From Bacteroidales bacterium (GTDB lineage Bacteria > Bacteroidota > Bacteroidia > Bacteroidales > F082), in NCBI GenBank assembly GCA_016290215.1, contig JAEETH010000001.1, positions 86,798 to 150,797 of the forward strand: DNA of 64,000 nt, written 5' to 3'. Positions within the stretch are counted from its first letter, which is position 1. Each line of letters opens with the position of its first letter. The notes beneath the pieces are model-generated. The model saw nothing but the letters and a program-made list of their open reading frames with translations. It was not told the origin of the DNA and made no database searches. This document shows positions 1 through 64,000 of this stretch, piece by piece. Both the position numbers and the translations under genes were made by a program.

Positions 1-433
1 CCGTCGACACGCTGGGACCTTCCAGTCCCACCGAGCCGCCAAAGCCGACCGTCAGGGCGCTGGTGACGATGCTCGACCAGGTGCTGCTGCGGCTGACCTT
101 GCCTTTGTTTTTCGAAATGGCATACAGGATGCCCGGGATGCCGTGGCCGACATCTTTCTTCAGAATATACTTGCAGAACAGGATGGTCAGCAGGATACCG
201 ATAGCAGGGCAGATGAAATAGAGCAGAAAAGAATACTGGAACTGTGCGTTGATGACCAAATCGCGGATGCCATGCGCCAGCTTCTTGATGATGACGGCGG
301 CGGCACCGGCAAGGAATCCCGTCGGGATGCTGAGCAAAATCATGAAACGGCGGTCGGACATGTGGGTCACACGCCACGTGTTGAACTGGTCAATCCATCC
401 GTTGATTTTATCCTTGAAGGTCATCTTTGCCAT
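1..433 (-). CDS. ClC-family chloride channel or H+/Cl- antiporter (N-terminal part, runs off the window)
   Basis: The minus-strand frame starts at ATG 433 and is still open at base 1, giving about 144 residues. It begins MAKMTFKDKINGW, followed by hydrophobic segments and GHGIPGILYA. The last visible part reads GSVGLEGPSVST, which corresponds to the ClC selectivity and gating motif GxxxGREGP; the gating Glu is present and the preceding Arg is Leu, as is common in Bacteroidota members. ClC proteins are integral membrane anion channels or exchangers. The rest of the gene, including any C-terminal CBS domains, lies outside the window. An in-frame ATG at 424 is an alternative start. Divergent from xth; I see no clear promoter in the 240-base gap between them. 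Family call is confident; channel versus antiporter cannot be decided. Confidence 0.88.
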   Translation of the reverse strand, partial: MAKMTFKDKINGWIDQFNTWRVTHMSDRRFMILLSIPTGFLAGAAAVIIKKLAHGIRDLVINAQFQYSFLLYFICPAIGILLTILFCKYILKKDVGHGIPGILYAISKNKGKVSRSSTWSSIVTSALTVGFGGSVGLEGPSVST

Positions 434-673
434 TTTGCGGCCGCTAAAATAGGAAAAAGTAACGCGCAACGAAAAAAGAAATGAGATTTTCACTATTTTC
501 GCAGCGTAATAGTATTTTGATTGCTTCGCAAGAAATCTATCAAAAATCAACATTGAAAATCTGTCAAATCACAAAGAAGAGAAAAAACAGACAAACACAA
601 AGATTTTATAAGATTTTGAAAAACAGATTTTTGAATGATTTCTACACGAAGTGTATCCCATAACAAGAACACC

Positions 674-1435
674 ATGAAGATTGTCAGCTACAACGTGAAC
701 GGCATCCGCGCGGCCATCAACAAGGGCCTGATGCAATGGATCAACGACTACCAACCCGACGTGCTCTGCTTCCAAGAGCTGAAAGCCACGCCCGACCAAA
801 TCCCCTTGATGGACTTCGAAATGATGGGCTATCACCATTATTGGTTTCCCGCGCAGAAGAAAGGCTACAGCGGCGTGGGTCTCATCACGAAGCAGGAGCC
901 TGACAACGTGGTCTATGGCATGAATGAGCCCCTTTACGACAACGAAGGGCGCTTCCTCCGTGCCGACTTCGGCGACCTCTCGGTGGTGAGTGTCTACCAT
1001 CCCTCGGGCACCACGGGCGACGAGCGCCAAGCCTTCAAGATGGTGTGGCTCGACTTCTTCCGCAACTACGTCAACACATTGAGGAAAGAGCGCCCTAACC
1101 TCGTGCTTTCGGGCGACTACAACATCTGCCACGAGGACATCGACATCAACAACCCGAGGAAGCACGACACCTCGTCGGGATTCCTGCCTGAGGAACGCCA
1201 ATGGATGACCGACTTCCTCAGCGACGGCTACATCGACACGTTCCGTCACTTAGTGAAGGAGCCCAACCGTTACAGTTGGTGGAGCTTCCGTGCCGGTGCC
1301 CGACAGAAGAACCTTGGCTGGCGCATCGACTACCATATCGTGACCGACAACATGAAGGACCGCATCGCTGGCGTCGACATCCTGCCCGAGGTGATGCAAT
1401 CCGACCACTGCCCTATTGTTTTGGAGTTAAAGTAG
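674..1435 (+). CDS. xth: Exodeoxyribonuclease III (Mg-dependent AP endonuclease/3'-exonuclease)
   Basis: The 253-residue protein has the full endonuclease/exonuclease/phosphatase fold of the ExoIII/APE1 family: MKIVSYNVNGIR at the N terminus, CFQELKA with the metal-binding Glu, SGDYNICH with the catalytic Asp-x-Asn, and SDHCPIVLE at the C terminus with the Asp-His pair. It acts in the cytoplasm in base-excision repair, cutting 5' of abasic sites and removing blocked 3' ends. The frame is open upstream to 635, but ATG 674 is chosen because the family signature begins exactly there and the upstream codons look like leader sequence. It is followed by a family A composite repeat, not by another gene, so it is probably monocistronic. 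Length is normal for the family. Confidence 0.94.
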   Translation: MKIVSYNVNGIRAAINKGLMQWINDYQPDVLCFQELKATPDQIPLMDFEMMGYHHYWFPAQKKGYSGVGLITKQEPDNVVYGMNEPLYDNEGRFLRADFGDLSVVSVYHPSGTTGDERQAFKMVWLDFFRNYVNTLRKERPNLVLSGDYNICHEDIDINNPRKHDTSSGFLPEERQWMTDFLSDGYIDTFRHLVKEPNRYSWWSFRAGARQKNLGWRIDYHIVTDNMKDRIAGVDILPEVMQSDHCPIVLELK

Positions 1436-1439
1436 CAGT

Positions 1440-1605
1440 CAGCCTCCCATGTCATGCCACCGGGGGCATGTGCGAGAGCAGGCATCTTTGGGAGGCGGTA
1501 CAAAAAAGTTGAAACCCAATACGACGGCCTCAACAGGCATAGATCCCAGGCCTTTACCCCCATGCCATCGCAGGGATGACATACCTGTTGAGGCCTGTAA
1601 ACAAC
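1440..1605. repeat. Family A composite repeat, reverse orientation (two inverted hairpins)
   Basis: Fills the 3' flank of xth. The first hairpin pairs 1442-1449 (GCCTCCCA) with 1489-1496 and carries the core ATGTCATGCC facing GGCATCTTT. The second pairs 1526-1537 (GGCCTCAACAGG) perfectly with 1584-1595 and carries ATAGATCCC facing GGGATGACAT. A spacer of about 28 bases (1498-1525) separates them. Read on the minus strand the order is hairpin 1, GTC, spacer, CCGCCTCC, hairpin 2, the same as the composites at 25.4-26.6 kb. The GGCCTCAACAGG arm is shared with the copies at 25420, 25680 and 26423. Confidence 0.85.
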
Positions 1606-1644
1606 CTTTTTCAAAAACACTTGTCGTCATTTCGGAAAAAGTTG

Positions 1645-1652
1645 TACCTTTG
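1645..1652 (+). promoter_or_regulatory. Promoter -7 box TACCTTTG for tRNA-Arg
   Basis: Perfect match to the Bacteroidota -7 consensus TAnnTTTG, 29 bases upstream of the mature tRNA 5' end, with a weak TTGT at 1621-1624 in the -33 position. Confidence 0.7.
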
Positions 1653-1681
1653 CCGCGTCATTCCGCGACAACGTAACCAAG

Positions 1682-1753
1682 GGCCTAATAGTTCAAGGGA
1701 TAGAACGGAAGTTTCCTAAACTTTAAATCTAGGTTCGAGTCCTAGTTGGGCTA
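1682..1753 (+). tRNA. tRNA-Arg, anticodon CCT
   Basis: A 72-nt cloverleaf can be drawn by hand. The acceptor GGCCTAA (1682-1688) pairs with TTGGGCT (1746-1752) using two G-U wobbles. Then come TA at 8-9, D-stem GTTC/GAAC, anticodon stem GAAGT/ACTTT with loop TTCCTAA (anticodon CCT, reading AGG), a 4-nt variable loop, and T-arm CTAGG-TTCGAGT-CCTAG. The discriminator is A. CCA is not encoded, so it must be added by nucleotidyltransferase. The gene has its own promoter (1645) and a strong terminator (1761-1808). Confidence 0.96.
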
Positions 1754-1760
1754 CAAAGCG

Positions 1761-1808
1761 GCCGCTATAACTAAATAAAAATCAATTAGTTATAGCGGCT
1801 TTTGTTTT
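1761..1808 (+). terminator. Intrinsic terminator of tRNA-Arg
   Basis: A 14-bp perfect stem, 1761-1774 (GCCGCTATAACTAA) with 1786-1799, has an 11-nt A-rich loop and is followed by TTTTGTTTT. It starts 8 bases after the tRNA. The remaining gap to 1864 holds nothing I recognise. Confidence 0.93.
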
Positions 1809-1864
1809 CAATAACTGACACTTTTTTGCCACCAAGTCCCACCTTCGTGACATTGAAACCTGCC

Positions 1865-2512
1865 TTATCCATAAACCACTTCAAACGCCCGCTCCAACCT
1901 CGGCATGATGGGTGAGAAATGTGTCCCTTCGACCAACTCGAATGTGACAGAAGCATTGGTTTTCTCTTTTAGGATATTGGCACCGGCAAGGGTTCTCTCC
2001 TCCACTGTCGACATCCTTTTTTCCTTGGCGTTTTTCTCTTTCTCGCCCAACAACATACAAACTTTTTCCAGTTGAGGTGATGGCGTTTGTTCTTGCATCC
2101 ACTCGACGAGGCCATCGTACCACAACGACCCAGATATGCTGATGATGTTGGTGAATGCATCAGTATTGAACGCCGACCACACCGCAAACAAGCCCGACAA
2201 CGAAACGCCCAAGAGGGTCTTTTCAGTATCCTCTATGCCCAAATCCTTTTCCGTATTAGGGATAATCTCAAGGGCCAGTTTGTTGAGAAACGTCGCTGCC
2301 TTCCCTCCAAAAGGCTTCGCTTTCTTGAACACGCCCTTTGCCGGCCAAGGTGTTAGGTCGTCGTTCCAGTTGACGTCTTCTATCACGACAATGGAAACGC
2401 CGTATTTCTCAGACAGTCCTTTCAAACCATCATCCAAATCCTTCCTGATTCCTTCGGGCAGGATCATATAGCAGATTTTGTTGGTATTTTGCTTGAAGAA
2501 AGGCAGTGGCAT
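1865..2512 (-). CDS. Alpha/beta-hydrolase, putative esterase (esterase D / IroE-Fes type)
   Basis: A 215-residue protein without a signal peptide. The nucleophile elbow is GVSLSG (Ser in a G-x-S-x-S-G setting), and a late GTHFSP probably supplies the catalytic His. In between, IISISGSLWYDG resembles the segment after the nucleophile in the COG2819 family of enterochelin-esterase-like hydrolases. It is shorter than most members (about 250-300 residues), the missing part being at the N terminus, so the usual strand region before the elbow is compact. The substrate cannot be inferred. It is cytoplasmic unless a start was missed. It lies downstream of the DPP11 gene on the same strand, separated by that gene's terminator, so it is likely expressed separately or by readthrough. 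Confidence 0.7.
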   Translation of the reverse strand: MPLPFFKQNTNKICYMILPEGIRKDLDDGLKGLSEKYGVSIVVIEDVNWNDDLTPWPAKGVFKKAKPFGGKAATFLNKLALEIIPNTEKDLGIEDTEKTLLGVSLSGLFAVWSAFNTDAFTNIISISGSLWYDGLVEWMQEQTPSPQLEKVCMLLGEKEKNAKEKRMSTVEERTLAGANILKEKTNASVTFELVEGTHFSPIMPRLERAFEVVYG

Positions 2513-2592
2513 CGGAGCTTAGTTTTTCGATGGACAAAAATGCAAAATAATCGGCAAACTCCAGGAAAGGATCGCATTACAAAAGCATAAAA

Positions 2593-2651
2593 TTGCAGAC
2601 TTTCGGACCATAACGTCTAAAAATTTCGACTTATAGCCCAAAAGTCTGCAA
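2593..2651 (-). terminator. Terminator downstream of the DPP11 gene
   Basis: 14-nt arms TTGCAGACTTTCGG (2593-2606) and 2638-2651 pair with one mismatch across a 31-nt loop. On the minus strand the stem is followed by ATTTTATGCTTTTG. It sits 8 bases after the stop of the peptidase gene at 2659. Confidence 0.65.
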
Positions 2652-2658
2652 ATCACAC

Positions 2659-4794
2659 TTACTCCACTATCGTCATCTCGTCGATCAGATGTCCAGCACC
2701 TGCGAACTTGTCGATGATGAAGAGCACGTAGCGGATGTCGACGCTGATGTTGCGGCAGATGTCGGGGTCGTAGATGAGGTCGCTCATCGTGCCCTCCCAG
2801 CAACGGTCGAAGTTGAGGCCAAGCAGCTGACCTTCGGCATTCAATATCGGGCTGCCCGAGTTGCCACCCGTGGTGTGGACGCTGGCGGTGAAGGCCACAT
2901 GCATGGTGCCGTCTTTGTCGGCGTAACGACCATAGTCCTTATTATTATATAGCTCCTTCAGGCGCGGCTCCACCACATAGTCGTAGATGTCGGGATTCTC
3001 CTTTTGCATGATGCCTTCAAGGGTGGTGAAGTGACGGAAGGTCTTGCCGTCCTGAGGCTTGAAGCCCTCCACCTTGCCGTAGGTGACACGCAGCGTGAAG
3101 TTGGCATCGGGCGAGAAACGCTTCTCAGGTTCCATCTCCATCTGTCCTTTCATGTAGATGCGGCGCAGGCGGTCAATGTCGTTATTGAGGCTCGAAATAT
3201 GACTATACACCTCGTTGCGATAGAAGCCAATCAGGCTTTGGTAAATCTTCAAAGCAGGGTCGTTGGCCAACTTCTTGACCTTGTTAGGCTTGAAATCATC
3301 CAACAGTTCGTTCACCTTGGCCTCATCTGTAAACATCGACTTGGCGAAAAGCTTGTCCACATACTCGTCCACATCTTTGATGTCGTTGAGGAAGTCGGGG
3401 CGGAAGTCGGCAGGCTGTGCCTTCAGGTATTCCTTGAGAAGCATGGCGGCCACTTCCCTGTCGATGGGTTCGTAATAGTCCTTGAAGAAACTGGCAGAGG
3501 TGCCTTTCAACTGGTATAATATGCGGTCGATGTCTTCCTGCGGGGTGTCTTTAGTCACATCCAACAGACGGACAAAACGTCCTGCGAAGCTGACGAGTTC
3601 AATGCGGAGACCTGCTTCAGCCATATACGTATAGGCCAGTTCGTATGGTTCAAGCTCTTTGTAGCTTTGCTTGAAGTCTTTGAGCAAATTGGCGTACATG
3701 TAACGGCTGCGCGACTGCATCACCCAGTCGTAAAAACGGCCTTCATATTCATGTTTCTTCTCCACGCCATGGAAATGGTTAATGCCCTCGGTCACACCCA
3801 TCCACTTCTTCCAGCCGTTGCCGAGACCAGCGTGCTTGGAAGCATATTGGATGCGCACCTTGGGGTCTTGTTCCTGATATTTGTTGTAGATGTCGAGCAC
3901 CTTGCCACGCAGGTCAACCATGATGGGGTCGATGAGGTTGGCTTCTTGGTCGACAGCCACGGCGGGCAGGTATTCGTTGGTGCGGGCGGGATAGCCGAAC
4001 ACAAAGGCAAAGTCGCCTTCTTCGGCGCCTTTCAACGAGATGTCGAGGTGCTTGGCGGGCTTGTAGGGCACATTGTCCTTGTCGTACACTGCCGGATGAC
4101 CGTCCTTGTCGGCATAAACACGGAAGATGCTGAAGTCGCCCGTGTGACGAGGCCATACCCAGTTGTCGGTGTCGCCACCAAACTTGCCGATATTGCTCGG
4201 CGGACAGCCCACGAGGCGCACGTCGGTGTAGACCTCGTTGAGCAGCAAGTAATACTCATTGCCCAAGAAGAACGGCTTAATGCTGACCTTATATTTCGTC
4301 TCCTTCTCGGTGGCAGCAACGATTTTTTTGATGTTTTCGTCAATCTTGGCCTGACGCTCGGCTTCGGGAGTGTCAATGTTGACCCCTTCAAGCACCCGCT
4401 CGGTCACGTCGCGCATCTCTCGAAGGAAGATGACGCTGAGGCCAGGGCAAGGCAATTCTTCTCCCCTATTCATGGCCCAGAAGCCGTTGGTGAGGTAGTC
4501 GTGCTCCACGGAGCTGTGTTTTTGGATGTAATCGTAGCCGCAATGGTGGTTGGTGAGCAGCAGACCGTAGTCGCTGACGATTTCGCCAGTGCAGCCACCG
4601 CCAAAGAGCACGATGGCGTCTTTCAAGCTGCTGTGGTTAATGCTGTAAATATCTTCAGCAGTGATTTTCATGCCCATCTCCTGCATTTCTTTCTCGTTGT
4701 ATTGCAGCAACATGGGAATCCACATGCCTTCGCCGGCAAAGAGGAAGGCTGGGAAGAGGACCATAAAGGCCGTTAATAAATGGAATCGTTTCAT
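2659..4794 (-). CDS. dpp11: S46 dipeptidyl-peptidase, DPP11-like (Asp/Glu-specific)
   Basis: 711 residues with a signal peptide (MKRFHLLTAFMVLFPAFLFA). S46 peptidases are periplasmic or surface serine exopeptidases that cut dipeptides from the N terminus of peptides for growth on protein. The triad is visible: His84 in LLTNHHCG, Asp220 in RHTGDFS and Ser646 in GGNSGSP. Eighteen residues after the Ser, in LNFDRCWEG, stands Arg664. In the family an Arg at this site marks DPP11 (P1 Asp/Glu) while Gly marks DPP7 (hydrophobic P1), so acidic specificity is inferred. Length matches the family (about 710-720). The gene is bracketed by a terminator at 2593 and a GTAGAGACG hairpin at 4822, so it is probably a single-gene unit. 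Confidence 0.93.
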   Translation of the reverse strand: MKRFHLLTAFMVLFPAFLFAGEGMWIPMLLQYNEKEMQEMGMKITAEDIYSINHSSLKDAIVLFGGGCTGEIVSDYGLLLTNHHCGYDYIQKHSSVEHDYLTNGFWAMNRGEELPCPGLSVIFLREMRDVTERVLEGVNIDTPEAERQAKIDENIKKIVAATEKETKYKVSIKPFFLGNEYYLLLNEVYTDVRLVGCPPSNIGKFGGDTDNWVWPRHTGDFSIFRVYADKDGHPAVYDKDNVPYKPAKHLDISLKGAEEGDFAFVFGYPARTNEYLPAVAVDQEANLIDPIMVDLRGKVLDIYNKYQEQDPKVRIQYASKHAGLGNGWKKWMGVTEGINHFHGVEKKHEYEGRFYDWVMQSRSRYMYANLLKDFKQSYKELEPYELAYTYMAEAGLRIELVSFAGRFVRLLDVTKDTPQEDIDRILYQLKGTSASFFKDYYEPIDREVAAMLLKEYLKAQPADFRPDFLNDIKDVDEYVDKLFAKSMFTDEAKVNELLDDFKPNKVKKLANDPALKIYQSLIGFYRNEVYSHISSLNNDIDRLRRIYMKGQMEMEPEKRFSPDANFTLRVTYGKVEGFKPQDGKTFRHFTTLEGIMQKENPDIYDYVVEPRLKELYNNKDYGRYADKDGTMHVAFTASVHTTGGNSGSPILNAEGQLLGLNFDRCWEGTMSDLIYDPDICRNISVDIRYVLFIIDKFAGAGHLIDEMTIVE

Positions 4795-4821
4795 TGATGA
4801 GTTTTTTTTAATCCAATAATA

Positions 4822-4849
4822 GTAGAGACGCAGTTTGCCACGTCTCTAC
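4822..4849. repeat. Family D hairpin (GTAGAGACG)
   Basis: A perfect 9-bp stem GTAGAGACG/CGTCTCTAC with a 10-nt loop, in the gap between the DUF6935-like gene and the peptidase gene. The same arm recurs at 18874-18903, and degenerate forms occur at 13080 and 20690. On the minus strand it follows the stop at 4865 and may act as a terminator, though the T-run lies some distance away. Confidence 0.75.
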
Positions 4850-4864
4850 ATGTTTTTCATTCTG

Positions 4865-5509
4865 TTATTCCAAACCATGCCATTCATCCGTGGCATCGAA
4901 GTCGATTTCCTTGCATTGGGTGAGAATGGCGGGGCAATTGGAGACGCGATAGTATGGATCGCCATGCTGTTGCACCACGTCGACGTTGCGCCAATGGGTG
5001 TCGTAGCCATCGCTGTAGAGTTGGAAGTACTTCACATATCCTTTCAGCAATTGTGAACGTTCGTCATTGGGACGGACAGGGTCTCTACGCACCTCAATAG
5101 TGAAAGGTTTGTTGGGGTTGTAGCCATTGGCGGGTGTGGCACCTTTGAAGCACGATGACACCAAATAAGGTCGTGAATAAGAGTCGTTCGGGCGATAGAG
5201 TTCGTCCAGACGGCGTGTCACAGAGGTGAGATTGGTGCTCGTGTTATTGAGGTTCAGGCATTCTCGGCCAACGTTCTTGTCGCGGCGATACATTTCCATG
5301 GCCACAAGTTGCAGCATGATGCAGCCTTCGGGTGTGGTGCCCAATTCGGCTTGCAGGGCTTTGAATTCGTCGAGGGTTGTCGGGATAGCCTCAATGCTCA
5401 CTTTGCCGTCTTGAACTTTCGAGACTCCAATTTGTGCATTGGCCGTGTTGATGCCAAGCACCATGATGATTGGCAAAGCCAAAGTCGTTAAAAGGTTGGT
5501 CTTTTTCAT
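4865..5509 (-). CDS. Secreted protein, DUF6935-like
   Basis: 214 residues: signal peptide MKKTNLLTTLALPIIMVLGINTANA cleaved near AQIG, then a single soluble domain. The body has an N-terminal IGVSKVQDGKVSI strand, TPEGCIMLQLVAMEMY, LDELYRPNDSYSRPYLVSS and GATPANGYNPNKPFTIEV. I recall this pattern from Prevotella proteins grouped as DUF6935, whose function is unknown. No catalytic motif or lipobox is seen. Three or four Cys in the mature part may form disulphides in the periplasm. It has its own -7 box at 5570. The family name is from memory and should be confirmed with a profile search. Confidence 0.75.
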   Translation of the reverse strand: MKKTNLLTTLALPIIMVLGINTANAQIGVSKVQDGKVSIEAIPTTLDEFKALQAELGTTPEGCIMLQLVAMEMYRRDKNVGRECLNLNNTSTNLTSVTRRLDELYRPNDSYSRPYLVSSCFKGATPANGYNPNKPFTIEVRRDPVRPNDERSQLLKGYVKYFQLYSDGYDTHWRNVDVVQQHGDPYYRVSNCPAILTQCKEIDFDATDEWHGLE

Positions 5510-5569
5510 CGCATTAGGATTTAGTTATTGATATTGATTAATTGTGTCACACGATAGGGTTTAACCCTG

Positions 5570-5577
5570 CAAAGGTA
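5570..5577 (-). promoter_or_regulatory. Promoter -7 box (minus strand TACCTTTG)
   Basis: Exact TAnnTTTG on the minus strand, 60 bases upstream of the DUF6935-like start codon at 5509. Confidence 0.6.
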
Positions 5578-5620
5578 ATGACTTTTTCGGGAATGGCAAA
5601 ACAAAATGGTGTTTTGGGTT

Positions 5621-5920
5621 TTAGTCCCAAAAGTAGAAGAAACTCACCACACGGCAAAACAACTCGCGATACCAAGTTTGTTTCAGCTCCAAGTCCACGT
5701 CTTTGGTGCGGCTACGAAACACATGGAACTTATAGAAAAGATTGTGTGACCGCCATTCGCGTACTTGCGACTCCAAATCACGTTGGTTGACAGCCATTTC
5801 CGGAGATGACGTGTCACGTAATTCCTGCAAATAAGCACGCATGTCTTCCTTGCTCGTGACAAGACACGAGTCCTCGATATGGGTACCAGTCGGGGTGGTT
5901 ATGGCGTTGTCGATTTGCAT
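5621..5920 (-). CDS. Small conserved hypothetical protein
   Basis: 99 residues with no signal peptide. It has an acidic, helical N-terminal half (SKEDMRAYLQELRD, NQRDLESQVREWRSH) and a conserved-looking centre, NLFYKFHVFRSRTKDVDLE, then an aromatic C terminus ending SFFYFWD. I recall short Bacteroidota proteins with a similar EWRxHN...FRSRTKDVDL block but know of no function. It lies downstream of the MATE gene on the same strand with a 61-base gap filled by a family B palindrome, so it may share that transcript. Codon use and the lack of a better frame here support it as real, but this is one of the weaker gene calls. Confidence 0.6.
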   Translation of the reverse strand: MQIDNAITTPTGTHIEDSCLVTSKEDMRAYLQELRDTSSPEMAVNQRDLESQVREWRSHNLFYKFHVFRSRTKDVDLELKQTWYRELFCRVVSFFYFWD

Positions 5921-5932
5921 TTTTTATTGTGT

Positions 5933-5981
5933 CGGCCCTTCGACCCTTCGAGTTTCCTCAGGGACCGCGGGCTCAGGTACC
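5933..5981. repeat. Family B palindromic repeat, degenerate copy
   Basis: Contains CGGCCCTTCGAC followed by CTCAGGGACC, the two halves of family B, with a short internal duplication (CCCTTCGA twice), then GGGCTCAGGTACC. It ends at the stop codon of the MATE gene. Relatives are at 28599, 29973, 33968, 34021, 40548 and 40591. Confidence 0.65.
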
Positions 5982-7352
5982 TTAGTTTTCTGTAGGTTTA
6001 AAAACATGCCGTTGAGTGAGCATAAGTAAGAAAGCAAGCACCGCGCCAAGAAAATCGGATATGGTCATGGAGGCCCAAACGCCCGTCAAGCCCAAGCCGC
6101 CAGCATTGACAAACAAAGGCGGAATAAGGTAAATCATCGGGGCAAGGAACAGCACCTGACGCGATAGGCTGGTGACAATGGCAATCCAAGGCTTGTCGAT
6201 GCTTTGGAAGAAATTGGAATTGGTAATGGTGAAGCCCACCAAAGGGAACATCACCATCATGAAACGCATAGCGGGAACGCCGATTTGGATGAGCTCCTCC
6301 TCTTTGGTGAAGGCTCGGAGCAACACTTGCGGAATGGTCAAAGCCAAAAGTGCACCTACGAATCCTATCAAAACGTTGACTTTCATCGTCAAAGTGTAGA
6401 CCGACTTCAATCGGAGAGGATGCCCTGCGCCGTAGTTATAGCCCGCAATAGGCTGCATACCCTGACACACACCAAGGATAAGCATGATGCTCAAACTACC
6501 AAAGGTGTTGACAATGCCGTAGGCCCCCACCGCCAAATCGCCACCATAATGTATCAGCTGGCTGTTGAGCAAAGCCACCACACCCGAAGCCGCAACATTC
6601 ATCAGGAATGGACTCATGCCGATGAGCAAGATATTACGGAAGATATACAACTTAGGTTTCCACGCATGACGACGGAAACGGATAAACGAACTCCTTTGCA
6701 AGAAATGCCAAATGGCAACGACACCCGTGCAGCTCATGGAGATGGTTGTGGCCCATGCCGCACCAGCGATGCCCCAATCCAAGGCGTAGATAAACAAGGC
6801 ATCGAGGCCTATGTTAAGGATGGCACCGCTCACCATAATCCACATCGACTTTTTGGGATAGCCCGTGGCACGAATCAAGCCAGTAAGGTTAAAAGTGACC
6901 GTGGTCATAAACATACCTGGAAGCACGATGTCCATATACTCGCGGGCGAAGGCGATGGTATCAGCGGAGGCACCAAACAAAGTCAGGATTTTGTCCATAA
7001 AGAGGTAGCCACCTGTAACGAAGAGAATGCCAAAGAAGAAGGTCAGCAACATGCTGTTACCCAAAATATCTTCGGCCCAGTTGTAATCTTTTTTGCCTAA
7101 TACGATGGACATTCGTGCCGAAGAACCTACGCCCACCAGCGATCCGAAAGCGTGGATAATGTTCATGATGGGCATGGTGATGGCCAAGCCCGCAATAGCA
7201 AGCGCACCCACACATTGTCCCAAAAACACGCGGTCTACGATATTATATACCGATGCAATAATCTGGCTGACGATAGACGGCAGTGCATACATCCACAGCA
7301 AACGGCCAATACTCTTTGTCTCTAATTCCTTCGTCCTGTCGATAGATTCCAT
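5982..7352 (-). CDS. MATE-family multidrug/Na+ antiporter
   Basis: 456 residues starting MESIDRTKELETKSIGRLLWMYALPSIVSQII, which is the typical MATE opening. About twelve transmembrane segments in two repeated halves follow, including VDRVFLGQCVG in TM2 and ASVYNIV. It would export cationic compounds or other toxic metabolites using a Na+ or H+ gradient; substrates cannot be told from sequence. The frame is open to 7469, but ATG 7352 is chosen because the family begins there, a purine-rich AAGGGGA stands just before it (unusual in this group), and the -7 box at 7373-7380 would lie inside the longer version. Divergent from the LysM operon with a compact shared promoter region. Confidence 0.92.
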   Translation of the reverse strand: MESIDRTKELETKSIGRLLWMYALPSIVSQIIASVYNIVDRVFLGQCVGALAIAGLAITMPIMNIIHAFGSLVGVGSSARMSIVLGKKDYNWAEDILGNSMLLTFFFGILFVTGGYLFMDKILTLFGASADTIAFAREYMDIVLPGMFMTTVTFNLTGLIRATGYPKKSMWIMVSGAILNIGLDALFIYALDWGIAGAAWATTISMSCTGVVAIWHFLQRSSFIRFRRHAWKPKLYIFRNILLIGMSPFLMNVAASGVVALLNSQLIHYGGDLAVGAYGIVNTFGSLSIMLILGVCQGMQPIAGYNYGAGHPLRLKSVYTLTMKVNVLIGFVGALLALTIPQVLLRAFTKEEELIQIGVPAMRFMMVMFPLVGFTITNSNFFQSIDKPWIAIVTSLSRQVLFLAPMIYLIPPLFVNAGGLGLTGVWASMTISDFLGAVLAFLLMLTQRHVFKPTEN

Positions 7353-7372
7353 TCCCCTTGAATTTGAAGGCG

Positions 7373-7380
7373 CAAAAGTA
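7373..7380 (-). promoter_or_regulatory. Promoter -7 box for the MATE gene (minus strand TACTTTTG)
   Basis: An exact TAnnTTTG 21 bases from the chosen start at 7352. Its position rules out the longer reading frame. Confidence 0.65.
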
Positions 7381-7415
7381 GCAAAAAAATGGTTATAGTT
7401 TATCGAAATAGCAGG

Positions 7416-7445
7416 TTTCAAATCCAAAAGATTTCCGTATCTTTG
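7416..7445 (+). promoter_or_regulatory. Promoter for the LysM/SGNH/MBOAT operon
   Basis: TTTC at 7416-7419 and TATCTTTG at 7438-7445 with an 18-base spacer, close to the Bacteroidota -33/-7 pattern. The start codon of the first gene is 50 bases further on. Confidence 0.7.
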
Positions 7446-7495
7446 CCGTTCCTTTCTTGAACCCACCAAAAAGGTTCTTCAATTTTTATAAAATA

Positions 7496-8425
7496 ATGAA
7501 ATTCAAAGCGTTACTCATATTATGGTCTTTCTTTTTCTGCCTTGCGGCAAACAATTGTTGCGTGTCGTCGGGCAGTGATGAAATGGCTAAAGAGCTGAAA
7601 AGCATGGAAAAAGACATTCCATTGCCCTATCATGACGCTTTGGACAAAACGATGGAACAATTGGCCGACAAAAACCTTCCCGAGACTTTTACAAGGTATC
7701 AAGCCTTCGTGGATACTGCATTGGTTCAACGCGGTATGCCTTTGGAATTGAGGTTCTTGCCCTACGCCCTCAGTGGCATGAAAGCCGACTATCAAAATGG
7801 CGACCGCTGCGGCTACTGGGCTTTGCCTTCTTTGGTGGGAATGCATTATGGCCTACAGATTGATGAAAGCCACGATGAGCGCCTGTCTGTAGAAGCCTCT
7901 ACCCTTGCCGCTTTGAATTACCTCAACGACCTGTACAACAAGTACAACGACTGGTGGTACAGCATCTTAGCATACGCCAACAGCCCCACCTCTTTAAGTC
8001 ATGCCTTGATTCATCAAGGGGGCGAACCTGAGTTGTGGGACTTCTACGAGCAAGACCTGATGCCTGATACCGATGTCATTCCTGACTTCATCGCCTGCGT
8101 CTACCAAGGCAAGCAAGACAAGCTTAACTTCACCGCAAAAGCCATTGAACCTGATGTCATTAAGCCTAAGCCTACGGCCGCTGACCAAAGCCAAAACATC
8201 GAAGGGCAGAACACCAAGGTCGAAATGCCGGTGCAACAAAAAACGACTTCAAATACAGCTCCTTCAACAAGCCCAGGAGTCAAAAACTATAAAATCAAGA
8301 AAGGCGACACCTTGTGGGGTATCGCTGCCAAACATCATGTCACTGTGGACGACTTGATGAAGTGGAACCATTTGAAGAACGACACAATCCGTGAAGGACA
8401 AACATTGATAATCAAGAAGAAATGA
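7496..8425 (+). CDS. Exported LysM protein with a degenerate MltD-like transglycosylase domain
   Basis: 309 residues: signal peptide (MKFKALLILWSFFFCLAA), a lytic-transglycosylase-like domain at about 65-180, a low-complexity linker, and one LysM domain at 265-309 (YKIKKGDTLWGIAAKHH...) for peptidoglycan binding. The core follows MltD: LELRFLPYALSGM, GYWALPSLVGMHYGL, ASTLAALNYLNDLYNKY and LAYANSP. Where active enzymes have LPxxES, this one has LPYALS, so the catalytic Glu position (residue 92) is Leu and the domain is predicted to be inactive. It overlaps the next gene by ATGA, so its product probably docks the following SGNH/MBOAT system to the wall. An earlier ATG at 7457 is possible but would put non-signal sequence first. 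Confidence 0.85.
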   Translation: MKFKALLILWSFFFCLAANNCCVSSGSDEMAKELKSMEKDIPLPYHDALDKTMEQLADKNLPETFTRYQAFVDTALVQRGMPLELRFLPYALSGMKADYQNGDRCGYWALPSLVGMHYGLQIDESHDERLSVEASTLAALNYLNDLYNKYNDWWYSILAYANSPTSLSHALIHQGGEPELWDFYEQDLMPDTDVIPDFIACVYQGKQDKLNFTAKAIEPDVIKPKPTAADQSQNIEGQNTKVEMPVQQKTTSNTAPSTSPGVKNYKIKKGDTLWGIAAKHHVTVDDLMKWNHLKNDTIREGQTLIIKKK

Positions 8426-9945
8426 AACCCATACGTATATTAATATTCATCTTTTCCGTTATACTCCTTTTAGTGGTAGCTTGGTATTTTTTCCCCGCTG
8501 AGGGACTCGCCGTCGGCAATCACACCTTGCGCTTCCCCTCCTACGAAGAGGACATGGACCCCACCCAGGAGAAAAAGGAAATAAACGTCGACTCGGTCAT
8601 CCACAAAGTAGACCAAAGCCAAATAATAAATTACTCTGACAACCTATTGGACAGCTTGCGCTCCTACCGAAGCTACTTGAAAGAAAACCCTAACCGCATT
8701 TATCTGCCCAACGACGACTATACCTTCTTCGACACATTGTTCTACCAATTGGAACATGCCAACGAAGAGGGCAAGACCTACCGCATCATGCACTACGGCG
8801 ATTCTCAAATCGAGATGGACCGCATCTCGTCGGTGCTGCGACAGAATCTACAGACTCTCTTTGGCGGCTCAGGACCCAACATGATTCCAGCCATCCAACC
8901 TGTGGCCACCATTTCGGTGACGCAAAATGCCACCAACCTCAATCGTTATATGGTGTATGGAGATGCCCCTCGTGCCCGACACAACCGCTACGGCGTGATG
9001 GCACAGTTCAGCCAAGTGATAGGTAACGGCAGCATCTCCTTCATCCAAACCAGCCATTCACAGGCTTATCCGAAAGTCAAACAGATTTCCACTGTCTCCG
9101 TACTTTTGGGAAAGAACAGCCAAGGTTTTTCTGCCACGCTGAAATGCCAGCAAATACCATCAGAAACCAAGGTGCTGGCCGCTAATGACGGCGTCTCGCT
9201 CATCACCTGGATTTTGCCTGAAAACGTGAAACGCGGCACCATCAATTTCGTTGGCAATGCCGAGATTTATGCGGTGTTATTAGACGACGATGCTGGTGTT
9301 GCTGTCGACAATGTGGCTTTGCGCGGATGTTCGGGTAACATCTTCTCCCTCATCAACGAAAACACCTTGCGCCAGTCGTTCGACCTGCTCAACACGCGAC
9401 TGATTATCTTACAATTCGGTGGCAACCGTATGCCTGGCATCAGCTCGCTGAGTAGCATCTCAGCCTACATGGACGAATTGGAAAAACAGATCAAATATCT
9501 CAAACGCGTTGCCCCAGAAGCCACGATGCTCTTTATCGGTCCCGCCGACATGGGCAAGAGCTACAAAGGCAAGATGGGCACGTGGAAGAACCTTCCCCAA
9601 TTAAACGACTCGCTTCGCGCTATGACCTTACGCAACGATGTGGCGTATTGGGACATGTTCCACGTGATGGGCGGCGAAGGCTCGATGGTGCATTGGGTGA
9701 AACACAGTCCCCCATACGCTGGCCCCGACTACGTGCACTTCACCTTCAAGGGCGCACAAGAAATCGGCAACCAATTGGCCAAGTCGTTTACCACCTATTA
9801 CGATTTCTATAAGCTGCGCCAGCATGTGCCGAGCGATAAGGTCATCGAGTTCATCAACCTCGACCAAAAAGAAGACTCTATCCAAACCGCCCGCCGTATC
9901 AAGATGCCGTTCTATCAACCTGATTACGTCACGAAGAAAAGATGA
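8422..9945 (+). CDS. Membrane-anchored SGNH/GDSL hydrolase or O-acetyltransferase-like protein
   Basis: 507 residues with one N-terminal membrane segment (RILIFIFSVILLLVVAWYFF), then a long periplasmic SGNH domain. Block I is HYGDSQIEMD with the nucleophile Ser128; the oxyanion block is LQFGGNRM; the last block is DYVHFTFKG with Asp436 and His439. Proteins of this type, next to an MBOAT acyltransferase, act on acetyl groups of peptidoglycan or surface sugars, either transferring them (PatB-like) or removing them (Ape1-like). Overlaps both neighbours by four bases (ATGA), so it is translationally coupled in one operon. All triad residues are present, so activity is expected; direction of reaction is not decided. 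Confidence 0.88.
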   Translation: MKPIRILIFIFSVILLLVVAWYFFPAEGLAVGNHTLRFPSYEEDMDPTQEKKEINVDSVIHKVDQSQIINYSDNLLDSLRSYRSYLKENPNRIYLPNDDYTFFDTLFYQLEHANEEGKTYRIMHYGDSQIEMDRISSVLRQNLQTLFGGSGPNMIPAIQPVATISVTQNATNLNRYMVYGDAPRARHNRYGVMAQFSQVIGNGSISFIQTSHSQAYPKVKQISTVSVLLGKNSQGFSATLKCQQIPSETKVLAANDGVSLITWILPENVKRGTINFVGNAEIYAVLLDDDAGVAVDNVALRGCSGNIFSLINENTLRQSFDLLNTRLIILQFGGNRMPGISSLSSISAYMDELEKQIKYLKRVAPEATMLFIGPADMGKSYKGKMGTWKNLPQLNDSLRAMTLRNDVAYWDMFHVMGGEGSMVHWVKHSPPYAGPDYVHFTFKGAQEIGNQLAKSFTTYYDFYKLRQHVPSDKVIEFINLDQKEDSIQTARRIKMPFYQPDYVTKKR

Positions 9946-11222
9946 AAAAGTGGCTGGTTGTCATAGGATTGCTGTTGGCTTATAGGCTCATTGTGGCCCA
10001 AACTTTGCCTTTGGTGAAGTCGGTGCCTGACTTTGAGTTTGCCCATTTCGAGCACAACCAAATCCTGTATCCTGGCGACAGTGCGGCTATGGAACGCTTC
10101 TTCCAAAAGATGGATTCCGTCATCTTCCTCGGCGAAGGCAACGTGAGTATCATGCACATCGGTGGCTCACATGTGCAGGCAGGTGTGTTTACCCAACAAT
10201 TTCGCGACAACCTGCTGAGTATCAGCCCTGATTTGATTGGCGGACAATACTTCGTCTTTCCTTTCTCAGCTGGAGGCACCAACAATCCCACCCATTTCAT
10301 CGTCCGCTCAACAGGCGCATGGACCTATTGCCGCAACGCCGTCCGCCGAGAGACCGACAAACGCATGGGATTGGCAGGCGCCGCCATCACCACCACCGAC
10401 TCGTTGGCCACGGTGAGCATCATGACACGAGAAAAGAATCCTACCCAATACCCTCCTCGTTTCGATTTCAACAAAGTGACCCTCATTGGCTACTCGGAAA
10501 CCGAAAATGTGGTGCCTGTAGTCGGTTACGACGGCACCATCCTCCAAGGTCAATACGATGAATGGCAATCCACCTACACCTTCTCCCTGCCCGACTTTAC
10601 GGATTCCATCTGCATCCTATTTGACTCCGTCCCAGGCGAATTCACCCTGACGGGGGTGCTTTTAGAAAACAACATGCCGGGCATCAGCGTGCATGGTGTT
10701 GGCGTCAACGGTGCCAGCGTGCCGTCGTACCTGCGTTGCGACGACTTCGAGCGCGACCTTGAACTCATCCGCCCCGACCTCATCATCTTCGGAATCGGCA
10801 TTAACGATGCATCAGAGAATAGCTTTGAAAAACAAGCCTTTAAGAAAAACTACGACAAACTCATTCAGATCATCAAGAGCGTCAATCCCGACTGCGCCTT
10901 GCTGTTTATGACCAACAACGACAGCTATAAGCGCGCGAAGGGCAAAAAGAAAAAACGCTATGAGGTCAATACAAACGGCCTGATCGTGGAAGAAACCTTC
11001 ATGGAGATGGGCAAGAAATACAACGCCGCAGTGTGGGACCAGTTCGACATCATGGGCGGACTGAAATCCATGCAGGACTGGGAAAATGCCGGCTTGGCCA
11101 AGAAAGACAAGGTACACTTCACCAAAGAAGGCTACCAACTCTTGGGTGACTTACTTTACAATGCTTTGATTACCAAATATATAGAACACATCCAACTGAA
11201 CGCTAAACAAAATGACATTTAA
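9942..11222 (+). CDS. Exported SGNH/GDSL-family protein, second copy, block I GGSH
   Basis: 426 residues with a signal peptide (MKKWLVVIGLLLAYRLIVAQ). Block I reads MHIGGSHVQAG: Ser76 is retained but the Asp normally before it is Gly. Block III is GIGINDA with the usual G-x-N-D, and the last block is DKVHFTKEG with Asp389 and His392. It is a diverged paralogue of the previous gene with the same domain plan, and it overlaps the MBOAT gene by 11 bases. The pair plus MBOAT suggests two SGNH partners with distinct steps in one acyl-transfer pathway at the cell envelope. Activity is likely, since the Asp of GDS is not catalytic in the family. Confidence 0.87.
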   Translation: MKKWLVVIGLLLAYRLIVAQTLPLVKSVPDFEFAHFEHNQILYPGDSAAMERFFQKMDSVIFLGEGNVSIMHIGGSHVQAGVFTQQFRDNLLSISPDLIGGQYFVFPFSAGGTNNPTHFIVRSTGAWTYCRNAVRRETDKRMGLAGAAITTTDSLATVSIMTREKNPTQYPPRFDFNKVTLIGYSETENVVPVVGYDGTILQGQYDEWQSTYTFSLPDFTDSICILFDSVPGEFTLTGVLLENNMPGISVHGVGVNGASVPSYLRCDDFERDLELIRPDLIIFGIGINDASENSFEKQAFKKNYDKLIQIIKSVNPDCALLFMTNNDSYKRAKGKKKKRYEVNTNGLIVEETFMEMGKKYNAAVWDQFDIMGGLKSMQDWENAGLAKKDKVHFTKEGYQLLGDLLYNALITKYIEHIQLNAKQNDI

Positions 11223-13077
11223 TCCCGAAATAGCATTGGACTTCCTGACCCGAGTCTTTTCGTTCGACAAGGCCCATCCCTTGCTGTTCACCCAATTTTA
11301 TTTTTGGGCGTTCTTTGCCATTGTGTTCGCGTTCTTCTACATGTTCAGAAACAAGTGTCTGCTGCGGAATACCTTCTTGTTCTTTGTGAGTTTGTTTTTC
11401 TACTACAAGACCAGCGGACTCTTTGTTTTAATCTTGATTTTCACCACTTTATATAATTTCACTGCGGGCAAGTGGTTGCATACACGAAAGAAAGACGGTA
11501 GCCGAAACTTTGTGTTGGCACTCAGTGTCATCGTCAACCTTTCGACGCTGTGTTACTTCAAATACGCCTATTTCCTCACCGATGTACTCAATGACCTGAC
11601 TGGCTTGGAGTTTCGCGTGTTCGACGTGTTCTCGTGGGTGGGCAACCAAATCACGGGCGACAACCGTTTCAGCGTGGATACCATCTTGTTGCCGGTGGGT
11701 ATCTCGTTCTACACCTTCCAGGCCATCAGCTACATCATGGATGTGTACCGAAAGCGCATCGAGCCCGTGCGGAATGTCTTCGACTTTGGCTTCTACGTGA
11801 GCTTCTTCCCACAGTTAGTGGCTGGTCCCATCGTGAGGGCCAACGAATTCATCCCACAATTGCACAAGAAATTCTTCCTCAGCCGCAAGCAGTTTGGCAT
11901 CGCTGTGTTTTGGATTATGAACGGCTTGGTGAAGAAAATCGTGCTCAGCGACTACATCGCCGTCAACTTCATCGACCTCGTATTTGAACAGCCATTGCTC
12001 TATACGGGTTTCGAAAACCTGATGGCTTTGTTCGGCTATTCGTTGCAGGTCTATGCCGACTTCTCGGGCTACACCGACATCGCTATTGGTGTGGCCATGC
12101 TGATGGGCTTCTATCTACCCAAGAACTTCAACTCGCCCTACAAAGCCAAGAACCCAGGCGAGTTTTGGAAACGTTGGCACATGTCGTTGTCGCGTTGGCT
12201 GCAAGATTATCTCTACATCCCGTTGGGCGGCAACCGTAACGCCACCTTCGGCACTTTCTGCATCATCGTCGTGATTTCGGCCATCGCCGTGTTCCTTTCG
12301 GGCAGCTGGTGGGTCGGTTTAGGCGTTGGCGTAGTGGCTGTCATCTTGGTTTTGGTAGCCATCTTCAAGCCCGAAAAACGCAAGAAAATCACGACCAACA
12401 TCAACGCCATGGACACGATGCTGCTCGGTGGATTGTGGCATGGCGCCTCATGGAACTTCATGATCTGGGGCGGACTGAACGGCATCGGCATGATATTCTA
12501 CAAGTTCTGGAAAGATTGGAGCATCTACGGACGCACCTTATTTATATTAACCACCACTTTCTTACTGCGCATTTTGTGTGTCTTCGTGCCTCTGCCCGTC
12601 TTCACCGTGCTGTTTGTATGGTGCATGATTGTGCTGACGGGCAACATGATACGGATGCTCTACAATCTCTTTGGCGGCAAAAAGGCATGGCAGTGGCTAC
12701 AAGACGCATGGGCCATCTTCCAAACGTTTACCTTTATCACCTTTACCCGACTATTTTTCCGCAGCGGTTCCAACCTCGACCCCGCCGTGGCCAACGAAAC
12801 CGCCTGGAACACTGCCAAAAGCATGGTCAACCAGATGGGCAGCCATTGGGATTGGAGCAAGGTGCCCATCATCATCACACATTACAGCAATGTATTCATT
12901 CTCATTGTGATAGGATTGATTATTCACTGGCTGCCAGAGAATTTCAAGCGTCGCTATCGCATTTGGTTTGCCAAGATGCCGATACCTGTAATGATTGTCG
13001 TCTGCGCCCTCATCGTGTTCGTGATTTACCAATTTATCACGGCCGATTTGCAGTCGTTTATCTATTTCCAGTTTTAA
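11212..13077 (+). CDS. MBOAT-family O-acyltransferase (DltB/AlgI/PatA type)
   Basis: 621 residues, polytopic membrane protein. Family landmarks are PVGISFYTFQAISYIMDVYR, FFPQLVAGPIVRA, FWKRWHMSLSRWLQDYLYIPLGGNR and LGGLWHGASWNF with the invariant catalytic His. It transfers acyl groups, typically acetyl, across the inner membrane to a periplasmic acceptor; together with the two SGNH proteins and the LysM protein upstream the likely acceptor is peptidoglycan or an envelope polysaccharide. The insert of about 60 residues between GGNRN and the WHGA motif (hydrophobic, VGLGVGVVAVILVLVAIF) is longer than in AlgI and adds membrane segments. Last gene of the operon; a weak hairpin at 13080 follows. 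Confidence 0.93.
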   Translation: MTFNPEIALDFLTRVFSFDKAHPLLFTQFYFWAFFAIVFAFFYMFRNKCLLRNTFLFFVSLFFYYKTSGLFVLILIFTTLYNFTAGKWLHTRKKDGSRNFVLALSVIVNLSTLCYFKYAYFLTDVLNDLTGLEFRVFDVFSWVGNQITGDNRFSVDTILLPVGISFYTFQAISYIMDVYRKRIEPVRNVFDFGFYVSFFPQLVAGPIVRANEFIPQLHKKFFLSRKQFGIAVFWIMNGLVKKIVLSDYIAVNFIDLVFEQPLLYTGFENLMALFGYSLQVYADFSGYTDIAIGVAMLMGFYLPKNFNSPYKAKNPGEFWKRWHMSLSRWLQDYLYIPLGGNRNATFGTFCIIVVISAIAVFLSGSWWVGLGVGVVAVILVLVAIFKPEKRKKITTNINAMDTMLLGGLWHGASWNFMIWGGLNGIGMIFYKFWKDWSIYGRTLFILTTTFLLRILCVFVPLPVFTVLFVWCMIVLTGNMIRMLYNLFGGKKAWQWLQDAWAIFQTFTFITFTRLFFRSGSNLDPAVANETAWNTAKSMVNQMGSHWDWSKVPIIITHYSNVFILIVIGLIIHWLPENFKRRYRIWFAKMPIPVMIVVCALIVFVIYQFITADLQSFIYFQF

Positions 13078-13079
13078 TT

Positions 13080-13102
13080 AGATACGGCGTTACACCGTCT
13101 CT
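13080..13102. repeat. Degenerate family D hairpin
   Basis: AGATACGG (13080-13087) faces CCGTCTCT (13095-13102) with one mismatch, directly after the MBOAT stop codon. It resembles a worn copy of the GTAGAGACG element and could also work as an operon-end hairpin. Confidence 0.45.
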
Positions 13103-13114
13103 CAAAAAAATTCC

Positions 13115-13122
13115 TATTTTTG
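13115..13122 (+). promoter_or_regulatory. Promoter -7 box TATTTTTG
   Basis: Exact TAnnTTTG 29 bases upstream of the start codon at 13151. Confidence 0.6.
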
Positions 13123-13150
13123 CGTTCTAAACCTTAACACTACAACGCCA

Positions 13151-13726
13151 ATGAAAAAAGCATTTTTGTTTGCCCTATTGTTTGCTATCACTTTAGGCGC
13201 ATGGGCACAGGAAGAATCGAAACGCTATGAAATCAAGTCGGGAATCATCAAACTCGTTTCCACCACTGGAGGCCATGAAACCGAAGAAACACAATGGTTC
13301 GATGACTACGGCGCAATGGAGTCACTGGTATTCACCACCGAAATTCCTGGTCTCGTAAAATACGACACCTACACCATCACCAAAGGTGACAAGGCATGGT
13401 TTGTCAACGACACGGAAGGAAAAAAATCCACCAAGGCTTTCGACAATCCGACTCCCGACCTCAATTTCCTAAATCCGACGACTAATGCCATTGAGAAATA
13501 CAAAATAGAAGAAATCGGCGAAGAAACCTTCCTCGACCGGCTCTGCAAAAAGTTCACTTACGAAACTTCCCAAGGCCGAAAAACCTGCCAATGGACCGTT
13601 TGGGTTTACAAAGGTATCACTCTTAAATCGATTGCGAAAATGGGTAGACGCGAGGTAATCGTTGAAGCAACTGAGTTTCAAGAAAATGTACCCGTTCCTA
13701 CCGAGGTTTTCGAGATTCCTGAATAA
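13151..13726 (+). CDS. Exported DUF4412-like protein
   Basis: 191 residues with a clear signal peptide (MKKAFLFALLFAITLGAWAQ). The mature part is a beta-rich domain: YEIKSGIIKL, ETQWFDDYGAMESLVFTTE, an acidic middle and CQWTVWVYKGITLKSIAKMG near the C terminus. This order, with substrate-like strands followed by a W-x-x-K-G-I-x-L hairpin, resembles the DUF4412/LolA-like folds found in many Bacteroidota periplasmic proteins, but the match is from memory. Two Cys in the mature region. It has its own promoter at 13115 and converges on map. Function is unknown; periplasmic binding or lipid-related handling would be a guess. Confidence 0.75.
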   Translation: MKKAFLFALLFAITLGAWAQEESKRYEIKSGIIKLVSTTGGHETEETQWFDDYGAMESLVFTTEIPGLVKYDTYTITKGDKAWFVNDTEGKKSTKAFDNPTPDLNFLNPTTNAIEKYKIEEIGEETFLDRLCKKFTYETSQGRKTCQWTVWVYKGITLKSIAKMGRREVIVEATEFQENVPVPTEVFEIPE

Positions 13727-13751
13727 AGTGTTTCGACTTGGCGCAAATATT

Positions 13752-14606
13752 TTAATGCGTCAAAATCTCCAATCCCGTCTCGGTCATTAAGAAGGTATGC
13801 TCCCACTGGGCTGAAGGCAATTCGTCCTCGGTGATGACCGTCCAACCGTCGGCACTGTCGACGAAGACCTTCCATGTGCCCATGTTAATCATCGGCTCAA
13901 TGGTAAACACCATGCCCGGGACGAGTAGCATGCCTGTGCCTTTCTTTCCGTAATGCAACACTTCAGGGTCATCATGGAACTTCAGTCCCACGCCATGGCC
14001 ACAGAGGTCGCGCACCACGCTGAATCCGTTCTTATGGGCGTGTTGTTGGATGGCATTACCAATGTCACCGACAAAACCGAAAGGCTTGGCGGCTTCCATG
14101 CCGACATAGAGACATTCCTTAGCCACGTCGACCAATTTTTGCTTGCGGGTTGAGGTCTTTCCAATGACATACATACGTGAGGCATCGGCATAAAAGCCGT
14201 CCAAAATGGTGGTGCAATCCACGTTGACGATGTCGCCTTCTTTCAGAATCTCCTTGGCAGATGGGATGCCGTGGCAGACCACCTCATTAATAGAGACACA
14301 AACGCTTTTCGGGAAGCCTTCGTAACCCAATGTGGCAGGAATAGCGCCATGTTCGATAGTGTAATTATGCACCAAATCATTGATTTCCAATGTGCTCATA
14401 CCCGCATGAATCTTCTCGCCCACGAGGTCAAGGATGGCCGTGTTGATAACGCCACTCTTCTTGATGCCTTCAATCTCTTCGGGAGTGCGGATGAGGGTAC
14501 GTTTGGGCACCATCGCGCCTTTGGCCTCCATTGCCATCACCTTTTTGTCCAATGCTGTCGGTTCCTGTCCAGCTGGCACACGCCATTTTCTACGCCTTGT
14601 AAACAT
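13752..14606 (-). CDS. map: Methionine aminopeptidase type I
   Basis: 284 residues. It removes the initiator Met from nascent proteins in the cytoplasm with a dinuclear metal centre. Ligands are visible in the usual order: the Asp pair in VNVDCTTILDGFYADASRMY, His in GHGVGLKFHDDP, Glu in FTIEPMIN and Glu in AQWEHTF. The core starts near IRTPEEIEGIKKSG; before it is an extension of about 45 residues (MFTRRRKWRVPAGQEP...) rich in basic residues. The start at 14606 is preferred over the in-frame ATG at 14627 because the -7 box at 14625-14632 overlaps the latter codon. Divergent from mutA. Confidence 0.95.
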   Translation of the reverse strand: MFTRRRKWRVPAGQEPTALDKKVMAMEAKGAMVPKRTLIRTPEEIEGIKKSGVINTAILDLVGEKIHAGMSTLEINDLVHNYTIEHGAIPATLGYEGFPKSVCVSINEVVCHGIPSAKEILKEGDIVNVDCTTILDGFYADASRMYVIGKTSTRKQKLVDVAKECLYVGMEAAKPFGFVGDIGNAIQQHAHKNGFSVVRDLCGHGVGLKFHDDPEVLHYGKKGTGMLLVPGMVFTIEPMINMGTWKVFVDSADGWTVITEDELPSAQWEHTFLMTETGLEILTH

Positions 14607-14624
14607 GTTTATCAAAATTTGCCG

Positions 14625-14632
14625 CAAAAGTA
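14625..14632 (-). promoter_or_regulatory. Promoter -7 box for map (minus strand TACTTTTG)
   Basis: An exact consensus 19 bases from the chosen start codon. It decides the map start, since ATG 14627 falls inside it. Confidence 0.65.
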
Positions 14633-14642
14633 CGGAAAAAAG

Positions 14643-14672
14643 TTTGCCCTATCGCATTATTTCTTACTTTTG
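14643..14672 (+). promoter_or_regulatory. Promoter for mutA: -33 TTTG and -7 TACTTTTG
   Basis: TTTG at 14643-14646 and TACTTTTG at 14665-14672 are separated by 18 bases, the best textbook Bacteroidota promoter in the window. Confidence 0.82.
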
Positions 14673-14675
14673 CAG

Positions 14676-14691
14676 ATTGTATCAATACAAT
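14676..14691. promoter_or_regulatory. Perfect dyad in the mutA leader (possible operator)
   Basis: ATTGTAT-CA-ATACAAT lies three bases after the -7 box, over the expected transcription start. It may bind a repressor or be a chance AT-rich palindrome; no regulator gene is nearby. Confidence 0.3.
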
Positions 14692-14729
14692 TGATTAGTC
14701 AAACAAGAATATCAATTAAATACAACAAC

Positions 14730-16580
14730 ATGGAAGAAAAAAAGAGACTCTTTGAGGAGTTTCCACCCGTGACGACCGAAGAATGGGAAGCCGTCATCGA
14801 GAAGGACCTCAAAGGAGCTGATTACAACAAGAAACTGGTTTGGCGCACGGCCGAAGGCTTCAACGTGAGGCCCTATTACCGCGCCGAGAACTTAGCCGAC
14901 ATCCCGTGGACAGGCCAGAACCCCAACGAGTTCCCCTACGTCCGTGGCAACAAACCCGAAGGCAACGAATGGCTCGTCCGTCAGGACATCACCGTGAAGG
15001 ATGTGCATGAAGCCAACAAGATTGCCCTCAACGCCATCAGCCGTGGTGCCAACAGCATCGGTTTTAAATTAGAGTACGACAAGCCATACGACACCATTGC
15101 CATCTCGACGCTGCTCAACGGCATCGACCAGAAGGCTGTGGAAATCAATTTCTACAACAACAAGTACCATTTGCCGCTTTTGGAAATGCTGTCGAAGATT
15201 CCGGACATCAAAGGTTCGTTGAACTACGACCCGCTGACGCGTTACCTGCGTCGCGGCGTGTGGTACATCAACGAAGGTGCCGACATGGAACTGGCTTATA
15301 TCGTTGTCAAAGCCGATATGCCTAATTTCCAAACGATTGGCGTCAACGGCCACGTGTTCACCAACGCTGGTGCCACCATCGTGCAGGAGATGGCCTTCAG
15401 CCTCGCCGTGGGTGCCGAATACCTCGACAAACTCACCGAGAAAGGCCTGACCATCGACGAGATCGCTCCAAAGATGCGTTTCAACCTCGCCATCGGCCAG
15501 AACTACTTCATGGAGATGGCCAAGCTGAGAGCTTATCGACTCTTGTGGGCCAACATCGTGAAGGCCTACGGCGGCAAGGAAGAGAACGCCAAGATGCACA
15601 TCCACGCCACCAACGCCGAGTTGGGCATGAGCCTCTACGATGCATACGTCAACATGCTGCGTACAACGACTGGCACCATGTCAGCCGTCCTCGGTGGCGT
15701 CGATTCGTTCACCGTGATGCCGTTCGACACGCCGTTTGAGATCCCCACCGACTTCGCCGACCGTATCGCCCGCAACCAGCAGCTCATCCTCAAGGAAGAA
15801 GCTCACTTCGACAAGGTGGCCGACCCCGCTGCAGGTTCCTACTACATCGAGAACCTCACTGAGAGCCTGGCTGCTGCCGCTTGGGACCTCTTCAACAAGA
15901 TCCAAGACGAAGGTGGTTATCTCGAAGCCGTCCGCAAGGGCATGATTCAAGGCCTCATCAAGGAGAGCGCCGCCAAGAAGTTCAGCAACGTGGCCACCCG
16001 CCGCGAGACCATCCTGGGCACGAACCAGTTCCCGAACTTCACCGAGAGCTTGAAGTTCACGCCCGAGGCTTGGGTCTTCGAGGCCGACGACCGCCGCGAC
16101 GAGAAAGCCGAGGTCGAGACCATCGTAACCTTCCGTGCTGCCCAACAGTTCGAGAAGCTGCGCTTCGCCACCGACGTCTACGCTCAAGACCACAAGCGTC
16201 CTGTGGCTTGGATGTTCACCTACGGCAACCTCGCCATGCGTAAGGCACGCGCCAACTTCGCCTCCAACTTCTTCGCCTGCGCCGGCTTCCAAGTCGTCGA
16301 CAACCCAGGCTTCAAGACCTTGGACGAAGGCATCGCTGCCGCCCGCGAGGTGAAGCCCGAAATCTTAGTCATCTGCTCGTCCGACGAGGAATATGGTGAA
16401 GGCAACGCCCTCAAGATCTTCGAGGAGCTGAAGAACGACACCATTGTGGTGCTCGCTGGTAACCCCGAAGGCACCGCCGACATCCTCAAGGAGGCTGGCC
16501 TGAAGTATTTCATCCATGTCAAGAGCAACGTGCTTGAGACCTTAACGGAGTTCCAAAAGCAATTAGGTATAACAAAATGA
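14730..16580 (+). CDS. mutA: Methylmalonyl-CoA mutase small subunit
   Basis: 616 residues. The small (beta) subunit pairs with MutB to interconvert succinyl-CoA and (R)-methylmalonyl-CoA, the B12-dependent step of the Bacteroidota propionate pathway. It has the mutase TIM-barrel (VRGNKPEGNEWLVRQDI, TTGTMSAVLGGVDSFTVMPFD, DPAAGSYYIENLTESL) and a C-terminal Rossmann domain that lacks the DxHxxG cobalamin-His motif, as expected for the non-catalytic subunit. ATG 14730 is chosen because the upstream open frame runs through the promoter and opposite map. Codon use is strongly biased to C-ending codons, suggesting high expression. Followed by mutB after a 128-base gap that holds a long inverted repeat. 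Confidence 0.96.
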   Translation: MEEKKRLFEEFPPVTTEEWEAVIEKDLKGADYNKKLVWRTAEGFNVRPYYRAENLADIPWTGQNPNEFPYVRGNKPEGNEWLVRQDITVKDVHEANKIALNAISRGANSIGFKLEYDKPYDTIAISTLLNGIDQKAVEINFYNNKYHLPLLEMLSKIPDIKGSLNYDPLTRYLRRGVWYINEGADMELAYIVVKADMPNFQTIGVNGHVFTNAGATIVQEMAFSLAVGAEYLDKLTEKGLTIDEIAPKMRFNLAIGQNYFMEMAKLRAYRLLWANIVKAYGGKEENAKMHIHATNAELGMSLYDAYVNMLRTTTGTMSAVLGGVDSFTVMPFDTPFEIPTDFADRIARNQQLILKEEAHFDKVADPAAGSYYIENLTESLAAAAWDLFNKIQDEGGYLEAVRKGMIQGLIKESAAKKFSNVATRRETILGTNQFPNFTESLKFTPEAWVFEADDRRDEKAEVETIVTFRAAQQFEKLRFATDVYAQDHKRPVAWMFTYGNLAMRKARANFASNFFACAGFQVVDNPGFKTLDEGIAAAREVKPEILVICSSDEEYGEGNALKIFEELKNDTIVVLAGNPEGTADILKEAGLKYFIHVKSNVLETLTEFQKQLGITK

Positions 16581-16587
16581 CACGAAG

Positions 16588-16686
16588 TGACTATGACTTG
16601 TGACAATGACAATGACTGCTTTAACGCAGTGTAAAACCACAACCATGCGTAAAAGCTGTCATAGTCATAGTCAGTGGTCATAGTCA
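16588..16686. repeat. Long imperfect inverted repeat between mutA and mutB
   Basis: Two arms of about 43 bases built from TGACTATGAC-like units face each other across a short loop near 16632-16645. Most positions pair; the mismatches are mainly A/A and T/T within the repeated TGACaATGAC steps. It contains no gene. It could stabilise or process the mutA-mutB transcript, or be a mobile palindrome. Confidence 0.75.
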
Positions 16687-16708
16687 AAAAGAAAGAAAGG
16701 ATTAAACG

Positions 16709-18847
16709 ATGAAACCGAATTATAAAGACATCAACATCAACGCTATACCTAAGCACAGCGGCCTCATCCTGCCGAATGGCGAGCCTTGGGAGACCTCTGA
16801 ACATATCATGGTGAAGCCTGCCTACACCGAGAAAGACCTCGAAGGCATGGAGCACCTCAACTATGCCGCCGGCATCGCCCCCTTCCTCCGTGGACCTTAC
16901 TCGACCATGTACGTGATGCGTCCTTGGACCATCCGTCAGTACGCCGGTTTCTCCACCGCTGAAGAGTCCAACGCCTTCTACCGCCGTAACATCGCTGCTG
17001 GTCAAAAGGGTCTGTCAGTGGCCTTCGACTTGGCCACCCACCGTGGCTACGACGCCGACCACGAGCGCGTCATGGGCGACGTAGGTAAGGCTGGCGTGAG
17101 CATCTGCTCCGTCGAGGACATGAAGGTGCTGTTCGACCAGATCCCGCTGAACAAAATGTCCGTCTCCATGACCATGAACGGCGCCGTGTTGCCGATTCTG
17201 GCCTTCTATATCGTCGCCGCCTTGGAGCAAGGTGCCAAGTACGAAGAGCTGCAAGGCACCATCCAGAACGACATCTTGAAGGAGTTCATGGTGCGTAACA
17301 CCTATATCTATCCGCCTGAGTTCTCGATGCGCATCATCGCCGACATCTTCGAGTTCACCTCGCAGAACATGCCGAAGTTCAATAGCATCTCCATCTCGGG
17401 TTACCACATGCAGGAAGCCGGTGCCACCTCCGACATCGAGATGGCTTACACCTTGGCCGACGGTTGGGACTACCTCCGCACCGGTGTCAAGGCTGGCTTG
17501 GACATCGACGCCTTTGCGCCGCGTCTGTCCTTCTTCTGGTGCTCGGGCATGAACCACTTCATGGAGATTGCCAAGATGCGTGCCGCCCGTATGATCTGGG
17601 CCAAGATAGTGAAGACCTTCAACCCGAAGAACAGCAAGTCGCTGGCCCTGCGTACCCACACGCAAACCTCGGGCTGGTCGCTCACCGAGCAAGACCCGTT
17701 CAACAACGTGGCCCGTACCTGTATCGAGGCTATGGGTGCCGCCCTGGGTCACACCCAGTCGCTGCACACCAACGCCTTGGACGAGGCCATCGCATTGCCC
17801 ACCGACTTCAGCGCCCGTATCGCCCGTAACACCCAGATCTACATCCAGGAAGAGACCAACGTCTGCCGTGTCGTCGACCCGTGGGCTGGCTCCTACTATG
17901 TGGAGAGCCTCACCCGCGACCTCTACGAGCGTGCTTGGGGTCACATCCAAGAGGTGGAAGCCATGGGTGGCATGGCCAAGGCCATCGAGACGGGTCTGCC
18001 GAAGATGCGTATCGAAGAGGCCGCTGCCCGCAAGCAGGCCAAGATTGACTCAGGCCGCGAGACCATCGTCGGTATCAACAAGTACCGCCTTGACCACGAA
18101 GACCCCATCGAGACCTTGGAGGTCGACAACACCGCTGTGCGTGAGTCGCAGATCAAGCGCCTGAAGGAGCTCCGTGCCAACCGTAACGAGGCCGACGTGC
18201 AGCGTTGCCTCGAAGCCATCACCAAGTGCGCCGAGACGGGCGAGGGCAACCTGCTTGCCTTGGCCGTCGAAGCAGCCAAGTGCCGCGCTTCGTTGGGTGA
18301 GATTTCGATGGCTTGCGAAAAAGTCGCTGGTCGTTACAAAGCAGTAATCCGTTCAATTTCAGGAGTATATTCTATGGAAACGAAAAACGATGCAAGATTC
18401 GAGGAAGCCTGCCGCAAGGCCGACGAGTTCGCCAAGATGGAAGGACGTCGTCCGCGTATCATGATTGCCAAGATGGGTCAAGACGGTCACGACCGTGGCG
18501 CCAAGGTGGTGGCCACCGGTTATGCCGACATCGGTTTCGACGTCGACATGGGTCCCTTGTTCCAGACGCCCGCCGAGGCTGCCAAGCAGGCCGTGGAGAA
18601 CGACGTCCACATCCTGGGCGTGAGTTCGCTGGCTGCCGGTCACAAGACCCTCGTGCCTCAGGTCATCGAGGAGCTTGAGAAACTCGGTCGTCCCGACATC
18701 ATGGTCACCGTGGGTGGCGTGATTCCTGCACAGGACTACCAGTTCCTCTACGACGCCGGTGCTGTGGCCATCTTCGGTCCCGGCACGGTCATCAGCGATT
18801 CGGCCATCAAGATGCTGGATCTGCTGATTGCAGCACGGAAACAATAA
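16709..18847 (+). CDS. mutB: Methylmalonyl-CoA mutase large (catalytic) subunit
   Basis: 712 residues, normal length. The N-terminal barrel binds the CoA substrate ([57 protein letters not shown]). The C-terminal cobalamin domain carries DGHDRGAKV, the DxHxxG motif whose His is the lower ligand of B12, then SSLAAGH and VGGVIP, the SxL and GG motifs. With MutA it forms the heterodimer acting on methylmalonyl-CoA in the cytoplasm. Its codon bias matches mutA. No separate promoter box is seen, so co-transcription with mutA through the inverted repeat is likely. No epimerase or B12-salvage gene is present nearby. Confidence 0.97.
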
Positions 18848-18873
18848 TTGATTGTAAAATAATTGTAAATAAT

Positions 18874-18903
18874 TGTAGAGACGTGGCGCGCCGCGTCTCT
18901 ACA
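18874..18903. repeat. Family D hairpin (TGTAGAGACG)
   Basis: A 10-bp perfect stem TGTAGAGACG/CGTCTCTACA closes a GC-rich palindromic loop (GGCGCGCC). It lies between mutB and the UbiB-like gene and has the same arm as 4822-4849. Confidence 0.8.
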
Positions 18904-18925
18904 TGTTTAAACAAAAAACACGATC

Positions 18926-20677
18926 ATGTCTGGATTTATCTCTGCTTTACTCAAGCAACGTAAGGAAGCCAAAAAGGCCGAGCCTAAGAGCAACGGAAGG
19001 CTCAAGGAAATAATCAACATCGTGAATAAGTACAACTACGATGACGGCATCACGCCCGAAATCGTAGTGAATATCTTGCAGGACTTAGGACCCACTTTTG
19101 TGAAGCTCGGGCAAATCGCCTCCCAGCAGTCTGACTACATGCCTGCTGAGTATTGCGAAGCACTTGCGAAATTACGTTCGAATGTGGCCCCCATGGACCT
19201 TGAAACCGTCCACGCCCAAATCGAGAAGTATCTGGGCAAACCTACGAACGAAATTTTCTCTTCTTTTAATGAAAAAGCCTTAGGTGCCGCTTCTGTTGCG
19301 CAAGTGCATAAGGCGACACTGCTCGATGGCACTGTTGTGGCCGTTAAAGTCCGTCGTCCAGGGGTCGTTGAGACCGTCGCACGCGACTTTGCGCTCCTTG
19401 AAAAAGTCCTTGACAAATTCGTCAAAGGGAATGTAGGCGGAATCGACATCAAGGGTATGATTATGGAACTCGAGAAAACCTCGAAAATCGAACTCGACTT
19501 CACCAACGAGGCCAACTATCTCGACCGTTTCTATAACAACAACCTTGGACGCGAGAAGGTTATCTGCCCAAAATGCTACCGCGAGCTCACCTGTGAGGCC
19601 ATCCTCACCGAGGACTTCGTCACAGGCAACGAGGTCAGCAATACCAAATTCCTCGACACCCTCAGCGAAGACGAACGTGAACGCCTCGCCGCACTCATTG
19701 CGGACAACTTCTCCACACAGGTCCTCGTCGACGGCTTCTATCATGCCGACCCGCACTCAGGCAACGTATTCATTAAGGAACCGACTCCTGGCGAGCAGGT
19801 CAGCGAACCCGTAGTGGCCGAACCCAAACCCGATGCCGTGGAAGGTGAAGAGAAGCCTGCCGAGGAGAAGAAAATCCCGCTGCCTGAACACAGCATTGAG
19901 TGGATTGACTTTGGCATGATGGGCACGCTTACCCAGAAGCAGCGTCAGACACTCATCGACATCGTCACCAACGTGGTGATGAAGGATGCCTACAACCTGA
20001 AACGCATCCTGATGACCATCGCACATCCAGAGGGCGAAGTCAATCACGGCGAGATACTTGGGCTTTGTGAGGACATGTGCAACCAGTTCTCTGGGACGGA
20101 TTTCGGCGACTTTGAACTGGGCGACCTCTTGAACACCGTTCTCGATGCGCTCCAAAACGGCAATTACAAGGTCGATCCTTTCCTCACCAACCTTACACGC
20201 GGGGTCATCGCTATTGAAGGAACCGTCAGTACGCTCAGCAAAAAGGTGAATATCTTGAATTACTTCCTTTCTAAGGTTGACATGGGGTCAAGCTTCAACC
20301 TTAACCTCGAGCATCCTGAGGAGATGAATCCGGAGATTGCCTTAAAACTGTTGCAGCTCTTCAATGGCGTCACGGACTCTTCGGTCAAGAAAGCCGAGAC
20401 GCTCGACATGTTGCAAAAGAACCAGATCACGTTACACACCGACTTCGCTTTTGAAGAGAAGGCTCTCGAAACGGTCAACCGTATCACGGAATATGTAATT
20501 CGTGGCCTCATCATCGTCGCGCTCATCATTGGTTCCACCCTTCTCTGCACAACGACCCCCATCGCCGAGGGCAATACTACGGGTGCCATCGTCTTCAGAG
20601 GAGTAGGAATCGCCGGATACATCGTCAGCCTGTTCTTCGCGCAACGTCTTTATAGAAACAAGAGAAAGAATAAATAA
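18926..20677 (+). CDS. ABC1/UbiB/COQ8-family atypical kinase
   Basis: 583 residues. Family landmarks: KLGQIASQQSDYMPAEYCEAL (the KxGQ extension), AAASV-type A-rich loop ALGAASVAQVHKA, VAVKVRRPG with the ATP-binding Lys, EANYLDRFYNN, HADPHSGN (catalytic loop) and IDFGMMG. The C terminus has two hydrophobic segments (YVIRGLIIVALIIG, GVGIAGYIVSLFFAQ), so it is membrane anchored. COQ8/UbiB proteins support quinone biosynthesis or lipid handling through ATPase activity; here the quinone would be menaquinone, an inference. Between the catalytic loop and DFG there is an insert of about 35 residues rich in Pro, Glu and Lys (about 284-318), which is absent from typical members. Monocistronic, ended by the hairpin at 20721. 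Confidence 0.9.
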   Translation: MSGFISALLKQRKEAKKAEPKSNGRLKEIINIVNKYNYDDGITPEIVVNILQDLGPTFVKLGQIASQQSDYMPAEYCEALAKLRSNVAPMDLETVHAQIEKYLGKPTNEIFSSFNEKALGAASVAQVHKATLLDGTVVAVKVRRPGVVETVARDFALLEKVLDKFVKGNVGGIDIKGMIMELEKTSKIELDFTNEANYLDRFYNNNLGREKVICPKCYRELTCEAILTEDFVTGNEVSNTKFLDTLSEDERERLAALIADNFSTQVLVDGFYHADPHSGNVFIKEPTPGEQVSEPVVAEPKPDAVEGEEKPAEEKKIPLPEHSIEWIDFGMMGTLTQKQRQTLIDIVTNVVMKDAYNLKRILMTIAHPEGEVNHGEILGLCEDMCNQFSGTDFGDFELGDLLNTVLDALQNGNYKVDPFLTNLTRGVIAIEGTVSTLSKKVNILNYFLSKVDMGSSFNLNLEHPEEMNPEIALKLLQLFNGVTDSSVKKAETLDMLQKNQITLHTDFAFEEKALETVNRITEYVIRGLIIVALIIGSTLLCTTTPIAEGNTTGAIVFRGVGIAGYIVSLFFAQRLYRNKRKNK

Positions 20678-20720
20678 AACAGGGAGTTACAAAGCACATG
20701 CTGTCTCTACAGCAACAACA

Positions 20721-20748
20721 AAGGGGTGCGTTTTGGCGTACCCTTTTG
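20721..20748 (+). terminator. Intrinsic terminator after the UbiB-like gene
   Basis: Stem GGGTGCG (20724-20730) with CGTACCC (20737-20743), one G-U pair, 6-nt loop, followed by TTTTGTG. It separates two convergent genes. Confidence 0.7.
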
Positions 20749-20758
20749 TGCATTAATC

Positions 20759-21526
20759 TCACCTCTTCTCAAAATGCTGGTAATCCTTCGAGCCAGCCCA
20801 GCCTCCACCCCATGAGAAACCGTATGAGGTAAAAATTTTCTTGCAATAGTCGTCCCTGTCAATCTTGTGGGGAAAGTCCTGCGTCCTGTCAATGTACTCT
20901 TTCGCTGTCTCAGGATGCACGCGACCATGTTTAATGCAAGGATTCTGTAAAGGGTTGACATCAACGGCCAGACCCATGGCGTGTTTCGAAATCCTTCTGC
21001 TACCGACCACTGTACGGTAGTTGAAGCAAGAAGTGTTGTTGGCCTGCATGGAAGCCTCGTCGTCAGCGTCGAAGTCGTCAACCAAACGGATGCTATAGAT
21101 AGGATAGACCTCGGCAAACAAGGCCCTAAAGATGCAAAGCAGGTCGTGGGCGATGACTTGGTTGCACACCATCTCGCCCTGCTGGATGTTGCCTTCGTAA
21201 TCGTAATGATAGAGGGTAAGATAACGCAATTCATCAAAGCCGATGGTGGCATTATCGGGCATCGACTTGCCTTGCATTCTGGCTTTCACCGCATCGGGAA
21301 TAGGTTGCGAAATGAAAACATAGTCTTTATACCTTACCGTATCGAAGCCGTCACCGTCAATTGAAAAAGCAGGCAAACGGAAGTCTTCTTGCTTTTCCTC
21401 AACGGTTTCAGTTGTTTGCTTTTGTTCCACGTTCTCTGTTGCTTGGTGTTCCGATTTTTCCCCACACGAAGCCATCATGGTCAAGCCAAGCAAGAACAGC
21501 ATAACATAACAGAAAGTGTTTTTCAT
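20759..21526 (-). CDS. M15-family peptidase lipoprotein (D-Ala-D-Ala carboxypeptidase/endolysin-like)
   Basis: 255 residues. The N terminus is a lipoprotein signal (MKNTFCYVMLFLLGLTMMASC with a lipobox ending in Cys21), followed by a Gln/Glu/Thr-rich linker. The catalytic domain has SCFNYR, SKHAMGLAVDVNP (first zinc His and Asp) and SKDYQHFE (second zinc His), the arrangement of M15C L-Ala-D-Glu or D,D-peptidases such as Ply118-like enzymes. It would trim peptidoglycan from the outer-membrane side of the periplasm. WGGGWAGS before the last motif fits substrate binding in the family. Own promoter at 21558; divergent from rlmI. Confidence 0.9.
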   Translation of the reverse strand: MKNTFCYVMLFLLGLTMMASCGEKSEHQATENVEQKQTTETVEEKQEDFRLPAFSIDGDGFDTVRYKDYVFISQPIPDAVKARMQGKSMPDNATIGFDELRYLTLYHYDYEGNIQQGEMVCNQVIAHDLLCIFRALFAEVYPIYSIRLVDDFDADDEASMQANNTSCFNYRTVVGSRRISKHAMGLAVDVNPLQNPCIKHGRVHPETAKEYIDRTQDFPHKIDRDDYCKKIFTSYGFSWGGGWAGSKDYQHFEKR

Positions 21527-21557
21527 AAGCTCCAGACAGGCACGTAAAAATTGGGTG

Positions 21558-21565
21558 CAAAACTA
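21558..21565 (-). promoter_or_regulatory. Promoter -7 box for the M15 peptidase gene (minus strand TAGTTTTG)
   Basis: Exact TAnnTTTG 31 bases from the start codon at 21526. Confidence 0.6.
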
Positions 21566-21600
21566 CAACAAATATCCGAACCACCATTTTAATAATTCAC

Positions 21601-21608
21601 TATCTTTG
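21601..21608 (+). promoter_or_regulatory. Promoter -7 box for rlmI (TATCTTTG)
   Basis: Exact TAnnTTTG 20 bases upstream of ATG 21629, implying a very short leader. Confidence 0.65.
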
Positions 21609-21628
21609 CGCCAAAATACGTTTGAAAT

Positions 21629-22834
21629 ATGCCACAAACCCCTCTTTATCCTGTCATACGCCTCAATCCAGGCAAGGACGATGCCTTGCGTCGCTTCCAT
21701 CCATGGGTGTTTTCAGGTGCTATCCATGATGCCGCCAAAGGCTTGCAAGCGGGCGACACGGTCACCGTCACCGACTATGACGGCAACATCCTCGGCACGG
21801 GCTTCTGCGAGTCGGACAGCATCGCCGTGAAGATTTTGAGTTTCGAAAACACCAAAATCGATGAATGGTTTTTCCTCGACCGCCTCAACCATGCCTTTGA
21901 GGTGCGCAAAATCATGGGTTTGACCAACAACCCGCATACCAACTGCTTCCGCCTCGTCCATTCGGAAGGCGACGGACTTGCTGGCCTCATCGTCGACATA
22001 TACGGTCACACTGCCGTGGTGCAAGCCCAAACCGAAGGCATGGCACTCCACCTGAAGGAGATTGTCCGTGCCCTCAAACTCATGCCCGACCTTGGCCTGC
22101 AAGCCATCTACAACAAAAGCGCCGATGCCATGCAACGTATGGGCAAGGAAGATGCCATCGTGGACGATGGCTACCTCTTCGGCGAGCGCCTTGATGAGGT
22201 AATCTTGGAAAACGACAGCCGTTTCCTTCCCAATTGGGAAGAAGGCCAGAAGACAGGCTTCTTCCTCGACCAACGCGAGAACCGTGAGTTGGTACGCCAT
22301 TTTGCGCAAGGTAAAACCGTACTCAATGCCTTTGGCTACACGGGGGGCTTCTCCGTCACGGCACTGAAAGGCGGGGCCAAAAGAGCCGTCACCGTCGACG
22401 CCTCCAAAAAAGCTATCGCCATGGCCGAAGCCAACCTCGAACTCAACGGCTATTCGCAAGAAGAGAATCCCTGCCATGTGGCCGACATGAAGGAATATAT
22501 CAAGGACATGCGCGAAGGTGCTTTCGACCTCATCATCCTCGACCCGCCAGCCTTTGCCAAACGTCATCAAGACCGTCATCGTGGCTTGAGCGGCTATAAA
22601 TTCCTCAACGCCGAAGCCATCAAGCGCATCGCCAAAGGCGGATTACTGTTCACCTTCAGCTGCTCGCAGGCCGTCGACAAAGCCACCTTCCAAGGCATCG
22701 TCACCGCAGCGGCGATAGAGGCCAAGCGCAACGTGCGCATCATCGACCAGTTGTCGCAGCCCGCCGACCACCCCATCAACATTTTCCACCCTGAAGGAGC
22801 GTATTTGAAAGGCCTGATGCTGATAGTGGAATAA
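21629..22834 (+). CDS. rlmI: Class I SAM-dependent rRNA methyltransferase, RlmI-like (m5C)
   Basis: 401 residues. An N-terminal PUA domain (RLNPGKDDALRRFHPWVFSGAI, GDTVTVTDYDGNILGTGF) is followed by a central linker and a Rossmann methyltransferase domain: FFLDQRENR, NAFGYTGGFSV (SAM-binding motif I), DASKKAIAMAEANLELNGY, LDPPAFAK (motif IV) and TFSCSQ with a Cys suited to C5-cytosine methylation. E. coli RlmI makes m5C1962 of 23S rRNA; the same target is probable. A later frame segment ends YLKGLMLIVE, the usual family C terminus. Alone in its transcript; a family A hairpin begins three bases after its stop and has the shape of a terminator. Confidence 0.92.
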   Translation: MPQTPLYPVIRLNPGKDDALRRFHPWVFSGAIHDAAKGLQAGDTVTVTDYDGNILGTGFCESDSIAVKILSFENTKIDEWFFLDRLNHAFEVRKIMGLTNNPHTNCFRLVHSEGDGLAGLIVDIYGHTAVVQAQTEGMALHLKEIVRALKLMPDLGLQAIYNKSADAMQRMGKEDAIVDDGYLFGERLDEVILENDSRFLPNWEEGQKTGFFLDQRENRELVRHFAQGKTVLNAFGYTGGFSVTALKGGAKRAVTVDASKKAIAMAEANLELNGYSQEENPCHVADMKEYIKDMREGAFDLIILDPPAFAKRHQDRHRGLSGYKFLNAEAIKRIAKGGLLFTFSCSQAVDKATFQGIVTAAAIEAKRNVRIIDQLSQPADHPINIFHPEGAYLKGLMLIVE

Positions 22835-22836
22835 AA

Positions 22837-22887
22837 AAACATTGCCGTGCATGTCATTCCCTTGGGAATCTATGCACGGCAATGTTT
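22837..22887. repeat. Family A solo hairpin at the 3' end of rlmI
   Basis: 16-bp perfect arms AAACATTGCCGTGCAT (22837-22852) and 22872-22887. Inside is the family core: GTC bulge, ATTCCC, 2-nt loop, GGGAAT, CT bulge. The outer stem is preceded by A-rich and followed by T-rich sequence, so this copy could serve as a rho-independent terminator between the two convergent genes. Confidence 0.88.
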
Positions 22888-22901
22888 ATTCTAATATTGC
22901 C

Positions 22902-23492
22902 TTATTTGTTTCCAAAGATTGTTCCTTGCATACGATGCGGATGCTTCACCGGGCTGCTGCCGCGGTCAGCCGACTTGGTAGGCTTATTGCTGATACGTTT
23001 CAGGTAAGCTTTCTCAACATAATCCGTGCCGTATTCGTTCTCGTAGACAAATGTGTTTTTGGTCAATTCAGAAACAGTCATCCTATACGGACGTGGACTT
23101 TCGCTCGTCGTCATATAGATAATTTGTGCAGATTCGTCGTAAGAACAAGTGAATGTAGTCACTAAAACTGTGTCGGGACAAGCTATATAGTCATCGTATT
23201 CACCTATTTCTTCGTTCCAGAGCCAAATTGTATCAATGGCGCTATCACGTATCTCACCCGTTTTGTTATCCCTAAATACCATTTGGATACCATTGTCGGA
23301 TGAATTCGGATCGTAAGAATAGGAACTCGAATAGGGTTCAATCGGGTGGCCCGCATAGTCGATGTTGTAATACTCAATCCTTTCAACACCCCAAGTGCCA
23401 ACCAAATCATCGTAATCAGGCTTACAAGAGGTAAACAGCATGGCAACAAAAGCCACTGCAACAATTAATGTCAGTTTTTTCATTTTTTTCAT
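22902..23492 (-). CDS. Lipocalin-like lipoprotein
   Basis: 196 residues with a lipoprotein signal (MKKMKKLTLIVAVAFVAMLFTSC, lipobox FTSC). Directly after the Cys comes DDLVGTWGVERIEYY, the opening strand of lipocalin-like domains common in Bacteroidota surface or periplasmic lipoproteins, followed by alternating beta-strands (GIQMVFRDNKTGEIRD, TTFTCSYDESAQIIYMT, KNTFVYENEYG). The C-terminal 30 residues (SNKPTKSADRGSSPVK...) are basic and probably disordered. It is a diverged paralogue of the next gene upstream, 21 bases away, and is probably co-transcribed from the promoter at 24011. Ligand unknown. Confidence 0.8.
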   Translation of the reverse strand: MKKMKKLTLIVAVAFVAMLFTSCKPDYDDLVGTWGVERIEYYNIDYAGHPIEPYSSSYSYDPNSSDNGIQMVFRDNKTGEIRDSAIDTIWLWNEEIGEYDDYIACPDTVLVTTFTCSYDESAQIIYMTTSESPRPYRMTVSELTKNTFVYENEYGTDYVEKAYLKRISNKPTKSADRGSSPVKHPHRMQGTIFGNK

Positions 23493-23513
23493 TTTTTTTA
23501 ATTTATTTAATTG

Positions 23514-23996
23514 TTAATCAATTCGTTTCAAGAAAAAGCGTTCAAAGAACGGTTCGGGCTCCGAAAAATGGTTGATCCACGAAGCCCTGATAGTATTGGC
23601 GGCCAACTCCTCAATGTCCATGTCGGCGCTGGTAGCGTCAGAAAACATGGAGATAATCCATGAGGTGTTGTAAATCGTAAGCACATGACTTACGGAATCA
23701 TAATCATAATCGCAATTGAACTTCTTAATCAACGCAGGACTATCGTTGAGCAGCAACTTGCCCGATCCATCATCATAAAAATACACCTCATAGCCATGAC
23801 CTTCACCCACTTCATAATGCAAAGTATCCCACTTTTCGACGCCATCGTCATTGGTGCGGCAACTGATGTATTGCTCACAGCCCCAATGCCCTACGAGTGG
23901 CGAACCAGCATACTTCTTCTCTTTGCAGCACGAACCCAATGCCAACAAAGCCAAGGTTGCCAAAGCCAAAAAAGCGTTTCTGAATTTCATCTCCAT
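23514..23996 (-). CDS. Lipocalin-like lipoprotein, paralogue of the downstream gene
   Basis: 160 residues. Signal with lipobox LGSC near residue 23 (MEMKFRNAFLALATLALLALGSC), then SPLVGHWGCEQYISC, a short loop, YEVYFYDDGSGKLLL, a central FNCDYDYDSVSHVLTIYN strand pair and a C-terminal FERFFLKRID. The G-x-W opening and the Y-D-x-x-x-x-x-L-x-I hairpin are shared with the 22902-23492 product, supporting duplication. Start could also be the Met two codons later (MKFRN). First gene of a two-gene minus-strand unit with a -7 box at 24011. Both may be anchored in the outer membrane; no partner or ligand is indicated. Confidence 0.78.
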   Translation of the reverse strand: MEMKFRNAFLALATLALLALGSCCKEKKYAGSPLVGHWGCEQYISCRTNDDGVEKWDTLHYEVGEGHGYEVYFYDDGSGKLLLNDSPALIKKFNCDYDYDSVSHVLTIYNTSWIISMFSDATSADMDIEELAANTIRASWINHFSEPEPFFERFFLKRID

Positions 23997-24010
23997 AACT
24001 AATTTCGTTG

Positions 24011-24018
24011 CAAAAATA
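24011..24018 (-). promoter_or_regulatory. Promoter -7 box for the lipocalin-like pair (minus strand TATTTTTG)
   Basis: Exact TAnnTTTG 14 bases from the start codon at 23996; leader would be very short. Confidence 0.55.
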
Positions 24019-24048
24019 GGATTAATTCAAATATCGCGCCAATTTTTC

Positions 24049-24056
24049 TAATTTTG
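24049..24056 (+). promoter_or_regulatory. Promoter -7 box TAATTTTG
   Basis: Exact TAnnTTTG 19 bases before ATG 24076; divergent with the box at 24011. Confidence 0.6.
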
Positions 24057-24075
24057 CTGCACAAATACTTCTGAA

Positions 24076-25374
24076 ATGAAACGCAAAATATACCTTATTA
24101 TTGTATTTCTTTGGTCTTTCCTGCTGGCCAACGCTCAAGACACGCTGACTGTTCTACAATACAACCTCCTGCAATATGGGAACTTCCAAGGTTATGGGGG
24201 CTGTTCCGAAAGCACCAACAACACGCAACTCAAAGACGAGTGCATCCGCACCATTTTGGATTATGTAAAACCCGACATTTTCACAGTTTGCGAGTTTGGT
24301 GCCACCGCTAAGCTGCAAAGCGACTTTTTGCGTCATAACCTCAACCTTTCCGGCAAAGATTACTGGCAATCCGATAATATCATCAATTACGCGGGCAGCA
24401 ATATCATCAACCATATTTTCTACAACTCGCGAAAGTTAGGATTGAAGAAACATGTGGCCCTTCGTACCCATCCGCGCGACACCGATGTCTACGAACTGTA
24501 TCTCAAAACCAATACTTTGGCCGTTGGCGACACCGTGAAACTGGTTTGCATCGTCACCCATCCCAAGGCTGGAGAAGAATATGCAGGCTCACGCTACACC
24601 TTGATGCAAACGGTGATGAACTATGTCAGCCAAAACTACGCCACTGAAAATGTGTTGATTATGGGCGATTTCAATATGTATGGTGCCAGTGAGAGTGGTT
24701 ACCAGGTGCTTACCCGAACCTACAGCAACACCAATGCGCTCTTTACCGATCCATTGGCCAACCTTGGCGGCGTGGGCGAATGGAACAACTCCTACCAGTT
24801 TGCCCGATTCCACACCCAATCTACCAGAAATGGAAACACTACATGTTTCTCCGATGGTGGCCTTGACGACCGCTTCGACTTCATCCTGATGGCCGACGAG
24901 ATCAAGTACAGCTACAAGCACTTACGCTATGTGCCCAATTCCTACAAAGCCATCGGCAACGACGGTTACCACTTCAACCAAAGCATCAACCAAGGCTACA
25001 ACTATGTTGTGCCTGCCGAAGTCGCACAAGCCCTCTTCGATTGCTCCGACCATCTCCCTGTGACGATGAAAATCTTCACCGATGTTCCAGGTTTAGGCGT
25101 TGACGAGTCGGAGGTGACTACTTTGGAAGCCTCTGTGGCACCTAATCCAGCTTCTGACGTTACCATGGTTCACTTTTTCAACCCATCAGCAGGCTTGGTG
25201 CAGTTTGAATTGTATTCGCTGCAAGGACAACTGGTGCAACGGCAATCCGAGCATTTCGGGAATGGGGCGCAGCGGTTTGAGCTTAACCTTCAAGATGTTT
25301 CTCAAGGGTTTTATTTGTTGCGCATTAGGCATCAGAAGGGTTGGAGACAAACAATCAAACTCATCGTTCGGTAA
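24076..25374 (+). CDS. Secreted endonuclease/exonuclease/phosphatase-family protein with T9SS sorting domain
   Basis: 432 residues: signal peptide (MKRKIYLIIVFLWSFLLANAQ), EEP domain to about residue 340, then a C-terminal type IX sorting domain. The EEP core shows VLQYNLLQYG, VCEFGA (Glu replaces the usual QE context but the acidic residue is there), IMGDFNMYG with catalytic Asp-x-Asn, and DCSDHLPVTM with the final Asp-His. The tail reads SVAPNPASDVTMV...LYSLQGQLVQ...GFYLLRI...KLIVR, the type A sorting signature. It would be exported across the outer membrane as a surface or secreted nuclease or phosphodiesterase. PorZ encoded at 40691 supports a working T9SS. Substrate is not known. Confidence 0.88.
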   Translation: MKRKIYLIIVFLWSFLLANAQDTLTVLQYNLLQYGNFQGYGGCSESTNNTQLKDECIRTILDYVKPDIFTVCEFGATAKLQSDFLRHNLNLSGKDYWQSDNIINYAGSNIINHIFYNSRKLGLKKHVALRTHPRDTDVYELYLKTNTLAVGDTVKLVCIVTHPKAGEEYAGSRYTLMQTVMNYVSQNYATENVLIMGDFNMYGASESGYQVLTRTYSNTNALFTDPLANLGGVGEWNNSYQFARFHTQSTRNGNTTCFSDGGLDDRFDFILMADEIKYSYKHLRYVPNSYKAIGNDGYHFNQSINQGYNYVVPAEVAQALFDCSDHLPVTMKIFTDVPGLGVDESEVTTLEASVAPNPASDVTMVHFFNPSAGLVQFELYSLQGQLVQRQSEHFGNGAQRFELNLQDVSQGFYLLRIRHQKGWRQTIKLIVR

Positions 25375-25377
25375 AAA

Positions 25378-25626
25378 CAGGCTTCAGAAAGCATGTCATT
25401 CCTGCATTAGGCTGGTGCAGGCCTCAACAGGTATGTCATCCCTGCGTAGGCTCGTGGGCAAAGACATGGGATCTATAGCTGTTGAGGCCGTCCTAAAAGT
25501 TTTTGCTTCTTGAACCGCCTCCTATAGATTTTCCCTAGCGTCCCGCTGCCCATAGATTCCCTCCTACCCACTTGCCAATGCAGGAATGACATGTGCAGCG
25601 AGGTTATGGCCAGGAGGCTTGATTCT
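25378..25626. repeat. Family A composite repeat 1 of the array, with interleaved hairpins
   Basis: Begins ACAGGCTTCAGAAAGCATGTC, the left half of one hairpin 1, which is cut short by a complete second hairpin 1 with arms 25420-25430 and 25479-25489 (GGCCTCAACAG). After GTC and a spacer of about 22 bases comes CCGCCTCC, half of an outer hairpin 2; inside it sits a full inner hairpin 2 with arms CGCTGC and GCAGCG (25544-25600), and the outer arm GGAGGC closes at 25613-25618. It follows the T9SS nuclease gene directly. No reading frame here is credible. Confidence 0.85.
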
Positions 25627-25638
25627 ACCACGGTTAAA

Positions 25639-25890
25639 ACAGGCACTTGAAGTTATGTCATCCCTGCATTAGGCTGGTGCAGGCCCCAACAGGTATGTCA
25701 TCCCTGCGTAGGCTCGTGGGCAAAGTCATGGGATCTATAGCTGTTGAGGCCGTCTTAAAAGGATTTTGCTTCATTGTTCCGCCTCCCATAGATTTTTCCT
25801 GGCATCCCGCTGCACATAGATTCCCTCCTACCCACTTGCCAACGCTGGAATGACATGCGCAGCGGGGTTATGACCAAGAGGCTTGATTCT
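25639..25890. repeat. Family A composite repeat 2 of the array (tandem duplicate)
   Basis: Same organisation as 25378-25626, offset by about 264 bases, down to the trailing ACGGTTAAAA joint. The first half-hairpin differs (GGCACTTGAAG instead of GGCTTCAGAAAG), while the inner GGCCCCAACAGG/CTGTTGAGGCC hairpin and the nested CCGCTGC/GCAGCGG hairpin are shared. The array is therefore partly a tandem duplication with exchanged left arms. Confidence 0.82.
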
Positions 25891-25904
25891 AACACGGTTA
25901 AAAA

Positions 25905-26358
25905 CAGGCACTTGAAGTCATGTCATTCCAGCGTAGGGTAGTGCGGTGGCGGGAATCTATGACTTCAAGAGCCGTCATTAGATGTTATTCTCGAACAAAT
26001 CCTTCCTTTCAGGGTTTATCCTATCTATCAGTCTTTCTTTTTCTGCTCTTGATAGTTTCTTTAATTCTTTTTCCCTAACTATAGCTTGGTCTATCAAACC
26101 AAAATCTTCACAATACACCAGCTTGTGGCATTTATATTTTGCCGTAAAAACAGACCCACTACCTTCCTTGTGCTCTCTAACACGTCTATCAAGGTTATTA
26201 GTAACACCTATGTATAAAGCCCGCCCATTAGTACTTTGCATCATATATACCCAATAGGTTTTCATCTGTTGAATCTTTCAATTATTACTTCTTTAAACCG
26301 CCTCCCATAGATTCCCGCTCTCGCACATTCCTCTGCTGGAATGACATGGGAGACTGGC
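25905..26358. mobile_element. Family A composite element carrying the GIY-YIG gene (putative autonomous form)
   Basis: Left hairpin 1: arms 25907-25921 and 25959-25973 (14 of 15 pair) around the ATGTCATTCC...GGAATCTAT core, followed by GTC. The GIY-YIG stop codon is at 25978, two bases later. On the far side, 32 bases after the gene's start, CCGCCTCCCAT (26298-26308) opens hairpin 2, which closes with GGAATGACATGGGAG (26338-26352). In the other composites these same two boundaries are joined by only about 22-28 bases. The gene thus occupies exactly the spacer slot. No target-site duplication could be defined by eye. Confidence 0.6.
25978..26265 (-). CDS. Small stand-alone GIY-YIG nuclease
   Basis: 95 residues, a single GIY-YIG domain with no other module. 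YWVYMMQS supplies the first motif half, LYIGVTNNLDRRVREHK gives the YIG motif with the catalytic Arg (27/28) and His32, and AIVREKELKKL contains the metal-binding Glu65; INPER near the end gives the conserved Asn. All expected active-site residues are present, so it should cut DNA. Stand-alone domains of this size (UPF0213/YhbQ-like) are widespread in Bacteroidota and their roles are mostly unknown. Here the gene is framed by inverted family A hairpins on both sides, with the stop codon two bases from one of them, suggesting that it belongs to the repeat element. No TAnnTTTG box is visible upstream. Confidence 0.9.
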   Translation of the reverse strand: MKTYWVYMMQSTNGRALYIGVTNNLDRRVREHKEGSGSVFTAKYKCHKLVYCEDFGLIDQAIVREKELKKLSRAEKERLIDRINPERKDLFENNI

Positions 26359-26380
26359 TTTTACTTTTTACATGGTTCTT

Positions 26381-26630
26381 GCAGGCTCCAGAAAGCATGT
26401 CATTCCTGCTTTGGGCTTTGCAGGCCTCAACAGGTATGTCATCCCTGCGGGGGCTGGTGGGCAAAGGCATGGGATCTATAGCTGTTGAGGCCGTCTTGAA
26501 AGGATTTTGCTTCATTATTCCGCCTCCTATAGATTATTCCTAGCATCCCGCTGCCCATAGATTCCCTCCTGCCCACTTGCCAATGCAGGAATGACATGCG
26601 CAGCGGGGTTTTGACATGGGAGGCTGATTC
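26381..26630. repeat. Family A composite repeat 3 of the array
   Basis: Starts CAGGCTCCAGAAAGCATGTC (truncated hairpin 1), then a full hairpin with arms 26423-26433 and 26482-26492 (GGCCTCAACAG), GTC, a spacer of 24-28 bases, and a nested pair of hairpin 2 units: outer CCGCCTCC/GGAGGC enclosing inner CCCGCTGC/GCAGCGGG. It ends on the base before the stop codon of the macroglobulin gene. Confidence 0.85.
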
Positions 26631-29600
26631 TTACTCTCCTACCCTAACCTTCATTCCATCCGAATATGCACTGAACTCAGGAGCATATTGGCACTGAATC
26701 AAGGCGTAGCCATTGTTGAGGTGGCCTTCCTTGGTCACGAACATGCTGTACTCCAGCTGATGCGTGCCCTTGGGCAGGAACTCGATGAAGAACTCCATGT
26801 CGGTGTCGGTGTTGCTCTGGTAGTAGCTCATACGGTCGTTGTACTCGTAGCGCGAGATTTGCTCAATGGGCTCGAAGCCAGCGGCACGGAGGTCCTTGAC
26901 AAAGACAAAGCTCATATCCTGCTGGCTGGTAAAGGTGATCTTTACGGTAAGTTTGTCGCCAACCTTCAGCGTACGCTTCTCCGCAGGCACCAAGACCCTG
27001 CCCTTGTCGGTCACCGTCTCCACAAACAGTTCGCGCTTGATGGTGAAGCCCGATTCGTCGCTCTTCACCTCGTCAATCGGGACGAAATACTGGCGGAACA
27101 GGCCGCCCCACACAAGGTGGTTGGTCGGGTTGTTGACGGTGAGCTGACGCATGTCCTCGGTCACTTCGTTGGCATTCCAACGACGTTGGATGAAGCCCGT
27201 GCCGGCCACGCCACCTTCGGTGCTGACGGGCGTGTTGCCAAAGCGCAGGGTGACTTCCTTGCCTTCCTCGAACCAGTCGCTGCCGCGCATCAGCAGAGCA
27301 TAGATGGCATCGGCGGTGGAGGCCGAGTTCTCCCACATCGTGGTCTGCTTCTGGGTGAGCAGCCACACGCGCAACTCGTCGATAATCTCTTGGTTTTGGT
27401 CGATTTCTGCAAAGGCGGCCATGATGTTGGCGTGGGTGGCGATGTGCGACTCAAACGCGAAGTATTTCTTCGGCCAGTACATGCCGATTTGCTCGTTCTT
27501 CTGAGCGGTTTCCTTGAAACTCTGAATCATCAACTTGGCGGTCTTTTCGTTGCCGTTGCGGTAAAGTACCAAGGCACCCTTCGAGCGTTGGTTGAAATTG
27601 AACGAGGTCCACTCCTTGTCGAGGCTCTTGAGGTAATAGTCCTTGGCCTTAGCGAAGTCGCGGTCGGAGTTTTGCACCTCAAAGAAACTCAATGCATAGA
27701 GCTCGTTCAAAGTGCTGGAACCAATGGGCCAATCCTTGCCTTTGCTATGGGCTTTCATATAGCGGTAGGTCTCGGCCACTTCATATTCAAGGTAACGCAC
27801 GGCCTTGTCGCAGATGCTTTGGGCGGTGTTTTGGTCGGACTTGCTCAACGTACTCCAAGCGCCCATCTTCTGCAATTTGCCGAAACCCGTGAGGATGTAG
27901 GTGCTGATGTACGGACTCTCAGGCATACCGTCCATCCAAGGCCAACCGCCATTGTATTTCTGCTTGTCCTTGATGAGTTTCAAGGCATTGGTCTGCTGGT
28001 TACGAATGGTGTTCACTTCGAAGAGCGTGGCGATACGGCTGCGTTGCTCAGTCTCGCTCTTGGCCTCAAGCACCCATGGCGTCTCTTGCAGCATGATGGC
28101 CTTCAGGTCTTGGTCTTTTTCGAGTTGCGAGAGCAGAGCATCGGGGGTCTCAATCTGCCACTTCTTGATGTAGTTCAAGAGGTTCGGGGTGTGGTCAGCG
28201 ATGTAGGACGAGAGCGTGTTGGCGTAGAACACGTAGAAGGCGGTCTCGGCGCGGTCGGCCTTGACGTTGGCTAAGTAAGGCAGAGCCTGCACGGCGTACC
28301 ACACGGGGTTGGTACTGAAGTTGAGCGTCAGGCTGTAGTCGCGCTCGTGGCTGTCGGGGTTGGCGATGGCTTCGAAGTCGAAGGTTTTTTCGGTCTCAGC
28401 CTTCACAGTGATGGGCAGGGTCTGCGTCATGAAGATTTCGCTGCTCAGCACAGGCAGGAGGTGCTGCTCGGCATCGCTGAATTGTCCTGCGTAAGCCGTG
28501 AAGCGGAAGGCCAAAAGGCTCAAATCATATTGACCCTTCACCTTCCAACGCACTTCCTTGCTACGACCGGGTTGGATAGTCTCCATCGGGATGGTACAGG
28601 TCCCTGAGCCCGTCGAAGGGCCGTCATTAATTATCAGATTCACAGGCTGCATCGTGCCCGCATCAAAGATTTCGAGTTTCGCCGTGGGCGTGACAGGCTC
28701 GTCGCCCGTGTTGATAACGTTGGCCACAAACCACAGTTCGTCGTTGTCGTACATGAAGCGCGGCATGTCGGCCATGATCATCACAGGCTTCGAGGAAGTG
28801 AAGGTGTATTCGTTTTGGCCTGTTTTGCGGTCTTTGGTGTAGGCCATCAGCATCAGGCGCCAGCGCGTGAGGGCGTCGGGCATAGTGAAGCTGAAGGTCG
28901 CGCTTCCGTCGGCGTTGGTGCGTAGCTGTGGGAAGAAGAAGGCCGTTTCGTTGAAGTTCTCGCGGAGGGTAGGTTCGGCGGATTCCTTAGAGGTTGCTAT
29001 ACTTCCTGTTTCGGAAGTAGCTTCTTGCTCTGCGATTTCTACCATTTCTTCTTCGCCGTCTGTTGCGAGAACTGCCCCTGAAACAGAATTCTTCTTTGCA
29101 ACCATAGGCACCTGGTAATCCATCGCAGCCGATTCTTCCACACACATATAAACATCATTTACCCTTCGGCTTCCTTTCCTCAATCCACGCCCACCGTATA
29201 CATACCCATAATCGAAGAAAGGTGCATCGGAAGGCAGGCTGAAATTGAACAACTCGGCAACGTGGAAAAACTCCACAACGGTATTGGACGAGGTGAAGCA
29301 GTGGCCATCGGAATTGAAACTACGTCCAACCACACCTGAAGGCGACATGCTGAACCACCAATGATTGCGTTCAAATTCATCCAAAGAGGCATCATACATT
29401 CCTGTGAGCAAGGCGGCTTCCAACGGCTTGTCCTTATAGTCGCGGACGGTCACCTCCCAGGTCTCCTCGGCACCAGGACTGAGCTTGTCGCGCATGGTGG
29501 CGAGTTTCACATCCAAGTCGTAATTGTCAAAAGGCACGGAAATGTCTAAACGATCCTTGTTGAACGAGTTTTCTTTGACAAAGGCATAACGCCAGTTGAG

Positions 29601-32600
29601 ACCTCCTCGGTCGTTTTCGGTCACCTTATAAGATAAAGTCTGCACGCTATTACTGACGGTGATTTTCTTATCCAAACGGATTTCGTCGCCATGGAGCAGC
29701 TGCACCCAAATTTCCACATCCTTAGCCGAGCTGCCGATGCTGAGTTGGATTTCGTCGTCAGGATGGGCTGTCGACTTGTCTTGGTGCACCCATTCCATTG
29801 TGGTGAAAGGCAGCTTCTTGGAGTCGTTTTCAAACACGGTGAACTGTTGCGAAACCTTCGCCAAAGGGTCGTCCAAACTCACCAGTTCCACATAGTACTT
29901 TCCAGGTTCCAAAGCCTTGCCTTCGTAGAGCTTGGCCTTGTCGTCCACCATAACTTCATCCTGATAAACCAAGGTTCCTGAGCCCGTCGAAGGACCGGCT
30001 TGCTTGTCATAAAAGCTGTACTGTGGGAACAATCTAGCCAACTCCTCATCGCTCAGCACTTGCCTGTCAAGTTTTTCCGAATGTCCCATCGCCTCAAAGT
30101 AGTTGATTTTGGCAGCATCATCGTAGCGATAAATCTTCCTCGAGATGCGGCTCTTGGCGGGCTGCCAGCTGAGGTTGCTCACGGTGATTTGGTATTTGCC
30201 GATTTCAGATTTTTCAACCTCCGAAGGTAAGTCTGTGCTGATGGCGATTTCGTTATAGCCCGCGCGGATGCTATAGGTGTCGACATGGGTCTCGCCTTGC
30301 TTGCTCGTGGCAGTCACCTCAATTTCGTAAGTGAACACAGGTTGCTTCTCAGGTGCGATGCTCAACGAAGGTTTCAGGTTGAAGGTGACGGCGAACTTGC
30401 CGTTCTCGTCGGTGCGGGCCTTGCCGTGAGTGATTTGTTCGTCCTCAACAGTCGGGTACCACCACCACCAGCAACGCCACGGGAAGGAGGTCTTGCGGAC
30501 GACGCGGTATGAGTATTCCACATCGTCCAAGCCGAATCCGGCGTAAGCTTTCACATCACCATGTACCGTAACTTCTTGGTTCAGTTTATATTGCTCTTTC
30601 GGACGCTCGAAAGTCACCTCAAAAGTTGGGCGTTTGTATTCTTCCACACGGATGGTACTAGTGCCATGGCCGGAAATGAGATGGAACACGCCATTCAGGC
30701 GGTCGGTTGGAATGACAAACGAGCCGCTGAACGAGCCGTATTCATCAGTAGTGAACTGGGCAGAGCTGATTTCCTGCCAGTTGGCATCCTTGAAGGTCAC
30801 CGTCTCGTTGTAGCCGTTCACCAATGTCTGTTCCTTGCCTTGATAGCGCTTCACGACGCCTTGGAAGTAGACGGTCTGCCCGGGACGATAGATGGCGCGG
30901 TCGGTGAAGAGCATGGTCGTATGATACACTCCATCGTTCCTGTTCGGTGATCCTATACTGAAATTGATGTCGGACAGCAAGACATCGTCGCCATTGCGGA
31001 GATTGATGTAGAACGTGGTTATCTCTCTCTCTTTGCCAGTCATGACGGCTTTGCCGTTCTTGTCCGACTTCACCGTGTTTAAAACGATGGTCTTGTATTC
31101 GCGGGCTTTATAGTCCCATTCGCGGCGACAGAATTCCACAGTCACGCCTTCCACGGTTTTCCCCGTTTTGCGGTCCACCACCACAACGGTCATCTGCTCA
31201 TATTTTGAGTCGGTGATGTAGCCAAGGTTAGAAACTTGGAAACTAATTATCAAGGTTTTATCCTCACTCTTGATGTCTTGTTTAGTGGTGGCAGTCAGGT
31301 AGTAGATGCCTTCCTCCAAGGCAGGCAAGGCAATCAAGGTGCTGTGGTGACGGTAGTCGGTTTCAGGAGCTAAGATAAGTTCCTGTTCTGCAACAGCGGA
31401 TTTCTTGTTCAGCGCTTCGAGCAGTTCTTCTTTCCTCAACCCTCCCAGTTTCTTCAGTTCCTTTTCGCTGACCTTCACGATTCTATAATAAGGTGCGGTC
31501 GTGTTCTTGTATTCCAACACGGCAGGAATGGCCTCGTTGGGCAATTGAACCGAGTTCAGCGTGATGTCGATTTGTGGCTCCTCGATGCGCTTGATGAGAT
31601 TCTGGCAGTTCTTTGCTCCCTTCGATTTCGGGAACTTGGCGATGGCCTCTTCGCACAACGCCTTAGCTTTTTTGTAATTATCAAAATAGGCGCTGTCGCT
31701 GCTGTTGTTCTCCAACTGGTTCATCATGCTTCGCGCAATCAAGGAAGTGATTTCGGCGGAGAGCGGATTGTCTTTGTGCTGCGCCTTCAGGTCTTCCATC
31801 GCAGCCTGATATTGGGCATCTTTCCGCAAAATGGAGTTGACGAATCCAAAACGCTTGAAATCGTTGTAAATCAACACATCCTCGTTCTTTTCCTTGAGGT
31901 TGTAGGCGATGAGGTCTTGATAGATTTTCAAGCATTTGTTGAGCGGATTATCTGTCGTGCCCAAGTCGACTTTTACAAACTCATTGGCAGGCAGCCACCA
32001 CTTGTCGGTGTCGCCCTCGGCTTGGTCGGCATCGGCTTGACCTTGGTAATAATTGGCCACGCGGTGGAACATAAACTCGAACAGAGAGGCCTCATATTCA
32101 ATGTATTCCTCATTGTTGTTCTTGTTTTCGTACAAGGCCATAAAATCCTCGGTCTTGGCCTTTTTTAAGGCTTCGATGGGTTTCAGAGCCTCGTCATAGT
32201 GTTGGTTGATACGCGTTTTGAAGCTTTCCTTGTCCCAGTATTTCATCTCCACCTTCGAGAGGTCGCCATCAATGGGCAGGTTCTCGTTGATGCGCCACTC
32301 ATTGTTGTCCAAATAAGCAGCGTATGCCTTTGCGATTTCCTCGTGCAGCAAGGCATCATGAACAACATCCAACTTCCCGACTTTCTCTTCAATGTATTGG
32401 ATGAAGGCCTGTTCGGGGTCTTCTTCCACCGTTCGCTGCATGATGTTCTGCCGATAGAGCCAGGTCTTCAGCAGTTGGGTGGAGTTGTTGTCTTTTTCGG
32501 CTTGCTTTTCGATGGCAGCCAGCTCTTTTTCAGCTGATTCCGGCAAGTCTTTCTCAAGGTTTTCCTTTACTTTTTTCCACATAGTCTCGTAATTGTTTTT

Positions 32601-32711
32601 CGGTTTTTCAGGCGAATCAGGAGTGTTAGGGGTCTTGTTCGGCGATGCGAAAGCCAACAAACCGATGGCCACTAAGGCGACGGTTGCGATGATGATTCCG
32701 GTGCGTTTCAT
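26631..32711 (-). CDS. Alpha-2-macroglobulin-like giant exported protein, thioester motif lost
   Basis: 2026 residues with an N-terminal signal or anchor (MKRTGIIIATVALVAIGLLAFASP). Order: helical N-terminal region (about 30-400), macroglobulin beta-domains (VFTDRAIYRPGQTVYFQG, the MG2 signature), a carboxypeptidase-like linker, the A2M core (FFPQLRTNADGSATFSFTMPD, LTRWRLMLMAYT) and the alpha-helical toroid (YLEYEVAETYRYMKAH). At about residues 1484-1488, where thioester forms have CxEQ, this protein reads RAET, so covalent trapping of proteases is not expected. Two family B insertions add the peptide GPSTGSGT at about 905-913 and 1363-1371. Such proteins are thought to protect the periplasm or surface. 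Monocistronic; flanked by the repeat array. Confidence 0.92.
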   Translation of the reverse strand: MKRTGIIIATVALVAIGLLAFASPNKTPNTPDSPEKPKNNYETMWKKVKENLEKDLPESAEKELAAIEKQAEKDNNSTQLLKTWLYRQNIMQRTVEEDPEQAFIQYIEEKVGKLDVVHDALLHEEIAKAYAAYLDNNEWRINENLPIDGDLSKVEMKYWDKESFKTRINQHYDEALKPIEALKKAKTEDFMALYENKNNNEEYIEYEASLFEFMFHRVANYYQGQADADQAEGDTDKWWLPANEFVKVDLGTTDNPLNKCLKIYQDLIAYNLKEKNEDVLIYNDFKRFGFVNSILRKDAQYQAAMEDLKAQHKDNPLSAEITSLIARSMMNQLENNSSDSAYFDNYKKAKALCEEAIAKFPKSKGAKNCQNLIKRIEEPQIDITLNSVQLPNEAIPAVLEYKNTTAPYYRIVKVSEKELKKLGGLRKEELLEALNKKSAVAEQELILAPETDYRHHSTLIALPALEEGIYYLTATTKQDIKSEDKTLIISFQVSNLGYITDSKYEQMTVVVVDRKTGKTVEGVTVEFCRREWDYKAREYKTIVLNTVKSDKNGKAVMTGKEREITTFYINLRNGDDVLLSDINFSIGSPNRNDGVYHTTMLFTDRAIYRPGQTVYFQGVVKRYQGKEQTLVNGYNETVTFKDANWQEISSAQFTTDEYGSFSGSFVIPTDRLNGVFHLISGHGTSTIRVEEYKRPTFEVTFERPKEQYKLNQEVTVHGDVKAYAGFGLDDVEYSYRVVRKTSFPWRCWWWWYPTVEDEQITHGKARTDENGKFAVTFNLKPSLSIAPEKQPVFTYEIEVTATSKQGETHVDTYSIRAGYNEIAISTDLPSEVEKSEIGKYQITVSNLSWQPAKSRISRKIYRYDDAAKINYFEAMGHSEKLDRQVLSDEELARLFPQYSFYDKQAGPSTGSGTLVYQDEVMVDDKAKLYEGKALEPGKYYVELVSLDDPLAKVSQQFTVFENDSKKLPFTTMEWVHQDKSTAHPDDEIQLSIGSSAKDVEIWVQLLHGDEIRLDKKITVSNSVQTLSYKVTENDRGGLNWRYAFVKENSFNKDRLDISVPFDNYDLDVKLATMRDKLSPGAEETWEVTVRDYKDKPLEAALLTGMYDASLDEFERNHWWFSMSPSGVVGRSFNSDGHCFTSSNTVVEFFHVAELFNFSLPSDAPFFDYGYVYGGRGLRKGSRRVNDVYMCVEESAAMDYQVPMVAKKNSVSGAVLATDGEEEMVEIAEQEATSETGSIATSKESAEPTLRENFNETAFFFPQLRTNADGSATFSFTMPDALTRWRLMLMAYTKDRKTGQNEYTFTSSKPVMIMADMPRFMYDNDELWFVANVINTGDEPVTPTAKLEIFDAGTMQPVNLIINDGPSTGSGTCTIPMETIQPGRSKEVRWKVKGQYDLSLLAFRFTAYAGQFSDAEQHLLPVLSSEIFMTQTLPITVKAETEKTFDFEAIANPDSHERDYSLTLNFSTNPVWYAVQALPYLANVKADRAETAFYVFYANTLSSYIADHTPNLLNYIKKWQIETPDALLSQLEKDQDLKAIMLQETPWVLEAKSETEQRSRIATLFEVNTIRNQQTNALKLIKDKQKYNGGWPWMDGMPESPYISTYILTGFGKLQKMGAWSTLSKSDQNTAQSICDKAVRYLEYEVAETYRYMKAHSKGKDWPIGSSTLNELYALSFFEVQNSDRDFAKAKDYYLKSLDKEWTSFNFNQRSKGALVLYRNGNEKTAKLMIQSFKETAQKNEQIGMYWPKKYFAFESHIATHANIMAAFAEIDQNQEIIDELRVWLLTQKQTTMWENSASTADAIYALLMRGSDWFEEGKEVTLRFGNTPVSTEGGVAGTGFIQRRWNANEVTEDMRQLTVNNPTNHLVWGGLFRQYFVPIDEVKSDESGFTIKRELFVETVTDKGRVLVPAEKRTLKVGDKLTVKITFTSQQDMSFVFVKDLRAAGFEPIEQISRYEYNDRMSYYQSNTDTDMEFFIEFLPKGTHQLEYSMFVTKEGHLNNGYALIQCQYAPEFSAYSDGMKVRVGE
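28599..28623. repeat. Family B repeat inside the macroglobulin gene (copy 1)
   Basis: GGTCCCTGAGCC...GAAGGGCCG, 25 bases, in frame on the coding strand as DGPSTGSGT. Single arm only, no facing partner. Confidence 0.85.
29973..29998. repeat. Family B repeat inside the macroglobulin gene (copy 2)
   Basis: GGTTCCTGAGCC...GAAGGACCGG, in frame as AGPSTGSGT. It encodes the same octapeptide as copy 1 although the two sites are about 1.4 kb apart and in different domains. Confidence 0.85.
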
Positions 32712-32787
32712 GGTTCAAGCGTTTACAAACAATAACGTAGATTCTGCAAATATCGTGCATTTTTGGAGCCTTATCGAAAAAAAAGCG

Positions 32788-32795
32788 TATTTTTG
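32788..32795 (+). promoter_or_regulatory. Promoter -7 box TATTTTTG for the antitoxin-toxin operon
   Basis: Exact TAnnTTTG 21 bases before ATG 32817, which excludes the upstream in-frame ATG at 32763. Confidence 0.65.
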
Positions 32796-32816
32796 CACAC
32801 GAAAAAGTTATACATC

Positions 32817-33095
32817 ATGTGCACCTATAGTATTACACTAAGCGACACTCTCATTGAACAGGCACGTCCCGCCATCGGAGCCAATACCGACATCTCAAAA
32901 TGGATACAGCAACAGATGGAGACTATCCTGATTCGTCTCGCCACCGGTACGCATTGCAACTCAAAAGATGCTACAAATCAGTATGCACCTGATTTAGAGG
33001 CCATTCTTGCGATGCCTTTGCTTGATAAAGAAGAGGTAGGTCTCAATGGCGAGTATGCACGGATGGACTACTTAGCAGAAAAGTACACCTTATGA
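32817..33095 (+). CDS. Antitoxin of a PIN-domain toxin-antitoxin pair
   Basis: 92 residues, MCTYSITLSDTLIEQARPAIG at the start followed by DISKWIQQQMETILIRLATG. The first segment reads as a short beta-strand and the next two as helices, a ribbon-helix-helix-like plan typical of DNA-binding antitoxins; the C-terminal half (LEAILAMPLLDKEEVGLNGEYARMDYLAEKYTL) would fold onto the toxin. ATG 32817 is used because the -7 box lies at 32788. The stop overlaps the toxin start as ATGA, so the two are translationally coupled. The protein would neutralise the PIN RNase and repress its own operon; this is the rule for the type, not proven here. Confidence 0.8.
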   Translation: MCTYSITLSDTLIEQARPAIGANTDISKWIQQQMETILIRLATGTHCNSKDATNQYAPDLEAILAMPLLDKEEVGLNGEYARMDYLAEKYTL

Positions 33096-33508
33096 CACAC
33101 GTATTTATCGACACCAATGTGTTGCTTGACGTGTTGCTCCATCGAGAACCGTTCGTCCATGATTCGGCACGCGTACTGAATAGTGGGTTCAAAGGTGAGA
33201 TTGCGTTATATTCAACTCCACTTTCATTCTCCACATGCATGTTTGTGGCTCGCAAGATGTTGGGATATGCCAACGCTTTAGAAGCATTGAAGATATTAGA
33301 ACATCATATCAATGTCGCCACCATGGATTCAACACAACTCCATGAAGCTCTTTATGCTGTTGCTCCCGATTTCGAAGACATGCTTCAATATCATGCAGCA
33401 CAAGCTTCGGGTTGCAGTCATATTGTGACCCGGAATGAGCGTCATTTTCCACAAGATGGAATCATTGTACTGTCTCCTACTGATTTTATGCAACTTTCAC
33501 TTGAATAA
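33092..33508 (+). CDS. PIN-domain toxin (VapC-like RNase)
   Basis: 138 residues forming one PIN domain. VFIDTNVLLDVLLHREP gives the first acidic residue of the active site, followed by the second (Glu/Asp in ALEALKILEHH region), DFEDMLQYHAA with the third and fourth acidic residues, and a closing SHIVTRNERHF. PIN toxins cut RNA, often initiator tRNA or rRNA, in a metal-dependent way. It overlaps the antitoxin by four bases and stops two bases before the GTG start of the polyprenyl synthetase gene, so that essential-looking gene is embedded in the toxin-antitoxin transcript. Confidence 0.88.
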   Translation: MTHVFIDTNVLLDVLLHREPFVHDSARVLNSGFKGEIALYSTPLSFSTCMFVARKMLGYANALEALKILEHHINVATMDSTQLHEALYAVAPDFEDMLQYHAAQASGCSHIVTRNERHFPQDGIIVLSPTDFMQLSLE

Positions 33509-33510
33509 GT

Positions 33511-34350
33511 GTGAAAAATCTTAGCCACATTATATTTCCCATCGTCTCTGAGTTGACACAGTTCGAAGCCTTTTTCGAAAAGACTTTGAACGCCGAAACC
33601 AAGCCCATGGACAACATCATGCACTATGTGCTTGATTCAAGAGGCAAACGCTTACGACCCATTTTGGTGCTACTCGGCGCGAAGCTTTTCGGTGAAGTCA
33701 ACGAGCAGACTTTGCGGGCAGCCACCTTCGTGGAAATGGTACACAACGCCACGCTCATCCACGACGATGTGGTGGACGACGACGACCAACGTCGCGGCCA
33801 AGCCTCGGTGAAGGCGCAATTCGGCAACCTGTCGGCGGTGTTGGCGGGCGACTACCTCTTAGCCAAAGCCATGCTGCTCCTCGCCCAACCCAACGACTAT
33901 GCCATCCTGCAAGAGATGCTCAGCACCACCGCCGCCATGAGCGAAGGGGAATTGATGCAGAGTACAAGGTCCCTGAGCCCGTCGAAGGGCCGGGACAAAA
34001 AGGTTGAATCTTCTATAGGTCGGCCCTTCGACAAGCTCAGGGACCTCGACTATTTGGACATCATCACTCGCAAAACCGCCATGTTGATGCGTTCCTGCTG
34101 CGCCTCAGGTGCCCTTTCGGTGAACGCTTCGCCGGAACATGTCCAACAAATCGCCGACTTCGGACTGAATTTCGGCATCCTCTTCCAGCTCCGCGACGAC
34201 ATCCTTGACACCGAAAATGTTGCGCAAGCCCAGGTCTTGCTACCCATTTATTATGAAAAGACCTTGAAAGCCTTGGAAGGCTTCCCTCCTTCGGAAATCG
34301 TCGAGGCGCTGCGTGATTTGGCTTCGTTTTGCGCTAATCGGGAAGTATAG
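33511..34350 (+). CDS. Polyprenyl diphosphate synthase, shortened C terminus, with palindromic insert
   Basis: 279 residues; start codon GTG two bases after the toxin stop. The first Asp-rich motif is LIHDDVVDDDDQRRG and the second LFQLRDDILDT, so both Mg-binding sites are intact. It would chain isopentenyl units for menaquinone or carrier lipid. Two oddities: an in-frame insert of about 27 residues (about 153-179, SLSPSKGRDKK...GRPFDKLRD) is a pair of facing family B repeats; and after the second motif the usual GKPxGxDxxxxKxTLP block is replaced by a short NVAQAQVLLPIYYEKT stretch, leaving the protein about 45 residues short. It may be functional but altered, or on the way to decay. Confidence 0.85.
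   Translation: MKNLSHIIFPIVSELTQFEAFFEKTLNAETKPMDNIMHYVLDSRGKRLRPILVLLGAKLFGEVNEQTLRAATFVEMVHNATLIHDDVVDDDDQRRGQASVKAQFGNLSAVLAGDYLLAKAMLLLAQPNDYAILQEMLSTTAAMSEGELMQSTRSLSPSKGRDKKVESSIGRPFDKLRDLDYLDIITRKTAMLMRSCCASGALSVNASPEHVQQIADFGLNFGILFQLRDDILDTENVAQAQVLLPIYYEKTLKALEGFPPSEIVEALRDLASFCANREV
33968..34045. repeat. Family B inverted pair inside the polyprenyl synthase gene
   Basis: Arms 33968-33992 (GGTCCCTGAGCC...) and 34021-34045 face each other across a 28-base loop. The whole insert keeps the reading frame. The second arm has the common variant CGACAAGCTCAGGGACC. Confidence 0.88.
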
Positions 34351-34358
34351 ATTCACTT

Positions 34359-34463
34359 CGGGAATGGAATAATTGACTCGTTGTTATCGGCGGCTTGAAA
34401 CAGTTGCAGATGAGAAATCGGTTTATGCCGCCGCTTGTAACTTTATGCTTCACACCATTCCCG
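34359..34463. other. Intergenic segment with nested inverted repeats
   Basis: The 236-base gap after the polyprenyl synthase gene contains CGGGAATGG (34359-34367) facing CCATTCCCG (34455-34463), and inside it GGCGGC (34389-34394) facing GCCGCC (34427-34432). A two-step folded RNA or DNA element of about 105 bases is possible. The rest of the gap holds the promoter at 34521. Confidence 0.5.
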
Positions 34464-34520
34464 TAGGGAACCTCCAAATAGTTTTTTTCATATTTCTAGC
34501 ACCCATTCTCTAATTAATTG

Positions 34521-34528
34521 TATCTTTG
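34521..34528 (+). promoter_or_regulatory. Promoter -7 box TATCTTTG for the hipB-hipA operon
   Basis: Exact TAnnTTTG 59 bases before the start of the HTH gene. Confidence 0.65.
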
Positions 34529-34586
34529 CCATCAAATATGATAATATTTCTTATTTGCTGTTTTATTAAATTAAAGATACAATAAT

Positions 34587-34913
34587 ATGTCTTTACTTTA
34601 CGACTTTAATATGGATACTGCGGATGAACTCGCTGCACACCTATCAGAGAATGTCAAGCACCGCAGACTGGAAAAAGGCCTCTCGCGCAAAGCACTTTCG
34701 ATGATGAGCGGCGTGCCTGTTCCCACTATTACCAAGTTTGAGCAACAGCATAGCATTTCATTAATCGGTTTCATAGCCTTGGCCAAGGCCTTAGGCTATA
34801 CCGATGCGCTGAAGTCGCTACTGGCTGAGCCCATCTATTCCACTATGGAAGAATTAGACACCATCAACAAAAACAAGAACCGAAAACGCGGAAGAAATGA
34901 ATTCCATCAGTAA
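34587..34913 (+). CDS. hipB: HipB-like HTH antitoxin/repressor
   Basis: 108 residues. An XRE-type helix-turn-helix runs from ADELAAHLSENVKHRRLEKGLSR to LGYTD, with the recognition region SGVPVPTITKFEQQ. The C terminus is basic (NKNKNRKRGRN). It would bind operators near its promoter and bind HipA to hold it inactive. The reading frame overlaps hipA by 17 bases. An alternative start at the Met at 34611 (MDTADEL) gives a protein closer to standard HipB length. HipB antitoxins also use a flexible C-terminal tail to contact HipA, which fits the basic end here. Confidence 0.85.
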   Translation: MSLLYDFNMDTADELAAHLSENVKHRRLEKGLSRKALSMMSGVPVPTITKFEQQHSISLIGFIALAKALGYTDALKSLLAEPIYSTMEELDTINKNKNRKRGRNEFHQ

Positions 34914-36000
34914 ACTCCATGTCAAATACCACGGGAAACCTGTCGGCGAGCTGACCATGACCCCTGACGAAAAACGCTGCGTGTTCTGCTATGACAAAGA
35001 ATGGCTCGCCTCAGGTTTTTCCATCTCGCCTTTGGACTTACCTTTGAAATCGGACTTGTTCATCGCGCCCGAACGGCCTTTCTGGGGCAATTTCGGTATC
35101 TTCGAAGACAGCCTGCCCGACGGCTACGGACGTTACCTGCTCAATCGAATGCTCCGCCAACAAGGGATAGACGAGTCGCAACTGACACCGCTGCAACGGC
35201 TGAGTATAATAGGGAATGCGGGCATGGGTGCTTTATGCTATGAACCAGAAACCCGATTGGAACCCGTCAAAGAAACCCTGTCTTTTGACCATCTTCAGGC
35301 ACTGGCTTTGGAGGTACTATCAGAACGCAATGAGAAAGACACTGCCCTTCTTTATTATAACAGTGGCAACTCGGGTGGTTGTCGCCCAAAATGTCTTTAC
35401 CACGACAAGGATGGCGATTGGCTGGTAAAATTCCGCCACACCTACGATCCGAAGAATTTTGGACTGTTAGAGTTCCAATACAACGAAATCGCTCGACGAT
35501 GCGGCATAGAAGTCACTGATTTCAAGCTATTTGAAGGCAAGTATTTCGCCTCAAGACGTTTCGACCTCGCCCATGGCGAACGACTCCATGTGGCCACCGC
35601 TGGAGCCTTACTCAACGAGTCTGTCGAATTCCCGAAACTGGATTATAAGACTTTGCTGCACCTCACAGGTTTTCTTACCCAAGACCCCAAACAAGTGGAG
35701 GCCATGTTCCGATTAATGGCATTCAACGTTTTTACCGACAACAAAGATGACCATGCCAAAAATTTCAGCTTTATTTATCGTGAAGGGCGTTGGCATTTGG
35801 CTCCTGCTTATGACCTAACCCCTGTTCCCGAAGGCTATCATGGAGAACATGCCACCTCTGTCAACGGAAACGGAAAGCCTTCTATAGAAGACATGATCGT
35901 TGTAGGAGAAAGCATCAGAATCCCCAAAAAGCGCGGCTTAGAAATCATCAACTTCATAAAAGAACACTGCAAAGAAATTCTCTCAAAAGATTATATGTAG
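34897..36000 (+). CDS. hipA: HipA-like serine/threonine kinase toxin
   Basis: 367 residues. N-terminal HipA_N (KLHVKYHGKPVGELTMT, GIFEDSLPDGYGRYLLNRML) and C-terminal kinase part (HLQALALEVL...; SGNSGGCRPK as the Gly-rich loop; DNKDDHAKNFSF with the catalytic Asp; LAPAYDLTP with the Mg-binding Asp). HipA of E. coli phosphorylates glutamyl-tRNA synthetase and causes dormancy; targets of this homologue are not known. It is shorter than E. coli HipA (440), in line with Bacteroidota HipA proteins. Overlaps hipB; no other gene in the unit. Divergence from the IleS gene downstream is only 53 bases, and that gene has its own promoter. Confidence 0.92.
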   Translation: MNSISKLHVKYHGKPVGELTMTPDEKRCVFCYDKEWLASGFSISPLDLPLKSDLFIAPERPFWGNFGIFEDSLPDGYGRYLLNRMLRQQGIDESQLTPLQRLSIIGNAGMGALCYEPETRLEPVKETLSFDHLQALALEVLSERNEKDTALLYYNSGNSGGCRPKCLYHDKDGDWLVKFRHTYDPKNFGLLEFQYNEIARRCGIEVTDFKLFEGKYFASRRFDLAHGERLHVATAGALLNESVEFPKLDYKTLLHLTGFLTQDPKQVEAMFRLMAFNVFTDNKDDHAKNFSFIYREGRWHLAPAYDLTPVPEGYHGEHATSVNGNGKPSIEDMIVVGESIRIPKKRGLEIINFIKEHCKEILSKDYM

Positions 36001-36019
36001 TAGAATACAAAATTTTTCG

Positions 36020-36027
36020 TACTTTTG
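36020..36027 (+). promoter_or_regulatory. Promoter -7 box TACTTTTG for ileS
   Basis: Exact TAnnTTTG 26 bases before ATG 36054; no clear -33 TTTG. Confidence 0.65.
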
Positions 36028-36053
36028 CCCCTCAAAATAGAAGCATCATTTTT

Positions 36054-39000
36054 ATGAAAAACAACTACAAGGAATATAAACAGCTGAATCTCACCGAGAC
36101 AGCTGATGCCATCCGCAAGTTTTGGGAAGAAAACGATACCTTCCAAAAGAGCCTTGACAACCGCGACAAGGACAACGCTTTTGTTTTCTTCGAAGGTCCA
36201 CCGAGTGCCAACGGTACTCCGGGCATCCACCATGTGATGGCCCGTTCCATCAAAGACGTGGTGTGCCGCTACCAAACCCTGAAAGGCAAACACGTGGTGC
36301 GTAAAGCCGGCTGGGACACCCACGGTCTACCCGTCGAACTGGGCGTGGAGAAGAAACTCGGCATCACCAAGGAAGACATCGGCAAGAAAATCAGCGTCGA
36401 CGACTACAACCGCGCCTGCCGCGAGGAGGTGATGAAATACAAGGACATGTGGGACGACCTCACCCGCAAGATGGGCTATTGGGTCAACCTCAACGACCCC
36501 TACATCACCTTCACCAACGACTACATTGAGACCTTGTGGTTCCTACTGAAAGACCTCTATAACAAAGGTTTGCTCTACAAAGGCTACACCATCCAACCCT
36601 ACTCGCCTGCCGCTGGCACTGGCCTCAGCTCACACGAACTGAATATGCCTGGCTGCTACCGCGATGTGAAAGATTTGACTTGCGTGGCGTTGTTTAAGTT
36701 GAGAGTTGAGAGTTTAGAGTTTAGAGTTGAAGGTTTGACTACGTATGCAATAGCTTGGACTACTACACCATGGACTTTACCCTCAAACACGGCTCTCTGT
36801 GTGGGACCGAATATTGATTATGTCCTTTTGAAGACCGTCCATCCTTATACGGAAGAACCTTGCTGTATTATCATGGCCAAAGCCTTGGTGGAGACGATGT
36901 TCAAGGAAGCTCCTGAGGTCGTCAAGGAATTCAAGGGCAAGGACCTTGTCGGCATCGAGTACGAACAACTGATTCCTTGGGTCAACCCGGGAGAAGGAGC
37001 ATTCCGCATCATCCCTGGCGACTACGTCACCACCGAGGATGGTACCGGTATCGTCCACATCGCGCCCACCTTCGGTGCCGACGACAAGCGCGTTGCTGCC
37101 GCCGCTGGCATCCCACCCTTGCAAATGATCGACAAGGACGGCAAGCCGCAGCCTATGGTGGACCGCACGGGTAAGTTCTTCCGCATCGAAGACCTCGACC
37201 CTGAGTTCGTCAAGAACTGCATGGACGTGGAGGCCTACCGCCCCTACGCCGGCCAGTTCGTGAAGAACGCCTACGACCCCAACAAGACCGAAAAAGACAA
37301 GTCGTTGGACGTCGACATCGTGATGCTCCTCAAGGAACAAGGCAAGCTCTTCAAGAGCGAGAAACATACCCACAACTACCCGCACTGCTGGCGCACCGAC
37401 AAACCCGTGCTCTACTATCCCCTCGACAGCTGGTTCATCAAGACCACGGCCCTCAAAGACCGCATGATCGAACTCAACAAGACCATCAACTGGAAGCCCG
37501 AGGCCACAGGTAGCGGCCGTTTCGGCAACTGGTTAGAGAACCTCGTCGACTGGAACCTGTCGCGTTCGCGCTACTGGGGCACACCGCTGCCCATCTGGCG
37601 TACTGAGGACGGCAAGGAAGAAATCTGCATCGGCAGCGTCGAAGAGCTCCGCAACGAGATTGAGAAGAGCATAAAGGCGGGCTTCATGAAAGAGAACCCA
37701 TACGCCAGCGACGACTACACCAAGTTCGACCTGCACCGTCCTTACATCGACGGCGTGGTTTTGGTGTCGCCAAGCGGCAAGAAGATGTTCCGCGAACCCG
37801 ACCTCATCGACGTGTGGTTCGACAGCGGCGCCATGCCTTACGCCCAATACCACTACATGGGTGACAAGACCGGTCTCCCCTTCCCCGCCGACTTCATCGC
37901 CGAAGGCGTCGACCAGACCCGTGGCTGGTTCTTCACACTACATGCCATCGCCACGATGTGCTTCGACAGTGTAGCCTACAAGAACGTCATTTCCAACGGC
38001 TTGGTCCTTGACAAAAACGGCAATAAGATGTCTAAACGTTTGGGCAATGCCGTCGACCCATTTGGTGCCATCGAGAAATTTGGTGCCGATGCCGTGCGTT
38101 GGTACATGATCACCAACTCGCAGCCTTGGGACAACCTGAAGTTTGACGAGGCTGGCGTAGACGAGGTGCGCCGCAAGTTCTTCGGAACCTTGTACAACAC
38201 CTATGCTTTCTTCGCCTTGTATGCCAACATCGACAAGTTCGACTACAGCCAAGCCGACATTGACATCAAGAATCGTCCCGAAATCGACCGCTGGATTTTG
38301 TCGGAGCTCAACTCCCTCATCCTCGAAGTCGACAATGCCTATCAGAGCTACGAGCCCACCCGTGCGGGTCGCGCCATCGCAGAGTTCGTCGATGCCCACC
38401 TCAGCAACTGGTACGTTCGCCTTTCGCGCCGCCGTTTCTGGAAGAGCGAAGACAACCAAGACAAGCTGTCGGCCTACCAGACCCTTTATACCTGCCTTGA
38501 GACCGTGGCAAGACTGAGTTCACCCATCGCACCGTTCTTCAGCGAACAGCTCTACCGCGACCTGAACAACGTCACGGGCCGCAATGCCGCTGAATCGGTG
38601 CATTTGACCGACTTCCCCGTCGCTGACAAGACTTTTATCGACAAGGCTTTGGAGGAACGCATGGAAGCCGCACAACTCATCTCATCGCTGGTGCTCTCGC
38701 TGCGTAAGAAAGCCAACATCCGTGTGCGTCAGCCCCTGTCGAAAATCATGATCCCCGTCGCCAACGAGGCGATGAAAGCCCAGATCGAGAAGGTGTCGCA
38801 CCTCATCAAGAGCGAGGTCAACATCAAGGAAATCGAGTTCCTCTCGCCCGACAACAACATCTTGGTGAAAAACGTGAAGCCCAACTTCAAGACCTTGGGC
38901 AAAAAGTACGGCAAGCAGATGAAGCAAATTCAAGCCTACTTCACCAACATGAGCCAAGATGAAATCCATGCCTTTGAGAAGAACAACGGTACCCACTTGA

Positions 39001-39386
39001 ATGTGGACGGCGTTGACGTAGAATTAACCCTTGAAGATGCTTTGATTTCTACACAAGACATCCCCGGCTGGGCCGTCACTTCACAGGACGACCTCACCGT
39101 GGCCCTCGACATGACCATCACCGATGAACTGATGCAGGAAGGCCTCGCCCGCGAAATCGTGAACCGCGTGCAGAACCTCCGCAAGACAGGAGGATTCGAA
39201 GTCACCGACCGCATCGAACTGCTCATCGAGAAGAACGAAAAGACCGATGCTGCCGTCGAAAAGTTCGGCGACTACATCTGCACTGAAACCCTTGCCACGA
39301 TTAATAAGGTGGATGCGCTGGAAGGCGTGGAAGCCGAAGAATTGGTGGAAGGAATAAATGTTAAACTAATGATTAAAAAGAAATAA
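36054..39386 (+). CDS. ileS: Isoleucyl-tRNA synthetase (type 2-like)
   Basis: 1110 residues. Class I signatures: PPSANGTPGIHHVMARS (HIGH-like) and NKMSKRLGN (KMSKS). GWDTHGLPVELGVEKKLG and DWNLSRSRYWGTPLPIW resemble the eukaryote-like type 2 IleRS, the type often resistant to mupirocin; this is inferred from motifs. The editing domain spans about 200-400. At about residues 215-228 the peptide KLRVESLEFRVEGL is encoded by a run of TTGAGAGTTTAGAGTT repeats (family C) that has been added to the editing domain in frame. Codon bias around the insert differs visibly from the rest. Follows HipA and is followed by a cloverleaf-like repeat. Confidence 0.95.
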   Translation: MKNNYKEYKQLNLTETADAIRKFWEENDTFQKSLDNRDKDNAFVFFEGPPSANGTPGIHHVMARSIKDVVCRYQTLKGKHVVRKAGWDTHGLPVELGVEKKLGITKEDIGKKISVDDYNRACREEVMKYKDMWDDLTRKMGYWVNLNDPYITFTNDYIETLWFLLKDLYNKGLLYKGYTIQPYSPAAGTGLSSHELNMPGCYRDVKDLTCVALFKLRVESLEFRVEGLTTYAIAWTTTPWTLPSNTALCVGPNIDYVLLKTVHPYTEEPCCIIMAKALVETMFKEAPEVVKEFKGKDLVGIEYEQLIPWVNPGEGAFRIIPGDYVTTEDGTGIVHIAPTFGADDKRVAAAAGIPPLQMIDKDGKPQPMVDRTGKFFRIEDLDPEFVKNCMDVEAYRPYAGQFVKNAYDPNKTEKDKSLDVDIVMLLKEQGKLFKSEKHTHNYPHCWRTDKPVLYYPLDSWFIKTTALKDRMIELNKTINWKPEATGSGRFGNWLENLVDWNLSRSRYWGTPLPIWRTEDGKEEICIGSVEELRNEIEKSIKAGFMKENPYASDDYTKFDLHRPYIDGVVLVSPSGKKMFREPDLIDVWFDSGAMPYAQYHYMGDKTGLPFPADFIAEGVDQTRGWFFTLHAIATMCFDSVAYKNVISNGLVLDKNGNKMSKRLGNAVDPFGAIEKFGADAVRWYMITNSQPWDNLKFDEAGVDEVRRKFFGTLYNTYAFFALYANIDKFDYSQADIDIKNRPEIDRWILSELNSLILEVDNAYQSYEPTRAGRAIAEFVDAHLSNWYVRLSRRRFWKSEDNQDKLSAYQTLYTCLETVARLSSPIAPFFSEQLYRDLNNVTGRNAAESVHLTDFPVADKTFIDKALEERMEAAQLISSLVLSLRKKANIRVRQPLSKIMIPVANEAMKAQIEKVSHLIKSEVNIKEIEFLSPDNNILVKNVKPNFKTLGKKYGKQMKQIQAYFTNMSQDEIHAFEKNNGTHLNVDGVDVELTLEDALISTQDIPGWAVTSQDDLTVALDMTITDELMQEGLAREIVNRVQNLRKTGGFEVTDRIELLIEKNEKTDAAVEKFGDYICTETLATINKVDALEGVEAEELVEGINVKLMIKKK
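36696..36735. repeat. Family C repeat inside ileS
   Basis: AAGTTGAGAGTTGAGAGTTTAG and following TTTAGAGTTGAAGG: short direct repeats of GAGAGTT/TTAGAGTT, in frame. A reverse-complement relative is at 58258-58292 in manC. Confidence 0.8.
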
Positions 39387-39398
39387 TTTATAATGCTA

Positions 39399-39499
39399 AA
39401 TGCTAAATGATGAATGCAGAATGAGGGCAAAGCCCAGCGTCGCATTGCGACATTGACTCCATCGAATACTTCGTATTTCAGCATTCATCATTCAGCATT
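39399..39499. repeat. Family E cloverleaf-like palindromic element
   Basis: Outer arms 39399-39421 and 39476-39499 (AATGCTAAATGATGAATGC and its near complement) pair at about 19 of 22 positions. The 54-base interior holds three small perfect hairpins: GGGC/GCCC (39425-39435), GTCGC/GCGAC (39439-39451) and AATAC/GTATT (39465-39477; the last overlaps the outer arm). It fills the ileS to dksA-like gap. Confidence 0.75.
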
Positions 39500-39519
39500 C
39501 CTAATTAAAACTAACCGCT

Positions 39520-39903
39520 ATGGAAAAGAAAGAACCCCAAGTGCGCTATTCCGACGAAGACCTTGAGGAATTCAAAGCACTGATACTCGAAAAGCTTGAT
39601 CAAGCCAAAAACAGCTTGGAAACACTACAGGCCAACCTCTCTGGTGGAGAACATAGCACCGACGACACAGCCCCCACCTTCAAGGTGTTGGAAGACGGCT
39701 ATGCCGTGGCACAAAAAGAAGAAAACGCCAAACTTGTGGCTCGTCAGGAGAAGTACATCCACAACCTCGAGCTCGCCCTAATGCGCATCGAAAACAAGAC
39801 ATACGGCGTATGTTGTGAAACAGGAAAATTGATTCCCAAAGAAAGATTGCGCTGCGTGCCTATCACCACACGCTGCCTCGACGCCAAACTGAAAAAGAAG
39901 TGA
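39520..39903 (+). CDS. DksA/TraR C4-type zinc-finger family protein
   Basis: 127 residues. An N-terminal coiled coil (SDEDLEEFKALILEKLDQAKNSLETLQ, NLELALMRIENKTYG) leads into the zinc-finger half, GVCCETGKLIPKERLRCVPITTRCLDAK, which keeps the T-G-K-L-I-x-x-E-R-L core of Bacteroidota TraR/DksA proteins; the Cys spacing is unusual (CC, then C and C) compared with CxxC...CxxC. It probably modulates RNA polymerase through the secondary channel. The Bacteroidota protein sits next to lspA, as here: the stop overlaps the lspA start as GTGA. Confidence 0.85.
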   Translation: MEKKEPQVRYSDEDLEEFKALILEKLDQAKNSLETLQANLSGGEHSTDDTAPTFKVLEDGYAVAQKEENAKLVARQEKYIHNLELALMRIENKTYGVCCETGKLIPKERLRCVPITTRCLDAKLKKK

Positions 39904-40541
39904 AAAAAGAGGGCAACCGCGGCCTTTGGTGGTCGTTTTTTGTGATTTTTATTGTTTTATTGATTGACCAAATCCTCAAAATTGGGGTTAAAACCAATAT
40001 GACCCTTGGTCAGGAGATACCTGTCATCGGGAATTGGTTTAAGTTGCTGTTCATCGAAAATAACGGCATGGCCTTTGGTTGGTTAGGCGGTGGCGGTTTC
40101 TTGAAATTGGCTTTAAGCATCTTCAGGATTGCAGCCATCGTTACCTTGTTTTGGGTGCTCGTCCGCCTCTCGAAGAAAAACACCAAATTCGGTGTGCTGT
40201 TTGGCATCGCCCTCATCACGGCGGGAGCCATGGGCAACATCATCGACAGCGTGTTTTACGGGCGTATCTTCAGCGAAAGCACCTACTCACAAGTCGCCAC
40301 CTTCTTCCCTGATGGCGGCGGCTATGCTAGCTGGTTGCATGGGCGCGTGGTCGACATGCTTTATTTTCCTATTATTGACGTTGCTCGCGAGAACGCTACC
40401 TGGCTGCCTGGGTTCTTCTTCGGTCCCGACAACCATTTTATCTTCTTCCGCCCCATCTTCAACTTCGCTGACGCCGCAATCACTATCGGTGTATTCTATA
40501 TGTTGATTTTCCAGTGGAAATGGCTGAAAAGCATTAAATGA
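39900..40541 (+). CDS. lspA: Lipoprotein signal peptidase (signal peptidase II)
   Basis: 213 residues, start codon GTG overlapping the previous stop. Four membrane segments; catalytic Asp pair in TAGAMGNIIDSVFYG and FNFADAAITIG, as in the aspartyl SPase II family. It removes signal peptides from prolipoproteins after diacylglyceryl addition, which is needed for the lipoproteins encoded in this window (M15 peptidase, GldH, Wza, lipocalin-like pair). Between the catalytic motifs there is a longer extracytoplasmic insert (VFYGRIFSESTYSQVATFFPDGG...) than in E. coli, a feature of Bacteroidota LspA. Followed by a family B inverted pair. Confidence 0.95.
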   Translation: MKKEGNRGLWWSFFVIFIVLLIDQILKIGVKTNMTLGQEIPVIGNWFKLLFIENNGMAFGWLGGGGFLKLALSIFRIAAIVTLFWVLVRLSKKNTKFGVLFGIALITAGAMGNIIDSVFYGRIFSESTYSQVATFFPDGGGYASWLHGRVVDMLYFPIIDVARENATWLPGFFFGPDNHFIFFRPIFNFADAAITIGVFYMLIFQWKWLKSIK

Positions 40542-40547
40542 CAATAC

Positions 40548-40614
40548 GGCCCTTCGACAAGCTCAGGGACCGCAATGACCATAAAACTAAGGTCCTTGAG
40601 CCCGTCGAAAGGCC
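40548..40614. repeat. Family B inverted pair after lspA
   Basis: Two 24-base arms (40548-40571 and 40591-40614) form a long hairpin with about five mismatches and a 19-base loop. This is the same pair arrangement as inside the polyprenyl synthase gene, here in an intergenic site. Confidence 0.85.
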
Positions 40615-40690
40615 GACCTATTACAATAAACCCCACCATCAGCACGTTATCATCCCATGAATCGATTGCTATAGTCCAAATCAGACCATC

Positions 40691-43015
40691 ATGAAAAGAC
40701 TGAAATACTTTACCTTATTCATAGCCGTATGGCTTGTTTTCCCCTTTGCCCAAGCCCAAGAAGGCGTCTCCATTGGCCATTGGCGCACACATCTTCCCTA
40801 CCAAAAGGTGATTGGGGTGGAGCCTGTCGGAAACAAAATCTACGCTGCCACGGAATACGAGTTGTTCTATTACGACACGGAGGACAATTCCGTCAACATC
40901 CTCAACAAAATCAACGGCTTATCGGACATAGGCATCAGCACCATCCGCTACAACGACAGCCAACGCAAGCTGTTTGTGGCCTACGCCAACGCCAACGTCG
41001 ACCTCATCGACAATGAAGGCAACGTTACCAACATGAGAGACATCAAGGACAAGAACATCGTGGGCAACAAACGCATCAACCATGTCTACTTTGATGGCGA
41101 CCTCGCCTATGTGGCTTGTGGCTTTGGCATCGTGGTCTTCGACCTGAAAAAAGAAGAAGTGAAAGACACTTATTATATTGGCAACCAGGGTGATGCAGTG
41201 AATGTAACTGACGTTACCCTTTTCAACGGTCGTATCTATGCCTCCACCGACAATGGTGTGTATTACGCCTCACAAAACGTCCCAAATTTAGCCAATTATT
41301 CTGCATGGCACTTTGACAACAGCCTGATACATCCACATTTGGCTTACACTGAAATGGAAGTCTTCAATGGGAAATTGTATCTGAACTATGACGGTGGCTT
41401 CCAAGCCGACACACTTTTCGTTAACGACGGCAACCAGTGGGGTTATTTCGACAGACAAGACGTCAACCAAAAAATGGAGTTAAGGGCTTACCCTGACCAA
41501 TTCATCATGGCCAACCGTTACAGTGTGAGCGTTTTCGACCAAAACCTGAATCAAGTCCACAACGTCTACTCACCTGGAGGCAATATCGAGCCCTGCTCAG
41601 CGGCCCGCGACAACAGTGGCAACTATTGGATTGGCGACAGCCATCGTGGCCTCATCAAAACGTCTGACGGATGGAACAACATGGATGTGAAACCCAACGG
41701 TCCAGCCTCCAAAAACGTGTTTGAACTCAAATCCTTTGGCGACCAGGTATGGATTGCCACGGGAGGCCATGCCGCCAACTGGGGCAAACGCTATATGAAA
41801 GAAGGTGTGGCCCGCTTCGATGGCTCATGGACCATCCTCAACAGCAGCACGCTTCCCGACTTCGGCGCCTATTCCGACTTTGTTTGCACGGCTACCGACC
41901 CTCACGACCCATCAGTGACCTACGTGGGTACATGGGGCAGTGGCATCCTGAAATTCAAAGGCAACGAACTAGTTGAGGTTTATGACGACAGCAACAGCAC
42001 GTTAGAAAGATGGGTGGATGACCCCAACCTCATCAACATCAGTGGCCTCGACTTCGACAGCAAAGGCAACCTTTGGGTGGCCAACACAGGCGCCACCAAG
42101 CTCCTCTCGGTGATGGAACGCAATGGCACCTGGCATTCCTATAACCTCGGTGGTAGCCTGAGCGGTACCTACATTGGGACGCTGCTCGTCGACGACAACG
42201 ACCATAAGTGGATCATCCGTCGTGGTGGTGAAGTCATTGTCTTCAGCGACAACGGGACATTGGACAACACAGCCGACGACCGTACCGTCAGCTTGAACAC
42301 AGCTGCGGGAAGCGGCAATCTGGCTGGCTCGGTCAACTGCTTGGCCGTCGACCAGGACGGCGCAGTATGGGCAGGTACCAACAATGGCCCTTGCATGTTC
42401 ACCAACACCAACGCCATTTTCAACGGAGGCAATTACGATGCCACTCAAGTACGCGTGCCTCGCAATGACGGCACCGATCAATACGACTACTTATTTGCCG
42501 GTTCCAACGTGCTCTCCATGGCCACCATCGCAGGCACTAACCAAATGTGGTTTGGCCTTGAGTCGGGCGTCTATCTGATGTCATTTGACGGCAAGCCCAA
42601 GGAAATCCATTACTTCAACACCGACAACAGCCCGTTGCTCGACAACGCCGTCACCACCATGGCCATAGACAAGAGCGGAGAGGTGTTTTTCGGCACCGAC
42701 AATGGCATCATCTCTTATCGTGGCTCCTCATCGACACCCGAACCCGAAATTAGCGATGTGGTGGCCTATCCCAACCCCGTCAGACCTGGCTATACGGGAT
42801 TTGTCGGCATCAAAGGCTTGGTGGCCAATTCATTGGTCAGAATCACCACCGTCGACGGCGCCTTTGTCACCCAACTGATTTCGGAAGGTGGGCAAGCCGT
42901 ATGGGACTGCACCACCATCAATGGTGAAAAGGTGACCCCTGGCGTCTACCTCATCTTCGTAAGCACCAAAGAAGGGGCCAACAAGTTTGCCACTAAGATC
43001 CTCATTCAAAATTGA
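40691..43015 (+). CDS. porZ: PorZ, type IX secretion system surface protein
   Basis: 774 residues with signal peptide (MKRLKYFTLFIAVWLVFPFAQAQ). The body consists of two beta-propellers (first strand HWRTHLPYQKVIGVEPVGNKIYAATEYELFYY, repeated tips such as VDQDGAVWAGTNNG and DSKGNLWVANTGA), and the C terminus is a sorting-like domain (VVAYPNPVRPGYTGFVGIKGL...GVYLIF...TKILIQN). PorZ is part of the T9SS attachment complex with PorU/PorV and is needed to present A-LPS for anchoring cargo. Its own sorting domain is retained. It overlaps recO by TGATG, so both are co-transcribed; porZ-recO adjacency is a conserved Bacteroidota order. Confidence 0.92.
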   Translation: MKRLKYFTLFIAVWLVFPFAQAQEGVSIGHWRTHLPYQKVIGVEPVGNKIYAATEYELFYYDTEDNSVNILNKINGLSDIGISTIRYNDSQRKLFVAYANANVDLIDNEGNVTNMRDIKDKNIVGNKRINHVYFDGDLAYVACGFGIVVFDLKKEEVKDTYYIGNQGDAVNVTDVTLFNGRIYASTDNGVYYASQNVPNLANYSAWHFDNSLIHPHLAYTEMEVFNGKLYLNYDGGFQADTLFVNDGNQWGYFDRQDVNQKMELRAYPDQFIMANRYSVSVFDQNLNQVHNVYSPGGNIEPCSAARDNSGNYWIGDSHRGLIKTSDGWNNMDVKPNGPASKNVFELKSFGDQVWIATGGHAANWGKRYMKEGVARFDGSWTILNSSTLPDFGAYSDFVCTATDPHDPSVTYVGTWGSGILKFKGNELVEVYDDSNSTLERWVDDPNLINISGLDFDSKGNLWVANTGATKLLSVMERNGTWHSYNLGGSLSGTYIGTLLVDDNDHKWIIRRGGEVIVFSDNGTLDNTADDRTVSLNTAAGSGNLAGSVNCLAVDQDGAVWAGTNNGPCMFTNTNAIFNGGNYDATQVRVPRNDGTDQYDYLFAGSNVLSMATIAGTNQMWFGLESGVYLMSFDGKPKEIHYFNTDNSPLLDNAVTTMAIDKSGEVFFGTDNGIISYRGSSSTPEPEISDVVAYPNPVRPGYTGFVGIKGLVANSLVRITTVDGAFVTQLISEGGQAVWDCTTINGEKVTPGVYLIFVSTKEGANKFATKILIQN

Positions 43016-43740
43016 TGGACGACAAGACAGAAGGCATTGTCCTGCAATCGGTGCGCTATGGCGACACCAGCTTGATTGTGAAGGTGTTCACCCGAAAGCA
43101 AGGTCTGAAGTCCTATATGCTCAAAGGCGCCTTCAACAGAAGCTCTAAAAACCGAGCCGCCTTATTCCAAAACCTTAATGTCATCAACTACGTGGAAGTG
43201 GGCAAACCCAAAAGCGGCACGCTCAACTACCTGAAAGACGCCCAACTCTCCTTGGTGTATCACAGCCTGCCCTTGGTGATGAACAAAAGTGCCATTATGA
43301 TGTATGTCAGCGAGTTGCTTTCGAAAACCATCACCGAACAGGAGCAGAACGAAGGTCTTTTTGACTTCATCGTCAGCTCTTTGCAATGGCTCGACTTGGT
43401 GGAACAAGACTATGCCAGCTTCCCTTTGTTTTTCACTTTGGAACTCACCCGTCATCTTGGGTTTTATCCCAAAGCCAACCATCAAGCAGGTTTTTGTTTC
43501 GACATGATGGAAGGGACCTTTGCGCACGATTATCCCTTACATCCTTATTATTTCGATGCTGAAACGGCGGCTTTGCTGGCCGGTTTACTTAATGTGGGCA
43601 TTGATGAAGCAAGCCGTTGGCCGTTTCGCTTGAGTCAGCGTCGCGAGTTGCTTGACGGCTTGATTGTCTTTATGCGGCTTCATGCTCCGGTGATGAAAGA
43701 CTTTCATTCCCACGAGGTGTTGAAGACGGTTTTGGAATAA
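43015..43740 (+). CDS. recO: DNA repair protein RecO
   Basis: 241 residues. An N-terminal OB fold (TEGIVLQSVRYGDTSLIVKVFTRKQGLKSYMLKGAF) is followed by the helical C-terminal domain (LPLVMNKSAIMMYVSELLSKTITEQEQN...). RecO loads RecA on SSB-coated gaps with RecR. The C-terminal zinc-finger Cys residues of some RecO are absent. ATG 43015 overlaps the porZ stop codon as TGATG; a TTG three bases upstream is also possible. Followed by a family A hairpin that starts three bases after the stop. Confidence 0.9.
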   Translation: MDDKTEGIVLQSVRYGDTSLIVKVFTRKQGLKSYMLKGAFNRSSKNRAALFQNLNVINYVEVGKPKSGTLNYLKDAQLSLVYHSLPLVMNKSAIMMYVSELLSKTITEQEQNEGLFDFIVSSLQWLDLVEQDYASFPLFFTLELTRHLGFYPKANHQAGFCFDMMEGTFAHDYPLHPYYFDAETAALLAGLLNVGIDEASRWPFRLSQRRELLDGLIVFMRLHAPVMKDFHSHEVLKTVLE

Positions 43741-43742
43741 AA

Positions 43743-43812
43743 GAAATCGCCCATCTATAGATTCCTTGCCGCCGCACTTTTCGGCGCAGGAATGACATAG
43801 ATGGGCGATTTC
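43743..43812. repeat. Family A solo hairpin after recO
   Basis: 16-bp perfect arms GAAATCGCCCATCTAT (43743-43758) and 43797-43812 around ATTCC facing GGAAT with AG/GAC bulges. The loop holds a second small stem (GCCG/CGGC). It lies between convergent genes. Confidence 0.9.
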
Positions 43813-43824
43813 GAAACGACTTCT

Positions 43825-44739
43825 TTACCTCAAATCCACAGAAGTCTGTCCGATGAGCTTGCCACCTTGTTCGTAAACGTCAATGAAGTAAGTGCCAGGC
43901 CTAAACTCACGGTCGGCGGGCTTAGTGTAGTATGCCCTAACTGGAGTCTCCTTGCCTTCGTAGTTGACTCTGATCTTCTCGGTGAACTGCAAGGTCTCGC
44001 CATTGGACTCAAAGGCATATTCATCGCCCGTGCCCTTGCTGATGATGGCCCTTGTCGGGTCGGCAATGCGCACATAGAAAGTCTTGGAGCCTGGCTGAAT
44101 CAAGTCGTTAGCTGCAACGGTAAAGTCAATCCTGATGCGCTCGGCACGGTCGGCACGGTCGGTGCTGCTTTCCTTACTGCCGCCTTTGAAGCGCACGGCT
44201 TGGGCTGAATAGTTGTAGAGCTTCAATACGGCCGCCTGGTTGACCATGTTGGTCAACTCTTCCTTCTGTCGGTTAAGATTAGAGTTTTCGCGGCGCTCGG
44301 CTTGGAATTCCTCTCGGATACGCTCGTTTTCGGCCACCAACTCTTGGTTGACAGTGTACAGTGAATCCATCTGACGCACATACTTCTGTGAAATCTCTTG
44401 CAATGAAGCAAGTTTCTTCTTGATACGGTAGTAATCCCATTGTGAATCAAGGAGTTTCTTAATTTCAACGGCATCGGCTTGGATGATGCTGTCTTTTTCG
44501 GCTAATTCTTGGCTCAACTCGCCATAGCTTTCCTTCAACTCATTGTGAACCCGCATCAAGCTATCCACTTCGGCTTGGAAATCAGCGCGTTGCATCTCCT
44601 TTTCAGCCTCAAGCTCTTGCAAGTCGGTTTTCATCGAACTGTTACGTACCAACAGAACGACCAAGGCTATCGCCAATGCACCGAGGATGGCATAAAGCCA
44701 TATCGGTTGTTTTGCTTTTTTCCTATTTTCTGAATCCAT
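43825..44739 (-). CDS. Membrane-anchored coiled-coil protein of unknown function
   Basis: 304 residues. One transmembrane helix near the N terminus (PIWLYAILGALAIALVVLLV), then a coiled coil from about 38 to 170 (DLQELEAEKEMQRADFQAEVDSL..., KKLLDSQWDYYRIKKKL, ERIREEFQAERREN), then a C-terminal beta-domain (LYNYSAQAVRFKGGSKESS, IRIDFTVAANDLIQPGSKTFYVRI, REFRPGTYFIDVYEQG). I recall proteins of this plan in many Bacteroidota, annotated only as hypothetical. It may span the periplasm as a tether or sensor. Separate promoter at 44760; adjacent to the polysaccharide export operon but probably not part of it. Confidence 0.8.
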   Translation of the reverse strand: MDSENRKKAKQPIWLYAILGALAIALVVLLVRNSSMKTDLQELEAEKEMQRADFQAEVDSLMRVHNELKESYGELSQELAEKDSIIQADAVEIKKLLDSQWDYYRIKKKLASLQEISQKYVRQMDSLYTVNQELVAENERIREEFQAERRENSNLNRQKEELTNMVNQAAVLKLYNYSAQAVRFKGGSKESSTDRADRAERIRIDFTVAANDLIQPGSKTFYVRIADPTRAIISKGTGDEYAFESNGETLQFTEKIRVNYEGKETPVRAYYTKPADREFRPGTYFIDVYEQGGKLIGQTSVDLR

Positions 44740-44759
44740 ATCTTTTGTAATTTGTCTTG

Positions 44760-44767
44760 CAAAAATA
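44760..44767 (-). promoter_or_regulatory. Promoter -7 box for the coiled-coil gene (minus strand TATTTTTG)
   Basis: Exact TAnnTTTG 21 bases before the start at 44739. Confidence 0.6.
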
Positions 44768-44799
44768 AGTAAAAATCCTCGAATGTCATCACTTTAAGC

Positions 44800-45333
44800 T
44801 CAACCTTCGACGACCGGCTCCACCTTTGCCCTGGGAAGATGGACGGGGATATATTGACCCACCACCTCGATGTAGACGATAAGATGGCGTTTGTTGTGGA
44901 TGGTTTGGAGCTTGCCGGTCAATCCTTTCATCGGGCCATTAATAATTCTGACCATCTGTCCCACCTTCAAATCCTCGTTATTCTGCATCTTATACTCTTC
45001 GCCGTGCTCATAATCCTCCACAAACTTCTTGATGGCTACAATCTGGTTGTCGGGCACCACAACAGCCTCACGCTCAAAGGTCACAAACTTCAGCACGCCA
45101 TACACATTCAATATCGGAAGATATTCCTTCGCGTTAGAACGAACAAACACATACGACTTGAACAAAGGCTCCTCGATTTTCTTGCGACGGTCGCTCCACT
45201 GCTTGACCTTGGTCACCAAGGGGAGATAAGCCTCCATGCCCATCTCCTCGAGTTGCGACAGCACCTTTTTCTCCGACCTTGACCTCACATACAACGCATG
45301 CCAATGCCGTTCCAAGAGTTCGAGGGGATTCAT
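44800..45333 (-). CDS. UpxY-family NusG-like transcription antiterminator
   Basis: 177 residues. NusG N-terminal domain (HWHALYVRSRSEKKVLSQLEEMGMEAYLP, PLFKSYVFVRSN, VLKFVTFEREAVVVPD) and a C-terminal KOW motif (LKVGQMVRIINGPMKGLTGKLQTI). UpxY proteins let RNA polymerase pass terminators in the leaders of capsule operons in Bacteroides. In those operons upxY is the first gene; here it is the last gene after wzc, overlapping it by four bases, so it is made only if the operon is already transcribed. It may act on the polysaccharide cluster at 55.8-64 kb, which is an inference. Confidence 0.9.
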   Translation of the reverse strand: MNPLELLERHWHALYVRSRSEKKVLSQLEEMGMEAYLPLVTKVKQWSDRRKKIEEPLFKSYVFVRSNAKEYLPILNVYGVLKFVTFEREAVVVPDNQIVAIKKFVEDYEHGEEYKMQNNEDLKVGQMVRIINGPMKGLTGKLQTIHNKRHLIVYIEVVGQYIPVHLPRAKVEPVVEG

Positions 45334-47840
45334 GCTTTATCCTCTTTTTCTTTCCTGCTTCTATGCTTTTTCTTCTCTGTCGGGTTGCCCTCACCATAAT
45401 AGTCGGAGCCATAATAGCTGTCTTCCTTACTGCCATACTTACCATAGCCATAACCGTATGCATAACCATAGCCATACCTATAGTTGCCGTATGACTTGCC
45501 ATAATAGCCCTTGTTCGTCTCAATACCATTGATGACGATAGACATATCCATTTTACGGTCTTCCAAATCCTTGATAATGCTACCGAAGATGTTCTTATTA
45601 GTCACACCTTGACGGACAATGAACAACTTCACATCGGCAAAGCGCATCAACAGGAAGGAATCGGTCACCAAGCCCAAAGGCGGAGTATCGATGATGATAT
45701 AGTCATACCTTTCTTTCAACAATCTGAACAACTCGTCGCACTTCTCAGAGGCAATCAACTCAGCCGGGTTGGGCGGAATGGGACCACTCGTGATGATATC
45801 AAGATTGGACACCATTGAGGGTTTTTGAATGATTTTATCCAATGGCTCTTTGTTGGAAAGAAAAGAAGTGATACCTATACTATTGCTCAACTCAAATTCT
45901 TGGAAAAGCTTAGGTTTACGCAAGTCGAAGCCCAACAACACCGTCTTCTTTCCATAAAAAGCGTAAATGGAGGCTATATTGATGCTACTGAATGTCTTAC
46001 CCACGCTTTGCATATCACCCGTGACAAGGATGGTGCTCTTCGTCTTGCCTTGGGTCAGGAACTCAATATTAGTACGCACTGAGCGGAATGACTCGGCAAT
46101 AGGAGACTTGGGTGAATTGATGACCACCAAGGGATTCGTACTGGAAGTTTGTGCCACCTGCCCGATGATGGGGAAACGGGTGAGTTTTTCTACATCCTTG
46201 CGATCTGTAATGGTCATGTTGAAGAAATCCTTAAGGAAGAGGTACAAAGCGGGAATCAACAGACCAATAATCAAAGCAATGAGATAATTTATCGCTATGC
46301 GCGGCGAAATCTTGACGATTCTATCCAAGCGGGCTTCATCAAGAATCTCGTTGTCAGGCGTATTGGAAGCCTTTAGAATTTGAGCCTCGGCACGGCGTTG
46401 CATCAAATACTTATAGGTATCCTCGCTAAAGTGGAAGTTACGCTGGTAATTAATCAAATCCTGTTGTTTCTTTGGCAACTTACTTGATTCGACTTCGTAT
46501 ACTGCAATCTGGCGTTCAATCTCAGCAAGGCCCATTCTGGCATTTTCAACCAAATTATTGACATTTTCAAGCAAGGCTTTTTTCGTGGTAATAATCTGTT
46601 CGTTAAGTTTGATAACCTGTGGATGTTGTTCTGTTTGGGTAAGCAACTGTGCGGACTTAGTCCGAGCCATAGTAACAAGGTCATTGGTCAAACTGTTCAG
46701 CAAAGGATCCATAATACCCATCGTGCTAGGTGCAGCAAGGTTCTCGGGGTCGTCTATCTGAACTTGAATATAGTCCTGCAAACGTTGGTAGATTTTCAAA
46801 TTGACAGTCAGCTCAGACCGTTGTTTTTCCAAAGCACGCAAATTATTATAGATTTGTGAGGCTTGCATGTTAATATCAATCACATCATTTTCCACACGGA
46901 AATCCTTCAAGTCAATCTCAGCGGCACTCAACACTTCCTGAATGCCTTCCAATTCATTATCAATAAATGCAATGGTACTTTCCGAAACATGATTCTTCTT
47001 TTCCAAACCTCTCGAAACATATTCATTCATTAGGGTGTTGATGAAATCAACAATCTTCCTCTTGTTATAGCCATGGGCAACTACTGATATTATTGAAGAC
47101 TGCTTACCAGTAGGACTCACAGAGAACGAGCTCATTTGTCGCACCAAACTGGAATAGCTGTTAAGCCAAAAAGAGAGAATTCTGCTATTATCGACCTCTG
47201 GATTGTAATTATCATTCATCACGATGCGAAAACGATTATAGCCGTTGTCGACCATTTCGCCCAATTTACATTCCGTTGTCACATCAATTTCTTTCTTTGG
47301 ATCATTATATACTGGTTGACTTAACACATAGTCATAAACGTTCAGTCCATCTGCCATTGCATGTAAAATCATCTTACCTTCACCTATACTCATAACTTGA
47401 TACTCCAACCCCACTGCTTGTGGTACACTACGGTCAAACTCGACGGTAAACGGCGAGGATTTATACAACTCAACTTTGGAAAAACGTCCTTTTTCCATGT
47501 AAGTAACCTCCAAATCCATCTTTCTGATCACGCGATCAATCATAGTGTAGGAACTTAAGATAGCAATTTCATTGTCAACCACTTGATAGCCACTAAAGGC
47601 ACTACTAGTCATAATGGCAGTGGCATCATAACTTGAATGTGCATCTCTGATAAGCACTGTGCCAGAGGTCTGGTAAACACTAGGTTTGAATCGGTTGATG
47701 ACATAGCCAACTGCCAATGCCAAAACCGCACCTATCAGGAACAAGTACCAATGGCTGAGAAATATGAAAACCAATTGCTTGATGTCAATAGATTGTTCCT
47801 CGTTGTGTTGCTGAGGTTTAGGTGTCACTTCGTTTTGCAT
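45330..47840 (-). CDS. wzc: Wzc-type polysaccharide co-polymerase/tyrosine autokinase
   Basis: 836 residues. N-terminal Wzz domain with two membrane helices (WYLFLIGAVLALAVGYVINRF; INYLIALIIGLLIPALYLFL), a long periplasmic helical part, then the BY-kinase: Walker A GDMQSVGKTFSS, Walker A' FDLRKPKL and Walker B IIIDTPPLG. The C terminus is a Tyr-rich tail (about 15 Tyr, such as GYGYAYGYGYGKYG) for autophosphorylation, followed by a basic end. It controls chain length and export with Wza. No Wzb phosphatase gene is present in this operon. The tail's Gly-Tyr density is higher than in E. coli Wzc. Confidence 0.93.
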   Translation of the reverse strand: MQNEVTPKPQQHNEEQSIDIKQLVFIFLSHWYLFLIGAVLALAVGYVINRFKPSVYQTSGTVLIRDAHSSYDATAIMTSSAFSGYQVVDNEIAILSSYTMIDRVIRKMDLEVTYMEKGRFSKVELYKSSPFTVEFDRSVPQAVGLEYQVMSIGEGKMILHAMADGLNVYDYVLSQPVYNDPKKEIDVTTECKLGEMVDNGYNRFRIVMNDNYNPEVDNSRILSFWLNSYSSLVRQMSSFSVSPTGKQSSIISVVAHGYNKRKIVDFINTLMNEYVSRGLEKKNHVSESTIAFIDNELEGIQEVLSAAEIDLKDFRVENDVIDINMQASQIYNNLRALEKQRSELTVNLKIYQRLQDYIQVQIDDPENLAAPSTMGIMDPLLNSLTNDLVTMARTKSAQLLTQTEQHPQVIKLNEQIITTKKALLENVNNLVENARMGLAEIERQIAVYEVESSKLPKKQQDLINYQRNFHFSEDTYKYLMQRRAEAQILKASNTPDNEILDEARLDRIVKISPRIAINYLIALIIGLLIPALYLFLKDFFNMTITDRKDVEKLTRFPIIGQVAQTSSTNPLVVINSPKSPIAESFRSVRTNIEFLTQGKTKSTILVTGDMQSVGKTFSSINIASIYAFYGKKTVLLGFDLRKPKLFQEFELSNSIGITSFLSNKEPLDKIIQKPSMVSNLDIITSGPIPPNPAELIASEKCDELFRLLKERYDYIIIDTPPLGLVTDSFLLMRFADVKLFIVRQGVTNKNIFGSIIKDLEDRKMDMSIVINGIETNKGYYGKSYGNYRYGYGYAYGYGYGKYGSKEDSYYGSDYYGEGNPTEKKKHRSRKEKEDKA

Positions 47841-47877
47841 TTTATATATTCTTTATGGATTTATGGAAAATCAAATA

Positions 47878-48663
47878 TTATTTTTTAAACGCTAAATATA
47901 AGGTTACTGCGAGTGAAACGATAGATAGTACCGTGGAATAGGGGAACGTGGTGAAGCCCCATTGCTTGATCTTGAGCGGCTCCACATAAACAATGTCGTT
48001 CGGCTTCAAATAATAATAGGGAGATTCAAGAATATCTGCCACACCCATATCAACAGTAAGAATCTCGGAACCGTTGTCAGTTTGTCTAATAATTTTCACA
48101 TCTTCCTTATTGGCAAAATTAGTCATGTTACCCGCCAATGCAACTGCTTCAAACAAGTTAATCTGGGATTGGTAGACCTTAAACGTACCAGGACGGTTGA
48201 CCTCTCCCAACACAGTAAGGTTGAAATTCGACAGCTTCACGATAATGGTAGTCTCGTTGATATACTTATCGAGTTCCGTTTGTAACCTGTCCTTGGCTTC
48301 ATCAACAGTCAAGTTTTGGAGTTCGATTTTTCCTATCAAGGGCATCTCAATAAAACCTTCCTCATCCAATGTGTATGAATTAAGATAAATGGAAGCATCG
48401 TTTGTAAGACGATTAGCATCACCATTCAGCAAAACAGTACTACGTTCATCAATGGTGTTGATAAAGCGTATGTAAAGGTTGTCGCCAGGTTGCAGTCTAT
48501 AGTTAACAGAGCGTTCGTTGACATAGTTGATGGATTGGTTTTCGGCAGCCATCTGAGCTTCTTTCAGATACAGCATTTTCTTCTGAGGCACACAAGAAGC
48601 GAATAGCATCGCCATCAGCAATGCGGCCAGCCCAAGTTTCGTGATTTTACTCATATTTCTCAT
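47878..48663 (-). CDS. wza: Wza-type outer-membrane polysaccharide export lipoprotein
   Basis: 261 residues. Lipoprotein signal with lipobox FASC (LLMAMLFASC), then the Poly_export domain (VNYRLQPGDNLYIRFIN, EEGFIEMPLIGKIELQNLTVDEAKDRL) and an SLBB segment (FNLTVLGEVNRPGTFKVYQSQINLFEAVALAG), ending in a hydrophobic stretch (YSTVLSIVSLAVTLYLAF). It forms the outer-membrane part of the capsule or exopolysaccharide channel with Wzc. It lacks the C-terminal amphipathic helix of E. coli Wza; the terminal hydrophobic helix probably replaces it, as in other Bacteroidota. Alternative start at the Met three codons later (MSKIT). Confidence 0.9.
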   Translation of the reverse strand: MRNMSKITKLGLAALLMAMLFASCVPQKKMLYLKEAQMAAENQSINYVNERSVNYRLQPGDNLYIRFINTIDERSTVLLNGDANRLTNDASIYLNSYTLDEEGFIEMPLIGKIELQNLTVDEAKDRLQTELDKYINETTIIVKLSNFNLTVLGEVNRPGTFKVYQSQINLFEAVALAGNMTNFANKEDVKIIRQTDNGSEILTVDMGVADILESPYYYLKPNDIVYVEPLKIKQWGFTTFPYSTVLSIVSLAVTLYLAFKK

Positions 48664-48675
48664 AGTATTCGATTA

Positions 48676-49134
48676 TTAATTTCGCATTAAAGTAAGCTCT
48701 TTCACCCCCACCAAAGGCGTGATGGGCATACGGTATTCTATTTGGAAGGTGTAGGTGCCTGCATCCACAATACGCAAGTCCCTATTGATGGGCAGGACGA
48801 AAGTGTAGCAACCTTCTTTTTGCTCCACATTCCAGTTGCCTTCCTTATCTTTCAGATTGAACTTATAGCCTTTGGAACGATAAGGTTGACCATCGCCTGT
48901 AAACACGGTGAAGACCATCGAAAAGTCATTGTAAGTATAGTCGTCAGTGAAGGCGATTTTCAGGCTTAAATCAAAACTTGTTTCAGACTTAATATCGATG
49001 CTATCCTTCACATAATCAAAACGTTCCCACATCGTATCAAAGAACTCACGATGCAACAACGCTGTGTCTTTTTCTTGCTGCGAACAGCCGAAAAAACACA
49101 AGATGAGGCATCCAATCAAAACAATTTTTTTCAT
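48676..49134 (-). CDS. gldH: Gliding motility lipoprotein GldH
   Basis: 152 residues: lipoprotein signal with lipobox FFGC (MKKIVLIGCLILCFFGC), then a single beta-sandwich-like domain (FDYVKDSIDIKSETSFDLSLKIAF, WNVEQKEGCYTFVLPINRDLRIVDAGTYTFQIEYRM). GldH is a periplasmic lipoprotein of Bacteroidota linked to gliding in flavobacteria and present in non-gliding species that have T9SS. It is the first gene of the minus-strand unit gldH-wza-wzc-upxY, 12 bases before wza, so it shares their promoter at 49157. Confidence 0.88.
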   Translation of the reverse strand: MKKIVLIGCLILCFFGCSQQEKDTALLHREFFDTMWERFDYVKDSIDIKSETSFDLSLKIAFTDDYTYNDFSMVFTVFTGDGQPYRSKGYKFNLKDKEGNWNVEQKEGCYTFVLPINRDLRIVDAGTYTFQIEYRMPITPLVGVKELTLMRN

Positions 49135-49156
49135 TTAATTAAGCCAAAAAATCGTG

Positions 49157-49164
49157 CAAATATA
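49157..49164 (-). promoter_or_regulatory. Promoter -7 box for the gldH-wza-wzc-upxY operon (minus strand TATATTTG)
   Basis: Exact TAnnTTTG 23 bases before the gldH start codon. Confidence 0.65.
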
Positions 49165-49269
49165 CGAAAAAACAAACATACGATACAATATTATTCGGAT
49201 TTTCAAGGAAAAGAAAAAAACATTCAAAAAAATCTCTTCCAACACCCCTTCAAAATCAAGAAAAACTTA

Positions 49270-49277
49270 TACTTTTG
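49270..49277 (+). promoter_or_regulatory. Promoter -7 box TACTTTTG for mrdA-rodA
   Basis: Exact TAnnTTTG. It contradicts ATG 49275 (inside the box) and supports ATG 49296. Confidence 0.65.
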
Positions 49278-49295
49278 TCATTCACGATTTTTACC

Positions 49296-51164
49296 ATGAG
49301 AACAAAAAACAACAATCTGTCATCCAGAAGGTTAGTGATTATGGGCATCTTCATTGCCGTGGGGGTGGTCTATGTCATGAAGTTGTTTTTTCTCCAAGTC
49401 GTCGACGACCAATACAAAACCATGGCCGACAACAACGCCCTCCGTTTCGTGACACAATACCCTGCCCGAGGCAAGGTCTTCGACCGCAACGGCCAGCTTT
49501 TGGTGTTCAACGAAGCTGTCTACGACCTCATGGTGATTCCCAAGCAAACCATCATCAAGGACACTCTCGACCCTAATTATCCTTTCGACACACTCGGATT
49601 TTGTCATCTATTGGATATAGACAAGGCGTCTTTTGTTGAACGGATGAACAAGGCTAAAAAGGAATCCTTCTTGAAGCCTTCAGCTTTTATGACTCAGGTG
49701 TCAAAGGAAAACTACGCCCACATCGCTGAGGTGCTTTGGCGCTATCCCGGTTTTTATTTCCAAACCCGTACGGTGCGCCACTATCCTCTCTCCATCGCTG
49801 CCCACACCTTGGGCGACATCGGCGAAATCAGCCAAGCCGAATTGGATAAGGACAAAAACAACGAAAACTACTACAAGCAAGGCGATTACATCGGCAAGTC
49901 GGGCATCGAGAAGTCATACGAAAAAGAACTGCGCGGCGTGAAAGGCTTGAAAGTGATGATGGTTGACGTGCACAACCGTATCATGGGTAGTTTCCGCGAA
50001 GGCGAACTTGACAAGGAACCCGTGGCTGGTAAAGACCTCTATCTTGGCTTGGATGCCGACCTGCAAGCCTACGGCGAACAACTGATGGTGGGCAAAATCG
50101 GTTCCATCGTAGCCGTCGAGCCTTCCACAGGACAGATTTTGGCCTTCGTCACCAGTCCTACCTACGACCCCAACCTCCTTGTGGGTCGCGAACGTGGCAA
50201 ACATTACCAAGAGCTGCAAGACGACCCGATGAAGCCCCTCATCAACCGTGCCATCAGCGGCACCTACCCGCCTGGATCCACTTTCAAAACGGTCGTCGGC
50301 ATGATTGCCATGCAAAGTGGCAGCATCACTCCAGCCACCTGCTTCCATTGCAGCGGTACGGGCTCACTGCCTATCAAATGTACCCACTCGCACGGCTCCA
50401 GTCCCGACTTCGCCAACGCCATCATGAACTCATGCAACCCCTATTTCTATGAGTCGTTCAGGGTCACCATCAACAACCCGAAGTTTGGCAACTTCAAGAA
50501 TGGCTACCAGTATTGGAAGGACATGACTTACAAGATGGGACTCGGACATAAGTTCAACACCGATATCCCTTACGAACGCTCGGGTAATATTCCCTCACGC
50601 GAATACTACGACCGTATGTACAACGGACAATGGAACGCTGTGACCATCCGTTCTTTAGGCATCGGACAAGGCGAGGTTTTGGTCACCCCGCTACAATTGG
50701 CCAATATTGCAGCCTTGATTGCCAACGAGGGCTATTACTATCCGCCTCACCTCATCAAATGTTTCGGCGACTCCACGGCCATCCCCGAGGTGATGACCAC
50801 CAAGGTCGACCCAGGCATCAATCCGAGATATGTCAGGGTAATGAAAGAAGGGCTGCGCACTGTGTTCAGCGGTCCGGCAGGCACGGCACGGCGTTACGAG
50901 ATGAAAGACATCCCACAATGCGGCAAGACGGGTACCGCCCAAAACCCGCATGGTAACTACCACTCCAACTTCATCGCCTTTGCCCCAAAAGACAACCCGA
51001 AGATAGCCCTTGCCGTCATCATCGAAAACGGCGGTTACGGTGCCACTTGGGCCGCACCCATTGCCAGCCTGATGATAGAAAAATACATCCGAGGCTACTC
51101 AACACGCGAAGATTTGGAGAAACGCATGATGGAGGGCAGAATCTCATATAAAGACGAACGATGA
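49296..51164 (+). CDS. mrdA: Penicillin-binding protein 2 (peptidoglycan D,D-transpeptidase)
   Basis: 622 residues. One N-terminal membrane helix (RRLVIMGIFIAVGVVYVMKLFFL), a pedestal domain (NALRFVTQYPARGKVFDRNG) and a transpeptidase domain: PPGSTFKTVVG with the nucleophile Ser (SxxK), MNSCNPYFY (SxN) and CGKTGTAQNPHG (KTG). It cross-links peptidoglycan for rod elongation with RodA, whose gene overlaps by ATGA. Start ATG 49296 is placed after the -7 box at 49270. A conserved MreBCD cluster would normally precede it, but the sequence upstream is gldH. Confidence 0.95.
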   Translation: MRTKNNNLSSRRLVIMGIFIAVGVVYVMKLFFLQVVDDQYKTMADNNALRFVTQYPARGKVFDRNGQLLVFNEAVYDLMVIPKQTIIKDTLDPNYPFDTLGFCHLLDIDKASFVERMNKAKKESFLKPSAFMTQVSKENYAHIAEVLWRYPGFYFQTRTVRHYPLSIAAHTLGDIGEISQAELDKDKNNENYYKQGDYIGKSGIEKSYEKELRGVKGLKVMMVDVHNRIMGSFREGELDKEPVAGKDLYLGLDADLQAYGEQLMVGKIGSIVAVEPSTGQILAFVTSPTYDPNLLVGRERGKHYQELQDDPMKPLINRAISGTYPPGSTFKTVVGMIAMQSGSITPATCFHCSGTGSLPIKCTHSHGSSPDFANAIMNSCNPYFYESFRVTINNPKFGNFKNGYQYWKDMTYKMGLGHKFNTDIPYERSGNIPSREYYDRMYNGQWNAVTIRSLGIGQGEVLVTPLQLANIAALIANEGYYYPPHLIKCFGDSTAIPEVMTTKVDPGINPRYVRVMKEGLRTVFSGPAGTARRYEMKDIPQCGKTGTAQNPHGNYHSNFIAFAPKDNPKIALAVIIENGGYGATWAAPIASLMIEKYIRGYSTREDLEKRMMEGRISYKDER

Positions 51165-52432
51165 ACGAAAGAAACAGCATCATAGGAAAAATCGACTGGG
51201 TGACCCTACTTATCTATTTGGCTTTGGTTTTGATAGGTTGGTTCAGCATCTTCTCTGCCCGCTACAATGAGGCGCATCCCAGCATCTTCGACCTGTCGCA
51301 GGTGTATGGAAAACAGTTGCTTTGGATTGGAGCTTCCTTGCTGATTGGCTTCATTGTCCTCCTCATCGACGCAAAGTTCTTCAACGCCTTCTCGCTATGG
51401 ATTTATATCGCGGTACTGGCCTCGCTTTTCATGGTGTTAGTGTACGGTAAGGCCACCAAGGGAGCCACATCATGGATTGACTTGGGGGCAGGCATCAAGT
51501 TCCAACCCTCGGAATTTGCCAAGATGGCTACGGCCTTGGCGGTGGCGGGCTACCTCGACCGATTGGATGTCGACTTACAAAAACGCAAGGATCAGATTGT
51601 TACAATTGCGCTCATTCTCATCCCCATGGCCTTGGTGTTGTTGCAAAACGACACAGGCTCAGCTATCGTTTTCGTATCCTTCATCTTCATGCTGTATCGC
51701 GAAGGCTTTCCGGGCGCTGAATTGGTGATGATTGCTGGCGTAGTGGCTATTCTCTTGTTTATCTTCACCCTCGTTTGGTCCCAAACGGTCATGTATATCA
51801 TCTTGGGTAGCCTGCTCGTCCTCACGTTGACTTACTACCTGATTAACAAAAAGAAAAACATCGTTAGGATGGTAGGGGTGTTTGCCGTCGCTTTCCTATT
51901 TGTGTTCTCGGTCGACTATGCCTTCAACCATGTGCTCCAGACGCACCAACAAAATCGTATCCTTGTCATGCTCGGCAAACTTAACGATACCAAGGATGTA
52001 GGCTACAACGTCCACCAATCCAAGATTGCCATTGGCTCTGGTGGCTTAACGGGCAAAGGCTTCCTGCAAGGCACACAAACCAAATACGATTTCGTCCCCG
52101 AACAACATACCGACTTCATTTTCTGCACCATAGGCGAAGAAGGCGGCTTCTTGGGCACTTTTGTGGTGGTACTGCTTTATGTGGCCTTATTGGTGCGCAT
52201 CATCATCCTTGCCGAACGACAGCGATCTACCTTTAGCCGAGTATATGGCTATTGCATTGCGGGCATTATTTTCGTGCATTTCGCTATTAATATAGGTATG
52301 ACCATCGGTTTGGTGCCCGTCATCGGCATACCGCTGCCTTTCTTGAGTTACGGCGGGTCGAGCATGTTGGCTTTCACGATAATGCTCGCCATCTTCGTGA
52401 AACAGGATGCCAATAGATTAAATGTCCTTTGA
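51161..52432 (+). CDS. rodA: Rod-shape protein RodA (SEDS glycosyltransferase)
   Basis: 423 residues with about ten membrane segments. SEDS landmarks: WIDLGAGIKFQPSEFAKMATA, LLQNDTGSAIVF, NVHQSKIAIGSGGLTGKGFLQG, PEQHTDFIFCTIGEEGG (the region with the catalytic Asp is QPSE.../VD in the usual place) and GIPLPFLSYGGSSML. It polymerises lipid II into glycan strands for the lateral wall together with MrdA, whose gene precedes it with a four-base overlap. Starts ATG 51161. After it comes a perfect family A hairpin and a convergent gene. Confidence 0.94.
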   Translation: MNERNSIIGKIDWVTLLIYLALVLIGWFSIFSARYNEAHPSIFDLSQVYGKQLLWIGASLLIGFIVLLIDAKFFNAFSLWIYIAVLASLFMVLVYGKATKGATSWIDLGAGIKFQPSEFAKMATALAVAGYLDRLDVDLQKRKDQIVTIALILIPMALVLLQNDTGSAIVFVSFIFMLYREGFPGAELVMIAGVVAILLFIFTLVWSQTVMYIILGSLLVLTLTYYLINKKKNIVRMVGVFAVAFLFVFSVDYAFNHVLQTHQQNRILVMLGKLNDTKDVGYNVHQSKIAIGSGGLTGKGFLQGTQTKYDFVPEQHTDFIFCTIGEEGGFLGTFVVVLLYVALLVRIIILAERQRSTFSRVYGYCIAGIIFVHFAINIGMTIGLVPVIGIPLPFLSYGGSSMLAFTIMLAIFVKQDANRLNVL

Positions 52433-52440
52433 TTGTTTCT

Positions 52441-52491
52441 GCGATGACAAACCCATAGATTCCCGAGGGAATGACATGGGTTTGTCATCGC
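52441..52491. repeat. Family A solo hairpin between rodA and ade
   Basis: 16-bp perfect arms GCGATGACAAACCCAT (52441-52456) and 52476-52491, plus one more T-A pair outside. Core: AG bulge, ATTCCC, 2-nt loop, GGGAAT, GAC bulge. Outside the arms there is no T-run on the rodA side. Confidence 0.92.
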
Positions 52492-52496
52492 AAAAC

Positions 52497-54128
52497 TTAT
52501 TCATACACAGAGGTGATAGCAAACCGCTTCACGTCAAACAGCCCTTGGTCGCTCATCTTCATTTCTGGAATGACGAGCAAGGCCATGAATGCCAAGGTCA
52601 TAAACGGTGCATAAAGCGTTGAACCCAAACGTTTTGCCAAGGCATCAGCGTTTTGGTAGGCTTGAGCCACCTCGTAACCGTCTTCGTTGCTCATCAGTCC
52701 CGCCACGGGCAGAGGCACCGCCACCATCTCCGTGTTGCAATAAGCTGTCACGCCGCCTTTGTGTTCAATAAGCAGGTTAACGGCATGAAGGATGTCCTTG
52801 TCAGTGACGCCCACGGCTACGATGTTGTGGCTGTCGTGGGCCACGCTGGAAGCCAAGGCGCCACGTCTCAGTCCAAAGCCCTTGATGAAAGCCACCGCAG
52901 GTTTCGCGGGATGGTATCGATTCACCACCACCAACTTTAGGATGTCGTTTTCCACGTCGCTGACGATACCCCCATTCTCCACCTTGGGTTGGGTGATGAA
53001 ACTTTTGGTAATCAATTGACCGTCAAGACATCGTATTACCTTGATTCTCTTCCCCATATCAGGAACGAAGAGTTGATCGGCGTTGATATACTCGGTATTG
53101 AACTTATTCGGGATCTCTGTCTCCTTGTAGTTGATGTTCGACACACCGTTTTCGGCCACCAACACACCTCTAACATAGGTTTGCTTGGCAACGGGGTTGC
53201 GCAAATCATCCACCACGATGAAATCGGCATCATCGCCTTGTTGCAACAACCCAACGGGAAGGTGATAATGTTTCACGGCATTGAATGACGCCGCTCTCAG
53301 CACATCCATCACATCGTATCCTAAAGCGATGGCACGGCGCACCAACACATCGATATGGCCGTCGTCCAGTTCATCAGGGTGCTTGTCGTCGGAACAGAAC
53401 ATCAGCTTGTCGGGACGGGTGGCCATCAATGGAATCAGTGCCTCAAAGTTCTTGGCGGCGCTGCCTTCGCGGATGAGAATCTTCATGCCGAGTTGGATTT
53501 TCTCCAAGGCTCCCGCCAACTGAAAACACTCATGTTCAGTGGTGATACCTGCCTCAGCGTATTTCCGCAACATGGAACCGGTTACCGCAGGAGCATGGCC
53601 ATCGATGGGTTTGTTGTGTTTCTTGGCAGCATCGATTTTTCTCATCAGTTCGGGGTCGCCGTTGATGACGCCAGGGTAGTTCATCACCTCCGAGAGATAA
53701 TAGATGTCTGGCATGGCCATCAGCTCCTCAACGGCATTGGCATCGAGGGTACATCCTCCCGTTTCAAAAGCCGTGGAAGGCACACAACTCGGCGCGCCAA
53801 AGAAAAACTTGAACGGCACCTTCTTTCCGTTGTCAATCATGTAGCGGATGCCTTCTTTGCCCAATACATTGGCGATTTCGTGCGGGTCGCTGACCGTGGC
53901 CACCGTGCCGTGGCAGGACGCTAATCGGGCAAACTCCGAAGGCACAAGCATGGAGCTTTCGATATGCACATGGGCATCGACAAAGCCCGGCATGATGTAC
54001 TGTGTGTTGCCAACGGGCTGTTCTTCAATCCTGCTGATTTTGCCGTCTTTGACGACGACAACACCTGAGAAAATCCTTGAATTGACAAGGTCAACAATCT
54101 GGCCTCCGATGGTAAAGCTGTTTTTCAT
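52497..54128 (-). CDS. ade: Adenine deaminase
   Basis: 543 residues. Amidohydrolase-type metal sites: PGFVDAHVHIESS, TVSDPHEIANVLG, DGHAPAV, TTEHECF, FCSDDKHPDEL; further the C-terminal domain with VASSVAHDSHN-like GALASSVAHDSHNIVAVG. It converts adenine to hypoxanthine and ammonia in purine salvage. Typical length for the family (about 540-600). No signal peptide, so cytoplasmic. Minus strand, convergent with rodA, upstream region contains family A hairpins; no -7 box is evident. Confidence 0.95.
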   Translation of the reverse strand: MKNSFTIGGQIVDLVNSRIFSGVVVVKDGKISRIEEQPVGNTQYIMPGFVDAHVHIESSMLVPSEFARLASCHGTVATVSDPHEIANVLGKEGIRYMIDNGKKVPFKFFFGAPSCVPSTAFETGGCTLDANAVEELMAMPDIYYLSEVMNYPGVINGDPELMRKIDAAKKHNKPIDGHAPAVTGSMLRKYAEAGITTEHECFQLAGALEKIQLGMKILIREGSAAKNFEALIPLMATRPDKLMFCSDDKHPDELDDGHIDVLVRRAIALGYDVMDVLRAASFNAVKHYHLPVGLLQQGDDADFIVVDDLRNPVAKQTYVRGVLVAENGVSNINYKETEIPNKFNTEYINADQLFVPDMGKRIKVIRCLDGQLITKSFITQPKVENGGIVSDVENDILKLVVVNRYHPAKPAVAFIKGFGLRRGALASSVAHDSHNIVAVGVTDKDILHAVNLLIEHKGGVTAYCNTEMVAVPLPVAGLMSNEDGYEVAQAYQNADALAKRLGSTLYAPFMTLAFMALLVIPEMKMSDQGLFDVKRFAITSVYE

Positions 54129-54139
54129 TCATCTAAATT

Positions 54140-54348
54140 ACAGTTAAATACATGTCATCCCTTATGTACAAATCAGGCTTCAGAAAGCATGTCATTCCTG
54201 CGCTAGCATGTGGGCAGGTTGGAATCTATGCTTTCTAAAGCCGTCAATTTAAGGTATTGCTTTTTTGAACCGCTGTGCATAGATTCCCTCTCACGCACAT
54301 ACCCACGTTGGAAATCGAAGATTCGACGTAGTCAATGACATGCACAGC
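54140..54348. repeat. Family A composite repeat plus a truncated copy, upstream of ade
   Basis: A short worn copy TACATGTCATCCCTTATGTA (54149-54168) is followed by a full composite: hairpin 1 arms 54176-54190 and 54228-54242 (14 of 15 pair, GGCTTCAGAAAGCAT), GTC, a spacer of about 24 bases and hairpin 2 with arms CGCTGTGCAT (54271-54280) and its partner ending at 54348. The core of hairpin 2 carries an extra block of about 20 bases (54314-54333, itself partly palindromic, TCGAAGATTCGA). Confidence 0.85.
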
Positions 54349-54376
54349 TAACTTCTACCTTGGTTTAGCCTACGAA

Positions 54377-54904
54377 TTATCTTCCAAAGATCTTACCTAA
54401 GCCACCGAGGATGCTGCCTAAGCCGCCACTGTTGTTGCTTGAACCACCACCAAGGAGGCCACCCAGCATACCAGCCAAGTCACCGACGTTGATGCCGTTG
54501 CTTTGCTGTCCCCTACCGAGAAGGGCGAGCAGGCTGGGAGCGATGGAAGCGAGAATGTTGCTCACTGCATTGGAGGCCACACCCGTTTGCTTTGAGATAC
54601 CATTTAACACATTGCTAAGGTTGCCGCCGAAGATATGGCCCAGAATTTTAGAGCCATCGGTCAGGTCGGCACCCTTCAGGTTGTTGAGGATGTTACCAGC
54701 ATTACCGGCATGGTCGCCAAGGGCTTTGGCTAAGGATTCAGCACCGCCCGGTGTGGAAGCGTTCTTCTGCAAAGCACCTAAAAGCGTTGGCAGGGCGTTG
54801 CTGATGACGGATGAAACTTGATTTGAATCAATTTTGAGGTTGTCTGCGATGGCACCGACGGCATCATTGCCCGTCAAAGCGCCTAAGATGTTCGTTAAGT
54901 CCAT
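54377..54904 (-). CDS. DUF937-family protein
   Basis: 175 residues starting MDLTNILGALTGNDAVGAIADNLKIDSNQVSSVISNALPTLL, the DUF937 opening, then repeated small helical units (ALQKNASTPGGAESLAKALGDHAGNAG, ASNAVSNILASIAPSLLALL) and a glycine-rich C terminus (LAGMLGGLLGGGSSNNSGGLGSILGGLG). DUF937 proteins are of unknown function, often small and Ala/Gly-rich; some are called YidB-like. The upstream frame to 55039 is rejected because the promoter at 54959 lies inside it. It is the likely first and only gene of its transcript, with family A hairpins downstream. Confidence 0.88.
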   Translation of the reverse strand: MDLTNILGALTGNDAVGAIADNLKIDSNQVSSVISNALPTLLGALQKNASTPGGAESLAKALGDHAGNAGNILNNLKGADLTDGSKILGHIFGGNLSNVLNGISKQTGVASNAVSNILASIAPSLLALLGRGQQSNGINVGDLAGMLGGLLGGGSSNNSGGLGSILGGLGKIFGR

Positions 54905-54958
54905 GTCTGTTTGTTTAATTGTTGAATTGTTGATTGTTGAATTGTTGTTGTTTGACTG

Positions 54959-54966
54959 CAAAATTA
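54959..54966 (-). promoter_or_regulatory. Promoter -7 box for the DUF937 gene (minus strand TAATTTTG)
   Basis: Exact TAnnTTTG 55 bases before start 54904, and it excludes the longer frame. Confidence 0.6.
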
Positions 54967-55010
54967 GAAAAGTATTTGATACTTTCATCAAAGAAAACGG
55001 AAAAATATTG

Positions 55011-55018
55011 TATTTTTG
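55011..55018 (+). promoter_or_regulatory. Promoter -7 box TATTTTTG for the flavodoxin gene
   Basis: Exact TAnnTTTG 28 bases before ATG 55046. Confidence 0.65.
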
Positions 55019-55045
55019 CGCTCTAAACCATAACAACATATCGCT

Positions 55046-55633
55046 ATGAAAAAAACGGTTTTATTAGTTTTATTGGCAGCCATGACGTTGGGTGCTTCGG
55101 CGCAAGACTGCTGCTCTTCTGCAAAATGCAAACAATCCACAAAACAAGACAAACAGATGAAAACATTAGTGACTTATTTCTCAGCTTCGGGCGTAACCCG
55201 CAATGCCGCGAAACAACTGGCCAGCATCATTGGTGCCGACCTCTTCGAAATCACCCCCGAAAAGCTTTACACCGATGCCGACCTCGACTGGCGTGACAAA
55301 ACTTCGCGCTCGACCATCGAGATGAACGACAAGAGCTCACGTCCCGCCCTCAAGGACGGCGGCAAAGTGAAGGACCTGGAACAATATGATGTGGTCTACA
55401 TCGGCTTCCCCATCTGGTGGTACACCGCCCCGACCATCATCAACACCTTCGTCGAAGCCAACGACTTCACGGGCAAGACCATCGTGCCTTTCGCCACTTC
55501 AGGCGGTAGCAACATCAAGAAAGCCTGCGAAGACCTGCAAACCGCTTATCCGAAATACAAATTCGGCGAGGGCAAGTTGCTCAACAGCATTGACAAAGGT
55601 GAAATCGAAAAATGGGCGGCAAAGGTGAAATAA
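55046..55633 (+). CDS. Exported flavodoxin-like protein
   Basis: 195 residues. A signal peptide (MKKTVLLVLLAAMTLGASAQ) and a Cys-rich spacer (DCCSSAKCKQ) precede a flavodoxin fold: TYFSASGVTRNAAKQLA (FMN phosphate-binding loop), YIGFPIWWYTAPTIINTF and FATSGGSNIKKACEDL. Flavodoxins are usually cytoplasmic; an exported form must receive FMN and electrons outside the cytoplasm, so its partner is not known. The CCSSAKC motif may bind a metal or form disulphides. Bacteroidota often encode such exported flavodoxins. Own promoter at 55011 and terminator at 55654. Confidence 0.9.
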   Translation: MKKTVLLVLLAAMTLGASAQDCCSSAKCKQSTKQDKQMKTLVTYFSASGVTRNAAKQLASIIGADLFEITPEKLYTDADLDWRDKTSRSTIEMNDKSSRPALKDGGKVKDLEQYDVVYIGFPIWWYTAPTIINTFVEANDFTGKTIVPFATSGGSNIKKACEDLQTAYPKYKFGEGKLLNSIDKGEIEKWAAKVK

Positions 55634-55653
55634 CCTGTGATGCTCTGACAAAC

Positions 55654-55689
55654 AAAAAAACCTCTTGGCTTAGCGTCAAGAGGTTTTTT
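55654..55689. terminator. Bidirectional intrinsic terminator after the flavodoxin gene
   Basis: CCTCTTG (55661-55667) pairs with CAAGAGG (55677-55683), A-run before and TTTTTT after, so it works on both strands. Confidence 0.9.
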
Positions 55690-55737
55690 CATTTTGCAAG
55701 CTTCAAAGAACAAGTCATACAAAAGCCTGGGTATCGC

Positions 55738-55816
55738 AGGCTCTTGAAGCCATGTCATTCCTGCATTGGACGGTGCGCAATGGCGGGAATCGTATTGGAA
55801 TGACACGGGAGACTGA
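55738..55816. repeat. Family A remnant (hairpin 1 joined to the end of hairpin 2)
   Basis: Starts AGGCTCTTGAAGCCATGTCATTCC and runs to GGCGGGAATC, then jumps directly to GGAATGACACGGGAGACTG, the end of a hairpin 2. The spacer and the right arm of hairpin 1 are missing, as expected after deletion between the two core repeats. Confidence 0.75.
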
Positions 55817-55823
55817 AAATCTA

Positions 55824-57023
55824 CTATAATTCAATCGACTCCTTAATGCAGTTCACAATGTAATGCACATCCTCGTCGCTGACATACGGTCCTGAAGGCA
55901 GGCACATGCCCACTTTGAACAAGGCTTCCGAAACACCGTTGACATAGGCTACAGCATCTTTATAAATCGGCTGCTTATGCATTGGCTTCCACAGTGGACG
56001 AGCTTCAATGCCTTTTTGATCTAGGAAGACACGCAAGGCTTCAACATTGGCGTTGGGTTCGCTGTCGGAAAAAACTGTACGCTGGTTTTCCTGCCCTTTT
56101 ACTTTGATGGACGGATCCATAGTAATAGTAGTCAGCCAAAAATTGCTATCGAACTTCGTGGCTGGATTGTCGTGAATCACAATACCATCTACCATTCCCA
56201 AGAGCTCCTTATACAAAGCATGGACATGTTGATGATGACGAACGTGCTCGTTGAGTACTGTCATCTGTCCTCGGCCGATACCTGCACTAATATTACTCAG
56301 ACGGTAATTAAAGCCAATAGTCTCATGTTGGTAATACGGAGCATTCTCGCGAGCTTGGGTAGCCAAAAAAACCATGTGCTTTTTGATGTCCTCATTGTTG
56401 CACAAAAGTGCTCCCCCTCCACTAGTTGTGATAATTTTGTTGCCATTAAAAGAAAAAGTACCGATTTCACCAAAGACGCCACAAGGCTTCTTGTCATAAT
56501 ACGAGCCCATGGCGTTGGCAGCATCTTCGATAATAGGAACGCCGTATTCCTTTCCAATCGTTTCCAACTCATCCCATTTGGCAGGCATGCCATAAAGGTC
56601 GACGACAATAACGGCTTTAGGTTTCTTGCCCGTCATTGCGAGACGATCTTGGATGGCCTGCTCAAGCAAGACAGGGTCTAAATTCCAAGTGTCTGGTTCA
56701 CTATCGATAAATACAGGCTTGGCACCACAATAGGTAACGGGATTTGACGAAGCGCAGAAAGAGAACGTCTGACACAGAACCTCATCGCCTGGTCCAACAC
56801 CAAGCTGTAACAACGCCAAATGCAAAGCGGCCGTGCAAGATGACAAAGCGACAGCCTTTCTTTCATCCTTTACAAACGTTTCCAAATCGGCCTCGAACGC
56901 AGTCACATTGGGTCCCAACGGCACCACCCAATTGGTATCGAATGCTTCTTTGATATACTGTTGTTCAAGGCCTGCTTCACTCATGTGAGCTAAACAGAGA
57001 TAGATGCGTTTGTTGTTTGCCAT
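55824..57023 (-). CDS. DegT/DnrJ/EryC1/StrS-type sugar aminotransferase
   Basis: 399 residues. PLP-dependent fold type I: SSCTAALHLALLQLGVGPGDEVL, VDLYGMPAKWDEL, IIEDAANAMGSYYDKKPCGVFGEIGTFSFNGNKIITTSGGGAL with the PLP Lys after SFNGN. It aminates a UDP-keto-sugar, such as the intermediate of bacillosamine-like sugars (PglE/WecE-like), inferred from the adjacent PglC-like sugar transferase. ATG 57023 is used because the previous gene ends at 57028; an earlier Met at 57044 would overlap. Last gene of the polysaccharide cluster on this strand. Confidence 0.92.
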   Translation of the reverse strand: MANNKRIYLCLAHMSEAGLEQQYIKEAFDTNWVVPLGPNVTAFEADLETFVKDERKAVALSSCTAALHLALLQLGVGPGDEVLCQTFSFCASSNPVTYCGAKPVFIDSEPDTWNLDPVLLEQAIQDRLAMTGKKPKAVIVVDLYGMPAKWDELETIGKEYGVPIIEDAANAMGSYYDKKPCGVFGEIGTFSFNGNKIITTSGGGALLCNNEDIKKHMVFLATQARENAPYYQHETIGFNYRLSNISAGIGRGQMTVLNEHVRHHQHVHALYKELLGMVDGIVIHDNPATKFDSNFWLTTITMDPSIKVKGQENQRTVFSDSEPNANVEALRVFLDQKGIEARPLWKPMHKQPIYKDAVAYVNGVSEALFKVGMCLPSGPYVSDEDVHYIVNCIKESIEL

Positions 57024-57027
57024 GTTG

Positions 57028-57636
57028 CTAAATTGTTTCTCCATTGTATTGTATGTGTCTTCCCAACACCGTAGCAAAAACCATCTTGATATCTATCCAA
57101 AACGAATAATGGTGTAGGTAATACCGATTGATGCGCACTTTGTCGGGGAAAATGACCGTGTCGTTATATTCCTGAGGGTTATCAACCGTGGCTAATAGCT
57201 CTTCTTCATCGCGGTATTTCAATGAAGCAGGGCCCGTAATGCCTGGACGCAATTTCAGCACCTCACGGTCTTCACCTTGTAACTGGTCAGCATAGCCCGG
57301 CACATCAGGGCGCGGCCCCACAAAGCTCATCTCCCCCTTCAGCACGTTCCATAGCTGGGGTAATTCATCTAACTTGTATTTCCGCAGATTAATGCCCGAG
57401 GGGAGGATACGTTCGTCGCCTGCTACACAAACTGATGAACCATGATTTTCTTCCTCCATCGTGCGAAATTTCAAAATAGTAAACAACTTACCGTCTTTGC
57501 CCACACGCTCTTGTTTGAACAACACCGGACTCCCTATTTTGACACGAACGAGAATAGCCACAATTAGTATTACGGGAGAAAGGAAAATAAGGCCCAACAA
57601 GGAAAAGATGCGGTCGAAGAGGTGTTTGAGAATCAT
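57028..57636 (-). CDS. Initiating sugar-phosphate transferase (PglC-like, monotopic)
   Basis: 202 residues. N-terminal re-entrant membrane helix (LLGLIFLSPVILIVAILVRVKIGSP) and the catalytic core (FKQERVGKDGKLFTILKFRTMEEE, KYKLDELPQLWNVLKGEMSFVGPRPDVP). The DE of KLDELPQ and the GPRP loop are the family's active-site marks. It moves a sugar phosphate, probably a diamino or acetamido sugar made with the aminotransferase downstream, to undecaprenyl phosphate. A promoter at 57698 suggests this pair is a separate unit inside the cluster. Confidence 0.93.
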   Translation of the reverse strand: MILKHLFDRIFSLLGLIFLSPVILIVAILVRVKIGSPVLFKQERVGKDGKLFTILKFRTMEEENHGSSVCVAGDERILPSGINLRKYKLDELPQLWNVLKGEMSFVGPRPDVPGYADQLQGEDREVLKLRPGITGPASLKYRDEEELLATVDNPQEYNDTVIFPDKVRINRYYLHHYSFWIDIKMVFATVLGRHIQYNGETI

Positions 57637-57697
57637 AGTGTTTTTTAGTTATTGGTCTTGTCTAACAAGCTGATGGGATAAAAATGTTCAATTAATG

Positions 57698-57705
57698 CAA
57701 AGATA
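57698..57705 (-). promoter_or_regulatory. Promoter -7 box inside the polysaccharide cluster (minus strand TATCTTTG)
   Basis: Exact TAnnTTTG 62 bases before the PglC-like start; located between manC and this gene. Confidence 0.6.
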
Positions 57706-57722
57706 GTATATAATCTCATAGA

Positions 57723-58769
57723 TTACTCTGTCGAGAACTCCTTGATTCGCTGCTCTTCACTGCGTTTGCATACGAGCAACCTTCCACCTTTTTCCGACAC
57801 GATGTAATCGTCTAAACCCTGAAGCACCACTTTCTTTGCTTCTTCGGTATGTACCACACAATTATGGCATTCATAGAAATAGACATTGCCAACACTACCA
57901 TTGTTATTTTTATCATGTTGCAGTTTGTCATACAACGAGGCCCAATTGCCCAAGTCACTCCAACCGAAATCCGCTGGGTGGGTGTACACCTTACCATCCG
58001 CTGCCGCAGGCTCCATCACCGCAAAGTCAATAGATATCTTCTCGCATTGTGGGAAGACCTCTTTCACGTCATTGTCGGTCTTCATGCGCTCCATGTCGGC
58101 GGCAATATTCGGCTTATACTTAACGATGCTATCCGTAATGGTTTCTATGTTCCAGACAAAGATTCCAGCATTCCATAGATAATTACCTGCTTTGAGGTAC
58201 TTCTCAGCAGTATCATAGTCAGGTTTCTCCTTAAATTCATGTACTTTCCTTATCTCGCCACTCTCAACTCTCAACTCTACACTCTCAACTATCTCCACGT
58301 AACCATAACCCGTCTCGGGTCTCGAGGGTTTGATGCCGATAGTGACAATGGCATTGTTTTCGGCAGTGAAATCCAGTGCATTCTTTATCACCCTTTTGAA
58401 TTCTTCGGGATTCATTACCACTGCATCGGCCGGAGTCACCACCACATTGGCCTTGGGATCTTCCGCTTTGATGCGCCAACAAGCCCAAGCAATGCATGGC
58501 GCTGTATTGCGAGCCGCTGGCTCAGCCAAGATGTGTGCCTCGGGAATTTCAGGGAGTTGTTGCTTTACGATTTCCACATAAGCGGCGTTGGTCACCACCC
58601 AAAAACGCTCCATGGGACAAACGCCTTTGAATCGGTCCACCGTCAGCTGAATCAGCGTGCGACCACAGCCAAGGATATCGATAAACTGCTTGGGAAATTC
58701 GGGGGTACTCAGAGGCCAAAAACGGCTTCCAATACCACCTGCCATGATTACTACATGTGTATTCTTCAT
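57723..58769 (-). CDS. manC: Mannose-1-phosphate guanylyltransferase
   Basis: 348 residues. VVIMAGGIGSRFWPLSTPEFPKQF is the nucleotidyltransferase start; AEPAARNTAPCI, VTPADAVV, GYGYVEI and FKEKPDYDTAEKYL are the GTP and sugar-phosphate binding segments. It makes GDP-mannose, the precursor used by Gmd and Fcl encoded just upstream. At about residues 160-171 (VESVELRVESGE) a family C repeat has been added in frame between VEI and the FKEKP strand. No isomerase domain is fused, unlike the bifunctional forms. Confidence 0.93.
   Translation of the reverse strand: MKNTHVVIMAGGIGSRFWPLSTPEFPKQFIDILGCGRTLIQLTVDRFKGVCPMERFWVVTNAAYVEIVKQQLPEIPEAHILAEPAARNTAPCIAWACWRIKAEDPKANVVVTPADAVVMNPEEFKRVIKNALDFTAENNAIVTIGIKPSRPETGYGYVEIVESVELRVESGEIRKVHEFKEKPDYDTAEKYLKAGNYLWNAGIFVWNIETITDSIVKYKPNIAADMERMKTDNDVKEVFPQCEKISIDFAVMEPAAADGKVYTHPADFGWSDLGNWASLYDKLQHDKNNNGSVGNVYFYECHNCVVHTEEAKKVVLQGLDDYIVSEKGGRLLVCKRSEEQRIKEFSTE
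58258..58292. repeat. Family C repeat inside manC
   Basis: ACTCTCAACTC repeated; on the coding strand GAGTGTAGAGTTGAGAGTTG. Same unit as in ileS at 36696, in frame. Confidence 0.78.
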
Positions 58770-58779
58770 TATCTTTTCA

Positions 58780-58870
58780 ACATTAATTGCCGTTAATGAC
58801 TCGTTAATCTTTCATTAATTTCTTTTCTGCGATGCAATTAAAGGTGAATTACATGACCAATTTTATGGTA
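58780..58870. repeat. Family F AT-rich palindromic repeat before manC
   Basis: The 110-base gap between fcl and manC contains CATTAATTGCCGTTAATGAC, CGTTAATCTTTCATTAA and, further on, AATTACATGACC with GGTAATTACATG, i.e. several facing TTAAT/ATTAA and AATTACAT blocks. A close relative of the first block is at 59834-59885. Confidence 0.65.
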
Positions 58871-58879
58871 ATTACATGT

Positions 58880-59821
58880 TTACCTCTCTGCCCGCATGGG
58901 ATTATTCAAAAAGTCGTCGTAGGCCAAACGGATACCATCTTCCAATTCGGTCTTGTAAGTCCACCCGAGTTGGGTAGCCTTGCTGACATCCAATAGCTTT
59001 CGTGGTGTGCCATTCGGGCGCGAGGTGTCCCATTTGATCTCGCCTTCATAACCGATGACTTTGGCAACGAGTTCTGTCAAAGCCTTGATGGTCAATTCTT
59101 TGCCTGTGCCTGCATTAACAGTCTCATTGCCGCTATAATTATTCATCAAGAAAACGCAGAGGTTGGCAAGATCGTCCACATAGAGGAACTCACGCAGTGG
59201 GCTGCCGTCGCCCCAGCAGGTTACTTCTTTCAGGCCATTGACTTTGGCCTCGTGGAAACGACGAATCAAAGCTGGCAGCACATGGCTATGCTCGGGATGG
59301 TAATTGTCGTTGGGACCATAGAGATTGGTCGGCATCACGCTGATATAATCCGTACCATATTGACGGTTCAAAAACTCGCAGTATTTCAAACCGCTGATCT
59401 TTGCCAAAGCGTAGGCCTCATTTGTTTTCTCCAATTCACTGGTCAGCAGGCAGCTTTCAGGCATCGGTTGGGGTGCCATGCGGGGATAGATGCAAGATGA
59501 ACCGAGGAACTCCAACTTCTTGCAGCCGTTTTTCCATGCGGCGTGAATCACGTTCATCTCAAGGACCATGTTGTCGTACATGAAATCGGCCAAAGCCGAT
59601 TGGTTGGCGACAATGCCTCCTACTTTTGCCGCTGCAAGGAACACATATTCAGGTTTTTCCTCAGCGAAGAACTTTTCCACTTCAATCTGACGGGTAAGGT
59701 CAAGTTCCTTGTGGGTACGAGTGATGATGTTGTTGTAGCCTTGCCGCTGCAACTCTCTGACTATGGCCGATCCCACCATACCACGGTGCCCAGCCACGTA
59801 AATTTTACTATTTAATTCCAT
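58880..59821 (-). CDS. fcl: GDP-L-fucose synthase (GDP-4-keto-6-deoxymannose epimerase/reductase)
   Basis: 313 residues. SDR-type: IYVAGHRGMVGSAIVREL (NAD(P) loop), FLAAAKVGGIVANQS, FLGSSCIYPRMAPQPMPESCLLT, YALAKISGLKYCEFLNRQYG (Tyr-x-x-x-Lys), PTNLYGPNDNYHPEHSHVLPALIRRFHEA. It converts the Gmd product to GDP-L-fucose by epimerisation and NADPH reduction. The frame is open to 59905, but that extension is translated from the TTAATTGCCGTTAA repeat; ATG 59821 begins MELNSKIYVAG. Middle gene of gmd-fcl-manC. Confidence 0.95.
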   Translation of the reverse strand: MELNSKIYVAGHRGMVGSAIVRELQRQGYNNIITRTHKELDLTRQIEVEKFFAEEKPEYVFLAAAKVGGIVANQSALADFMYDNMVLEMNVIHAAWKNGCKKLEFLGSSCIYPRMAPQPMPESCLLTSELEKTNEAYALAKISGLKYCEFLNRQYGTDYISVMPTNLYGPNDNYHPEHSHVLPALIRRFHEAKVNGLKEVTCWGDGSPLREFLYVDDLANLCVFLMNNYSGNETVNAGTGKELTIKALTELVAKVIGYEGEIKWDTSRPNGTPRKLLDVSKATQLGWTYKTELEDGIRLAYDDFLNNPMRAER

Positions 59822-59833
59822 ATTCGTTTTTTC

Positions 59834-59885
59834 TACATTAATTGCCGTTAATCTTTCATGTAATTGTTCGTTAATTTTCTTTTTC
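59834..59885. repeat. Family F repeat before fcl
   Basis: ACATTAATTGCCGTTAATCTTTC, then TAATTGTTCGTTAAT; near-copy of 58780-58822. The remaining gap to 60016 is AT-rich and holds nothing I recognise apart from a short ATAATTAGATGATAATTA tract near gmd. Confidence 0.6.
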
Positions 59886-60016
59886 ATCACTAAGCAGGTC
59901 TTCATAATCTATCTCAGAAATAGGTTCCATGTTGCGGTCGACTATGAAACATTCTTAGAGAAATCCGTCATAAATCAACGAAGAATTATATGGATAATTA
60001 GATGATAATTAACGTT

Positions 60017-61123
60017 TTACTTCACTATACCTTTCTCCAAATATTCAGCGAGGTTGGTGCGGACTTTCGCGGCGGCGCCTTCAGAGGCCACTTTAGCGAT
60101 GTCGTGCTCCACCATCAGCTTCACCAATTGCTCAAAACTTGTCTTTGCTGGATCCCATCCCAGTTTGGCCTTGGCCTTGGTCGGGTCGCCCCAAAGGTTG
60201 ACCACATCGGTAGGACGATAGAAGTCCTTACTTACGGCAACCAATGTCTTGCCGACGAGTTTTTCGGGACCTTTCACACAGATGCCTTTCTCATCAATGC
60301 CCTTGCCCTCAAACTTGAGTTCAATGCCCGCATGACGGAAAGCCAACTCTGTGAATTCACGCACCGAGTGTTGCACACCCGTAGCGATGACAAAGTCCTC
60401 GGGCTTGTCGTTCTGCAAGATGAGCCACATGCACTCCACATAATCCTTGGCATAACCCCAGTCGCGGAGGCTGTCGAGGTTGCCGAGATAGAGGCAATCC
60501 TGCAAGCCTTGAGAGATACGAGCAACAGCCAAAGTGATTTTACGGGTCACGAAAGTCTCACCACGGCGCTCACTCTCGTGGTTGAAGAGGATGCCCGAGC
60601 AGCAGAACATATCGTAAGCCTCGCGGTATTCCTTCACAATCCAATAGCCGTAGAGTTTGGCTACAGCGTAAGGGCTATAAGGATGGAATGGCGTGTTCTC
60701 ATTCTGCGGCACCTCTTCCACCTTGCCATACAACTCTGAAGTGGAAGCTTGATAGATACGGCAGGTCTTCTCCAGATGGCAGGCACGCACGGCCTCCAAC
60801 ACGCGAAGGACGCCCGTGGCATCCACGTCGGCGGTAAATTCTGGAGAGTCGAAACTCACCTGCACATGGCTTTGAGCCGCCAAGTTATAGATTTCATCGG
60901 GACGCACCTTGTCGACTACCTTGATGAGGCTCATTGAGTCGCCCATGTGCCCATAGTGGAGATGGAAGTGAGGGTGTCCCTCAAGATGGGCGATACGCTC
61001 GCGGAAGTCGACGGAGCTACGACGGATGATACCATGCACATCGTAGCCTTTTTCCAAAAGAAACTCTGACAGGTAAGACCCGTCCTGACCGGTTACACCG
61101 GTAATTAAAGCAGTTTTTGACAT
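60017..61123 (-). CDS. gmd: GDP-mannose 4,6-dehydratase
   Basis: 368 residues. Signatures: [134 protein letters not shown]. It dehydrates GDP-mannose to GDP-4-keto-6-deoxymannose for Fcl. The catalytic Tyr-x-x-x-Lys and SER are present. Full length. Followed on the same strand by fcl after 195 bases of AT-rich repeat, and preceded by wbuC with a 19-base gap. Confidence 0.97.
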
Positions 61124-61142
61124 ATTTAGAAATTATTATTAA

Positions 61143-61535
61143 TCAAGATTGTATATCCTCTGGTTTTGTCGGTTCAAACGGTCCGTCTTTCACCTCCAAA
61201 ATCACCGATCCAGACTCCAAAGAACGCAAGGTATGCCATTGACCCTTAGGAACATTGACGGCAAAACAAGGCCCCTTGTGGTCCAACTCAATGGTGTCCG
61301 TCTCTCGACCCGATCCATCAAAAAAGACTTCTTCTATTTTTCCTCTGACTACCACCACCGTCTCTGAAGATTTCTGATGCCGATGGATAGGAATGACCGA
61401 ATCGGGTTCGATGGCATTCAGCATCCGTTGCGATTGGTCGTTTTCGCTATTACGCAGATCATAATTCATCCTCAAGCGTGGAGAAGCCTTGGCTTGCGTT
61501 GTTAAACTATCCAACAAAGCCTGTGTTATCTTCAT
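61143..61535 (-). CDS. WbuC-family cupin-fold protein
   Basis: 130 residues with a cupin barrel: NYDLRNSENDQSQRMLNAI, SVIPIHRHQKSSETVVVVRGKIEEVFFD and KGQWHTLRSLESGSVILEVKDGPFEP. The HRH and later H could hold a metal. WbuC-like proteins appear in O-antigen and capsule clusters, often next to fucose or deoxysugar genes; function is unproven. Here it precedes gmd in the same direction with a 19-base gap. Confidence 0.85.
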   Translation of the reverse strand: MKITQALLDSLTTQAKASPRLRMNYDLRNSENDQSQRMLNAIEPDSVIPIHRHQKSSETVVVVRGKIEEVFFDGSGRETDTIELDHKGPCFAVNVPKGQWHTLRSLESGSVILEVKDGPFEPTKPEDIQS

Positions 61536-61547
61536 ACTTCACAAATG

Positions 61548-62225
61548 CTACAATCTCCTTAATGCGGTCTCAAAAGCTTCGGCATAGTTGCATCCCGCCT
61601 GACAGCCTCGATATGCTGCGAAACCTTCAATTGCTTCGGAAGAACGCGGATGCGGATAAGGCCTCATCACACCACGATACATTGACAAAGCTTGCACTTT
61701 GGCATCAACACCCTCTTTGCCGACCTCCACCCATGTGTTGGGGTGGAAACGGTTCATCGAGGTGTTCAATGCCCATTCCGTGCATGATGGCACCTCCATA
61801 TACCAAAACTCGGCTATTGGCTTCACTTCAGGCCTACGTTGAAACAGACGAATAGCCTCCTGGCAAGCCATTGAGGTTTGAAGATGGTCGTTGTTGGTAT
61901 CCGCGGAATGGTGTGTAATCACAACGTCTGGTTGTGAATCCAGAATGGCTTTTTCGATAAATTGAACGAGATGCAGATGCGGCACAGTGTTCATTTCTAT
62001 ATTTGGGAATGAGCCTTCATACTTTCTCCCTATGCCCAAATAATCTGCTGAAGCATTCAAATCGTCATTCAATTCGTTATCTTTTGGACGAAAGGTGCGA
62101 GCTTTGGCTTCGGTACTCATGATACATACGTCAACCTTGTCGCCCCTATGTGTCCACTTATAAATCGAAGCGCCCGCGCCCAAGACTTCGTCATCGGGGT
62201 GGGCTACAACAATCAAGTATTTCAT
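61548..62225 (-). CDS. PIG-L-family N-acetyl sugar deacetylase
   Basis: 225 residues. VVAHPDDEVLGAG is the zinc-binding HPDD motif, and VITHHSADTNNDHLQT supplies the third ligand. LmbE/PIG-L enzymes deacetylate GlcNAc-type sugars or sugar nucleotides or lipids; in this cluster it probably makes a free amino sugar for the surface polysaccharide. It has no signal peptide, so it acts in the cytoplasm, on a nucleotide-sugar or on the lipid carrier at the inner face. It lies 12 bases before wbuC and 30 bases after the epimerase gene in one minus-strand series. Confidence 0.92.
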   Translation of the reverse strand: MKYLIVVAHPDDEVLGAGASIYKWTHRGDKVDVCIMSTEAKARTFRPKDNELNDDLNASADYLGIGRKYEGSFPNIEMNTVPHLHLVQFIEKAILDSQPDVVITHHSADTNNDHLQTSMACQEAIRLFQRRPEVKPIAEFWYMEVPSCTEWALNTSMNRFHPNTWVEVGKEGVDAKVQALSMYRGVMRPYPHPRSSEAIEGFAAYRGCQAGCNYAEAFETALRRL

Positions 62226-62255
62226 ACTCGTATTTCCTTATTTAATGATACCCTT

Positions 62256-63107
62256 TTATTCGCTTGTCCTGAAAGGCCACAAAGCCTTGAACAGCAAATA
62301 AGTCTTATTACTTTTGCCAAATATCAGTTTGACGACGCTATACCCACAAACCACCATCCAACGAGGGAATCGCAATACATGTTTAGCTCTGCCTTCTGCT
62401 TTTTCTCTATTGATCAAGTCGTTGACATCAAGCAATTCCTGGTCTTTTATTACATGTATGGTGTTATCCACCTTCTTTTCAACCCAATCCACCATGGCTG
62501 CAACAGCACCATTTACGTTCAACACTTCAAATCTACCTCCTTCACCAATCTTATAAGCCCAGTTCGGATATTTCAAATAATAGCGTTTCTCTATATCACG
62601 CTTCTGACTTGGTGTATACACAGGCGAAAAACGATAGATGTTCCACTCACCACATATCTCTTTCAGACGCGTTTCTGCCATTGCCTTACTCTTACCATAG
62701 TTGGAAATAGGATTCAGTTCTGTTTCTGGTCTGATAATCCCCTTCACCATCCCGATAGCATCAACGGTACTAATAAACAAAACTGGTACGTGATGTTTTT
62801 CACATGCCTCAAAGACATTTTCCGCACAATCCACATTCACTTTTTTGAATGCCTCCCACGATGTATCCTTCACACCCGCAGTATGTGCCAATGCTGCAAG
62901 ATGAATGGCTCGGTCAATTTTGTATTCGTCAAATAGACTCATCGTCTCAGTCTTCGACGACAGATCCAAAACCACCTGGTGAAAGGCTTGATACTGATCC
63001 GATGATGCTCTGCGGTCAACGCCAATAACCGCATGTCCCTTCTCTATCAGTCCTTTAACAACATATCCGCCAATCATTCCCGCGGAGCCAGTCACAAGAA
63101 TATTCAT
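62256..63107 (-). CDS. NAD-dependent nucleotide-sugar epimerase/dehydratase (extended SDR)
   Basis: 283 residues. NILVTGSAGMIGGYVVKGL (Rossmann loop with GxxGxxG), AIHLAALAH, the SDR active site Ser near FISTVDAIG and NYGKSKAMAE with Tyr-x-x-x-Lys. The C terminus (RFPRWMVVCGYSVVKLIFGKS) is hydrophobic and may sit at the membrane, as in the FlaA1- or WbgU-like epimerases of polysaccharide clusters. It is about 30 residues shorter than GalE. Substrate not clear; next to a sugar transferase gene four bases upstream, it may make the first sugar of the repeat. Confidence 0.85.
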   Translation of the reverse strand: MNILVTGSAGMIGGYVVKGLIEKGHAVIGVDRRASSDQYQAFHQVVLDLSSKTETMSLFDEYKIDRAIHLAALAHTAGVKDTSWEAFKKVNVDCAENVFEACEKHHVPVLFISTVDAIGMVKGIIRPETELNPISNYGKSKAMAETRLKEICGEWNIYRFSPVYTPSQKRDIEKRYYLKYPNWAYKIGEGGRFEVLNVNGAVAAMVDWVEKKVDNTIHVIKDQELLDVNDLINREKAEGRAKHVLRFPRWMVVCGYSVVKLIFGKSNKTYLLFKALWPFRTSE

Positions 63108-63111
63108 TACT

Positions 63112-63774
63112 TTATTGATTCATCGTTTTGTTTGCTTCTTCAACAAGTTCATTGAGAATCCACTTGCATTCTTTCCCGCAAAGTGAATACACAATGCAAA
63201 TTACTGTATAGATAATCATTTTCAGGTCATAGCCAATACCCGCCTTCTGCACGTATGTATACTCCAGTTCACGGCGAGTGGGATACACTTTTTCCATATA
63301 TTCTTCTTCATCAGTAATCTGGTCGCCGTATATATAGTCATACAACGCAGCTGGCCCACTTAAACCAACGGGGACTTTAGCGGCTTCGTTCCACTTTCCG
63401 TAACGGAACATTTCAAATTGATCCTCTGCAACAGGTCGTGGACCAACTATGGACATTGTACCGTTCAAAATATTAATCAACTGTGGCAGTTCGTCAATCT
63501 TTGCCTTGCGGATAAAGCGGCCAAACGCAAATATTCTGTCTTCATCCGGTCTCAGAGAAGCTTCGTTGGCCGATTTCGCTACTCGCATTGACCTAAACTT
63601 ATACATTCTAAAAGGTTTATTCCCTTTTCCAATACGATTAGCCTTATAAAATATCGGCCCCCAGTCACTGACCAAAATTCCAATAGCAGTCAGAAGGAAT
63701 ATAGGGGAAAGAACGATGAGCGCTATTAGCGCACAAAAAAAATCGAAGCACCTTTTGATAATTGAATACATCAT
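63112..63774 (-). CDS. Second initiating sugar-phosphate transferase
   Basis: 220 residues: membrane helix FFCALIALIVLSPIFLLTAIGILV, then FYKANRIGKGNKPFRMYKFRSM, KAKIDELPQLINILNGTMSIVGPRPV, the core of monotopic polyisoprenyl-phosphate sugar transferases. It resembles the galactose/GlcNAc-type transferases of capsule clusters rather than PglC. It overlaps the preceding WecG-like gene by four bases. A second enzyme of the same class is encoded at 57028-57636 in the same cluster, so either two glycans are started here or the two loci fused. Start could be the first or the second of two adjacent Met codons. Confidence 0.92.
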   Translation of the reverse strand: MMYSIIKRCFDFFCALIALIVLSPIFLLTAIGILVSDWGPIFYKANRIGKGNKPFRMYKFRSMRVAKSANEASLRPDEDRIFAFGRFIRKAKIDELPQLINILNGTMSIVGPRPVAEDQFEMFRYGKWNEAAKVPVGLSGPAALYDYIYGDQITDEEEYMEKVYPTRRELEYTYVQKAGIGYDLKMIIYTVICIVYSLCGKECKWILNELVEEANKTMNQ

Positions 63775-64000
63775 TCGTAGTATTTCTTGCCAGTGAGTTT
63801 TCTGTATTTGATGTTTACCCAGTATCCAAACAAAATGAAAGACCGTCTAAAAGTAGACCAAATCCTTGCCAATGGGTTCTTTTTACTGATAAACATACCT
63901 CCCATGCCCGACTTTTGTGCCCATTCAGGTGCCTCTTTCACCATATCAATGGATATTCTGAAAGCCCTTCCTACGCCGATAAACAGCACATCAGGCATCC
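63771..64000 (-). CDS. WecG/TagA/CpsF-family glycosyltransferase (C-terminal part, runs off the window)
   Basis: About 75 codons are visible, ending in a stop at 63771. DVLFIGVGRAFRISIDMVKEAPEWAQKSGMGGMF and ARIWSTFRRSFILFGYW fit the end of WecG/TagA/CpsF transferases, which have VGxAFDxxxGxxxRAPxWMQxxGLEW and a later R-x-W-R/K-R-Y. These enzymes add the second sugar, often ManNAc or ManNAcA. The N-terminal two-thirds lie beyond the window, so the apparent Met at 63998 is not the start. First visible gene of the minus-strand polysaccharide series. Confidence 0.72.
   Translation of the reverse strand, partial: MPDVLFIGVGRAFRISIDMVKEAPEWAQKSGMGGMFISKKNPLARIWSTFRRSFILFGYWVNIKYRKLTGKKYYE

What the first reader, a model, noticed from the sequence alone, without database searches (positions are those of the whole stretch)
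25905..26358. GIY-YIG nuclease gene takes the spacer slot of a two-hairpin element
In the other composites hairpin 1 (ending GCC-GTC) and hairpin 2 (starting CCGCCTCC or CCGC) are about 22-28 bases apart. In this copy the same two boundaries flank the GIY-YIG gene, 2 and 32 bases from its ends. The others then look like gene-less derivatives, as REPs are to RAYT transposases. All active-site residues of the nuclease are intact. I know of no described mobile system in which a stand-alone GIY-YIG domain moves palindromic repeats; this is the best candidate here for a new system.
Basis: partly seen in the sequence, partly recalled or inferred. Interest (0 to 1): 0.9.

Follow-up and report, generated by a model that had tools for sequence, protein, structure and literature searches.

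The report
GIY-YIG nuclease paired with palindromic repeats
A tiny DNA-cutting enzyme gene sits between inverted copies of a short hairpin repeat here and in many other bacterial groups, each enzyme type matching its own repeat type, which makes it the best candidate for the missing enzyme behind a large family of bacterial repeats.

Summary
Gene 25978-26265(-), GIY-YIG, lies between inverted hairpins 25907-25976 and 26298-26358; three gene-less copies nearby have 22-24 bases in that slot. The hairpins resemble CGTC-tagged REPs, which Di Nocera et al. 2013 (PMC3733652) found to lack a dedicated transposase. The pairing is general: in 80 homologue loci, inverted REPs with the GTC tag outward flank the gene on both sides within 200 bp in 31 of 80, against 1 of 563 control ORFs. 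In a 99-genome genus, three GIY-YIG clades carry three REP classes; in genomes with both of two classes the match is 16 of 18 and 8 of 8, no swap between them. Three other GIY-YIG clades: 1 of 38 flanked. Y1 transposases: 0 of 26. Gene, single-palindrome and empty states occur at orthologous sites. Against: repeats often occur without the gene (at least 10 copies in 8 of 81, 24 of 83 and 10 of 90 genomes lacking it), though the gene never without repeats (18 of 18, 16 of 16, 9 of 9). Not shown: that the nuclease moves REPs. Best reading: autonomous cassette with non-autonomous REPs, RAYT-like in layout, unrelated enzyme. No prior report in ten library searches.

The parts
25978..26265 (-). stand-alone GIY-YIG nuclease gene, 95 aa, catalytic residues intact
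   Evidence: Pfam PF01541 E 1.1e-15; Y7, Y18, G20, R28, H32, E65, N84 invariant in 37 aligned homologues; AlphaFold2 model pLDDT 94.4, fold matches UPF0213, Slx1 and UvrC nuclease domain
25907..25976 (+). hairpin 1: REP core ATGTCATTCC...GGAATCTAT inside an outer stem CACTTGAAGTC/GACTTCAAG, ending GCC-GTC; downstream flank of the gene
26298..26358 (-). hairpin 2: inverted REP core inside outer stem GCCAGTCTCCC/GGGAGGCGG; upstream flank of the gene
25420..25615 (+). gene-less two-hairpin composite (22-base spacer); end approximate
25682..25879 (+). gene-less two-hairpin composite (24-base spacer); end approximate
26423..26620 (+). gene-less two-hairpin composite (24-base spacer); end approximate
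1484..1601 (-). gene-less composite of the same family
   Evidence: (I1-I3)
54176..54340 (+). gene-less composite of the same family, second hairpin interrupted; end approximate
22838..22886 (+). solo REP core in the loop of a terminator-like hairpin downstream of an RlmI-like methyltransferase gene (gene name inferred from sequence)
43743..43812 (-). solo REP core in a terminator-like hairpin downstream of a recO-like gene (name inferred)
52440..52492 (-). solo REP core in a hairpin downstream of a rodA-like gene (name inferred)

Best explanation
This is a member of a very widespread mobile-element family. The autonomous form is a cassette: REP hairpin, GIY-YIG gene, inverted REP hairpin, with the GTC tags outward. 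The non-autonomous forms are two-hairpin composites and solo REPs of the same class, many per genome. Proposed working: the small nuclease recognises the cognate hairpin (tag GTC plus stem ends AT-xyz...z'y'x'-AT-C) and nicks or cuts at or near it. Host repair or replication then copies the REP, or the whole cassette, into new sites. In this genus the YCC-class element favours the loop of terminator hairpins. Shown: the layout, its generality, class-specific pairing, presence/absence and gene/solo alternation at orthologous sites, and terminator-loop placement in this genus. Inferred: that the nuclease binds the hairpin and drives spread; its fold resembles Slx1, a nuclease for branched DNA. 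Speculative: the repair route, since GIY-YIG enzymes hydrolyse DNA and are not known to rejoin strands (recalled).
For: Flanking: 31 of 80 GIY loci against 1 of 563 control ORFs in the same loci; seven control tags gave 0 in the same tag-outward both-side test. For the 66 loci L019-L084 alone 22 of 66, with the GTC tag distal in 56 of 76 nearest elements, p 4e-5, median distance 39 bp. Small ORFs (75-130 aa) as control: 1 of 120, a mechanical ORF abutting a GIY cassette. Class pairing on the protein tree (107 labelled rows): 13 label changes against a shuffled mean of 43.5 and minimum of 35 in 500; one row per 70% identity cluster (47 rows) 12 against 18.6, minimum 14; per 60% (37 rows) 10 against 15.0, minimum 11. 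Within genomes holding both classes: 16 of 18 and 8 of 8 matched, 0 swapped between the two, Fisher 1.4e-6. Element within 200 bp in 20 of 21, 15 of 16 and 17 of 18 genes of three clades, against 1 of 38 in three sister clades of the same genus. Co-distribution: at least 10 REPs of the class in 18 of 18, 16 of 16 and 9 of 9 genomes with the gene, against 8 of 81, 24 of 83 and 10 of 90 without; YCC within the close clade of 40: 18 of 18 against 8 of 22, p 2e-5. Hairpin pattern multi-copy in 14 of 14 other genomes, 3 to 264 copies, reversed control at most 2. Sites. Fold: nearest solved structures UPF0213 1zg2 (E 1.4e-4), then Slx1 entries (E 0.02-0.04, probability 1.00) and UvrC domain.
Against: No transposition event was watched and no target-site duplication was seen. 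Repeats without the gene are common. YCC: G089 72, G021 64, G091 45, G042 35, G016 33, G059 27, G086 19, G012 11. TGC: 24 genomes with at least 10 copies and no TGC-clade gene, the window's own G000 with 29 among them. TTC: 10 such genomes, five of them with no GIY hit at all (G017 72, G049 52, G054 48, G073 30, G026 25). Many of these are incomplete MAGs, but not all. Pairing exceptions: L217 (own type, flanked by a TTC-class repeat) and L216 (no element found by the detector). 49 of 80 loci are not flanked on both sides by the detector, and 18 of 80 have no element within 200 bp. Gene/solo alternation can be read as gene loss by slippage between REP arms. Related genomes are not independent; the tests have no phylogenetic correction beyond the clade and identity filters named.
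Confidence: 0.55

Rival explanations
1. Free-standing homing endonuclease that uses REPs as its home. The nuclease cuts solo or two-hairpin REPs and the gene is copied in by gene conversion between REP arms. The REPs themselves spread by something else.
For: At one orthologous site in Sphingobium the gene cassette alternates with a single palindrome made of the left end of the left REP and the right end of the right REP; Sinorhizobium shows the same for a gene-remnant cassette. In the genus the gene is never found without abundant REPs of its class (18 of 18, 16 of 16, 9 of 9), but REPs often occur without the gene (8 of 81, 24 of 83, 10 of 90).
Against: Gene copies of one type stay at 1-5 per genome while target REPs number tens to hundreds. 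No other enzyme was found beside the REPs: Y1 transposases 0 of 26 loci flanked; other enzyme classes were not searched.
Confidence: 0.28
2. Passenger. REPs are spread by an unlinked transposase or by replication slippage, and the small gene survives in REP-dense gaps without a role.
For: REP-rich genomes without a detected cognate gene are common.
Against: Both-side inverted flanking is nearly absent at other ORFs and at small ORFs. Class-specific pairing holds inside genomes with two REP classes. Other GIY-YIG clades of the same genus are not flanked (1 of 38).
Confidence: 0.1
3. The flanking hairpins are simply the terminators or regulatory hairpins of the gene.
For: In this genus the YCC-class core sits in terminator-like hairpins.
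Against: The hairpins are multi-copy, carry an oriented GTC tag, occur mostly without the gene, and in the loci of other phyla the outer stem is absent: 0 of 103 solo elements reach a flank complementarity score of 8.
Confidence: 0.03

Closest known systems
CGTC-tagged REPs (Di Nocera et al. 2013, PMC3733652; first of eight parts of the text and found passages read)
   Same: One-sided unpaired CGTC/TGTC tag, stem starting AT, short tail; several phyla including Bacteroidetes, and Rickettsia; paired inverted copies common
   Different: That paper reports no transposase association and has 0 occurrences of GIY. Here the repeats pair with GIY-YIG genes. In the window the stem is bulged and the loop longer
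REP/RAYT systems and REPINs (PMC2817692, PMC3116915: search listing and start of abstract only; otherwise recalled)
   Same: A rare gene between inverted REPs plus many gene-less REPs and two-REP units
   Different: RAYT is a tyrosine transposase with GTAG-tagged REPs. Here the enzyme is an unrelated hydrolytic nuclease and the tag is GTC
Free-standing GIY-YIG homing endonucleases such as phage T4 Seg proteins (recalled)
   Same: Small stand-alone GIY-YIG gene that may spread itself
   Different: No family of gene-less hairpin repeats of matching class is known to me to go with them (recalled)
Rickettsia palindromic elements (PMC10969869, passages read)
   Same: Short palindromic repeats; Di Nocera et al. 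state that R. conorii RPE sequences end with CGTC
   Different: The passages read do not name their mover. A Rickettsia sp. MEAM1 locus (L067) here carries a GIY gene beside such hairpins (not counted as both-side flanked by the detector), with 249 pattern matches in that genome
Penelope-like retroelements with a GIY-YIG domain (PMC3846280 listing; PMC5718144 passages)
   Same: GIY-YIG nuclease in a mobile element
   Different: The nuclease is part of a eukaryotic retroelement with reverse transcriptase
UPF0213 proteins 1zg2 and 1ywl and Slx1
   Same: Single GIY-YIG domain; UPF0213 nearest by sequence (E 2.6e-8, 1.8e-6) and 1zg2 nearest by fold (E 1.4e-4); Slx1 fold match, E 0.02-0.04
   Different: No link of UPF0213 to repeats was tested here; Slx1 works with a partner (Slx4) in eukaryotes, by the entry titles and recall

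Membership tests
CGTC-tagged REP superfamily | Unpaired CGTC or TGTC tag at one end | tested here: met
   GTC tag before the AT stem in window copies and in many homologue loci; the seven other tags tried give few elements near the gene and none in the both-side test
CGTC-tagged REP superfamily | Stem of 8-9 bp starting AT, loop of 4-5 bases | tested here: inconclusive
   Met in many loci of other phyla. In the window the inner stem is short and bulged, with a longer loop in most copies
CGTC-tagged REP superfamily | Short unpaired tail, mostly CCA | tested here: inconclusive
   Tail is CTA after AT in the window, CCA or CTA in many other loci
REP/RAYT system | Y1 tyrosine transposase gene flanked by the REPs | tested here: not met
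   0 of 26 Y1_Tnp loci of the genus have a GTC-tagged element within 200 bp; these are 26 of the 30 fetched (4 dropped for lack of a called ORF), out of matches in 70 of 99 genomes
REP/RAYT system | GTAG tag | tested here: not met
   Tag is GTC
GIY-YIG nuclease superfamily | Catalytic Tyr, Tyr, Arg, Glu and Asn | tested here: met
   Invariant Y7, Y18, R28, E65, N84 in 37 sequences; roles of the residues recalled; fold matches Slx1 and UvrC domains
Free-standing homing endonuclease | Cuts the gene-less allele at the insertion site | not testable with these tools
   Only the gene-less allele structure was seen
MITE / insertion sequence | Target-site duplication on insertion | tested here: inconclusive
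   None seen by eye in the filled/empty comparisons; congener intergenic regions too diverged

The most novel reading that the evidence does not exclude
A previously unrecognised class of prokaryotic mobile element: stand-alone GIY-YIG nucleases are the dedicated enzymes of the CGTC-type palindromic repeats. Each enzyme clade is matched to its own repeat class across many phyla, and the element spreads by hydrolytic cutting at hairpins plus host repair instead of by a transposase.
Probability: 0.5. Interest if true: 0.93.

Novelty: categorically new. Interest (0 to 1): 0.86.

Why it matters
CGTC-type REPs were catalogued in 2013 as repeats without an enzyme, and Rickettsia palindromic elements are a classic example. 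A matched GIY-YIG gene gives them a candidate enzyme that can be tested in a simple binding and cutting assay. If true, repeat families in many bacterial phyla would be one kind of mobile element run by an enzyme that I do not know to run any other prokaryotic repeat. The unflanked sister clades and the class-matched pairs give built-in controls for specificity.

Tried and rejected
Y1 (RAYT-type) transposase as mover: 0 of 26 loci flanked, and no correlation of Y1 count with YCC REP count in the 40-genome clade (rho -0.15, p 0.37). Rfam: one irrelevant match at E 0.8 in 22000-27000. NCBIfam: only a weak hit to a much longer protein. Outer nested stem as a general feature: rejected. Flank complementarity score of 8 or more: solo TCC 59% of 39, CCC 87% of 15 in this genus; solo TGC 0 of 22, solo TTC 0 of 31, clustered TGC 3% of 37, other phyla 0 of 103 solo and 0% of 166 clustered; shuffled 2%. 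Shared leader between gene-bearing and gene-less composites: weak, 7.4 of 18 identities against 5.8 shuffled, from 9 and 22 sequences. Literature: all ten searches spent; no paper linking GIY-YIG to REPs came up; preprints are not held and most subscription papers are missing.

Trees dropped proteins under 70 aa, leaving 186, of which 121 had an element within 200 bp. The class test used the 107 rows of the three main classes and left out 14 rare-class rows and 65 unlabelled rows. The six genus clades were picked from the tree after the labels were seen. One search placed minus-strand control ORFs one base off; one search repeats the test corrected and is the one cited. Genus flanks were looked at for 107 proteins, 60 with an element.

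Full report
What is there. The gene 25978-26265(-) encodes a 95-residue GIY-YIG protein (Pfam E 1.1e-15). Nearest solved sequences are UPF0213 1zg2 and 1ywl. An AlphaFold2 model (pLDDT 94.4) matches 1zg2 first (E 1.4e-4), then Slx1 entries (E 0.02-0.04, probability 1.00) and the UvrC nuclease domain. The gene lies between hairpin 1 (25907-25976) and hairpin 2 (26298-26358), whose cores ATGTCATTCC...GGAATCTAT are inverted copies. Three gene-less composites in the same gap have 22, 24 and 24 bases where this copy has the gene. The core pattern occurs 69 times in the genome and its reversed control 0 times.

Kind of repeat. The core carries a GTC tag, an AT-starting stem and a short tail, like the CGTC-tagged REPs of Di Nocera et al. 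2013 (PMC3733652; the first of eight parts and found passages read). [quoted passage not shown]

The pairing is general. A search of species-level genomes gave 80 homologue loci in many phyla (best 80 of 535). Inverted hairpins with the tag outward flank the gene on both sides within 200 bp in 31 of 80 loci, against 1 of 563 control ORFs in the same loci. On at least one side the figures are 62 of 80 and 130 of 563. Within 100 bp they are 19 of 80 and 0 of 589 on both sides. Seven control tags gave 0 in the both-side test. For the 66 loci L019-L084: 22 of 66 on both sides, 49 of 66 on at least one. Control ORFs of 75-130 aa: 1 of 120, next to a GIY cassette. In 14 genomes checked, the hairpin pattern occurs 3 to 264 times (four have 3 to 11), with a reversed control of at most 2.

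Class matching. In the 99-genome genus, GIY-YIG genes fall in clades. The window's clade is flanked by the GTCATTCC/GTCATCCC class, a second by GTCATTGCGAG...GCAATC, a third by GTCATTTCGA...GAAATC: 20 of 21, 15 of 16 and 17 of 18 genes have an element within 200 bp, and 14, 10 and 10 have it on both sides tag-outward. Three other clades have 0 of 12, 0 of 10 and 1 of 16. On a tree of 186 proteins the class label (107 rows) changes 13 times, against a shuffled mean of 43.5; few columns make many forks uncertain. In genomes with at least 10 copies of both classes, own-type genes have the YCC class in 16 of 18 (one none, one TTC) and TGC-clade genes the TGC class in 8 of 8. This answers the objection that a gene merely sits near whatever repeat its genome has.

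Co-distribution. Genomes with the gene always have at least 10 REPs of its class: 18 of 18 (YCC, including one broken copy and one remnant), 16 of 16 (TGC) and 9 of 9 (TTC). Genomes without it have them in 8 of 81, 24 of 83 and 10 of 90. The asymmetry is real evidence against strict dependence: G021, 98% complete, has 64 YCC copies and no own-type gene; the window's own genome has 29 TGC copies and no TGC-clade gene; five genomes with 25-72 TTC copies show no GIY hit. Loss of the gene with persistence of repeats would explain this, as would another mover or homing of the gene into existing repeats.

Movement. At the window's own site between an alpha-2-macroglobulin-like gene and an endonuclease/exonuclease-like gene (names inferred from sequence), congeners show an intact cassette (G085), a broken gene (G092), a remnant (G007), hairpins without gene (G044, G031, G059) or no GTC-tagged element (G024 and five others, of the eleven whose gap was read). 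In Azospirillum lipoferum 4B the cassette lies between sufB and sufC, while three relatives at 95-97% identity have neither gene nor GTC-tagged hairpin there; one of them (B510) has a longer gap with another inverted repeat. In Sphingobium, two strains with the cassette align with two strains that have one palindrome made of the two outer ends, and a third strain has another repeat. In S. meliloti Ak57 an internally deleted cassette lies beside an intact one, and Sinorhizobium K101 has one palindrome at that site.

Where elements sit. Downstream of rodA-, recO- and RlmI-like genes, solo elements lie in the loop of terminator-like hairpins. In the clearest pair, a congener has the same 9-bp stem with a six-base loop (L180) where L178 has a 19-base element. 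A flank complementarity score of 8 or more is reached by 59% (TCC) and 87% (CCC) of solo elements of the genus, against 2% by shuffling, but by none of the solo elements of the other two classes or of other phyla.

How it may work. The few-genes/many-repeats layout, class matching and the internal deletion derivative argue that the nuclease acts on its cognate hairpin and that REPs are its non-autonomous forms. A fold like Slx1, which cuts branched DNA, fits a hairpin or cruciform substrate. GIY-YIG enzymes cut by hydrolysis (recalled), so copying must use host repair or replication. A homing-type reading, in which the gene colonises REPs, is not excluded.

Limits. No wet-lab data. MAG gaps may hide genes. 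The detector needs a GTC-AT start and a 5-bp stem end, so variant tags (GTCAC in Sphingobium, CTCAT in Sinorhizobium) are missed.

Noticed in passing
window 4815-4855 and 18868-18908: GTAGAGACGC...GCGTCTCTAC palindromes (D4); the same family stands as terminator-like hairpin in several congeners.
   Followed up: no
L120, downstream of rodA-like gene: One element nested inside another inside a terminator; relatives L116 and L119 show the plain terminator.
   Followed up: partly
L157 versus L162 and L145, downstream of recO-like gene: The element lies in opposite orientations inside a similar terminator stem, as if flipped.
   Followed up: no
L217: Own-type GIY gene flanked by a TTC-class repeat: a possible class switch.
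   Followed up: no
L323: Planktothrix plasmid with the GIY cassette between an MmeI-type restriction gene and DISARM drmA.
   Followed up: no
G000 genome: 29 copies of the TGC class but no TGC-clade GIY gene detected.
   Followed up: partly
L316: Record CP090106 is named pSymB but is 3.7 Mb and carries gltA and lpxB; possibly a mislabelled chromosome.
   Followed up: no
L014, L010, L210 and others: GIY cassettes lie at breaks of gene order relative to the window.
   Followed up: no
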